DNA of 41,578 nucleotides, taken from the NCBI GenBank assembly GCA_015066525.1, contig SVOG01000058.1, forward strand, positions 1 through 41,578, given 5' to 3'. Below the pieces are notes generated by a model. That model worked only from the letters and a program-made list of their open reading frames with translations. It made no database searches and was not told the DNA's origin. Both the position numbers and the translations under genes were made by a program. This DNA comes from Oscillospiraceae bacterium (GTDB taxonomy: Bacteria > Bacillota > Clostridia > Oscillospirales > Acutalibacteraceae). Positions 1 to 41,578 of this stretch are shown here, one piece after another; within the stretch, counting starts at the first letter, position 1; every line of letters begins with the position of its first letter.

Positions 1-516
1 AGAGGCGAAGCCGATTACCGTATCATTGCAGTTGAGCCTGCCTCCTGTCCGAGCTTCACGCGCGGCAAGTTTGCGTACGACTTTGCAGATACGGGTATGG
101 TATGTCCACTTGCGAAGATGTACACCCTCGGTTCCGATTTCATTCCGTCGGCAAACCACGCAGGCGGTCTGAGATACCACGGTATGAGCCCCGTGCTCTC
201 GCAGCTTTATGATGACGGTCTGATGGAGGCAGTCTCTGTCGAGCAGACGAAAGTATTTGAGGCAGCTGAGCAGTTTGCAAGAGTGGAAGGCATTCTTCCC
301 GCCCCCGAAAGCTCACACGCAATCCGCGTTGCGATTGATGAGGCGATGAAGTGCAAGGAGACTGGCGAGGAGAAAACGATCGTCTTTGGCTTGACAGGAA
401 CGGGATACTTTGATATGGTGGCGTATGAGAAATTCCACGAGGGCAAGATGGAGGATTATATCCCCACCGATGAGGAACTCGCTCAATACGCAGCAAAACT
501 CCCGAAGGTAGACTAA
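1..516 (+). CDS. TrpB-like PLP-dependent enzyme, C-terminal fragment
   Basis: This is the last 171 residues of a protein whose start lies before the window; the frame is open from base 1. The sequence resembles the C-terminal half of the TrpB2/TrpB-like tryptophan synthase beta family. It has a VEP-A-SCPSFTRG segment near the beginning, a GLRYHGMSP segment around residues 56-64, an EGILPAPESSHA segment typical of TrpB enzymes, and a late GLTGTGYFD glycine-rich stretch that would contact the PLP phosphate. Family members condense indole with serine. The catalytic lysine lies upstream and cannot be checked here. The stop codon overlaps the next start by one base (TAATG), which suggests translational coupling to the glycosidase, although the two have no obvious common pathway. 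No trpA is visible next to it, as is common for TrpB2. Confidence 0.85.
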   Translation, partial: RGEADYRIIAVEPASCPSFTRGKFAYDFADTGMVCPLAKMYTLGSDFIPSANHAGGLRYHGMSPVLSQLYDDGLMEAVSVEQTKVFEAAEQFARVEGILPAPESSHAIRVAIDEAMKCKETGEEKTIVFGLTGTGYFDMVAYEKFHEGKMEDYIPTDEELAQYAAKLPKVD

Positions 517-1634
517 TGAAACAGTATTTCAGAAATGTTCTGATAGTGACGCTCTCGGTGGTGCTGATTTTCAGCACCACCTTTGGCGTCTGTACGGCAA
601 GTGCAAAAGATAAAGTTTCCGACGAAGAATATATCGAATCCCTCCTTGATGAAATGACGCTTAAAGAAAAGATTGCCCAGATGCTCTTCGTCTACGTTCC
701 CAAAGAGGACGCGAAGAAAAAGCAGAAGAAGCACCAGTACGGCGGTTATCTTCTCTTTGCCGATAACTTCAAAAAGAGTAACCCTGATAAGATTTCAACC
801 AAAATCGGCGGCTGGCAGAAGGTCAGTAAGATTTCGATGCTCATCGGCGTTGACGAGGAGGGCGGTACGGTAGTGCGCGTCTCGAAATTCAAGCAGTTTC
901 GCTCAAAACCGTATAAATCTCCACGCAAGCTTGCAAAGCTCGGCGGTTACAAACTTATTAAAGAGGATGCTTCAAATAAGTCCAATACACTGAAAAAGCT
1001 CGGAATTAATACCAATCTTGCTCCCGTGGCCGACGTGACCTATTCGAGCAGGGATTTTATGTATCAGCGTACCTTCTCCAATAATGCAAAAAAGACGGCG
1101 AAGTATATCCATACCGTCGTTCCGATGATGAATAAGCGCCGTGTTGTCGGCACATTAAAACATTTCCCGGGTTATGGCGGAAACGGCGATACCCATAAGA
1201 AAATAATTGTCGACAAGCGTAAGTTGCGCACCTTTAAGTCGCGCGACCTTCTTCCGTTTGAGCAGGGAATTAAGGACGGCGTTCCGATGATTATGGTAAA
1301 TCATAATATCGTAAACGCTTTTGATAAAAAGCATCCCGCCTCAATGTCGAAGAAGGTGCATCAATACCTGCGTGAGGATATGAAATTCGACGGCATTATC
1401 ATCACCGACGGTCTTGGTATGAAGGGGGTCGTGAATAAATACGGCAGTAACGAGGAGGTTGCCGTACGTGCGGTAAAAGCAGGAAATGATATGCTCTGTA
1501 CACCATATGGCGTTACTTCTGTAAACGCGATTTATCAGGCAGTAAAGGATGGTGAAATCTCCGAGAAACGCATTAATGCCTCTGTCAGACGCATCCTCAG
1601 AGTTAAACTGAAATACGGAATTATCAAGAAATAA
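516..1634 (+). CDS. Secreted GH3 beta-N-acetylhexosaminidase, NagZ-like
   Basis: The 372-residue protein carries only the N-terminal (beta/alpha)8 domain of glycoside hydrolase family 3, as NagZ does. NagZ enzymes remove N-acetylglucosamine from muropeptides during wall recycling. Residues 1-30 form a signal peptide (basic start, hydrophobic core, ASA before the mature KDK), so it should act outside the membrane. Visible motifs are LIGVDEEGG near residue 109, KHFPG at 215-219, GDTH at 224-227 (the Asp-His pair that acts as acid/base in NagZ) and ITDGLGM at 296-302 with D298 as the likely nucleophile. Family sequences usually have KHFPGHG; here it is KHFPGYGGNGDTH, a small insertion. The ATG at 516 overlaps the upstream stop and follows GAAGGTAG. 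A strong hairpin terminator follows. Specificity for GlcNAc is inferred. Confidence 0.85.
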   Translation: MKQYFRNVLIVTLSVVLIFSTTFGVCTASAKDKVSDEEYIESLLDEMTLKEKIAQMLFVYVPKEDAKKKQKKHQYGGYLLFADNFKKSNPDKISTKIGGWQKVSKISMLIGVDEEGGTVVRVSKFKQFRSKPYKSPRKLAKLGGYKLIKEDASNKSNTLKKLGINTNLAPVADVTYSSRDFMYQRTFSNNAKKTAKYIHTVVPMMNKRRVVGTLKHFPGYGGNGDTHKKIIVDKRKLRTFKSRDLLPFEQGIKDGVPMIMVNHNIVNAFDKKHPASMSKKVHQYLREDMKFDGIIITDGLGMKGVVNKYGSNEEVAVRAVKAGNDMLCTPYGVTSVNAIYQAVKDGEISEKRINASVRRILRVKLKYGIIKK

Positions 1635-1641
1635 AAATCTA

Positions 1642-1672
1642 TCCCCCGAGATTTCTCTCGGGGGATTCTTTA
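1642..1672. terminator. Bidirectional terminator between the NagZ-like gene and mazF
   Basis: TCCCCCGAG and CTCGGGGGA form a GC-rich stem with a short loop at 1642-1665. On the plus strand it is followed by TTCTTTA. On the minus strand it is followed by a T-rich run (GATTTTTATTT), so it can end both convergent transcripts. The mazF stop codon (complement of 1670-1672) lies in the plus-strand T tail. Confidence 0.85.
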
Positions 1673-2011
1673 TAGCCCGAAGCTTACTGTCAGCGCTTCA
1701 TTTACTTTTCCCATATCCGTGCCGTCAAGCGTGCCCATTTTCTCTCTGAGCCGTCTTTTGTCAATCGTTCTGACCTGCTCGAGCAATACAACACTGTCCT
1801 TGGCAAGCCCACAGTCCTTTGCATCCACCTCAATATGCGTCGGCAGATTGTTCTTATCCTGACGCGAGGTAATGGCGGCTGCTATGACAGTGGGTGAAAA
1901 CTTATTGCCCACATCGTTTTGCACAATCAGTACGGGTCTTACGCCGCCCTGCTCGGAGCCGACGACGGGACTTAAGTCGGCATAGAATATATCACCGCGT
2001 TTAACATACAT
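1670..2011 (-). CDS. mazF: MazF/PemK family mRNA interferase (EndoA-like)
   Basis: This 113-residue toxin-type endoribonuclease closely resembles Bacillus subtilis EndoA/NdoA, which cuts mRNA at UACAU. With the ATG at 2011 the numbering matches that enzyme: R25 (GGVRP), T48 (AAAIT) and Q79 (LLEQVRT), the residues known to be needed for cleavage, are all present. The N-terminal [18 protein letters not shown] block is the family signature. A longer reading starts with GTG at 2020, but ATG at 2011 has AGGGTG eight bases upstream and fits the family length. No MazE/EndoAI antitoxin gene lies upstream; the 168 bases to the divergent HD gene hold no minus-strand ORF. Any antitoxin must be elsewhere, or the protein acts alone. 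Confidence 0.93.
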
Positions 2012-2022
2012 TTTTATCACCC

Positions 2023-2101
2023 TAAAAATAATCTCATTTATATTTTTGCCTCATTATTGTTTTTTTAATCATCCTTTTACATTATATTCCGAGATTATTT
2101 T
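2023..2101. repeat. 11-bp inverted repeat upstream of mazF
   Basis: AAAATAATCTC at 2025-2035 and GAGATTATTTT at 2091-2101 are perfect inverted copies 55 bases apart. On the mazF strand a TATAAT lies just inside the distal arm, so the arms flank a possible mazF promoter whose -35 box is unclear. The arms could be paired operators or could form a stem in a longer transcript. Function is not established. Confidence 0.5.
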
Positions 2102-2143
2102 GGTTGATTTTATTAAATTTGGATAAAAAATATAACTTACTTA

Positions 2144-2172
2144 TTTACATATAATATCTTATTAATTATACT
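2144..2172 (+). promoter_or_regulatory. Sigma-A-type promoter of the HD gene
   Basis: TTTACA at 2144-2149 and TATACT at 2167-2172 are separated by exactly 17 bases. Transcription should start at about 2179-2180, which coincides with the A of the HD gene's ATG. Confidence 0.75.
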
Positions 2173-2179
2173 ATGATTT

Positions 2180-2686
2180 ATGAATATTACAAAAGAGAAT
2201 TGCTTTATCGAAAAATATATTAAATTGACATCTGACTTGCTCAATGACGAGTTGGTGCAGTCTATGAAAAAATACCGGCATCACGGGGATATCAGCACGC
2301 ATTATCACAGCGTGTATGTGTCCTATAATGTGCTCAAGGCGTGCGAAAGACTGGGGGCCAAAAACGAGCGTGAGATTGTCCGGGCTGCACTTCTTCACGA
2401 CTTTTATCTCTATGAGTGGTACACTGAAAAGCATGACGAAAACCATATTTTTTACCACCCTAAGGAATCGGTGAAAAATATTGAGGCGCATTTCGGTAGG
2501 CTCAGCGACCTGCAGCGTAATATGATACTCTCGCATATGTTCCCGACGGCAAAGGTGATGCCTCGGTATCTCGGCTCGTGGATTCTTACACTCACCGATA
2601 AGCGTTGCGCAACGAATGATTATCTGAAGCTGTCAGCGCGTTTCGGGGAAGTTTACAACGAGATTATCAGGAGGGCAGAAGGTTGA
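2180..2686 (+). CDS. HD-domain phosphohydrolase-like protein
   Basis: The 168-residue protein has the metal-binding pattern of the HD superfamily: H43 in the HYHSVYV segment, the H73-D74 pair in AALLHDFYLYEW, and D140 in LTLTDKRCA. Similar small HD proteins are widespread in Clostridia; their substrate is not known to me, so I assign only the fold and a likely metal-dependent phosphohydrolase activity. The N-terminal LNDELVQSMKKYRHHG block belongs to the family, which supports the ATG at 2180. There is no ribosome binding site before it, and a good promoter places the transcript start on the ATG, so the mRNA is probably leaderless. The stop overlaps the TTG of the next gene by four bases. Confidence 0.85.
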   Translation: MNITKENCFIEKYIKLTSDLLNDELVQSMKKYRHHGDISTHYHSVYVSYNVLKACERLGAKNEREIVRAALLHDFYLYEWYTEKHDENHIFYHPKESVKNIEAHFGRLSDLQRNMILSHMFPTAKVMPRYLGSWILTLTDKRCATNDYLKLSARFGEVYNEIIRRAEG

Positions 2687-3507
2687 TTCATACAATTTGT
2701 GCTTACTTTTTTACATTTGTTTTATACAGCGTTGCAGGTTGGGCGATGGAAACGCTGCTGTTTCTTGTCAGGGATAAAAAGGTGGTCAAACGCGGCTTTT
2801 TGTTCGGTCCTGTCTGTCCGATTTACGGCTGCGGCGCGGTACTGTGCACGGCGGTACTCTATGGCAGGGTAAACAATATTTTTCTCGTATTTCTATTCGG
2901 ACTTTTGCTCTGCGGAACGCTCGAATACCTGACGCATTTTCTTCTGGAAAAGCTGTTCCACGCTATGTGGTGGGATTATTCTTCAAGACGATTTAATATA
3001 AAAGGCAGGGTATATCTTAACGGATTATTGATATTCGGGCTTGGCTCAGTGCTGATTGTCAAAGTGCTGCAGCCGCTTGTTTTTCATCTGATAGATATGA
3101 TTGAGCAGAATGTTTTGTATGTTCTGTGCTTTATACTGTACTCTCTGTTTTTGATTGACCTTGTCGGAACGGTGTCCGACCTCAAGGGCGTGTTTGAATC
3201 CATCAAGCATATTCAGAATCTGATGATTACTGGCACGCAGAAGGGCGTTGATTTAACGCGTGAGCAGGTGCAGGAGCTGAACGTCAGGGCACTCGAGAAT
3301 GAAACCATTGCCAGGACCATCCATCATTTGCAAAGTGAAAACAAGCTCGTTGGTCGAATCAAGACGGTGTTTCCGAATTTTCAGATGGAAAAGTACAAAT
3401 ACATCTGGGATATCATTATGGATAAGCCGATTGAGGAAAATGCCCGCAAGGATATTAAGCTCTACGGCACGGCGGAAAGTATTCCCGGCGAGGACGAAAA
3501 GGCGTAA
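2683..3507 (+). CDS. CmpB-like membrane protein (putative ABC transporter type IV family)
   Basis: The first ~160 residues hold about five hydrophobic segments and match the family of integral membrane proteins annotated as putative ABC transporter type IV (CmpB, formerly DUF1113). Typical features are the GWAMETLLF start, KRGFLFGPVCPIYG, the LEYLTHFLLEKLFHAMWWDY segment and a later YLNGLLIFGLG. The remaining ~110 residues are hydrophilic and helical, probably cytoplasmic. No ATP-binding subunit is nearby, so transport is not demonstrated. The start is TTG at 2683, with AGGAGGG at 2671-2677, and it overlaps the HD gene's stop codon. The TAA stop sits in the loop of the terminator hairpin. Confidence 0.8.
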   Translation: MIHTICAYFFTFVLYSVAGWAMETLLFLVRDKKVVKRGFLFGPVCPIYGCGAVLCTAVLYGRVNNIFLVFLFGLLLCGTLEYLTHFLLEKLFHAMWWDYSSRRFNIKGRVYLNGLLIFGLGSVLIVKVLQPLVFHLIDMIEQNVLYVLCFILYSLFLIDLVGTVSDLKGVFESIKHIQNLMITGTQKGVDLTREQVQELNVRALENETIARTIHHLQSENKLVGRIKTVFPNFQMEKYKYIWDIIMDKPIEENARKDIKLYGTAESIPGEDEKA

Positions 3508-3526
3508 AGCGCCTTTTCATTTTATA
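3496..3526 (+). terminator. Terminator overlapping the stop of the CmpB-like gene
   Basis: GAAAAGGCG (3496-3504) pairs with CGCCTTTTC (3510-3518) around the loop TAAAG, followed by ATTTTAT. The gene's TAA stop codon is part of the loop. Confidence 0.8.
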
Positions 3527-3541
3527 TCTTGATTTATATCT

Positions 3542-3570
3542 TTGACATTTCTTTATTATTGCTTTATCCT
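3542..3570 (+). promoter_or_regulatory. Promoter of the two-component operon
   Basis: A consensus -35 box TTGACA at 3542-3547 is followed after 17 bases by TATCCT at 3565-3570. The expected start near 3577 gives a leader of roughly 36 bases with AGGAGGG before the response regulator ATG. Confidence 0.7.
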
Positions 3571-3612
3571 ATATTTGATTGAAAATGGTTTACTGTACAC
3601 AGGAGGGATGAT

Positions 3613-4302
3613 ATGTACACGGTTCTTGTCTGCGATGACGATATCGCAATCTGTAATTCCATCAGAATCTATCTCGAGCAGGAGGGCTATCAGGTGCTTA
3701 CTGCCTCAAACGGCAGGGAAGCGCTCGATGTGATTGAGCAAAACGAGCTTCATTGCCTCATCCTCGATATTATGATGCCCGAACTGGACGGTATTTCCGC
3801 CACGCTGAAAATCCGCGAGAAATATAATTTTCCGATTATTATGCTCTCGGCAAAGAGCGAGGACACCGACAAGATAGCGGGACTTTCCTTCGGTGCGGAC
3901 GATTATGTGACGAAACCGTTTAACCCGCTCGAACTGATGGCGCGTGTAAAAAGTCAGATTCGCCGCTATTCAACCCTCGGCTCGATGGAGATTACGAAGG
4001 ACCAGCTCGTTACGGGCGGACTTGTGCTTGATACAAAGAAAAAGCAGGTCACCGTTGACGGCGAACCCGTCCATCTTACTGCGCGGGAATATAAGATTCT
4101 CGAATATCTGATGCAGAATATGAACAGCGTTTTATCCTCCTCCCAAATCTATGAAGCCGTATGGCAGGAAGCGTCCTTCGGTATCGAAAAAACGGTGACG
4201 GTGCATATCCGCAATATCCGTGAAAAAATCGAAATTAACCCCAAGGAGCCCAAGTATATTAAGGTGGTGTATGGTCTTGGCTACAAAGTCGAAAAACTAT
4301 AG
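3613..4302 (+). CDS. OmpR/PhoB-type response regulator
   Basis: This 229-residue DNA-binding regulator has an N-terminal receiver domain (about 1-115) with the acidic pocket CDDD at 7-10, the phosphorylated D52 in LILDIMMPE, S79 and K101 in VTKPFNPLE. A C-terminal winged-helix domain (about 130-229) follows, with LTAREYKILEYL and TVTVHIRNIREKIE. Phosphorylation by the adjacent kinase should control DNA binding. The ATG at 3613 follows AGGAGGG with good spacing. The 3' end overlaps the kinase gene by about 30 bases, which fits coupled synthesis. The target genes are not apparent; the nearest candidates are its own operon and dut or the arabinanase downstream, but no shared direct repeat was found. 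Confidence 0.95.
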   Translation: MYTVLVCDDDIAICNSIRIYLEQEGYQVLTASNGREALDVIEQNELHCLILDIMMPELDGISATLKIREKYNFPIIMLSAKSEDTDKIAGLSFGADDYVTKPFNPLELMARVKSQIRRYSTLGSMEITKDQLVTGGLVLDTKKKQVTVDGEPVHLTAREYKILEYLMQNMNSVLSSSQIYEAVWQEASFGIEKTVTVHIRNIREKIEINPKEPKYIKVVYGLGYKVEKL

Positions 4303-6580
4303 CATTATTGTTAAAATCATTCTGATTCTTTTGTCCGTCTCGTTGTTTGCAGGGTCTGTCTGCTGCGCGGAAAGGGTAGTGTCGACTGCAATTGCATACG
4401 ATGTAGGATTCGAGGATTTTAACGGCAAATCTCTTAATAGGGAAGTTGGACAGTCCGTTCAGATCAATACGCTGGTATTCCGCGATATTGCCTATATGGA
4501 TAACGGTATCTTTTTTGAAAATGCGGATGCAATCCGTAAAGAATTATCATCAAAACGCGACGATTTTGTAAACGCAGCTCTCTCCGCATATAAATCGAGC
4601 CGCTCGGAGTATGACCGTGCCGTTCGTTATGACGAGGAGGAGTTCGGCGAGTTCTTTACTTATGATTATCTCATAGAGTATCATTCGAATGAATACTATT
4701 TTGATTTCACTATCCCTGTCTATGAAAGCGACGGGATTGATTTCGGTACCACTTCCGATGAGGATGCCGAGGCAAAATTCAATACCATTTTTGATGAGTT
4801 TATTAATACAAATAATTTTTCCAATTATGTCTATGACCTCTATCCTTCAGAAGCAACTGACGACCTCTGTTTTGTTGTTAAAGACACAAAGCATCATCTG
4901 ACCTTTTCCAATGTTGATGATTTTGACGAGAAGATTTTGAAGGAACGCGAGTTTGCATTCGTAGTGAAAAACGGTAATGCTGTTTACTGCAACGGCTTCA
5001 ATCCGATTTTTGAGGATGAGTCAAACACGTTTCGCAAAGATTTAGAATACTATGCCTATGTTGAGACGGATAATACCTGCTATAACGGCTATACCGCAGC
5101 CATTGATTCAGCAAATAAATGCCGCGATATCAATCTCCTTTCGAACACTATCGCCGCAGGGGTAATGGCGCTGTTGTCTCTTGTTTTTGCCGTGATTATT
5201 TTTGCGATTTGCGGCAAGAAAGACAAGAATGGCAAGATAAAACGTGCTTTTATTGATAAATTGCCCACGGATTTACATCTTGCGCTCACCGTCGGGGTGC
5301 AAATAGGACTTGGTTTTCTCTTTGCTTTTGTTTACGATACAATACTGAATTTCGCTTACCCGTTTGAACGGTATCTCTATTTTGCCGTTTACGGTATCGC
5401 GGCGCTGATGTGGGCGCTCCTGATTGAATTTTTGACCTCGTTTATCCGCGTGTGCAGGAGTGAAAAGAAGCTGTATCAGAACACGCTTCTCTATTTAATC
5501 ATTAAATATATCATGATAAAACCCTGCGGATTTCTGTTCAGGAATCTGAAATCTCTCTTCGCGTATCAGCCTGCGAATTTCAAAAAATCGCTGCGCGCTT
5601 TTATCATCGGTTACGGATTTTTGAATGCACTCTTTTTATTCTTGTTTTTCCTCCTCTGCGTTGTGATCAATGCGCCCGGCGGTGCCGGTTTCCTTTTCCT
5701 GCTCAGCGTTGGTATCAATATCGCCCTGTTTGTCTTTATCGTGCGGTATATTAAAACGCTGGATACGATTATCACGGCAGCACATTTCAGACAGCCGCCG
5801 CAGGTGGATTATAATAAACTGCCAAATAGTCTTAAGACGCTCGTCAACTCACTGAATTATACACGTACCGAGCTTCAGAATGCTGTCGATAAGGCGGTGC
5901 GTGATGAGAGGATGAGAACGGAGCTTATCACCAATGTTTCCCATGACCTCAAAACTCCGCTGACCTCGATTATTACCTATGTCGACCTGCTCAAAAACTG
6001 CGATATAGAAAACGAGGATGCAAAGGAATACATCGCCGTCCTCGACGAGAAGGGCAGCCGTCTGAAAAGGCTGATTGACGACCTGATTGAAGCGTCCAAG
6101 ATTACCAGCGGCGTTATCAATGTGGAGTCAATTAACCTCAATCTGTGCGAACTTGCGACCCAGGCGGTCGTCGAGCATCAGCAGGAATTTGCCGACAACG
6201 GTTTAACCCTTGTTTTTAAGGGTGATGAGAAGAATATCGGCGCCTTTGCTGACGGCAAAAAGACCTATCGCATTATTGAGAATCTTATCTCCAATGCGCG
6301 TAAGTATTCTCTGCGCGGCACACGCGTTTATGCCGATGTCTACGAGACGCAGAATTTCAGCATCTTCGAGATTAAGAATACTTCGGCTGAACCGCTGAAT
6401 ATTTCACCTGATGAACTTAAACAGCGCTTTGTCCGCGGAGATAAGTCACGCGCGAATGAGGGCAACGGACTTGGTCTTTCGATTGCCGAAGAGCTCTGCA
6501 AGGCACAGGGCGGTCATCTGAATATCACCATAGACGGTGATTTATTTAAGGCGCAGGTCATGCTGCCGAAAACGAAATAA
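4271..6580 (+). CDS. Polytopic membrane sensor histidine kinase
   Basis: The protein is about 769 residues from the ATG at 4271. A TTG at 4277 has better spacing from AGGTGG (4262-4267) and is an equally possible start. An N-terminal membrane anchor is followed by a ~270-residue extracellular region rich in Asp, Tyr and Phe, then about six membrane segments. The HisKA domain has NVSHDLKTPLTS with the phosphorylated His near residue 558. The ATPase domain has the N box ENLISNARKYS and the G2 box GNGLGLSIAE. The G1 box normally reads DxGxGI, but here the matching place reads IKNTSAEPLNISPDEL, without the usual Asp. Related Clostridial kinases of this subfamily share this kind of sequence, so loss of activity should not be assumed. 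It pairs with the upstream response regulator; the signal is unknown. Confidence 0.92.
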   Translation: MVLATKSKNYSIIVKIILILLSVSLFAGSVCCAERVVSTAIAYDVGFEDFNGKSLNREVGQSVQINTLVFRDIAYMDNGIFFENADAIRKELSSKRDDFVNAALSAYKSSRSEYDRAVRYDEEEFGEFFTYDYLIEYHSNEYYFDFTIPVYESDGIDFGTTSDEDAEAKFNTIFDEFINTNNFSNYVYDLYPSEATDDLCFVVKDTKHHLTFSNVDDFDEKILKEREFAFVVKNGNAVYCNGFNPIFEDESNTFRKDLEYYAYVETDNTCYNGYTAAIDSANKCRDINLLSNTIAAGVMALLSLVFAVIIFAICGKKDKNGKIKRAFIDKLPTDLHLALTVGVQIGLGFLFAFVYDTILNFAYPFERYLYFAVYGIAALMWALLIEFLTSFIRVCRSEKKLYQNTLLYLIIKYIMIKPCGFLFRNLKSLFAYQPANFKKSLRAFIIGYGFLNALFLFLFFLLCVVINAPGGAGFLFLLSVGINIALFVFIVRYIKTLDTIITAAHFRQPPQVDYNKLPNSLKTLVNSLNYTRTELQNAVDKAVRDERMRTELITNVSHDLKTPLTSIITYVDLLKNCDIENEDAKEYIAVLDEKGSRLKRLIDDLIEASKITSGVINVESINLNLCELATQAVVEHQQEFADNGLTLVFKGDEKNIGAFADGKKTYRIIENLISNARKYSLRGTRVYADVYETQNFSIFEIKNTSAEPLNISPDELKQRFVRGDKSRANEGNGLGLSIAEELCKAQGGHLNITIDGDLFKAQVMLPKTK

Positions 6581-6583
6581 ACC

Positions 6584-6612
6584 TTTACTTGATAACTCCT
6601 TTATGTTACAAT
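6584..6612 (+). promoter_or_regulatory. Promoter of dut
   Basis: TTTACT at 6584-6589 and TACAAT at 6607-6612 are 17 bases apart, giving a start near 6619-6620. Both boxes lie within or next to the 5' arm and loop edge of the inverted repeat at 6593-6636. Confidence 0.6.
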
Positions 6613-6636
6613 TATTTCAGTAATATAAAGGAGTTA
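6593..6636 (+). promoter_or_regulatory. Hairpin masking the dut ribosome binding site
   Basis: TAACTCCTTTATGTTAC (6593-6609) pairs with GTAATATAAAGGAGTTA (6620-6636) over 17 base pairs with one G-U pair and a 10-base loop. The Shine-Dalgarno AAAGGAG (6627-6633), eight bases before the ATG, lies in the 3' arm. No T tract follows, so it is not a normal terminator. Transcripts from the promoter at 6584-6612 would start at the top of the 3' arm and could not form the hairpin, whereas read-through from the kinase gene would. Confidence 0.7.
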
Positions 6637-6641
6637 ATTTA

Positions 6642-7154
6642 ATGAACAGAATTGCCGCATTTGAGAAGGTTTCCTTCGAACAGTTTGAGAAGGATTGGAT
6701 GAAGAATTTTCCCGAAACGGAGAATGTACGCAAGATATACGACAGCATTAAACTCCCCGAGAGAGCGACAACAGGCTCAGCGGGTTATGATTTCTATGCG
6801 CCCGCTGAGATTACTGTGGAGAAGGGTAAGTCCACCCTTATTCCGTCGGGTATCCGTTCGCGTATCGAGGACGGATGGGTGCTCTGCATCTTCCCGCGCT
6901 CGGGTCTTGGGTTCAAGCACAGAATGCAGCTCGACAACACCGTCGGCATTATCGACGCCGATTATTATAATTCCTCAAATGAAGGGCATATTATGGTGAA
7001 ACTTTCCTGCGATGCACACGACGACGGACACTGCGTCACCGTAAACGGCGGCGAAGGCTTTGCCCAGGGCATCTTTATGCCCTTCGGTATTACGACTGAC
7101 GACAGCGCAGACGGTATCCGAGACGGCGGTTTCGGCTCCACAACGAAGAGGTAA
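6642..7154 (+). CDS. dut: dUTP diphosphatase
   Basis: dUTPase hydrolyses dUTP to dUMP and pyrophosphate, keeping uracil out of DNA and supplying dTMP synthesis. The trimeric-type motifs are in order across the 170 residues: SAGYD (motif 1, ~47-51), FPRSGLG (motif 2), VGIIDADYY (motif 3, with the catalytic Asp), EGFAQGIF (motif 4) and the C-terminal GGFGST (motif 5, which closes over the phosphates). An N-terminal extension of about 35 residues precedes the core and there is a small insertion after motif 3, so it is slightly longer than the usual ~145-150. AAAGGAG precedes the ATG but is held in a hairpin. The arabinanase gene begins directly after the stop. Confidence 0.93.
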   Translation: MNRIAAFEKVSFEQFEKDWMKNFPETENVRKIYDSIKLPERATTGSAGYDFYAPAEITVEKGKSTLIPSGIRSRIEDGWVLCIFPRSGLGFKHRMQLDNTVGIIDADYYNSSNEGHIMVKLSCDAHDDGHCVTVNGGEGFAQGIFMPFGITTDDSADGIRDGGFGSTTKR

Positions 7155-9527
7155 ATGATGAAAAAGACGGTTTCTGTTTTTCTCTCAGTGCTGCTGGTTT
7201 TTCTGGGTATCTGTATTCCTGCGTATGCTGAGGAAAACATCTATCAGAATAACGCTATTGAGCATGCAATTGTCCACGACCCGTCCATTTTTCGCGATAA
7301 GGACGGCAAGTACTATGTTGTCGGCTCCCACTTTGCGATGGGCGAGTCAGAAGACTTAATTCATTGGAAAGATGACGGTTATACTTACGATAACGACTAT
7401 CTCACGGCTGACGGCAAAGGCTGGAAAGAGGTCCTCAGTGAGCCTCTTGAATGGACCTCGCGCTATCAGCTCGCCGTTCCCGAAAAGTATCATCCCGACG
7501 CACTCGAGTATAACGACTGGGCGCACGATATTATCTATAACGAGACGATGGGAAAATATTGTCTCTACGGCGCGGTATCCGTATGGGGCGCAACTTCATC
7601 AGCAATCTGGCTCTGCGTTTCTGATAATGTGAAGGGTCCCTATGAGTATGTGGATACCTTTATTTACAGCGGTATTACCAATCCCAAACTTGAGCATATT
7701 AACAATGTGAATAATAATATCCTTGATGAGGACGGAAGTATTCACGAGGACCCCGTCATCAAAGCACTTTCTTACCGGTATACCAATATCCCCGAACTCA
7801 TCGACAAGGGCTATATTAACGGCGATATGCTGGATATTACGGGAAATTACCGCCCCTACAAGTGGTTTAATTTCTACGGCGCATATTACTGCTGGGGAGA
7901 GGATGCTTTCCCGAATTGCATTGACCCGACCGTCTTTACCGATAAGGATGGCGAAATGTGGCTCGTTTACGGCTCTTACAGTGGCGGCTGCTTCTTGCAG
8001 AAACTCAATAATGAAACGGGTCTTCCCGATTATGACTATATGAAGGCACATAAGAAGGACGGCTACGATATCTACTACGGTAAGCGCCTGTCCAATACAA
8101 ATGACGGCACGGAAGGAACGGGCGAAGGTCCCTACATTGTCTATGACAGCGTAAGTGATTATTACTATTTCTTCCTCACCTATGGCGGACTTGCCGGTGA
8201 CGGCGGCTATAACATCCGCGAATACCGCAGCAAGACTCCGGACGGTCCGTATCTTGATAAAATGGGAAACGCTGCGACCGATTATCAGAATACAGGACTG
8301 AAACTTGATGCAAATTATCAGTTCGAATGCCAGAAAACGGTGAATCTTTCGGGCGGTCACTCGTCGTGTCTGCTTGATACGGACGGCTCCCTCTATCAGG
8401 TCTATCACTCGCGCTATTCCGCCGATAACGGCATCGGTTTTAATACAAAGGTGCATAAAATGGCACGCACCAAGGACGGCTGGGTCGTGATGCTGCCCTA
8501 CGAGTACCAGGGCGAGAAGATTACCGCGGTTAATGCAGACGATATCCCGGGCACATATCAATTCATTGATAGTACAAATATGACCCACCGTAAGGAGAGC
8601 GGCAGCTCTGAGTGGGAGAGCATTACCGTGCCGACGCAGTACATTTCGCTGAAGGCGGACGGTACCATCACCGGAGCGCGTGACTACGCCTGCACAACTA
8701 CAAATGCGCGTGTGTCCTCCAAGGCAGTCAGCGGTACCTGGAAACTGACTGATGGCGGTGCTTATGCGCAGTTTAAGCTCGGCAGCGTTACTTATGACGG
8801 CGTATTTACAAAACAGAAGGACGAGAGTGCCGCAGGCAGGGAAGTGATTGTGTTCACTGCCGCGGGAACGGATAATTCGACCATCTGGGGCGCGCAGCAT
8901 ACGGAGCATATATTCGATACACCGGCGATCAAGAAGGCGACTTTCTCGTCGGACGGCAAGACTTATACGGCGTGTTCGCTCTGCGGCGCGGAGCAACCCG
9001 ACACGGCAACAAAGATTCCTAAGGCAAAGAATGTCAAACTGTCCGCGACCTCCTATGTCTATTCGGGTCAATACTTCAAGCCTTCTGTTAAACTGACCGA
9101 CAGTAATGGCGCGGTAATTTCTGCAAACTCTTATACTGTCGCATACAGCAACAATAAAAATGTCGGCACTGCTACGGTGAAAGTCACCCTGAAAGGCAAT
9201 TACGCCGGCACGAAAACGCTGCACTTTACAGTAAAACCGAAAGGCACCTCGATTAGTAAACTCACCGCCGCGAAGAAGAGCTTTAAGGTAACGGTGAAAA
9301 AGAATGTAACGCAGACTACGGGCTACCAGTTGCAGTATGCTCTGGATAAGAATTTCAAAAAAAGCGTTAAGTCCGTTACCTTCAGCAACAAGACGACTGT
9401 GGGAGCAGTGAAAGGACTGAAAGCAAAGAAAAAGTACTTCGTCCGTGTCAGAACTTATAAGACAGTCGGCGGTAAAAAGATTTATTCCGACTGGTCCAAA
9501 GTAAAAAGTGTTAGGACTAAGAAATAA
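7155..9527 (+). CDS. Secreted GH43 arabinan endo-1,5-alpha-L-arabinosidase
   Basis: This 790-residue extracellular enzyme should cut alpha-1,5 arabinan from pectin side chains. Residues 1-25 form a signal peptide ending AYA. The five-bladed GH43 core shows D42 (VHDPSIF, general base), D257 (CIDPTVF, pKa modulator) and E324 (TGEGPYI, general acid), plus a GGHSS segment that probably binds metal. The distance from D42 to D257 is longer than in simple arabinanases, implying inserted loops. A GH43 C-terminal domain like that of Bacillus Abn2 follows (about 460-580: GTYQFI, LKADGTITG, FTAAGTDNSTIWG). The last ~170 residues are Lys/Thr-rich and hold an Ig-like module and a fibronectin III-like module ending in YSDWSKVKSVRT. 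No dockerin or sortase signal is seen. The start may be this ATG or the next one at 7158. Confidence 0.9.
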   Translation: MMKKTVSVFLSVLLVFLGICIPAYAEENIYQNNAIEHAIVHDPSIFRDKDGKYYVVGSHFAMGESEDLIHWKDDGYTYDNDYLTADGKGWKEVLSEPLEWTSRYQLAVPEKYHPDALEYNDWAHDIIYNETMGKYCLYGAVSVWGATSSAIWLCVSDNVKGPYEYVDTFIYSGITNPKLEHINNVNNNILDEDGSIHEDPVIKALSYRYTNIPELIDKGYINGDMLDITGNYRPYKWFNFYGAYYCWGEDAFPNCIDPTVFTDKDGEMWLVYGSYSGGCFLQKLNNETGLPDYDYMKAHKKDGYDIYYGKRLSNTNDGTEGTGEGPYIVYDSVSDYYYFFLTYGGLAGDGGYNIREYRSKTPDGPYLDKMGNAATDYQNTGLKLDANYQFECQKTVNLSGGHSSCLLDTDGSLYQVYHSRYSADNGIGFNTKVHKMARTKDGWVVMLPYEYQGEKITAVNADDIPGTYQFIDSTNMTHRKESGSSEWESITVPTQYISLKADGTITGARDYACTTTNARVSSKAVSGTWKLTDGGAYAQFKLGSVTYDGVFTKQKDESAAGREVIVFTAAGTDNSTIWGAQHTEHIFDTPAIKKATFSSDGKTYTACSLCGAEQPDTATKIPKAKNVKLSATSYVYSGQYFKPSVKLTDSNGAVISANSYTVAYSNNKNVGTATVKVTLKGNYAGTKTLHFTVKPKGTSISKLTAAKKSFKVTVKKNVTQTTGYQLQYALDKNFKKSVKSVTFSNKTTVGAVKGLKAKKKYFVRVRTYKTVGGKKIYSDWSKVKSVRTKK

Positions 9528-9550
9528 AGGGCGTTTTGCCCTTTATTTTT
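9523..9550 (+). terminator. Terminator of the dut-arabinanase unit
   Basis: AATAAAGGGC (9523-9532) pairs with GCCCTTTATT (9538-9547) around the loop GTTTT, followed by TTT. The stop codon TAA (9525-9527) lies inside the 5' arm. Confidence 0.85.
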
Positions 9551-9551
9551 A

Positions 9552-12402
<2,851 letters not shown>

Positions 12403-12411
12403 GGAGACAGT

Positions 12412-13839
12412 ATGACACCTGCAGAAAAGTATATTGAAAGCATTAAGAATAAGAAGGTCGCCTTTGTCGGTATGGGTGTTGCGAATACGCCCTGTGCACA
12501 ATTCCTGCTCAGACACGGTATTGAAGTCTGGGCTTGCGACAAGCGTGACCGTGATTATATCGGCAAGGAAACCTGCGATAAACTCGAATCTATGGGCGTT
12601 CATTTTTCTCTCGGTGAGAATTATCTCGATATTCTCCCCGAGATGGATATCGTATTTCGCTCACATGGTATTCTCCCGTTCCAGAATCCGTGGATTGGCG
12701 AGTGTATTAAAAGGGGACAGAAGGTCACAACCGAGATGGAAGTGTTCTTTGAGTATTGCCCTTCGAAGATTTTTGCCGTTACCGGCTCAAACGGTAAGAC
12801 AACCACGACGACCCTGATTGCCAGGATGCTTGAGAAAGCGGGGAACCGCGTATTTCTCGGCGGCAATATCGGCAAGGCGCTGATGCCTGAACTTGACAAT
12901 ATTACCGAAAAAGACATCGCCGTCGTGGAACTCTCGTCCTTCCAGCTTCTGACGATGGGCAATCTTGTGAAGAAACCCGACGTGGCTGTTGTAACTAATA
13001 TTGAATGCACCCATCAGGACCATCATATTTCGCTTGATGAGTACGTGGACGCAAAACGCAATATTCTGATTTATCAGGACGCTTCTGCCCGCACGGTGCT
13101 CAATGCCGACTGTGATTATTCCATCGGCGGCACGGTGTACCACGATATGCGCTACGATGTGCGCGGCGTGCTCTCTGAGTTTTCGATTCAGCATCCCGTC
13201 TCGCGCGGCGCCTATATGGAGCCCGAAAGCGGTGATATTTATTATGTGGACGGCGACGGAAAAACGCTGGTGATGAACCGCCGGGATATTATCATCCCCG
13301 GCGACCATAATATTGAGAATTACTGCACGGCAATCTCCGCCGTGTGGGGCTATGTCGGTGTGGATACGATACAGGAGATTGCACGGACCTTCGGCGGCGT
13401 TGAGCACCGTATTGAGTTTGTGCGTGAGTATAAGGGCGTGCGGTATTATAACGATTCCATCGCGACCTCGCCTTCTCGCGTTATCAGCGGGCTAAAAGCG
13501 TTTGGTACGCGCATTATCGTCATTATGGGCGGCTCGGATAAGGGCAACGATATGAGCGAAATGGTACCGTATGTCCTGAAATATGTAAAACTCCTTGTCT
13601 TAAACGGTGCAACAGCGGAGAAGATTTATGACTCTATCGTAAAACACCCCGATTATGACGGTCAGACAGAGATTATCCGCACCGCCACGATGCAGGAAGC
13701 ACTCATGATTGCGAAGGAAAATGCGAAGAGCGGCGATATTGTATCGCTCTGCCCTGCATGCCCCGCATTCGACCAATTTAAGACCTTTGAGTACAGAGGC
13801 AGAGAATTTAAGCGACTTGTAAATGAATTTGAGGATTGA
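12412..13839 (+). CDS. murD: UDP-N-acetylmuramoyl-L-alanine--D-glutamate ligase MurD
   Basis: MurD adds D-glutamate to UDP-MurNAc-L-Ala in the cytoplasmic part of peptidoglycan synthesis. The 475-residue protein has the three Mur ligase domains. These are an N-terminal Rossmann-like UDP-binding domain (KKVAFVGMGVANTPCAQFL), the central ATPase with the P-loop GSNGKTTTT at about 125 and the ECTHQDHH segment, and the C-terminal domain (GVEHRIEFV, YYNDSIATSP, VIMGGSDKG). The ending CPACPAFDQFKTFEYRG is the MurD version of SPACASFD...F..RG. AAGGAGA lies well placed before the ATG. It is not in a classical dcw cluster; other mur genes are not in the window. Confidence 0.95.
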   Translation: MTPAEKYIESIKNKKVAFVGMGVANTPCAQFLLRHGIEVWACDKRDRDYIGKETCDKLESMGVHFSLGENYLDILPEMDIVFRSHGILPFQNPWIGECIKRGQKVTTEMEVFFEYCPSKIFAVTGSNGKTTTTTLIARMLEKAGNRVFLGGNIGKALMPELDNITEKDIAVVELSSFQLLTMGNLVKKPDVAVVTNIECTHQDHHISLDEYVDAKRNILIYQDASARTVLNADCDYSIGGTVYHDMRYDVRGVLSEFSIQHPVSRGAYMEPESGDIYYVDGDGKTLVMNRRDIIIPGDHNIENYCTAISAVWGYVGVDTIQEIARTFGGVEHRIEFVREYKGVRYYNDSIATSPSRVISGLKAFGTRIIVIMGGSDKGNDMSEMVPYVLKYVKLLVLNGATAEKIYDSIVKHPDYDGQTEIIRTATMQEALMIAKENAKSGDIVSLCPACPAFDQFKTFEYRGREFKRLVNEFED

Positions 13840-13840
13840 A

Positions 13841-14857
13841 ATGAACACGGAAGAATTATTATATAAACTTACCTCTGCGATTGGCGTCAGCGGTGCCGAG
13901 GACGGCATACAACAAACATTGAAAGAATTACTCGCCGATTACGGTACTGTCGAGGTTGATAGTATGAATAATGTTTTTTGCACCTTCGGCGAAGGCTATC
14001 ACTTTATGCTCGACGCGCATATTGACGAAATCGGGCTGATTGTCAAGGATATTACCGACGACGGATTTATTAAGATTGATAAATGCGGCGGCGTCGATAA
14101 CCGTATGCTCCTTGCCAGCGAGGTCAGCATCTGGGGCACGGAAGAAGTAAGGGGCGTTATTTCAACCCTTCCGCCTCACTTAAAGAAGGATGATGAAGGC
14201 AAATCGCCCAAGTTTGACGAGGTTGCGATTGACGTTGGTCTGACGAAAGCTCAGGCTGAAAAATGTATCCATAAGGGTGACCGTGTGACCTTTAAGCGTA
14301 ATTTTACAAAATTGCTCGGCAATCAGATTTCAGCCTCCGTTCTTGATGACAGAAGCGGCTGCGCTGCCATTATTCTTGCGCTCGATATGCTACGCGATGC
14401 GCCTTGCAAGGTGACTGCAATGTTTTCCTCACAGGAGGAAGTAGGCGGCAGGGGCGCTGCCGTCGGTCCGTACGATAAACAGGTGGACGAAGCAATCGCG
14501 ATTGACGTGTCGTTTGCGTATACTCCGATGGCTAAGAAGAGTGATTGCGGCGAAATCGGCAAGGGTCCTATGATTGGCTACTCTCCGATACTCGACAGAG
14601 AGATGACGGCAAAGCTTGCCGATGTTGCCAATGAAGAGCATATCCCGTATCAGACAGAAGTAATGGGCGGCGGTCACACCGGTACGAATGCTGACGATAT
14701 TACTCTGATTCAGAGCGGCATCAGGACCGCTCTTGTCTCCATACCCGAAAAATATATGCACTCCCCGATTGAGGTAGTGGACACCGGGGATGTCGAAAAC
14801 ACGGCGAAACTTCTCGCTGCATATATCAAGAAGAGAGCGGGTGAAATCAATGCTTAA
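13841..14857 (+). CDS. M42 family metallo-aminopeptidase (first copy)
   Basis: M42 enzymes are cytoplasmic, usually dodecameric, two-metal aminopeptidases that trim short peptides. The 338-residue protein shows the expected ligands: H60 in LDAHIDEIG, the bridging D169 in LDDRSG, E199-E200 in SQEEVGGRG (base and ligand), an Asp in IDVSF and the late His of YMHSP. GGGHTGTNAD near the end is also typical. The ATG at 13841, just after the murD stop and preceded by GAGG at 13831-13834, is preferred to an upstream ATG at 13823 that adds six residues and overlaps murD. It overlaps the second M42 gene by eight bases. Confidence 0.92.
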   Translation: MNTEELLYKLTSAIGVSGAEDGIQQTLKELLADYGTVEVDSMNNVFCTFGEGYHFMLDAHIDEIGLIVKDITDDGFIKIDKCGGVDNRMLLASEVSIWGTEEVRGVISTLPPHLKKDDEGKSPKFDEVAIDVGLTKAQAEKCIHKGDRVTFKRNFTKLLGNQISASVLDDRSGCAAIILALDMLRDAPCKVTAMFSSQEEVGGRGAAVGPYDKQVDEAIAIDVSFAYTPMAKKSDCGEIGKGPMIGYSPILDREMTAKLADVANEEHIPYQTEVMGGGHTGTNADDITLIQSGIRTALVSIPEKYMHSPIEVVDTGDVENTAKLLAAYIKKRAGEINA

Positions 14858-15857
14858 AGATTTGTGTTTACTAAACGGCACCTCGGGCGACGAGAGCGCC
14901 GTCAGAGCGTATATTATTGAACAGATAAAGGATTATTGCGATTACAAAGTGGACGCTCTCGGCTCAATTATCGCCTTGAAGAAAGGCAGAAAAACGCCGA
15001 AAAAGTCCGTTTGCTTTAATGCGCATATGGACGAGGTCGGCTTCATTGTCACAGGCGTGACGGAGGAAGGCTATTTACGTTTTTCCACCGTCGGCGGCAT
15101 TGACCCGTCCGTCTGTCTCGACAGAGTAGTTTCCATCGGTAAGAACGGCGTAAAGGGCGTCATAGGCGATAAAGCCGCGCACCAGCTCGAAAAAGAAGAG
15201 GAAGAGAAAATTCCGAAATTTGAAAAACTCTTTATTGATATCGGCGCGACGGATAAAGCGCAAGCGCTTTCTGCCGTCTGCCTCGGTGATTTTGCGTACT
15301 TCGTCAGCGACTATTACAAATTCGGTGATGGATTTTTGAAGGCGAAGGCACTCGACGACCGCTTCGGCTGTATGCTGATGATTGAACTGATACAGAGTGA
15401 TTTGGAATATGATACTACCTTCTGCTTCAATACGCAGGAGGAAGTTGGACTGCGCGGTGCCAAATGCACCTCATACGCAGTGCAGAGCGATATTTCCGTC
15501 ATCCTCGAAGCAACGACTGCTGCCGATTTTGACGGTGTCAGCGGCTGCGAGAGAGTGTGCCTTTTGAAGAGCGGCCCCGTTATTTCCTTTATGGACAGGC
15601 GCACGATTTACGATAAAGCGCTCTATCAGCTTGCAATGGATACCGCTGAGGAAAACGGAATACCTGTACAGACTAAGACCGCGATAGCGGGCGGCAATGA
15701 TGCCGGCGCGATTCAGACGAGCGGAAGGGGAAGCCGTGTGCTTGCTATTTCGCTTCCGTGCCGCTATATTCATTCCGGCGCAAGCGTCTGCGCTCTTGAC
15801 GATATTGACAATACCCGAAAACTTCTGAACTTATTACTGTCGCGACTATATGATTGA
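14850..15857 (+). CDS. M42 family metallo-aminopeptidase (second copy)
   Basis: This 335-residue paralogue of the preceding gene has the same metal-binding order: NAHMDEVGF, ALDDRFG, TQEEVGLRG and RYIHSG. It differs clearly in the region before the last ligand, where GGNDAGAIQTSG replaces the first copy's GGGHTGTNAD, and its VGG/HQLEKEEEEK middle segment is more charged. The two probably arose by duplication and now differ in peptide preference, or they may assemble into mixed complexes. An in-frame ATG at 14790 exists, but the ATG at 14850 follows GGGTGA and gives the family-like start MLKDLCLLNGTSGDE. It overlaps the next gene by eight bases. Confidence 0.9.
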   Translation: MLKDLCLLNGTSGDESAVRAYIIEQIKDYCDYKVDALGSIIALKKGRKTPKKSVCFNAHMDEVGFIVTGVTEEGYLRFSTVGGIDPSVCLDRVVSIGKNGVKGVIGDKAAHQLEKEEEEKIPKFEKLFIDIGATDKAQALSAVCLGDFAYFVSDYYKFGDGFLKAKALDDRFGCMLMIELIQSDLEYDTTFCFNTQEEVGLRGAKCTSYAVQSDISVILEATTAADFDGVSGCERVCLLKSGPVISFMDRRTIYDKALYQLAMDTAEENGIPVQTKTAIAGGNDAGAIQTSGRGSRVLAISLPCRYIHSGASVCALDDIDNTRKLLNLLLSRLYD

Positions 15858-16569
15858 ACGAATAAAAAATGAAACTGAATTTGACGCGTGGACAAAGCGC
15901 GATATATTTTCCGTGCGGATTCTTTCCATACTGAAATCCTATGGCTGCAAGTATCAGTTTGCCACCTATTTTAAGCAGACGGTGGACGGAGAACTGACCG
16001 CTATTCTGTCAAAACTCGACGGTGACTTTACGCTGAGTATGACAGAGAATGCCGATATGGACGAGCTTGTGCATTTCTTCTGTGTGACGGGATATACCTC
16101 GATTACTTGCTCGGATGCCTTTCAACTCGGCTCGCGCTATGACGAGGGTGTGACGATGCACTGCGACACAAAGAAGGAATATAAACTCATCGGCGTGGAA
16201 CTGGACGAGTACCCGAAACTGATGGACTTATTTAACTTCGTGGATTATAATTTGCAGGATTTTAAGAGCTGGTACGTGGACATCAGCCACCGCGTCCGCC
16301 ACGGCACGGCAAAAGCGTATACGCTGAATATGGACGGCGAAATCATTGCATCGGGTATTTTATCCGCTATTTTTGAGGACGGTGCGATACTGACAGCCGT
16401 GCGGAGTGAGCCTGAATTTCGCGGGATGGGATACGGTTCTGCGCTCGTATCCGCCATCTGCGGCGATGTGCGCGGTAGAGTACATATTATGCGCGACGAA
16501 GGTATGCACGAAAACTTTTACCGCAGGCTCGGTTTTATTGATGACGGAAAATGGAGAATTTACAGATGA
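15850..16569 (+). CDS. GNAT-family N-acetyltransferase
   Basis: The 239-residue protein ends in a GNAT acetyl-CoA binding fold. Strand 4 and the P-loop read AVRSEPEFRGMGYGSALVSAI (motif A, R/Q-x-x-G-x-G type), and NFYRRLGFIDDGKWRIY is the usual end of motif B. The N-terminal ~120 residues (KYQFATYFKQTVDGELTAIL and onward) may be a second, degenerate GNAT-like half, as in some two-domain acetyltransferases. The acceptor is unknown. It sits between the second M42 peptidase and a PLP lyase with overlaps at both ends, so it is probably co-translated with them. Confidence 0.8.
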   Translation: MIERIKNETEFDAWTKRDIFSVRILSILKSYGCKYQFATYFKQTVDGELTAILSKLDGDFTLSMTENADMDELVHFFCVTGYTSITCSDAFQLGSRYDEGVTMHCDTKKEYKLIGVELDEYPKLMDLFNFVDYNLQDFKSWYVDISHRVRHGTAKAYTLNMDGEIIASGILSAIFEDGAILTAVRSEPEFRGMGYGSALVSAICGDVRGRVHIMRDEGMHENFYRRLGFIDDGKWRIYR

Positions 16570-17837
16570 CACCTTTTTTCAATATAGATAAAAGAATAGA
16601 AACCACCTCTGCAAAGGCGCTTGACCTCTGCCGTGATAAGTTTCGCGAGATTGATGAAATTACCGAATATAATCAACTTAAAGTGCAAAAAGCCTTTATT
16701 GATAACGGTATTTCTGAAACGCATTTTGTTTCCTCTACGGGTTATGGCTACGGCGACCGAGGACGCGAAACGCTCGACAAGGTTTGGGCACAGGTGCTTT
16801 GCGCCGAAGACGCGCTGGTCAGACATAATTTCGTCTGCGGCACGCATACGCTCGCAACGGCGCTGTTCGGCGTCCTGCGACCGGGCGACCGGATGCTTTG
16901 CATAACGGGAACGCCGTATGATACCATTCACGGTGTCATCGGTATCACGGGCGAGGGTATGGGCTCGCTGAAGGATTACGGCATCCTTTACAGTGAGGTA
17001 CCGCTCAAGGATGACCGACCCGATAAAGAGGCGATTAAAAACGCCGTTAATACCGATACGACCTTGGTCTATATTCAGCGCAGCCGCGGCTATGAACTCC
17101 GTCCGTCTCTGACAGTGCGGGATATCGGAGAACTTGTACAGATTGTTAAAGAAAAGAATCCCCGTGTTATCGTTATGGTTGATAACTGCTACGGAGAGTT
17201 TGTGGAAAAGCGCGAGCCGCTTGAGGTCGGTGCTGATTTGATTGCCGGCTCGATGATTAAGAATGCAGGCGGCGGCATTGCCACGACGGGTGGATATATC
17301 GCGGGCAGACACGATTTGGTGGAGAAGTGTTCCTACCGTCTGACAACTCCCGGTCTCGGCAAGGAGGTCGGCGCGACGCTTGGTATGAATCGTGAACTTT
17401 ATATGGGACTGTTCTATGCGCCGCATACTGTTGGTGAGGCGCTGAAAAGCGCGGTTTATATCTCGGCGTTATTCTCCCTCTTCGGCTACGATGTGACGCC
17501 GCGGTATGATGAGAAGAGAGCCGATATTGTGCAGTCTCTCGGACTCGAAAACGAGGAGAGCCTTGTGGCATTTTGCCAGGGTATACAGAGCGGAAGCCCG
17601 ATTGACAGTTTTGTTCTACCGGAGCCGTGGGATATGCCCGGTTATGACAGTAAGGTCGTTATGGCTGCAGGAGCCTTCACGCTCGGTTCTTCGATTGAAC
17701 TTTCTGCCGATGCCCCCATCCGAGAGCCGTATTATGCCTGGATACAGGGCGGACTGAATTTTCATTCCGCAAAGATTTGCGCCAAACTCGCAGCGCAGCA
17801 AATGCTTGATAAAGGATTGTTAAAAGATGGAGTATAA
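16566..17837 (+). CDS. Methionine gamma-lyase family PLP enzyme (aluminium resistance protein family)
   Basis: The 423-residue protein belongs to the fold-type I PLP family long annotated as aluminium resistance or methionine gamma-lyase-like. Recognisable parts are VSSTGYGYGDRGRETLDKVWA at the start (active-site loop), CGTHTLATALFG, the MVDNCYGEF strand with the PLP-binding Asp, and SMIKNAGGGIA with the likely Schiff-base lysine. The C-terminal region carries AGAFTLGSSIELSADAP. The true substrate is not settled for the family. An ATG at 16551 is in frame, but the ATG at 16566 has GGAG nine bases upstream and overlaps the GNAT stop as ATGA. The 3' end overlaps the DUF2461 gene by 11 bases. 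Confidence 0.9.
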   Translation: MTPFFNIDKRIETTSAKALDLCRDKFREIDEITEYNQLKVQKAFIDNGISETHFVSSTGYGYGDRGRETLDKVWAQVLCAEDALVRHNFVCGTHTLATALFGVLRPGDRMLCITGTPYDTIHGVIGITGEGMGSLKDYGILYSEVPLKDDRPDKEAIKNAVNTDTTLVYIQRSRGYELRPSLTVRDIGELVQIVKEKNPRVIVMVDNCYGEFVEKREPLEVGADLIAGSMIKNAGGGIATTGGYIAGRHDLVEKCSYRLTTPGLGKEVGATLGMNRELYMGLFYAPHTVGEALKSAVYISALFSLFGYDVTPRYDEKRADIVQSLGLENEESLVAFCQGIQSGSPIDSFVLPEPWDMPGYDSKVVMAAGAFTLGSSIELSADAPIREPYYAWIQGGLNFHSAKICAKLAAQQMLDKGLLKDGV

Positions 17838-18537
17838 TTTCAAAGGGATTACCCCCGAGGCAATAGAACTCTTGTGTCTTAACCGATTCAATGATTCTAA
17901 GCCTTTTTATGAAGAACATAAGGAAGAATTAAAACAGGGCATAACCGTACCGATGCGCCAGATGGTGCTCGACCTTTCGGATTTGCTCTATGATATAGAT
18001 GACAGAATGTATCTTGACCCGGTACGTGCCGTGTCGAGAATCCACCGCGATACCCGCGGTAACCGCTCAAAGATTAAATACCGTGAGAATATGTGGACCT
18101 TCTTCAGACGTTATAAGAAGGATTACCCTGAAGCTCCGTTCTACTATTTCGAGTTCTACCCGAATTCATTTGGCTACGGGCTCGTTTTCTGGACCTGGCG
18201 CGCAGCGAATTTTCGTGTCCTTCACGAGATGATTATGGAACAGCCGAAGCGCTTTTTGGAAGCCGTGAAGGCGTGTGCAGATGCCGGCTTTTCCTTTTCG
18301 TGTCGGGATTTTTATAAAAAAGAAGTTTATCCCGACGCACCCGAGGAGTTGAAACCCTTTCTTCTGGCGAAGAATATGGCGTTTTCCTATAACTGCTTTG
18401 ACCTTGAAAGGATGAATACCCCCGCGTTAATTGACGAGATGAAACTCGCTTTTGACATCGCGCGTCCGATGTATGAATTTATGATTGAAGCGCATGAGAG
18501 AATGATGCGCGATGGCTTGATTAAACCTGAAAGTTAA
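17827..18537 (+). CDS. DUF2461 family protein
   Basis: The 236-residue soluble protein matches the DUF2461 family (TIGR02453-like). The signature is an FNDSKPFYEEHKEELK start, a conserved RIHRDTRGNRSKIKYRENMW segment at about 70-90, and YYFEFYPNSFGYGLVFW. The biochemical role of the family is not known to me. The gene overlaps the end of the PLP enzyme gene by 11 bases and lies nine bases before addB. AAAGGA lies nine bases upstream of the ATG. Confidence 0.85.
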   Translation: MEYNFKGITPEAIELLCLNRFNDSKPFYEEHKEELKQGITVPMRQMVLDLSDLLYDIDDRMYLDPVRAVSRIHRDTRGNRSKIKYRENMWTFFRRYKKDYPEAPFYYFEFYPNSFGYGLVFWTWRAANFRVLHEMIMEQPKRFLEAVKACADAGFSFSCRDFYKKEVYPDAPEELKPFLLAKNMAFSYNCFDLERMNTPALIDEMKLAFDIARPMYEFMIEAHERMMRDGLIKPES

Positions 18538-18546
18538 GGTGATTTA

Positions 18547-21500
18547 ATGTTGCAGCTTGCGCTCGGGCGAGCAGGCTATGGCAAAACCGAATATGTGTTT
18601 TCTGCGATTAAATCGCTCGTGGATAGCGGAAGGGACGATATCCTGCTCCTGATTCCGGAGCAGTTTTCCTTCGTGTCCGAGCGCAGACTTCTTGAGGACC
18701 TTGGCGAGGACAGAGTGAACTGCGTCAAGAGTCTTTCTTTCTCGCGCCTCGGAGTTGAAATCAGTTCGCAGTACGGCGGTGACGAACTGCCCGTTCTGAC
18801 AAAGGGAGCGCGTGCCGTGATGATGAAGCGCGCTATCGAGATGGTGCAGGATAATCTGAAACTCTTTAACCGCAATATCACCTCCAATTCGTTTATCACA
18901 AGTGTGCTGAAAATCTACGACGAGATGAAATCCTGCCGCGTGTCGGTCGATGATATTCTCGACGCGGCTGACAGTACCGATAAGGAGATTCTCTCTTATA
19001 AACTCCGTGACATCGCCCTGATTATCGGAGCCTATGACGCGCTGATTGACGGCGTATACTATGATAGCGAAAACGAATTGACGCGTCTTTATCACAAGTT
19101 GCTGAAACTCGATTATTTCAAGGGAAAGACCGTCTTTATTGACGGCTTTTCGGGTTTTGTAGCGCAGGAGTATAAGATTATCGAGGTCATCATTAAACAA
19201 GCGGAGAGGGTGTACATCACCTTTTGCACAGACTCGTTTAACAATACGGACAAATACGACCTCTTTTCCTATGTAAACCGTAATATTCAGATTCTGCGGG
19301 GCGTGTGCGAAAAAGCGGGAGCGGTTTTCGCCGAACCTGTGATGTTAACGAAAAATCACCGTTCCCAAAACGAGGAACTCAGAGCGGTAGAAAACGCGGC
19401 GTTTTCCAATATCTTTGATGCGATTGACGCAATTCCCCAAAATATTTCACTCTACGCCGCGAAGAATATCACCGATGAGTGCGACAATGCCGCACTCAAT
19501 ATATCCAAACTCCTCCGAAAGGGTTGGCGCGCCTCGGATATTACCGTGATATGTCGCGACCTCGAGCGGTATCAGAAGGAATTACAGTTTGCTTTTTCGA
19601 AGTTCAATATCCCGTATTTTAACGACGAACGCCAGGACATTTCCTCGCAGCCGCTGATGATGCTTGTCAATTTCCTGCTGCGTTCGGTCATCTATTCCTA
19701 TAAGAGCGAGGATATCTTTTCTCTTCTTAAGACAGGACTGACCGCGCTTGATAGCGACAGTGTCAATCTCCTCGAGAACTACGCCTATGTCTGGAATATT
19801 AACGGCAGCGACTGGAAGGATGAGTTCTGCGAGAGCCCGAAGGGATTTGTCGAAAACCTCAGTGACAATGACCGAAAAATGCTGGATACGCTCAATCAGA
19901 GCCGTGAATACATTATCGACATACTCGAAAAATTCAAAAAACGCACCCGCAAAGCAAACTGCCTTAATATCAGTAAGGCGGTGTATTATGCCATCAGCGA
20001 TTTTAAGGCGGATGAAAAACTAAAGGAACTTGCTATATCCCTCGATGAAAGCGGTAAGTCCGCCCTCGCCGATGAGCAAGGCAGAATCTGGGATTTACTG
20101 ATGGTAATCCTCGACAAATTAGCCGTGACGGGCGAGGACAAGCCGATTACGCTGAAAGAGTATTATAAACTTTTCCATCTGATGATTATGAGTGAGGACC
20201 TCGGCACCATCCCGACCGGTCTTGATAATGTCCAGATAGGCTCCGCCGACCGCATTCGATGCGATAATCCGCGCGCCGTATTCATTCTCGGCGCGAACGA
20301 GGGCGAATTCCCTCAGGCGGTCACTTCGGCAGGACTTCTGAGTGAAAATGACCGTATTACACTCATTCAAAATGACTTCAAACTCTATTCCTATGGCGAG
20401 ACGCTGAACGCCCAGGAAAAATATTTTGCCTATATGGCGATGGCGTGTGCGCGCGAAAAACTCTATATTTCCTTTCGAGACGGTGGCAATTACGCGAGTG
20501 AGTCGGAAATTGTGCGTTGTGTTCGCGCGCTGTTTCCTAAGCTCGAAGTTGAGAGTCTCAGCGATGACATCACGCTCGAGCGTATTGAAAGCAAGGATAA
20601 TGCCTTTGAAATTCTCGCCTCTTCGTATTGTGAAAATAGCGAGATGATGCGCTCTCTTGAGGCATATTTCGCTACCCAGGACGGTTATCGTGCGCGCCTT
20701 GACGCAGTGAAACGACTGACGAAGAATGGTGATATCACGATTGATGATACCGTACTTGCAACAAAACTCTTTAAGAAGAATATGTATCTCTCCGCGTCGC
20801 GCATTGAGGACTATTTTAACTGCTCGTTCCGTTATTTCTGCAAGTTCGGACTTGGTGCGCGTCCGCTGATGAAAGCGGAGATGGACCCGATGCAGACGGG
20901 TACCGTTATCCACTATGTCCTCGAGCAGATTATTAAGGAGAAAGGCAGCAGAGGACTTTGCGCCCTCACGGATGACGAAATTGCCCTTTGCGTGAACCTT
21001 CACCTTGAGGATTATTTGAAGAATAAGATGGGCGATTTTGAGAAATTTACGCCGCGGTTTAAGTATCAGTTTATGCGCCTTTCCAAGATGCTGACAACGG
21101 TGGTACTACGCTTGCGTGAGGAATTCTCGGCGTCCGATTTTGAGGCGAGAGCATTTGAGCTGACCATTGGTGACGGCAGCGGCGGTGAGGAAGTGAAATC
21201 CGCGACTATTCCGCTTTCTGACGGTGGCAGTGTTGAGATTAAGGGCGCCGTCGACCGCGTGGATGTCTATGAGGAAAACGGCAAACAATATGTGCGCGTC
21301 GTTGACTACAAGTCGGGAAATAAACAGTTCTCGCTTTCCGATGTCCTGTACGGACTTAATCTTCAGATGTTTATTTATCTTTTTACTCTTGCACAAAGCG
21401 ATAGCGCGTATGCCGGTATTTCAAGCGGTGTTCTCTATATGCACTCCGCACGTCCTGTGATGAGCCTTGAAAGAAACACGGACGAAAAGGGGATTCAGTC

Positions 21501-21888
21501 GAAGGAAAACCAAATATTTAAGATGAAAGGCGTTGTGCTCAATGACGAAGAGAATGACATCGCTATACATATGGAGCACGAGCTGAAAGGCAAGTACATT
21601 CCCGTTAAGAATACGAAGGATGGCATTGCCGGCAATATCGTGACGCTGGAAGAACTCGGCGCGATTTCCAATAAGATTAACGCCTTGATTGCCGAAATGG
21701 GTGCGAATCTCCACGCGGGTAAGATTTCTCAAAATCCCGTGAACGGCAAGAACCATGATAAAACCTGTGATTTCTGTGATTATCGCGCCGTGTGCCTGAA
21801 TCGCAAGGAAGTTACGTCACGCGAAATTACGGAATACGATAATGATGAAACTCTCCATATTCTGAAAGGCGGTGATGTGAATGCCTGA
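18547..21888 (+). CDS. addB: ATP-dependent helicase-nuclease subunit AddB
   Basis: AddB is the second nuclease and Chi-recognising subunit of the AddAB complex, which resects double-strand breaks for recombination. The 1113-residue protein has the Firmicutes-type AddB layout. It starts with a Walker A-like GRAGYGKTE (7-15) and LLIPEQFSF, followed by the inactivated helicase body. The C-terminal RecB-type nuclease has RVVDYKSG and QMFIYL. Cysteines in YFNCSFRYFC and CDFCDYRAVC should hold a 4Fe-4S cluster that staples the nuclease domain. AAGGTGA precedes the ATG. It overlaps addA by eight bases, as expected for subunits made in equal amounts. Confidence 0.96.
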   Translation: MLQLALGRAGYGKTEYVFSAIKSLVDSGRDDILLLIPEQFSFVSERRLLEDLGEDRVNCVKSLSFSRLGVEISSQYGGDELPVLTKGARAVMMKRAIEMVQDNLKLFNRNITSNSFITSVLKIYDEMKSCRVSVDDILDAADSTDKEILSYKLRDIALIIGAYDALIDGVYYDSENELTRLYHKLLKLDYFKGKTVFIDGFSGFVAQEYKIIEVIIKQAERVYITFCTDSFNNTDKYDLFSYVNRNIQILRGVCEKAGAVFAEPVMLTKNHRSQNEELRAVENAAFSNIFDAIDAIPQNISLYAAKNITDECDNAALNISKLLRKGWRASDITVICRDLERYQKELQFAFSKFNIPYFNDERQDISSQPLMMLVNFLLRSVIYSYKSEDIFSLLKTGLTALDSDSVNLLENYAYVWNINGSDWKDEFCESPKGFVENLSDNDRKMLDTLNQSREYIIDILEKFKKRTRKANCLNISKAVYYAISDFKADEKLKELAISLDESGKSALADEQGRIWDLLMVILDKLAVTGEDKPITLKEYYKLFHLMIMSEDLGTIPTGLDNVQIGSADRIRCDNPRAVFILGANEGEFPQAVTSAGLLSENDRITLIQNDFKLYSYGETLNAQEKYFAYMAMACAREKLYISFRDGGNYASESEIVRCVRALFPKLEVESLSDDITLERIESKDNAFEILASSYCENSEMMRSLEAYFATQDGYRARLDAVKRLTKNGDITIDDTVLATKLFKKNMYLSASRIEDYFNCSFRYFCKFGLGARPLMKAEMDPMQTGTVIHYVLEQIIKEKGSRGLCALTDDEIALCVNLHLEDYLKNKMGDFEKFTPRFKYQFMRLSKMLTTVVLRLREEFSASDFEARAFELTIGDGSGGEEVKSATIPLSDGGSVEIKGAVDRVDVYEENGKQYVRVVDYKSGNKQFSLSDVLYGLNLQMFIYLFTLAQSDSAYAGISSGVLYMHSARPVMSLERNTDEKGIQSKENQIFKMKGVVLNDEENDIAIHMEHELKGKYIPVKNTKDGIAGNIVTLEELGAISNKINALIAEMGANLHAGKISQNPVNGKNHDKTCDFCDYRAVCLNRKEVTSREITEYDNDETLHILKGGDVNA

Positions 21889-24800
21889 GTGGACCCCGGG
21901 ACAACAGAATGCCATTAATGCCACAGGCTGCAACATCCTTGTATCCGCTGCCGCCGGCTCGGGTAAGACCGCCGTCTTGACCCAGCGCGTTATCCGTATC
22001 ATTACGGATGAACATAATCCCGTGGATATTGACAGGTTGCTGATTGTGACCTTTACTAACGCCGCTGCGGCAGAAATGCGCGGCAGAATATCAAAGGCGC
22101 TTTCCGAACTTTCTGTCAGAGAACCGAATAATACAAATATCCTGCGCCAGATTTCACTGCTGCCATCTGCAAAAATCTGCACGATTGATGCGTTTTGTAT
22201 CAGTCTTGTACGCGAAAATTTCTTCAAGCTCGATATTGCCCAGGACTTTAAGATTCTCGATAACGCCGAGCAAAAGCTTATTGAGGACACGGCGATTAAC
22301 GATATTATTGAAGAGCATTATAAGACGGACAGCGAGTCTTTTAAGGCACTTGTGGAACTCCTGTGTTCGACGAAGAACGACCGAGATTTGGTTGAGGCAG
22401 TGAAGCGTATCACCTCTTATATATCAGCGCAGCCGTTTCCCGAAAACTGGCTCTCCATGTGTTGTGAGCAGTATAATCCCGACGTGAAAGTAGAGGATAG
22501 TTATTTTGGCAGATACGTCTTTCAGGAGGTGAGGGACTCTGCTGAAACTGCTCTCAATATGGTGGATACTGCGAAGGACTTGCTTGCCCGTGACGATGAA
22601 CTTTATGATAAGTATGCCTCTATGCTTGAAAAGGACGAAGATATCTTTACAGCGTTACTTCGCTCAGCCGGTGATTGGGATAATCTGAAAACCAACTCCG
22701 AGAGCATTAAGTTTTCTTCAATGCCGTTTAAGAGGGGGTATACAAGCCCTGTTAAAGAACAACTTGCCGGTATCCGCGACGCGTATAAGGATATAATTAA
22801 AAGTGACATCCTGCCGCTTTTGGCGTCGGATACTAATGAAATACAGGCGGATAATGAATATCTCTACCCGATTATCAGAACGCTTTGCGAGGTAGTGACG
22901 GAGTACTCCGAAAGGATGCTCGACATCAAGCATGAAATGAATGCTTATTCTTTTTCCGATGTGGAGCGTTTTGCGATTGAACTGCTGTTTTATCTTGATG
23001 AAAACGGTGCAATCGCGCGTACCGACCTTGCGCGAGAGTTTGAGGACAGCTTCAGCGAGATACTCGTTGACGAGTACCAGGATACGAACGCTGCGCAGGA
23101 CACACTTTTTGAAATGCTGTCAAACGGGCATAACCGCTTTATGGTTGGTGATGTGAAGCAGAGCATTTACCGCTTTCGTCTCGCGATGCCCGAAATATTT
23201 AACCGCAAGAAGGATGAATTTGCCCCCTATGATGCTGCATCCGATGCGTGCAGTCAGAAGATTATTCTTGATAGGAATTTTCGCTCGAAAAAGGGCATCT
23301 GCGAATTTACGAATTTCCTTTTTTCGCATCTGATGAGCCGTAAAATCGGCGAACTTGATTACGAGAAAGACGATTATCTGAACTACGGCGCCAAATATGA
23401 GGAGAGCGGTATTCCGTCGGCGCAGCTCTGCCTGATTGAAACGCCAGAAGGGGAGGATGCTGATGAATACGAGGCGCGCCAGGCGGCTCAGTTGATTCTC
23501 TCAAAGGTAAAATCGGGCGAACTGGTGAAGGAGGGCGAAATATACCGAAAAATTCAGTTTTCCGATTTTGCCGTCCTGTTTCGTTCGGCAAAGAAGCGTA
23601 TGCCTGTATGGGCGAAGGTTTTTGCTGAATATCATATTCCGACGACGTCGAATAACCGTATCAATCTATTTGACAATAACGAGGTGGCGATTCTTTTATC
23701 GCTCCTTCGTACGGTGGATAACCCCTCGCGTGATGTGCCGCTTCTTGCGACATTGATGTCCGTGTTCTACGGCTATACTGCTGAGCAGATTGCGGCGGCG
23801 AAGATAAAACAGCGCGGACTGAATCTCTATACAAGTATTACGGCGGACGGGGAGGTTTTTCACCGATTCCTTGACGATATGGAACTGTACCGCAGCTATG
23901 CGACCTCGATGAGTGTGGAAAATTTCATTCGTCGCATCGTGAACGATACTTCCTATTTGTCGCTGATTTCCGCAATGGGAGACGGCGAGCAGAGGCGTCT
24001 CAATGTGATGAAATTCATTGAGCTTGCCTCCGTCTTTGACAAGGGCGAAAATGTCGGTCTGACGGCGTTTATCCGATTTATAGATAATATCATTCAAAAC
24101 GGCGTCGATGTTGACAGCGCTGAGCTTGTTCACACGGGAGCGAGTAGCGTACAGTTGATGTCCGTGCATCAATCGAAGGGATTGGAATTTCCCGTTTGCA
24201 TCCTCGCATCGTCCTCACATAAATACAATACCGAGGATTTGCGCGATTTGGTACAACTGAATAATACCTGCGGCATCGGACTGAAGGTCAATAATGAAAG
24301 TGGGCTTTACCGTTATAATTCCATGCAGTACTCCTGCGTGAAAAATATCAATGCCGACGCGTCGATGAGTGAGAACCTCCGCGTGCTCTATGTCGCGATT
24401 ACGCGTGCGAAAGAGCAGTTTATCACCTTTGCGTCTTATAAAGATATTGCTTCAAAGGTGAATAAACTCGCAGCAAAACTTGCGGGAGGCAGAATATACC
24501 CGAGTACCGTAAAACACCTTCAGTCGGACGGCGACATGATTCTTCTTTGCGCCCTGATGCACAGGGATGCAGCAAAACTGCGCGCATTAACGGAGATTGA
24601 CGTACCCGTGGACAGCGTCTTCGATTTCGATATGAAAATTTCGTTCGGCAGTGATATTATCGCCACGGAGCATGCTGAAACCGAGGCAGTTTTGCCGAAT
24701 GAGGAACTTGTAAAGGCAATCGGTGATAAACTGAGTTTTACTTACGAGCGCAGCGAACTGTCGCGTATCTCCTCTAAACGCAGCGCGTCCGAGCTTGACG

Positions 24801-25363
24801 AGAGGGACAGCGGCTTTAAGTTCTTTGCAAAGACGAAACCCGCATTCCTCGACGCCGAGGGAATGACGGCGACGGAGAAGGGTAGCGCGATGCACGCCTT
24901 TATGCAGTATGCTGATTTTGCCAAAGCAAGCAGCGATATTGAATCGGAGGTGGCACGCCTTCTGAACCGTGCATTCATCACGCCGCAGCAGGCAGACGTG
25001 CTCGACCGCGATAAATTGCACGCCTTCTTTAAGAGCGACATCGCCTCGCGTATGCTGCGCTCACCGCGAGTATACCGTGAGTACAAACTGACTTCGCTTG
25101 TTCCTGCGTGCGAATTGGAGGATACGACGCTTTCCGACGGCATTCTCGTTCAGGGAATTGCGGACTGTATTTTTGAGGAAGACGGCGCGCTCGTGCTCGT
25201 CGACTATAAGACGGATTTCGTCAAATCCTCTGACGAACTCCTCGATCTTTATAAGAAACAGCTCGCTTTTTATAAATCTGCTGCTGAAAAAGCGCTTAAA
25301 ATGCCTGTAAAACAGTCACTTTTATATTCGTTTACGCTCGGGTGCGAATGTGTTTACAAATAA
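21881..25363 (+). CDS. addA: ATP-dependent helicase-nuclease subunit AddA
   Basis: AddA is the active UvrD-like helicase and first nuclease of AddAB. The 1160-residue protein begins with the Q motif WTPGQQNAIN and the Walker A AAAGSGKTAVLTQR (25-38). It continues with VDEYQDTN (motif II), GDVKQSIYRFR (motif III), LMSVHQSKGLEFPVCIL (motif V) and LRVLYVAITRAKE (motif VI). It ends with the nuclease motif VLVDYKTDF near residue 1108. It is slightly shorter than Bacillus AddA (about 1230). No terminator is visible after the stop; the rpmE promoter begins 13 bases later. Confidence 0.97.
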   Translation: MPEWTPGQQNAINATGCNILVSAAAGSGKTAVLTQRVIRIITDEHNPVDIDRLLIVTFTNAAAAEMRGRISKALSELSVREPNNTNILRQISLLPSAKICTIDAFCISLVRENFFKLDIAQDFKILDNAEQKLIEDTAINDIIEEHYKTDSESFKALVELLCSTKNDRDLVEAVKRITSYISAQPFPENWLSMCCEQYNPDVKVEDSYFGRYVFQEVRDSAETALNMVDTAKDLLARDDELYDKYASMLEKDEDIFTALLRSAGDWDNLKTNSESIKFSSMPFKRGYTSPVKEQLAGIRDAYKDIIKSDILPLLASDTNEIQADNEYLYPIIRTLCEVVTEYSERMLDIKHEMNAYSFSDVERFAIELLFYLDENGAIARTDLAREFEDSFSEILVDEYQDTNAAQDTLFEMLSNGHNRFMVGDVKQSIYRFRLAMPEIFNRKKDEFAPYDAASDACSQKIILDRNFRSKKGICEFTNFLFSHLMSRKIGELDYEKDDYLNYGAKYEESGIPSAQLCLIETPEGEDADEYEARQAAQLILSKVKSGELVKEGEIYRKIQFSDFAVLFRSAKKRMPVWAKVFAEYHIPTTSNNRINLFDNNEVAILLSLLRTVDNPSRDVPLLATLMSVFYGYTAEQIAAAKIKQRGLNLYTSITADGEVFHRFLDDMELYRSYATSMSVENFIRRIVNDTSYLSLISAMGDGEQRRLNVMKFIELASVFDKGENVGLTAFIRFIDNIIQNGVDVDSAELVHTGASSVQLMSVHQSKGLEFPVCILASSSHKYNTEDLRDLVQLNNTCGIGLKVNNESGLYRYNSMQYSCVKNINADASMSENLRVLYVAITRAKEQFITFASYKDIASKVNKLAAKLAGGRIYPSTVKHLQSDGDMILLCALMHRDAAKLRALTEIDVPVDSVFDFDMKISFGSDIIATEHAETEAVLPNEELVKAIGDKLSFTYERSELSRISSKRSASELDERDSGFKFFAKTKPAFLDAEGMTATEKGSAMHAFMQYADFAKASSDIESEVARLLNRAFITPQQADVLDRDKLHAFFKSDIASRMLRSPRVYREYKLTSLVPACELEDTTLSDGILVQGIADCIFEEDGALVLVDYKTDFVKSSDELLDLYKKQLAFYKSAAEKALKMPVKQSLLYSFTLGCECVYK

Positions 25364-25376
25364 TTTCAAAAAACAC

Positions 25377-25405
25377 TTGCATTTTACAAATTCATTTGTT
25401 ATAAT
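25377..25405 (+). promoter_or_regulatory. Promoter of rpmE
   Basis: TTGCAT at 25377-25382, a 17-base spacer, and a consensus TATAAT at 25400-25405. The start near 25412 gives a leader of about 39 bases with GAGAGGTGA before rpmE. Confidence 0.8.
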
Positions 25406-25450
25406 GTTTTGCGTTACAAGAAATCTCGCAAACTAAGAGAGGTGAAAGCA

Positions 25451-25654
25451 ATGAAAGACGGAATTCATCCTAAGTATGAAACATGTACAGTAAGATGCGC
25501 CTGCGGTGCTACCTATGAGACAAAGAGCACGAAGGGCGATATGAGAGTTGATATTTGTTCGAAGTGCCACCCGTTCTTCACCGGTAAGCAGAAGCTCGTT
25601 GATACAGGCGGACGTGTAGACAGATTCAACAAGAGATTTGCTAAAAAAGCGTAA
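25451..25654 (+). CDS. rpmE: Ribosomal protein bL31
   Basis: This 67-residue large-subunit protein is the zinc-containing form of L31, which helps bridge the two subunits. It has the zinc ligands CxC (RCACG) and CxxC (ICSKCHPF), and the family ending [21 protein letters not shown]. The reading frame stays open upstream to 25409, but ATG at 25451 gives the conserved start [10 protein letters not shown] and has GAGAGGTGA at the right distance. It has its own promoter and its own terminator, so it is a single-gene unit with possible read-through into yigZ. The presence of the cysteines implies this is the copy used when zinc is plentiful. Confidence 0.96.
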
Positions 25655-25665
25655 TCAACTAACAA

Positions 25666-25699
25666 ATGGCAACAGAGCAAATCTGTTGCCATCTTTTTT
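25666..25699 (+). terminator. rpmE terminator
   Basis: ATGGCAACAGA (25666-25676) pairs with TCTGTTGCCAT (25682-25692) around the loop GCAAA, followed by CTTTTTT. This is a textbook intrinsic terminator. The yigZ ATG starts only seven bases after its T run. Confidence 0.93.
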
Positions 25700-25705
25700 A
25701 TTGCT

Positions 25706-26326
25706 ATGGAAGAGTATAAGACTGTCGAATTCGCCGCCGATGATTTCTTTATTGAGAAGAAATCGCGTTTTATCGGCTATGTCCGACCGGTAAAAACACA
25801 GGAAGAGGCGGTGGAATTCATTAATGAGATTAAATCAAAACACTGGGACGCGACGCATAATGTCTATGCCTATGTCCTCAGAGAGAATAATATACAGCGC
25901 TATTCCGATGACGGTGAGCCGGGCGGCACTGCCGGCATGCCCGTCCTCGATGTGATTCTCAAGGAAGGCGTGACCGATGTCTGCGTAGTTGCTACGCGTT
26001 ATTTCGGCGGTACATTGCTCGGCGCAGGCGGTCTCGTGAGGGCGTATTCCCACACCTCCAAGATTGCACTTGACGCAGGGCATATCATCACAATGGCAGA
26101 ATGTGATATTCTTGAGTGCGCCGTGGATTACAGTTTCTATGAGCGTGTGAATAACCTGATTGAGGATTTCGGCGCAAACGTCGTCAATACGGAATTTTCT
26201 GACAGCGTGCGTATCACTGCCTCGGTAAAATCCGATAAGGCGGCTGAACTCGGCGCAAAACTCGTCGACATCAGTGCGGGCAAATACGCGTTTCAAAAAA
26301 TCGGCTCAAAATTTGATAAAATATAA
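25706..26326 (+). CDS. YigZ/IMPACT family protein
   Basis: The 206-residue protein belongs to the UPF0029/IMPACT family. The N-terminal domain has KKSRFIGYVRPV, HWDATHNVYAYVL, the hallmark YSDDGEPGGTAGMPVLDVI, and ATRYFGGTLLGAGGLVRAY. The smaller C-terminal alpha/beta domain runs from about residue 135. Eukaryotic IMPACT regulates Gcn2; the bacterial role is unclear, with ribosome- or peptidase-related ideas proposed. The ATG has no ribosome binding site and follows the rpmE terminator almost directly, and the gene is in the same frame as rpmE. How it is translated is therefore unclear. Its N-terminus is typical for the family, so I keep this start. Confidence 0.88.
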   Translation: MEEYKTVEFAADDFFIEKKSRFIGYVRPVKTQEEAVEFINEIKSKHWDATHNVYAYVLRENNIQRYSDDGEPGGTAGMPVLDVILKEGVTDVCVVATRYFGGTLLGAGGLVRAYSHTSKIALDAGHIITMAECDILECAVDYSFYERVNNLIEDFGANVVNTEFSDSVRITASVKSDKAAELGAKLVDISAGKYAFQKIGSKFDKI

Positions 26327-26351
26327 GAGGTGTCGCTGACACCTCATTTTT
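26327..26351. terminator. Bidirectional terminator between yigZ and the ProXp-ala-like gene
   Basis: GAGGTGTC (26327-26334) and GACACCTC (26338-26345) form an eight-pair stem with a GCT loop, followed by ATTTTTAT. The opposite strand has TTATATTTTAT after the same stem. It begins directly after the yigZ stop. Confidence 0.85.
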
Positions 26352-26886
26352 ATACTTCGATGATTTCTGCCGCGTGTTCGGTATATGGAATCAGTTTTTT
26401 CATTATATCCGCCGTTCTGACCTTCATATAGCAGTTATAGGTTCCGTCCGTGCAGCCGTAATCGTCTGAGAGTAACACTTCCTTGTCGATAACGATACGT
26501 ACCTCCTTTGCTGTATCGAGCAGCAGACTGAATACGGTCGTCGCGCCGACATCGGTGTCCATCATCTCCTTGAGCAGTTCACTCGGCGCAAAGGAAACAC
26601 GCGACACACCGAGCGCAGCCCCAAAATTTTTGGTAACAAACGGTTTGTCGCCGGGGGTTACGAAGAGATAGAATTTCGTTTTCTGTCGGTTGCAGAGAAA
26701 GAGTGTTTTTACTACCTTGCAGCCGAGCTTTTTATCAATATCAATGCAATCCTCCATCGTTACGGCGTCTCCCGTGTCGACCCGTTCAAAGGGGATATGG
26801 AGTTCACTGAGCGTCGCGTATACTTTTTCCTGCAATTTTGTTTGATACTCCGTCGGCGGAGTTTTGATGATTTCACTGACATACAT
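26350..26886 (-). CDS. YbaK/ProXp-ala-like aminoacyl-tRNA deacylase
   Basis: The 178-residue protein resembles the free-standing prolyl-tRNA synthetase-associated editing domain (ProXp-ala, also PrdX). Relatives hydrolyse alanine mischarged on tRNA-Pro. Family features are FERVDTGDAVTMEDC near the start, KTLFLCNRQKTKFYLFV with the conserved Lys, LGVSRVSFAPSELLKEMM, the GATTVFSLLLD segment around residue 115, and a VRIVIDKEVL strand. Substrate specificity is inferred. A GTG at 26898 would add four residues; the ATG at 26886 has GGTGA five bases upstream on its strand. It overlaps the end of the phosphoesterase gene by 14 bases and forms a two-gene minus-strand operon with it. Confidence 0.82.
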   Translation of the reverse strand: MYVSEIIKTPPTEYQTKLQEKVYATLSELHIPFERVDTGDAVTMEDCIDIDKKLGCKVVKTLFLCNRQKTKFYLFVTPGDKPFVTKNFGAALGVSRVSFAPSELLKEMMDTDVGATTVFSLLLDTAKEVRIVIDKEVLLSDDYGCTDGTYNCYMKVRTADIMKKLIPYTEHAAEIIEV

Positions 26887-27742
26887 CTGATTCACCAAGC
26901 ACTTTCGTTACCGTTATAACATTGATTTCAGGATGATTAAAGAGACGGAAGGGAAATTCTGCATTTCCGAGTCCGCGGCTGACAATGAGCATCGGTCGCT
27001 CTCCGTGACTGCCTCTTGCGTATTTCGGAAAGAGACCCTGCCCCGGGGAGTAGACCGGTCCGATGAATGGCAGAATGAACTGTCCGCCGTGCGCGTGACC
27101 CGAAAGTTGCAGGTCAAAATCGTACTGATTGTAACCCATTTCCTTTATCATCTCGAAATTCTCGGGAAAATGCGAGAGTACGATTTTATAGCCGCTGAGA
27201 GCAGAGAATTTACCGAATAAAGATGACATATCTTTATACGCAAAAGTGCCTTTCCTGCGTGCCCTGTAATCTTCAAAGGATGCCTGGTTTTCATCGAGAC
27301 CGAGTAGGTTTAAGGTCGTGCCGTTAATTGCAACCGATTTTATCTCATCGAGAAGGACGCAAAATCCGATGTTTTCGAGATCCTCCATCAGGTCGGCAAA
27401 ATAGGGGAGCCGTCTCTCGTGATTTCCGGTAATATAGTATACGGGGGCGATGGTAAGCAGCTCTTTTCCGAATGCCATCATTTTTTCGTAGTTCTTGCCG
27501 TGGTCATTAATGTAGTCGCCCGTGATGACGATGATGTCGGGATGCTGCTCGCGCGTCTTATTAAGCGCTTTTTGAAACGGCTTGGAGTGCAGGTCCGACA
27601 ACTGCACGATTTTCATTTTTTCTTTTATTTCCTTACTTTGCAGCCGATAGCGAGTAATGTCGATTGTATTGTTTTGAAAATAGAGAAATACAGCTATCAG
27701 CACAATCACGATAACGAGTAAAATTATCCAAAATGTTTTCAT
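26873..27742 (-). CDS. Membrane-anchored metallophosphoesterase (YkuE/YaeI-like)
   Basis: The 289-residue protein has an N-terminal hydrophobic anchor (about 3-24) followed by a calcineurin-type phosphoesterase domain. The two-metal motifs are in order: LSDLHS (D-x-H), ITGDYIND (GD), GNHE (GNHD/E), LSHFP and SGHAHGGQ (GHxH). Characterised relatives act on lipids such as UDP-diacylglucosamine or on the cell wall side, but the substrate here is not known. The reading frame is open to 27790; the ATG at 27742 follows GAGGTG with good spacing and starts right before the anchor. The C-terminal GPVYSPGQGLFPKYARG matches this subfamily. Confidence 0.9.
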   Translation of the reverse strand: MKTFWIILLVIVIVLIAVFLYFQNNTIDITRYRLQSKEIKEKMKIVQLSDLHSKPFQKALNKTREQHPDIIVITGDYINDHGKNYEKMMAFGKELLTIAPVYYITGNHERRLPYFADLMEDLENIGFCVLLDEIKSVAINGTTLNLLGLDENQASFEDYRARRKGTFAYKDMSSLFGKFSALSGYKIVLSHFPENFEMIKEMGYNQYDFDLQLSGHAHGGQFILPFIGPVYSPGQGLFPKYARGSHGERPMLIVSRGLGNAEFPFRLFNHPEINVITVTKVLGESDVCQ

Positions 27743-27761
27743 TTTTACACCTCGTACATAT

Positions 27762-27790
27762 ATAATAAAATAAATTATAAAATAATTCAA
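27762..27790 (-). promoter_or_regulatory. Promoter of the phosphoesterase operon
   Basis: Read on the minus strand: TTGAAT (complement of 27785-27790), a 17-base spacer, and TATTAT (complement of 27762-27767). The expected start near 27755 leaves about 13 bases before the ATG at 27742. Confidence 0.7.
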
Positions 27791-27856
27791 TAATAATAAA
27801 GGAATTATTTGTTAATTTGAGTAAATAATACTGACAATAGCCAAATTACTGCATAA

Positions 27857-27863
27857 AGAGGTG
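27857..27863 (+). promoter_or_regulatory. Ribosome binding site that points to the dgt ACG start
   Basis: AGAGGTG is a good Shine-Dalgarno sequence. It lies seven bases before ACG at 27871, the position where the dgt family begins. No ATG, GTG or TTG occurs in that frame until 28117, 246 bases further on. Confidence 0.7.
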
Positions 27864-27870
27864 AACTTTT

Positions 27871-28875
27871 ACGGACAATATTCGCAAGATTACTGAGGAA
27901 AATGAAAAGTTAATACTCTCTTCCCGTGCGACGCTTGCCTGCAACTCGCGGGGCAGAAGCAGAAACGAGGACGAGTGTGATATCCGTACCTGCTTCCAGC
28001 GCGACCGCGACCGTATTATTCACTCGCAGTCATTCAGACGTCTGAAACATAAGACGCAGGTATTTCTCGCTCCGTCGGGCGACCATTATCGCACCCGACT
28101 GACGCACACCCTCGAGGTGGCGCAGATAGCGCGCACGATTGCAAGAGCCCTGCAACTGAATGAGGATTTAACCGAAGCTATTGCGCTCGGCCACGACCTC
28201 GGTCATACACCTTTTGGTCACGCGGGCGAGAGAGCACTCGACGAGCTTTCCCCCTGTGGCTTTAAGCATTATGAGCAGAGCGTACGTGTCGTCGAATATC
28301 TCGAAAAAGAGGGCAGGGGGTTAAACCTTACCGATGAGGTGAAAAACGGTATCCTTTGCCACACGAAAGGCGAGGATGCTTATACACTCGAAGGGCAAAT
28401 CATCCGTATTGCTGACCGCATCGCCTATATTAATCACGATATTGACGACGCCATTCGCGCCGGTGTTATGATGGAAGAAAACATTCCGCTTGAGCTGAGA
28501 ATGAAGCTCGGTATGAGCAAAGGCGAACGGATTAATGCAATGGTGCTCAACGTGATTGAAAACAGCCGCGAGGGCGACAAAATCCGTATGAGCGATGAAT
28601 TTTTCCAATATTTTAATGAACTGCATGAGTTTATGTTTACCGCCGTTTACCGTAATCCTGTTTGCAAGAGCGAGGAGGTCAAGGCGATTGACATGATTCA
28701 TAAACTCTATCACTATTATAACGCAAATCGGGACAAGCTACCCGCCGATTATATTCATATTGCTGAGCGTGACGGATATGAGCGCGCCGTGTGTGACTAC
28801 ATAGCGGGTATGAGTGATAACTATTCCGTCAAGGTATTTCATCAGCTGTTTGTACCGAAATTCTGGATTGAATAG
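27871..28875 (+). CDS. dgt: Deoxyguanosinetriphosphate triphosphohydrolase-like protein, apparent ACG start
   Basis: dGTPases release tripolyphosphate from dGTP or other dNTPs and so limit nucleotide pools. From ACG at 27871 the protein has 334 residues. It starts with the family-like sequence DNIRKITEENEKLILSS, followed by the conserved FQRDRDRIIHSQSFRRLKHKTQVF block. HD metal ligands are H79 (RLTHTLEV), H108-D109 (GHDLGHTPFGHAGE) and D182 (IADRIAYINHDIDD). A stop at 27862-27864 closes the frame upstream. The only standard start, GTG at 28117, would delete 82 residues including H79, so it cannot be right. Alternatives to ACG are a one-base indel in the TTTT run after a GTG at 27861, or an ATT start at 27880. 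It lies 35 bases before dnaG. Confidence 0.88.
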   Translation, partial: TDNIRKITEENEKLILSSRATLACNSRGRSRNEDECDIRTCFQRDRDRIIHSQSFRRLKHKTQVFLAPSGDHYRTRLTHTLEVAQIARTIARALQLNEDLTEAIALGHDLGHTPFGHAGERALDELSPCGFKHYEQSVRVVEYLEKEGRGLNLTDEVKNGILCHTKGEDAYTLEGQIIRIADRIAYINHDIDDAIRAGVMMEENIPLELRMKLGMSKGERINAMVLNVIENSREGDKIRMSDEFFQYFNELHEFMFTAVYRNPVCKSEEVKAIDMIHKLYHYYNANRDKLPADYIHIAERDGYERAVCDYIAGMSDNYSVKVFHQLFVPKFWIE

Positions 28876-28910
28876 AAATCTGTGCAAAGACTATGAGAGG
28901 AGGTTGAAAT

Positions 28911-30644
28911 ATGGCTTTGAACGACAGTTTTCTTAATGATTTGAAAATGCGCACCGATATTAATGACGTCATTTCGACCTACGTGACTCTCAAGCGCAGG
29001 GGCAGGACATATGTCGGACTTTGTCCGTTTCATAATGAAAAAACACCTTCCTTTACCGTCTACCCCGAAACGCAGTCGTTTTACTGTTTCGGCTGCGGCG
29101 CCGGCGGCGATGCGGTCGGCTTTATCCGCAAGATTGAAAACCTTGACTATATCGACGCCGTAAAACTACTCGCCGGCAGGGCGGGTCTCCAGATGCCCGA
29201 GGACGGCTATGACGACTCAATGGCGCGCCACCGCAAGAATATACTTGCCATTAATCGCGAAACCGCTCGCTTCTTTCACTCGTATATGATGAGTGAGGAA
29301 GGTAAGGTGGGTCTTGATTATTTCTTAAACCGCGGTCTCAGTCGCAAGACGATTACAAAATTCGGACTCGGATTTGCACCTAACTCCTGGGACGCACTGC
29401 TGAAACATCTGAAATCCAAGGGGTTCAGTATCTCCGATATGGAAGCGGCGGGCGTGATTAAACGCGGCAATAAAGGTTACTATGATATTTTCAGAAATCG
29501 TGTGATGACACCGATTATCGATGTGCGCGGCAATGTGATTGCCTTCGGCGGCAGAGTGCTCGACGATTCAAAACCGAAGTACATCAATACAGGCGATACG
29601 CTTGTTTATAAGAAAACGAATGAGCTTTTCGCGCTGAATCTTGCCAAGGACAGTGGTGAGGAATCGCTGATTCTTTGCGAAGGCTATATGGATGTTATCG
29701 CGATGCACCAGGTAGGATTTACGAACGCCGTTGCGGGCTGCGGAACCGCCCTGACAAATGAGCAGGTAAAATTGATTTCCCGCTATGCCGGTGAAGTGAT
29801 TCTCGCTTACGATGCCGACGAGGCAGGACAGAAGGCGCTGAACAAGGCGATTTTGCTCTTTAATCATACTGATGTCAAGGTGCGCATTCCCGCACTACGA
29901 GGCGGCAAGGACCCTGATGAAATTATCAAGAATCTCGGCAGAGAAACCTTTGCTGCAATGCTGGAGGGCGCCTCGAATGAGATTGAGTTTGAAATTGTGA
30001 GTGCCCGCAATCAGTACAATATTGCCACCACGCAGGGCAAGATTGATTTCCTGAATGACTGTATTAAGATTCTTAGTAACGTATCCCCGATTGAGCAGGA
30101 TTTATATGTATCCCGACTGTCCGAGGAACTCGGTGTTGATAAAAACAGTATTAGACTCCAGCTTGATTCTTATGCGCGACGCAATGCACGGCGAACGCGA
30201 AAGCGCGAACTGAGCAAAGCAATTTCGGATTCTATCTCAAAGAATCATAAAGAGAGCGTGCAAAATGCTGCCTCCACACGCAAATTGAGAGCGGAGGACA
30301 GGATGCTTGGACTTTTGATGCTCCATCGCTCTTTAATAAAATATACGGATACCTTTGATAGCCAAACATTGAATCCGGGTTTTCACAAGAAGATTTATGA
30401 TTTGGTTTGCGAGCGTATTCGTCTCAATCAGGATATTGACCTCATTCATTTCAGCGATATATTGAGCGATAATGAGATGGGACGCCTCTCAGGTATTATG
30501 GCGCGTGCCGCCGATAGTTCCAACCCTGACGCGGAATTTAAGGACTGTATGCAAATCGTCGGTGAAGAATTCACCAAGGCGGAGAAGAAAAAGACAGATA
30601 TGAAACATATCAGCGATGATGAATTCAGAAAACTGTTTCAATGA
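28911..30644 (+). CDS. dnaG: DNA primase DnaG
   Basis: DnaG makes RNA primers for the replication fork. The 577-residue protein starts with the CHC2 zinc-binding domain (C38, H41, C59, C62 in [13 protein letters not shown] and [13 protein letters not shown]). The primase core ([34 protein letters not shown]) and the Toprim catalytic centre ([27 protein letters not shown]) follow. The C-terminal helicase-binding part is helical. AGGAGG lies just upstream of the ATG. It overlaps an upstream in-frame ATG of rpoD, reproducing the common primase-sigma factor pairing of bacteria. Confidence 0.97.
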
Positions 30645-30670
30645 TGTACATAACAGAGGAGAATAAATAT

Positions 30671-31798
30671 ATGGAAAAGAATTCAAACAATACACCTATG
30701 ACCCCGGATGAGAAGAAGAATGCTGCGTTTAAGAAGCTTGTTGAAAAAGGCAAGGCTTCCGGTCATCTGACCGCGCAGGAAATCGATAATCTCATTGTCG
30801 AGCTCGACCTTGATGTCGACGAACTTGAGAAATTGAATGAGCAGATTGATGCTGCAAACATCAATATTATCGACGACTTCTCCGCGGAAACGCTCGACGG
30901 TATCACGCTCGAAGTTGACCTTCCCAAGGAAACGGACGCTGCCGAGACCATCGCCGTTAATGATAACGCTGCGATGGATGACCCGGTTAAGGTGTATCTG
31001 AAGGAAATCGGTCGCATTCCGCTTCTCACTGCCGAGGAGGAAATTGAACTTGCGATAAAAATTGCCGACGACGATGAGTATGCAAAGAAGAGACTTGCCG
31101 AGGCAAACCTCAGACTTGTTGTCAGTATTGCAAAGCGTTATGTCGGCAGAGGTATGCAGTTCCTTGACCTCATTCAGGAGGGTAACCTCGGTCTGATTAA
31201 AGCGGTGGACAAGTTTGATTATACCAAGGGCTTTAAGTTCTCCACCTATGCAACATGGTGGATTCGCCAGGCGATTACCCGTGCGATTGCGGACCAGGCA
31301 AGAACAATTCGTATTCCCGTGCATATGGTCGAGACGATTAATAAGGTCAAGAAAGCAAAGTCACAGCTCCTTCATGTGAACGGTCACGAGCCGACACCCG
31401 AGGAGATTGCGGAATATCTCGAAATGCCCGTTGATAAGGTGCGCGAGATTCTTCGGGTAGCACAGGACCCCGTATCTCTTGAAACCCCCATCGGCGAAGA
31501 GGAAGATTCGCATCTCGGCGACTTTATCCCCGATGATGATGCACTTGCTCCGGCTGACGCGGCGTCCATGAGCCTGCTCAAGGAGCAACTTGCAGAAGTG
31601 CTTAAGACGCTGACACCCCGTGAGGAGAAGGTGCTCTCTCTTCGATTCGGTCTCGAGGACGGAAACCCGAAGACGCTCGAAGAAGTCGGCAAGGAGTTTA
31701 ATGTTACCCGTGAGCGTATCCGCCAGATTGAGGCAAAGGCGCTGCGTAAACTCCGTCATCCGAGCAGAAGCAAGAAATTAAAGGACTTTTTGGACTAA
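30671..31798 (+). CDS. rpoD: Housekeeping RNA polymerase sigma factor RpoD (SigA)
   Basis: The 375-residue protein is the primary sigma-70 factor. It has region 1.1 (about 1-90, acidic), region 1.2 ([17 protein letters not shown]), regions 2.1-2.4 ([15 protein letters not shown], then [19 protein letters not shown] and [13 protein letters not shown]), region 3 ([17 protein letters not shown]) and region 4.2 ([18 protein letters not shown]). It should recognise the TTGAAT/TTGACA-N17-TATAAT promoters seen in this window. A frame-open ATG at 30641 overlaps the dnaG stop, but GAGGAG before the ATG at 30671 makes the latter the likely start. Its stop shares one base with the next ATG (TAATG). Confidence 0.97.
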
Positions 31799-32022
31799 TG
31801 GAACAGAAGAAAATTGACAGAATTAACGAACTTGCCCGTAAGTCAAAGACCCCCGAGGGATTGACGAAGGAAGAAAAGGCAGAGCAGGCTAATCTCCGCC
31901 TTGAATATATCAATTCGTATAAGGCGAGCTTAATCAGCCAGCTTGAAAACACCTATATTGTGGACGAAAAGGGCAATAAGAGAAAGTTAGAGAGAAAAGA
32001 TGCCGAAACTAATCATCATTGA
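31798..32022 (+). CDS. DUF896 family small protein (YnzC-like)
   Basis: The 74-residue protein starts with [19 protein letters not shown] and continues with [12 protein letters not shown], the signature of the DUF896/UPF0291 family. In Bacillus a member (YneB/YnzC group) lies in an SOS operon, but no molecular role is established. It is charged and helical with a likely helix-turn-helix hairpin shape. Translation is probably coupled to rpoD through the TAATG overlap, since no close Shine-Dalgarno is seen. Its 3' end overlaps tmk by 23 bases. Confidence 0.88.
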
Positions 32023-32671
32023 AGGACTTGACGGCAGCGGAAAGTCAACACAGACAGCGCTGCTTGAAGAACACCTTCATCAAAATGGCGTAGATTATAA
32101 GAAAATTAAACTTCCTGATTACGAATCCCCGTCGAGCACCCTTGTGAATATGTATCTCGGCGGAGAGTTCGGACGTTCAGCCGATGACGTAAATGCTTAC
32201 GCGGCGGGTGCATTTTATGCGGTGGACCGCTTCGCTTCATACAAGTTGAAGTGGAAGGACGCCTATGAAAACGGTACTCTTATTCTTGCCGACCGCTACG
32301 CAACTTCTAATTCCATTTATCAGATGGAAAAGCTTGATGAGAGCGAGTGGGATGCTTACCTCGACTGGAGCGAAGATTTTGAGTACAATAAAATCGGAAT
32401 TCCGCGCCCTGATTTGGTCATTTATCTCGATGTACCTGTCGAGATATCCCAGCAATTGATGACGAGCCGCTATGACGGCGACGAAGAGATGAAGGATGTC
32501 CACGAGGCGAATGTCAGATTTTTGCAAAACTGCCGCAAGTCAGCACTCTATACAGCAAAAAAACAGAATTGGTGCGTCATTGACTGCACCGAAAACGGCA
32601 CTTTACTCCCGATTGAAACCATACATCAAGCGATATGCGATATCGTGGATAAGGAGCTTTTGAATGCTTGA
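32000..32671 (+). CDS. tmk: Thymidylate kinase
   Basis: dTMP kinase converts dTMP to dTDP, the step that commits dTMP to DNA synthesis. The 223-residue protein has the P-loop [10 protein letters not shown] (8-17), the DR motif in [15 protein letters not shown], and the [11 protein letters not shown] strand. The sequence [20 protein letters not shown] is characteristic of a Clostridial thymidylate kinase group. A conventional tmk often sits beside holB; here it lies with the rpoD operon instead. AGAGAGAA before the ATG is a weak ribosome binding site, and the start lies inside the DUF896 gene. It overlaps the DUF2156 gene by eight bases. Confidence 0.9.
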
Positions 32672-33557
32672 ATTTAAGACGACGGAGCTGTCCGATAAGG
32701 AATGGGTGAATTCTTGTCTGAAACACGCGAACAGTATGAACTGTGAGTATACCTTTGGCAATATGTACATATGGTGCGAAGCATATAATACCGAAATCGC
32801 GCATTACAAGGACTTTCTCATCTGCCGATGGGGAACAGCTCCGAATATTGCATACTCCGTGCCGCTCGGCGAAGGCGATTTTACCGACGCGGTAAATCAT
32901 ATTATTGAGGATGCTAAATCTCAGGGCGCTGTTCCGCGTATTTACGGCGTGACGGCGGGGTATCAGGTGATGCTCCAGGAGGCGTTTTTCGGAAAATTCA
33001 CCTATGAATATGACGAAGGCAATAATGATTACATCTATCTCGTGGAAAAAATGACGACGCTTTCGGGCAAGAAATACCACGGCAAGCGTAATCATATTAC
33101 AAATTTCAAGAAGAATCATCCCGACTGGACGTTCGAAGTGATAACGAGTGATAATATTCCCGAGTGTATCGCAACGCATCAGCGCTGGATTGATGAAAAG
33201 GGCGAAGAGGATGAGGACTTAATCGAAGAGTTCAATGCTGTTAAAAAGGCTTTTGACTGTTACGACGAACTCGGTTGGCGCGGCGGTCTCATCAGAACGG
33301 GCGGCGAAGTAGTCGCCTATTGTATGGGTGAGGCGCAGCAAAACGGAAAGTGTTTCGTCACCCATTTTGAAAAAGCATCCGCTGATATGCAGGGCGCATT
33401 TCCGATTATTAACCAGGAATTTACGAAGAATTGCCTGCAGGATTTTACGTATGTAAACAGAGAAGAGGACTTAGGTATTGAGGGCCTGCGCCGCGCGAAG
33501 CAGTCCTATTATCCTGAAATTTTACTTGAAAAATCTATGGCGGTGTATCATGATTAA
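32664..33557 (+). CDS. DUF2156 family protein (phosphatidylglycerol lysyltransferase C-terminal-like)
   Basis: The 297-residue soluble protein matches the DUF2156 family, which has the two-GNAT-domain fold of the C-terminal catalytic part of MprF and of FemX-like aminoacyltransferases. Visible features are the CEYTFGNMYIW start, GKKYHGKRNHITNFKK in the middle, GEVVAYCMGEAQ and the ending DFTYVNREEDLGIEGLRRAKQSYYP. There is no membrane part. The real acceptor for this standalone group is unknown; an aminoacyl- or acyl-transfer role is inferred from the fold. AAGGAG precedes the ATG well. It overlaps tmk and the next GNAT gene by eight bases each. Confidence 0.85.
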   Translation: MLEFKTTELSDKEWVNSCLKHANSMNCEYTFGNMYIWCEAYNTEIAHYKDFLICRWGTAPNIAYSVPLGEGDFTDAVNHIIEDAKSQGAVPRIYGVTAGYQVMLQEAFFGKFTYEYDEGNNDYIYLVEKMTTLSGKKYHGKRNHITNFKKNHPDWTFEVITSDNIPECIATHQRWIDEKGEEDEDLIEEFNAVKKAFDCYDELGWRGGLIRTGGEVVAYCMGEAQQNGKCFVTHFEKASADMQGAFPIINQEFTKNCLQDFTYVNREEDLGIEGLRRAKQSYYPEILLEKSMAVYHD

Positions 33558-33999
33558 GTATGCCGAGAACCGCGAGCATATTATTTCACTCTGGGCGGAG
33601 GCTTTCGGAGACAGCAGGGAAGATATTTTGTTTTTTAACGATAATGTCAAGGACGCCAAGTGCCTGATGTATTATTTCGGTGACAGACCTGCTTCGATGA
33701 TGTATCTTGTACCCTGTATGATAGACGGCTGTGAATTTCAGTATATTTACGCTGCCTGCACGGCTAAGGTATATGAAGGACGCGGCTTTATGACCGACCT
33801 GATTCGTTACTGTCTTGACAGCGGGATTCGGGTGTGTCTCATCCCTGCGAGCGACAGCCTAATTGATTATTATTCAAAAAGAGAAATCAATCATCAAGTT
33901 CCCATTGATTCTCTCATATTTCATCAGATTCCCGCGATTGAGGAATATCTCTTTGAGGGTTATGATTTAACAATTCCAACAGCATTAAGGAGTAAGTAA
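33550..33999 (+). CDS. Small GNAT-like acetyltransferase
   Basis: The 149-residue protein resembles the N-terminal half of a GNAT enzyme. It has YIYAACTAKVYEGRGFMTDLIRYCL as motif A and LIPASDSLIDYYSKREI as motif B. The R-G-x-G pattern for the acetyl-CoA loop is only partly kept (YEGRGFM). The reading frame extends upstream to 33478, but ATG at 33550 follows GGCGGTG and starts MIKYAENREHIISLW, typical of such proteins. It overlaps DUF2156 by eight bases and shares TAATG with the DJ-1 gene. Substrate unknown; a joint role with DUF2156 is suggested only by the layout. Confidence 0.78.
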   Translation: MIKYAENREHIISLWAEAFGDSREDILFFNDNVKDAKCLMYYFGDRPASMMYLVPCMIDGCEFQYIYAACTAKVYEGRGFMTDLIRYCLDSGIRVCLIPASDSLIDYYSKREINHQVPIDSLIFHQIPAIEEYLFEGYDLTIPTALRSK

Positions 34000-34538
34000 T
34001 GGTATACATATTTTTAGCAGACGGATTTGAAATTATTGAGGCGCTTGCACCGCTTGATATGATGACGCGCGCCGGTATTGAAGTAAAGACTGTCGGCGTA
34101 ACGGGTAAAATTGTGACCGCATCTTGCGGTGTGCAGGTAACCAGCGACATTACGATTGACGAGTTCAATTTTTACGATGTGGAGGCGCTGATGCTGCCCG
34201 GCGGTATGCCCGGCACTACCAATCTTGAAGCGTCCTCCGCCGTACAAGAAGCGATTGATAACGCAGTGAATATTGATGTCCCCGTTTGCGCGATTTGTGC
34301 AGCACCTTCCGTCCTTGGACATAAGGGACTGCTTGTCGGCAGGGAAGCGACCTGCTTCCCCGGATTTGAAGAGGCGCTGGAAGGCGCAAACATTTCGGAT
34401 AAGTATGTTGTGACTGACGGTAACTATATTACGGCACGCGGTGCCGGTGTTTGCGTTGACTTCGGTCTGGAAATCGTGAAGAAACTGAAGGGCGAAGAAG
34501 TCGCTGAGTCCGTAAGGAAACAGATACAATGTCCGTAA
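33999..34538 (+). CDS. DJ-1/PfpI family protein
   Basis: The 179-residue protein has the DJ-1 type of the class I glutamine amidotransferase-like fold. The LADGFEIIEALAPLDMM start carries the conserved glutamate, LMLPGGMPG follows, and C100 sits in the nucleophile elbow AICAAPSVLG. DJ-1 relatives act as glyoxalases, chaperones or deglycases; which applies here cannot be told. Bacterial members next to folate or thiamine genes are common, and here the formyl-THF cyclo-ligase follows with a 10-base overlap. GGAG lies nine bases before the ATG. Confidence 0.9.
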   Translation: MVYIFLADGFEIIEALAPLDMMTRAGIEVKTVGVTGKIVTASCGVQVTSDITIDEFNFYDVEALMLPGGMPGTTNLEASSAVQEAIDNAVNIDVPVCAICAAPSVLGHKGLLVGREATCFPGFEEALEGANISDKYVVTDGNYITARGAGVCVDFGLEIVKKLKGEEVAESVRKQIQCP

Positions 34539-35107
34539 AATCAGAACTCAGACAGACACTGAAACTTCAGCGCGCCGCCGTTTCCGATAAACTGAGGAAG
34601 GATGCGGCGATTTATCACCGCATCACGAGTAGTGACGAGTATCAGAATGCAGAGTCCGTTCTGATTTATGCCAGCCTTGGCGACGAAATCGAGACGGATA
34701 CCATTATCCGGCGTGCTCTCTCTGACGGCAAGTCGGTCGCCGTTCCGCTTTGTAAGGATAATAGCGGACATATGGATTTTTATCTCATTCATTCGCTTGA
34801 TGAACTGAGAGAGGGTGCTTTTCACATTCGTGAGCCTGATACGAATCTTCATAAAAGACTTGAAGTTTTTGAAAAAACGATTATAATTGTACCCGGACTT
34901 GCGTTTGACCGAAATGGTTTTCGTCTCGGCTACGGCGGGGGATATTACGACAGATTTTTGTCCGATCACTCTCTTTGCAGCATCGGTTTGTGCTATGAAG
35001 AAATGTTGCAGGAAAAACTGCCCCGCGAAACTTATGATTTACCGGTGGATATTGTTATTACCGATGTTACCACACTTGAAATAAACGGAGGAAAATATGG
35101 ACTTTAA
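34529..35107 (+). CDS. 5-formyltetrahydrofolate cyclo-ligase
   Basis: The 192-residue enzyme uses ATP to turn 5-formyl-THF into 5,10-methenyl-THF, returning stored folate to one-carbon metabolism. The family signatures are LRQTLKLQRAAVSD at the start (Lys/Arg for ATP phosphates), ASLGDEIETDTII, VPGLAFDRNGFRLGYGGGYYDRFL (glycine-rich ATP and folate site, about 123-146) and CYEEMLQEKLP. Length and order are normal. It overlaps both neighbours by about 10 bases. The one-carbon units it supplies feed thymidylate and purine synthesis, in keeping with tmk upstream. Confidence 0.93.
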   Translation: MSVKSELRQTLKLQRAAVSDKLRKDAAIYHRITSSDEYQNAESVLIYASLGDEIETDTIIRRALSDGKSVAVPLCKDNSGHMDFYLIHSLDELREGAFHIREPDTNLHKRLEVFEKTIIIVPGLAFDRNGFRLGYGGGYYDRFLSDHSLCSIGLCYEEMLQEKLPRETYDLPVDIVITDVTTLEINGGKYGL

Positions 35108-36314
35108 TCCCGAAAACAAGTCGAATACGAACGACATATATTTTTCTAATCACGACGCATCCCGCAGCAGAACAGCGCCGCGCGCCGCTGCTGCTTCGAC
35201 TCGCAAGAAGAAAAAAAAGAGTTCCGGCGTCGGCTCGACCTATATGTTCTTTATCATCGTTATTGTCCTGTCGATGGTGGTATCCATCTATGCCATTCTC
35301 TGTATGAATGATATTCTTGCGATTACCAAGACGAAATCGTCCGTGACGGTTTCTTTTAATCAGCAGGTGGAGTCGAGCGACGAGGCGATTGATGCCTTTG
35401 CGGATAACGGACTGATTCAGTGCAAGAATTTCTGCAAACTCTTCATTAAACTCAGGGATAAGATGTTCAGTTCTAATAAACTCGGCGGTCCGTTTGATGC
35501 CGGCGTGTATTATCTCAACGGTAAGATGGGTCTTGAGGGTATGCTGATGACGCTCAAGGGCGACAATACTTCGGGAGAGACGGTAACGTTGACCTTCCCC
35601 GAAGGTTATTCCGTTCCTGAGATTATCAATAAGCTTTCGGAAAATGATGTCTGCGATAAGCAAGCGCTCATCTCCGTTATTCAGTCGACAGACTTTACGT
35701 ATTCGATGGTCGCTGATTTGAAGGCGCAGGATTCCGTCCCGTATAGACTTGAGGGATTTCTTTTCCCCGATACCTATGAGTTTTATATCGACGAGAGCGC
35801 TTCCTCCACGATTAAGAAGTTCATCAAAAACGGAGAAGAAAAGTATACCGAGAAGTACAGAAAGAGAGCCAAGGAACTCGGGCTGACCGATTATCAGGTT
35901 ATCACGATTGCCTCGATTATTCAGAAGGAAGCGGCGAATGATGAGCAGATGGCGACCATTTCTGCGGTTATCCATAACCGACTTGAGGATACGGTTAATT
36001 TCCCGACGCTCGGATGTCAGTCCACGGCGGATTATATTACTAATAAGGTAAAACCCGCGCTGACCTCCACATCCGCCCATACCGCTGATTATTATATGGC
36101 ATATTATAATACGAATAACTCCTCCACCGTGGTCGGACTTCCCGCCGGCCCGATTTGTAATCCCGGACAGAAAGCGATTAATGCGGCGCTCTATCCCTCC
36201 AAGTCGGATGCCAAGTTCTTCTTCCACGATACGAAGGGTAAACTCTATACAGCAAAGACGTATTCCGAATTTAAGTCAAAGGTTGCACAGTATGCACCTT
36301 ATCTGGAGACCTGA
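35097..36314 (+). CDS. mltG: Endolytic murein transglycosylase MltG (YceG-like)
   Basis: MltG cuts nascent glycan strands at the membrane and sets chain length. The 405-residue protein has a basic, Ala/Ser-rich cytoplasmic N-terminus (RKKKKKSS), one membrane helix at about 47-70, a LysM-like region (VTLTFPEGYSVPEIINKL) and the YceG catalytic domain. E278 in ASIIQKEAANDEQM is the expected catalytic residue, and GLPAGPICNPGQKAINAAL is the C-terminal signature. GGAGG lies just before the ATG, and the start overlaps the cyclo-ligase gene by 11 bases. It probably ends the long dgt-mltG run, although the U32 gene follows after one base. Confidence 0.94.
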   Translation: MDFNPENKSNTNDIYFSNHDASRSRTAPRAAAASTRKKKKKSSGVGSTYMFFIIVIVLSMVVSIYAILCMNDILAITKTKSSVTVSFNQQVESSDEAIDAFADNGLIQCKNFCKLFIKLRDKMFSSNKLGGPFDAGVYYLNGKMGLEGMLMTLKGDNTSGETVTLTFPEGYSVPEIINKLSENDVCDKQALISVIQSTDFTYSMVADLKAQDSVPYRLEGFLFPDTYEFYIDESASSTIKKFIKNGEEKYTEKYRKRAKELGLTDYQVITIASIIQKEAANDEQMATISAVIHNRLEDTVNFPTLGCQSTADYITNKVKPALTSTSAHTADYYMAYYNTNNSSTVVGLPAGPICNPGQKAINAALYPSKSDAKFFFHDTKGKLYTAKTYSEFKSKVAQYAPYLET

Positions 36315-36315
36315 T

Positions 36316-37551
36316 ATGTGCAATCAAAACTTGGAATTATTATCACCCGCCGGTGATATGGAGCGCTTTAAGCTCGCGATGAAATTCGGCGCGGATGCGG
36401 CTTATCTCGGTGGAGAGATGTTCGGTATGCGCTCCAATCCGTCAAATTTCAAAGCGGATGAACTGAAAGCGGCAGTCGAACTTGCGCACGCGATGGGTAA
36501 GAAGGTATACCTTACCTGCAATACCTTACCGCGCAATAATGAACTGCCGGCGCTTCCGGATTATCTGAAATATGTTGCATCCATCGGCGTGGATGCGCTG
36601 ATAATTGCCGATATGGGTGTGTTGTCCCTTGCAAAGAAATATGCGCCTGACACCGATATTCATATGTCGACCCAGGTCGGTATCGTAAATTACGAAGCCG
36701 CAAATGCCCTTTACGAACTCGGAGCGAAGCGTATTGTAACGGCGCGTGAACTTTCTCTTGATGAAATCCGTGAAATCCGCGATAAGACAAATTCCGACCT
36801 TGAAATCGAGGTCTTTGTCCATGGCGCTATGTGTATGTCATTCAGCGGAAGGTGCATTCTCTCCGACTATATGGTTGGCAGGGACGCAAACCGCGGCGAC
36901 TGTGCGCAACCTTGCCGCTGGAAATACTCTCTCGTGGAAGAAACGCGTCCCGGTCAGTATTTCCCGATTAACGAGGATGAGAGCGGCACATATATCTTTA
37001 ATTCAAAAGATTTATGTATGATTGACCATATCCCTGCGCTTGATAGAGCGGGCATCGACTCCTTCAAGATTGAGGGCAGGGCAAAGAGCGAGTATTACAC
37101 CGCGATTGTCACCTACGCTTACCGTCACGCGATTGATGAGTATCTGAAAGGCGGCAGAAAGGCGGATTTTATCCCGTCGCAGTGGATTCTTGACGAGATG
37201 GAAAAGATGAGCCACCGCGAGTACACAGACGGTTTTAACTTTGGTCCGCTCAGGAACGGGCAGGTCATTGATTCGGGCGGATATATCCGCAACTGGGACG
37301 TCTGCGCGCTTTTCGACCGTATCGAAAACGGCAGAGCGATTGTCAGACAGCGTAACCGTTTCTACCAGGGAGATGTGCTCGAAGTGGTCGAGCCGTTTAA
37401 GAAACCCTATCGTATCACCGTTGAAGAACTTAAGAATGAAAATGACGGTGAATTTACCGATGTTGCGAATAAAGCAACGGACATCTATTCTTTCAAGTGC
37501 AATATGGATGTTTCACCCGATGCGATATTCCGTGTGGAAAGAAAATCATAA
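36316..37551 (+). CDS. U32 family peptidase-like protein (TrhP/RlhA family)
   Basis: The 411-residue protein matches the U32 family, whose members TrhP and RlhA are now known to make hydroxylated uridine or cytidine in tRNA or rRNA, rather than being simple proteases. It has LSPAGDMERFKLAMKFGADAAYLGG at the start and VEVFVHGAMC-type segment, followed by the cysteine pattern typical of the family (MCMSFSGRCILSDYMVGRDA and RGDCAQPCRW), probably for an iron-sulfur cluster. The frame is open to 36181, but the ATG at 36316 fits the family start and has GGAGA nearby. It begins one base after the mltG stop. A hairpin follows the stop. Confidence 0.9.
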   Translation: MCNQNLELLSPAGDMERFKLAMKFGADAAYLGGEMFGMRSNPSNFKADELKAAVELAHAMGKKVYLTCNTLPRNNELPALPDYLKYVASIGVDALIIADMGVLSLAKKYAPDTDIHMSTQVGIVNYEAANALYELGAKRIVTARELSLDEIREIRDKTNSDLEIEVFVHGAMCMSFSGRCILSDYMVGRDANRGDCAQPCRWKYSLVEETRPGQYFPINEDESGTYIFNSKDLCMIDHIPALDRAGIDSFKIEGRAKSEYYTAIVTYAYRHAIDEYLKGGRKADFIPSQWILDEMEKMSHREYTDGFNFGPLRNGQVIDSGGYIRNWDVCALFDRIENGRAIVRQRNRFYQGDVLEVVEPFKKPYRITVEELKNENDGEFTDVANKATDIYSFKCNMDVSPDAIFRVERKS

Positions 37552-37555
37552 TTTT

Positions 37556-37590
37556 ACCCCTTTGTTACACAATAACAAAGGGGTGTTTGT
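37556..37590 (+). terminator. Terminator-like hairpin that contains the PBP ribosome binding site
   Basis: ACCCCTTTGTTA (37556-37567) pairs with TAACAAAGGGGT (37573-37584) around the loop CACAA, then GTTTGTTTG. It can end the U32 transcript. The 3' arm also holds AAAGGGG, the likely ribosome binding site for the TTG start at 37591. Confidence 0.8.
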
Positions 37591-39078
37591 TTGTCTCAGC
37601 GTTTTATTTCACTCGGTCTTGCTGTTACACTTTTATTTGCGGCAGTTCTCGGACGGACGGGCTATATTGTTTTCAGCAATCATTATACTGTGTCCGATTC
37701 CTATAATTCCTATTCACTGACGGTGGATGTCAATGAACCGCAGCTCTATTACTCCGACCGCTCAAGAATAAATAATAATATACCTATACTGAGAGCCGTC
37801 ATTCGCCCGACGACGAGCGACCTCGCTGAAGTCAGCAAGATTTATGACAGAGACACTGCAAATTCTATCATACAAGAACTGAAAGAAGGCTATCCCGTTG
37901 TCCATGAAATTCCTTCAAAGGATACGCAACTTCGCGTCCTTACGGCGTATAATACGGATACAAATCTGCGCCAACTCATCAGCACCGAATCATCGGGCAT
38001 TCTCTCTCACTGCGGACTGAATAAACAAAAGCTGAGCGTCAATTACCACATTGACGCGAAAGGCAGAATTCTTACGGGTGACAACGGCACCGTCCGCGAT
38101 TCAGAATATCTCAGCAGAGAAGGGTATATCCTGACGATTGATAAAATTCTTCAGCAGCATGCTTTTGATGCTGCCAAGAGCCTTAAAAGCGGTGCTGTTA
38201 TCATTATGGATGCGAAAACCGCTCGCATTCTTGCCTGTGTCAATAAACCTGACAACACCTATCTGAATAAAGCTTTTTCGCAGTTCAGCGTTGGTTCGGT
38301 ATTCAAACTCGTAACCACAGCCTGTGCTCTCGAAAACCATATGGATTACAGTTATCTCTGTAACGGCGCTGTCACAGTCGGAGATACAGTCTATAACTGT
38401 CAGAAGAATCATAAACACGGCTTTGTTAATCTGAAATCAGCGCTTGCTTATTCGTGTAACTGTTATTTTATCAACCTTGCGCTTGAACTCGGTGCTGATA
38501 AATTACGCAGCACTGCTGCCGATTTAGGCTTTGGAAAGAATATCGACCTTTTTAATGGATGGAATATAGAAACATCATCCATACCGTCCGCCGATGACCT
38601 GACCTCCAAGGGCGAATTGGCACTTTTCGGATTCGGGCAGGGAAAACTCACCGCGTCACCGCTTCAGATTTGTTCACTTCTGTGTACCATCTCGCACGAC
38701 GGACGCTATTCTCAGCCGAGCCTCGTCAGAGCAAAGAAAGAGAAAAACGGCAGTATTACCGAGTATAAATTGCCTGATGAAACCAATATTCTTTCAAAAG
38801 AAACCTCAAAAACGCTTCTTGAATATATGCGATACGTGGTATCCGACGGTACCGCCCTTAATGCTGATACAAACAGCCATAAATCATCTGGTAAGACCGC
38901 TACCGCACAGACCGGACAGTTTCATTCCGGCAGAGAAATCTACCACACATGGTTCGCGGGTGTATATCCCTATGACGCACCGCAGTACTGTATTGTCGTG
39001 ATGTATGAAGACGGCACAAGCGGTGCCGCCGACTGCTGTCCCGTTTTTCGTACCATAGTTGAAAATCTCGAGGAATAA
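37591..39078 (+). CDS. Class B penicillin-binding protein (transpeptidase), TTG start
   Basis: The 495-residue protein has one N-terminal membrane helix (about 5-25) and a pedestal region. The transpeptidase domain has S236-V-F-K239 (SxxK, nucleophile Ser) and S288-C-N290 (SxN). The third motif reads K435-T-A437 in SSGKTATAQTG, where most PBPs have KTG. It is shorter than FtsI or SpoVD (about 550-700) and closer to the compact PbpA type. It cross-links peptidoglycan on the outer face of the membrane. Start is TTG at 37591 with AAAGGGG six bases upstream, inside a hairpin; no ATG or GTG is available before the membrane helix. Confidence 0.88.
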   Translation: MSQRFISLGLAVTLLFAAVLGRTGYIVFSNHYTVSDSYNSYSLTVDVNEPQLYYSDRSRINNNIPILRAVIRPTTSDLAEVSKIYDRDTANSIIQELKEGYPVVHEIPSKDTQLRVLTAYNTDTNLRQLISTESSGILSHCGLNKQKLSVNYHIDAKGRILTGDNGTVRDSEYLSREGYILTIDKILQQHAFDAAKSLKSGAVIIMDAKTARILACVNKPDNTYLNKAFSQFSVGSVFKLVTTACALENHMDYSYLCNGAVTVGDTVYNCQKNHKHGFVNLKSALAYSCNCYFINLALELGADKLRSTAADLGFGKNIDLFNGWNIETSSIPSADDLTSKGELALFGFGQGKLTASPLQICSLLCTISHDGRYSQPSLVRAKKEKNGSITEYKLPDETNILSKETSKTLLEYMRYVVSDGTALNADTNSHKSSGKTATAQTGQFHSGREIYHTWFAGVYPYDAPQYCIVVMYEDGTSGAADCCPVFRTIVENLEE

Positions 39079-39087
39079 TGTTATAAT
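39059..39087 (+). promoter_or_regulatory. Promoter of the WYL regulator
   Basis: TTGAAA at 39059-39064, a 17-base spacer, and TATAAT at 39082-39087. It overlaps the last codons of the PBP gene and gives a short leader of about 11 bases that retains GAGGTGA. Confidence 0.75.
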
Positions 39088-39104
39088 ATCCACGAGGTGA
39101 TACT

Positions 39105-40094
39105 ATGGCAAGTTCCAAGGTGAAAACACTTTTTATATTGAAATATCTCAGCGAATACTCGGATGAGAACAATCCGCTCTCCGCAACTGACCTGATTGCA
39201 CTTCTTGCAAAAGAGGGGATTTCCTGCGAGCGCAAGTCAATTTACGCGGATATTAAGACGTTGAATCAGGTCGGATTTGACATTTTGACTTCAAGTGCCC
39301 CGAAACGCGGATTCTTTTTGACAAACCGTACTTTTGAACTCGCGCAGGTGCGTCTCTTGATTGACGCTGTCACATCGGCAGGCTTCATTGCGCCGAACAA
39401 AACCCGCGACCTTGTCAACAAACTGGAGGGCTTGGTTTCCAGAAATGAGGCGAAGGAACTTGTCTCCCAGGTCTATGTCGACAGCAATGCGAAGTGCGAC
39501 AATGAAGAGATTTATTATGTTATCGATGCGCTCCACGATGCGATACTCTCACATTCCAAAGTGAAGTTTCTTTATAAACGCCGTAATATCGATAAGGAAA
39601 ACCGCAAGTCCTATACGGAAAAAACCTTCCGCGTTTCACCGTATGCGCTGATTTGGAAAGACGACCACTACTATCTCGTCTGTAATAATGCAAAATATGA
39701 TAATCTGATGAATCTGCGCCTTGACCGTATGCGAAAGGTGGAAATTTTGAATGAGGCAGCGCGCGACATCAGTGAAGTCAGCGAATATCGGTATGAAATT
39801 GATGTCGCCGATTACACATCTAAGATGTTTAATATGTTTTCGGGCAGTCCCGATAATGTTAAATTACTTTGCAACCTTGAACTGCGCGAGGAGATAATGG
39901 ATCGCTTCGGCGCCAAGATTCCGCTTGTAGCCGTTGACGGCGACCACTTTGAAACAACAATTAACGCTGCTGTCTCAGACGGTCTTGTCTCATGGATGAT
40001 GAATTTCGGCAATAAGATAAAGGTACTCGAGCCGCAGTCGCTCGCAGATTCCGTTAAAAAGCGCGCCGAGGAGATTGCAGCTATATATCAGTAA
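39105..40094 (+). CDS. WYL-domain helix-turn-helix transcriptional regulator
   Basis: The 329-residue protein has an N-terminal winged helix of the DeoR/HTH_11 kind (about 5-65: VKTLFILKYLSEYSD, CERKSIYADIKTLNQVGFD). A WYL domain (about 145-225: KVKFLYKRRN, FRVSPYALIWKDDHYYLV, LRLDRMRKV) and a WCX-type C-terminal domain (about 235-325) follow. WYL domains sense nucleic acid or nucleotide ligands in several characterised regulators. GAGGTGA precedes the ATG. Its targets are not known; it has its own promoter, with the PBP upstream and metA convergent downstream. Confidence 0.9.
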   Translation: MASSKVKTLFILKYLSEYSDENNPLSATDLIALLAKEGISCERKSIYADIKTLNQVGFDILTSSAPKRGFFLTNRTFELAQVRLLIDAVTSAGFIAPNKTRDLVNKLEGLVSRNEAKELVSQVYVDSNAKCDNEEIYYVIDALHDAILSHSKVKFLYKRRNIDKENRKSYTEKTFRVSPYALIWKDDHYYLVCNNAKYDNLMNLRLDRMRKVEILNEAARDISEVSEYRYEIDVADYTSKMFNMFSGSPDNVKLLCNLELREEIMDRFGAKIPLVAVDGDHFETTINAAVSDGLVSWMMNFGNKIKVLEPQSLADSVKKRAEEIAAIYQ

Positions 40095-40098
40095 AGAT

Positions 40099-40127
40099 AA
40101 AAACCGTTTCTTTCGAAACGGTTTTTC
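40099..40127. terminator. Bidirectional terminator between the WYL gene and metA
   Basis: AAAAACCGTTTC (40099-40110) pairs with GAAACGGTTTTT (40115-40126) around the loop TTTC. Runs of A before and T after make it work on both strands, ending the WYL transcript and the convergent metA transcript. Confidence 0.9.
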
Positions 40128-41042
40128 TTATAAGTTATTCAAATCATACGGCGTTTTCTGATATACAAAGTAGTTGAGCCAGTTATTCATTAAGAGATTT
40201 GCCGTCGTGCGCCAAATCATTTTAGGCACAAGTTTGTCGTCGTCATTCGGGAAGTAGTTGACAGGCTTGTCAATCTTGAGTCCCTTATTGACATCACGGT
40301 AATATTCCTTCGCCAATGTGTCGCGGTCGTATTCACTGTGCCCTGTGACGAAAAACTTGCGGCACTCCATATCCGATACAATGTGTACCCCAGCCTCATC
40401 ACTGTATGAGAGTATCTGCAAATCCTTTACCTGCGCGATATCCTGTCTTCTGATTTCAGTGTGTCTGCTGTGCGGTGCGTAGTAGATGTCGTCCATACCG
40501 CGCATCAGCGGATGTGTGTCGTCAAGACAGTAGTGGGGGAATACGCCAAAGAGCTTTTTCTCGAGTTTATATTTCTTAATACCGTAATGATAATAGAGAC
40601 CCGCCTGTGCGCCCCAGCAAATGTGCCATACCGAGTAGACATTCTTCTTGCTCCATTCCATAATGGCGCAAAGCTCATCCCAATAGTCAACTTCCTCAAA
40701 CTCGAGATGTTCTATCGGTGCGCCGGTGATAATCATACCGTCATAGCGGTTGTTTTTCACTTCATCAAAGGTCTGGTAGAACTTGTCCATATGGTTTTTG
40801 GATACGTTCTTCGCCTTGTGCGTCGCTACCTGCAGGAATTCCACATCGAGCTGAAGCGGAGAGTTACTGAGAAGTCTCAGCAGCTGCGTCTCTGTTTCCA
40901 GTTTTGTGGGCATCAGATTGAGAATGATAATTTTAAGTGGTCTGATATCCTGCGTATCAGCGCGCAAGTTACTCATAACGAAGATGTTCTCCATTTCGAG
41001 ACTCTGCTTAGCAGGCAACTCGTTATCGATTCTGATAGGCAT
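40128..41042 (-). CDS. metA: Homoserine O-acetyltransferase (MetA family)
   Basis: This 304-residue enzyme acylates homoserine as the first step specific to methionine synthesis. The MetA family signature is complete: PIRIDNELPA start, ILNLMPTKLETETQLLRLL, the nucleophile C142 in WHICWGAQAG, and the His-Glu pair in VTGHSEYDRDTL. Residue 111 is Glu (ITGAPIE). In Bacillus cereus MetA, Glu at this position favours acetyl-CoA, while Gly, as in E. coli, favours succinyl-CoA, so acetyltransfer is predicted. The frame is open to 41075, but the ATG at 41042 has GGGGG eight bases upstream. It stands alone, with its own promoter and a leader too short for a SAM riboswitch or T-box. Confidence 0.95.
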   Translation of the reverse strand: MPIRIDNELPAKQSLEMENIFVMSNLRADTQDIRPLKIIILNLMPTKLETETQLLRLLSNSPLQLDVEFLQVATHKAKNVSKNHMDKFYQTFDEVKNNRYDGMIITGAPIEHLEFEEVDYWDELCAIMEWSKKNVYSVWHICWGAQAGLYYHYGIKKYKLEKKLFGVFPHYCLDDTHPLMRGMDDIYYAPHSRHTEIRRQDIAQVKDLQILSYSDEAGVHIVSDMECRKFFVTGHSEYDRDTLAKEYYRDVNKGLKIDKPVNYFPNDDDKLVPKMIWRTTANLLMNNWLNYFVYQKTPYDLNNL

Positions 41043-41073
41043 TCCGTCAGCCCCCTTTCTCAATGATGATGTC

Positions 41074-41102
41074 ATTATATCAAATTAGATATATAAATTC
41101 AA
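41074..41102 (-). promoter_or_regulatory. Promoter of metA
   Basis: On the minus strand: TTGAAT (complement of 41097-41102), a 17-base spacer, and TATAAT (complement of 41074-41079). The expected start near 41067 gives a leader of about 25 bases. Confidence 0.82.
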
Positions 41103-41295
41103 GTGCCTAATAGTTTTTGCCCATTTCAACATATTGTGCGCCCTATAATATAATGTAATAAATATATGTAACTGCTTATTATGCCCATAATTAGCGATAT
41201 TGTATAATAATTAGATAAAATTTTCTGCCTTCCTTTGATTATTCTGTATAATTTGCAAAAAGTCACAAAAAAGCTAATTTTTTCTGAAAAAGTTG
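41103..41295. other. AT-rich region between metA and the rRNA promoter
   Basis: No ORF or RNA gene is apparent. A small palindrome, ATTATG-CC-CATAAT, lies at 41178-41191. Runs of A and T at about 41255-41292 just before the rRNA -35 box could serve as an UP element for RNA polymerase. Isolated TATAAT sequences at 41203 and 41247 lack matching -35 boxes. Confidence 0.5.
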
Positions 41296-41324
41296 TTGAC
41301 AAATGAGTTTCAATTTGATATTAT
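41296..41324 (+). promoter_or_regulatory. rRNA operon promoter
   Basis: A consensus TTGACA at 41296-41301, a 17-base spacer and TATTAT at 41319-41324, preceded by an A/T-rich tract. The start is expected near 41331, about 190 bases before the 16S sequence. Confidence 0.85.
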
Positions 41325-41330
41325 GTACAA

Positions 41331-41520
41331 GTCGTCACCGAGAGGGAACGGCGCAAGGACCTTGAAAATTAAACAACGACGAAAAGGAACCCGATTTTAA
41401 TGAATTGAGTTAACTGAACTCCGGCTCTCGAGAGAGAGCTAAACAGTAATGAATGACGACAGCGAAGAGCTGGTCGGCTATTAAAATGGTTTGAACGACC
41501 TCAGGGTTGTTTAGATAACA
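41331..41520 (+). other. 16S rRNA leader
   Basis: The leader contains CCTTGAAAATTAAACAA at 41360-41376, which resembles the conserved leader segment found before many Firmicutes 16S genes. Four small hairpins follow: GAGTT/AACTC at 41407-41421, GCTCTC/GAGAGC at 41424-41439 with a GAGA loop, a bulged stem at 41457-41476, and AACGACC/GGTTGTT at 41494-41511. They may guide antitermination and RNase III processing. Confidence 0.65.
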
Positions 41521-41578
41521 AGTTTTAAGAGTTTGATCCTGGCTCAGGACGAACGCTGGCGGCGTGCTTAACACATGC
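41521..41578 (+). rRNA. 16S ribosomal RNA, 5' end only
   Basis: AGAGTTTGATCCTGGCTCAG from 41528 is the universal 16S 5' primer site (E. coli position 8), followed by GACGAACGCTGGCGGCGTGC. Only about 58 bases are in the window, so the exact mature end and the species cannot be fixed. Confidence 0.97.

Follow-up and report, generated by a model that had tools for sequence, protein, structure and literature searches.

The dgt gene and its missing canonical start

In the window, the 41,578-nucleotide stretch of DNA analysed here, the gene for a dGTP triphosphohydrolase (dgt) has no ATG, GTG or TTG at the position where homologous genes start, which raises the question of the codon from which this gene is translated. 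Contig C56 of a draft genome (G000; 1.64 Mb in 66 contigs, 73.86% complete) makes up the window. The features of this region are as follows.

26873-27790, minus strand: metallophosphoesterase-like gene, upstream of dgt and divergent from it; best NCBIfam match is phosphodiesterase YaeI, under the cut-off
27857..27865, plus strand: extended Shine-Dalgarno (SD) sequence AGAGGTGAA; computed duplex with the 16S tail -11.7 kcal/mol, 5 nt before ACG
27861..27863, plus strand: GTG inside the SD, a rival start; in another frame than dgt and 10 nt ahead of ACG
27862..27864, plus strand: TGA, in-frame stop that excludes an N-terminal extension of dgt
27871..27873, plus strand: ACG, proposed initiation codon; in the column of ATG (L003, L388), GTG (L004, L389, L390) and TTG (L387), and also ACG in four species of another genus
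27871..28875, plus strand: dgt, dGTP triphosphohydrolase (HD and HD_assoc); 334 codons from ACG, plus stop; NCBIfam and Pfam matches
28117..28119, plus strand: GTG, first canonical in-frame codon; loss of residues 1-82 including H79, computed SD energy 0 (none)
28911..30644, plus strand: dnaG, downstream of dgt; ATG start, TIGR01391 at 6.7e-132; served as control gene
30641..31798, plus strand: rpoD, downstream of dnaG; NF006666 at 4.9e-176

The product of dgt matches NCBIfam NF002327 (PRK01286.1-2) at 8.1e-153 with 508.5 bits, exceeding the curated cut-off of 393 across the whole protein (aligned residues 3-332), and both the HD and the HD_assoc domains of Pfam are found in it. The metal-site motifs of the family are present, with H79 in THTLEV and a GHDLGH motif, which we take to be metal ligands, and the product aligns with the solved structure 2dqb, presumably a Thermus-type homolog, which has THTLEV and SHDLGH. 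Purifying selection on the gene is indicated by a dN/dS of 0.05 relative to L004; relative to L003, dS was saturated. As a whole protein, the window's dgt resembles the dGTPase family PRK01286 (NF002327), and it is unusual only in its start codon.

Positions 27855-27873 read AAAGAGGTGAACTTTTACG, and the dgt frame opens after the TGA at 27862-27864 as ACT TTT ACG GAC AAT ATT CGC, with the ACG at 27871-27873. Between this in-frame stop and GTG 28117, the frame is without ATG, GTG or TTG. An earlier note on this DNA had described this arrangement, and re-reading of the sequence showed its coordinates, its spacing (AGAGGTG followed by seven bases) and its residue count to be right; its statement that the first canonical codon, GTG 28117, would drop 82 residues including H79 was also borne out. 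The absence of a canonical start of dgt at the homologous position is thus confirmed. That GTG 28117 is the first canonical codon in frame is the argument for a short product translated from it, a reading we regard as extremely improbable given that its computed SD is absent, that H79 and a conserved block would be lost, and that alignment with the nearest species begins at query residue 2-4, covering the lost part. Folding of the dgt leader was not above that of shuffled sequences (z +1.12), with no RNA structure and no Rfam element found in the leader, and a promoter scan, which gave 2 sites against 1.2 expected, was left unused.

The start column in species of the same genus

Eighty genomes of the window's genus were searched and 61 gave a match, 44 of these, besides the window's own, with a readable dgt start and 16 others without one or unread. 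In the six nearest species (84.7-87.1% protein identity), the column of the window's ACG is occupied by ATG in two, GTG in three and TTG in one, and more distant congeners mainly have TTG or ATG, some with one additional codon. Because the six nearest species carry ATG, GTG or TTG exactly there, the alignment indicates that the column is correct and that the start codon turns over at this position, ACG being one transition from ATG. ACG itself was found at the dgt start in none of the 44 congeners, and is kept in that column in four species of another genus. The earlier note had named ATG at 27871 in close relatives as evidence against an ACG start, and this is what two of the six nearest species have, none of the six being the same species as the window's.

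The window's ACG is known from one assembly, and the sole genome available for the species is a 74% complete draft. The main rival explanation is accordingly a base error in that assembly (T to C at 27871, the species having ATG) or a strain variant, that is, a recent mutation or just-lost start. The 44 congeners that read ATG, GTG or TTG, the draft state of the assembly (66 contigs, 73.86% complete) and the single transition that separates ATG from ACG all favor it. Against it, the remainder of dgt is intact and constrained, no stronger case was met among the 285 genes of the scanned portion of the genome, and ACG has been retained in the same column in four species elsewhere, so that it is tolerated there. 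On balance we consider an error or variant unlikely, while giving it real weight.

A second form of assembly error would be a one-base change in the TTTT run at 27867-27870, such that GTG 27861 is the true start and reads in frame with one T fewer. The position of this GTG 10 nt before ACG is compatible with such a change, and L015, with a similar leader, has its GTG in frame with its TTG. This GTG, however, sits within the SD, leaving no space for a second SD ahead of it, the starts of relatives fall in the column of ACG, and a run of four T bases would be an unlikely site for an indel. Furthermore, among 108 genes with a GTG inside the dgt SD, with starts chosen by SD strength, the GTG shared the frame of the start in 40 but not in the other 68, showing no clear in-frame preference and lying near the proportion expected by chance if the SD GTG is not read as a start. 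The extra T proposed in the earlier note as the rival to ACG is thus very unlikely.

ACG at the start of dgt in other lineages

The first survey covered 213 distinct dgt N-termini from contigs of the order and of GTDB and yielded 134 ATG, 50 TTG and 21 GTG starts, with 8 genes flagged. Flagged genes are those without an SD-supported canonical start, with either a single-base neighbor of ATG in the start column (the seven non-canonical neighbors were the only ones scored) or a canonical codon whose SD is weak. Four of the eight (L062, L102, L196 and L105) belong to the weak-SD kind, and the other four are the window (ACG), L039 (ACG), L154 (ACG) and L092 (ATC). Eighty of 585 candidate loci were kept, with more existing, and the 80 further regions consist of the 78 listed places down to G182 plus G013 and G023; of the listed places without a locus, G058 (already included) and G135 were left out, and the weaker ones were unread. 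In G023, dgt looks broken because runs of N fall within it.

The ACG of L039 aligns with the ATG of L035 (69% identity) and is shared by its relatives L251 and L252 (92% identical) and L403 (93%), all four reading GGCGGTGAGATT-ACG-GAR-AAA-ACA at the start of dgt. The next species outside this group, L253 (86%), has TTG in the ACG column. The genus of the L039 group (45 genomes) differs from that of the window (80 genomes), and the two have no listed place in common. The open frame of L251 and L403 starts 5 codons ahead of codon 2, closely preceded by an in-frame stop, and no canonical codon follows ACG for 83 and 66 codons, respectively; in L039 and L252, a GTG with a weak SD (-2.9) lies 8 codons downstream of ACG. 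An ATT, itself a known start codon, stands one codon ahead of ACG in all four species. Since it is ACG that aligns with the TTG of L253, and in view of the spacing, ACG rather than the preceding ATT is favored as the probable start in this group.

Pairwise dS among the dgt genes of L039, L251 and L252 is 1.05-1.40 (three pairs measured), and neutral retention of the three bases in all three would therefore have a probability of only about 1% (approximately 0.6-1.7% for three unchanged neutral sites on a three-branch star tree with branch lengths of 0.5-0.65). Sequencing error appears unlikely as the cause of ACG in this group because four species-level genomes carry the same codon. Beyond the L039 group, the ACG of L154 aligns with the ATG of four congeners (85-86% identity) and has an in-frame GTG inside its SD, and the dgt of L271 has ATA in the start column, likewise with an in-frame GTG inside the SD. 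For the dgt of L092/L220 (Enterocloster isolate BX10), the start column holds ATC, and an ATG comes 6 codons later.

Frequency of non-canonical starts

In order to place these counts, dnaG from the same loci served as the control. Start codons were counted over loci L001-L279 and L387-L407 (300 identifiers), with duplicates, edge-cut genes and alignments beginning after residue 12 dropped. For dgt (n=273), the final counts were ATG 167, TTG 68, GTG 26, ACG 6, ATA 1, ATC 1 and weak 4, and for dnaG (n=263), they were ATG 163, TTG 51, GTG 43, ACG 3, ATC 1 and weak 2. A dgt-specific enrichment of non-canonical starts found no support in these numbers, with similar rates of 8/273 for dgt, a count inflated by the deliberate addition of relatives of ACG carriers and by the choice of the window for its ACG, and 4/263 for dnaG. 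By our own count, the dgt cases represent about five events, namely the window, the L039 group, L154, L092 and L271. A compensation of weaker codons by stronger SDs was also considered and found no support, as SD energies were alike for ATG and for GTG/TTG starts (p 0.59 for dgt and 0.09 for dnaG).

Three dnaG genes (L256, L106 and L188) carry ACG as their start-column codon behind a strong SD, and in two of them, L256 and L106, the SD contains an in-frame GTG. The dnaG of L122 has ATC after AAAGAGGTGAGCTTTT, with a canonical codon absent nearby.

A coding scan of the window's genome covered 358 kb (20 stretches plus the window) of its 1.64 Mb, about a fifth, in which 285 genes were called. 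The 278 genes that were long enough start with ATG (244), GTG (27) or TTG (6), with one at an edge. Five candidates for a non-canonical start were found among the 285 genes called, dgt having the top score, and such starts are rare within the window's own genome. The same scan of 20 stretches around the dgt genes of congeners (298 genes called) gave 4 candidates, only one of which, L302 (ATT), looked convincing. A homology control with 15 families (212 genes) flagged 38 genes, by our reading mostly where the start of the family representative was set inside the gene or where the SD was weak; the clear non-canonical starts in this control, not counting L304 and the family of query L302+287, were the window's dgt and L302 (ATT, with an in-frame GTG in the SD).

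The L302 gene, at position 8743 on the minus strand, is homologous to the metallophosphoesterase-like gene that lies upstream of dgt; its start column holds ATT, and its SD contains the in-frame GTG. In the window's genome, a signal-peptide-like frame of 249 codons at L291:18710 (plus strand), with no NCBIfam match, has ATC after GAGGTGGT, and an ATC start is plausible there.

Comparison with infC and other known non-canonical starts

The gene infC was examined in 17 loci as a positive control, and its N-terminus was available in 16 of them (L320-L335), the copy in the window's own genome (G000) being truncated by a contig end. Following the SD, 15 of these genes have ATC and one has ATT. Six of nine congeners have the layout GAGGTG-TTTTTT-ATC, that is, GAGGTGTTTTTT-ATC, which is close to the AGAGGTGAACTTTT-ACG of dgt. 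This control leans on the known behavior of infC, because 11 of the 16 genes carry an in-frame GTG within the SD and an ATG follows five codons further on in three (L320-L322).

A non-canonical start of infC is documented in S. aureus, and in E. coli the gene is subject to autoregulation; in S. aureus, ccpN and citZ start with AUA and cvfC1 with AUU, with an extended SD for infC, ccpN and cvfC1; and reporters with AUA or AUU yield about 10% of what AUG gives in poor medium, with ccpN reaching up to 30% in rich medium (PMC13009471). A title cited in the same source states that in E. coli pcnB (AUU) an inefficient start codon limits translation, and ACG is unmentioned in its main text (PMC13009471). 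The window's dgt shares two traits of infC/ccpN-type genes, having a near-cognate codon instead of ATG, GTG or TTG at the homologous start and a strong, extended SD at proper spacing (AGAGGUGAA, -11.7 kcal/mol, spacing 5). As in infC (AUU, AUC or AUA), the extended SD is followed by a near-cognate codon; infC, however, encodes IF3 and its codon departs from AUG in the third base, whereas dgt encodes a dNTPase and departs in the second. The S. aureus genes ccpN, citZ and cvfC1 resemble dgt in being conserved or lineage-restricted cases of non-canonical starts in a Firmicute, with AUA and AUU rather than ACG as their codons. With pcnB, which belongs to another organism, is another gene and starts with AUU, dgt would have an inefficient start codon in common.

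Probable initiation at ACG

Taken together, dgt is probably translated from ACG 27871, in a real and inefficient initiation that uses the extended SD and an ordinary initiator tRNA and is presumably sensitive to IF3. The duplex formed by AGAGGTGAA, five bases upstream, would position the 30S subunit, and the ordinary initiator fMet-tRNA(CAU) could pair with two of the three bases of ACG, the first and the third. Initiation at ACG, said to have been a poor start in the all-codon measurement made in E. coli by Hecht in 2017, would then be inefficient, making this a weak start of the infC/ccpN kind. IF3 rejects non-canonical start codons, and the ACG start would be expected to respond to it. We infer that ribosomes initiate at ACG with low output and modulation by IF3; by analogy with the AUA and AUU starts of S. 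aureus (about 10-30% of AUG), the output may be of similar order or lower.

Such a start may also keep the level of the dNTPase low. The earlier note had suggested this as the purpose of the ACG start, and here its proposal divides: the codon gained support from the column of the six nearest species, the strong SD and ACG in four species of another genus, and the purpose did not. As the rate of non-canonical starts is similar for dnaG of the same loci, nothing ties ACG to dNTPase dosage, and weak starts do not single out the dNTPase.

A broader and more tentative idea, which we think possible though somewhat doubtful, is that ACG is a natural start of a small set of Clostridia genes, made up of dgt in several lineages and of dnaG in others, with the extended SD and near-cognate codon of infC and a response to IF3, and that gene callers limited to ATG, GTG and TTG misplace or drop these genes. 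If such an IF3-responsive set exists, dNTP breakdown and priming would follow the stringency of initiation, and dgt offers a concrete gene for the study of IF3-dependent start selection in Clostridia. Few non-canonical starts are known to occur naturally in bacteria, and those in the portion of the literature compared are the third-base variants AUA and AUU; ACG is a second-base variant and, if kept across four species in dgt, would widen the definition of a start codon. Annotation restricted to ATG, GTG and TTG would truncate or lose such genes, at a cost here of 82 residues including the active-site histidine. Among the titles and abstract openings listed by searches of open-licence literature, no ACG start of a bacterial chromosomal gene was found, and no title there relevant to dGTPase together with start codons.

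Two further ways of reading ACG were weighed. We know of no C-to-U mRNA editing of start codons in bacteria, which makes it scarcely credible that the ACG of dgt is turned into AUG in the mRNA, as in plastids. The precedent in favor of it is that plastid ACG start codons can be edited to AUG (PMC9845219). A special initiator tRNA reading ACG found no support among the Met(CAU) and Thr(CGU) genes of G000 and part of G442, the two anticodons to which this check was confined: the initiator-type (C1-A72) genes carry CAU, and those for Thr(CGU) are of the elongator type. Initiation at ACG does not need a special tRNA, since the initiator tRNA of G000 is of the ordinary kind, with CAU and C1-A72, as is its elongator tRNA-Thr(CGU).
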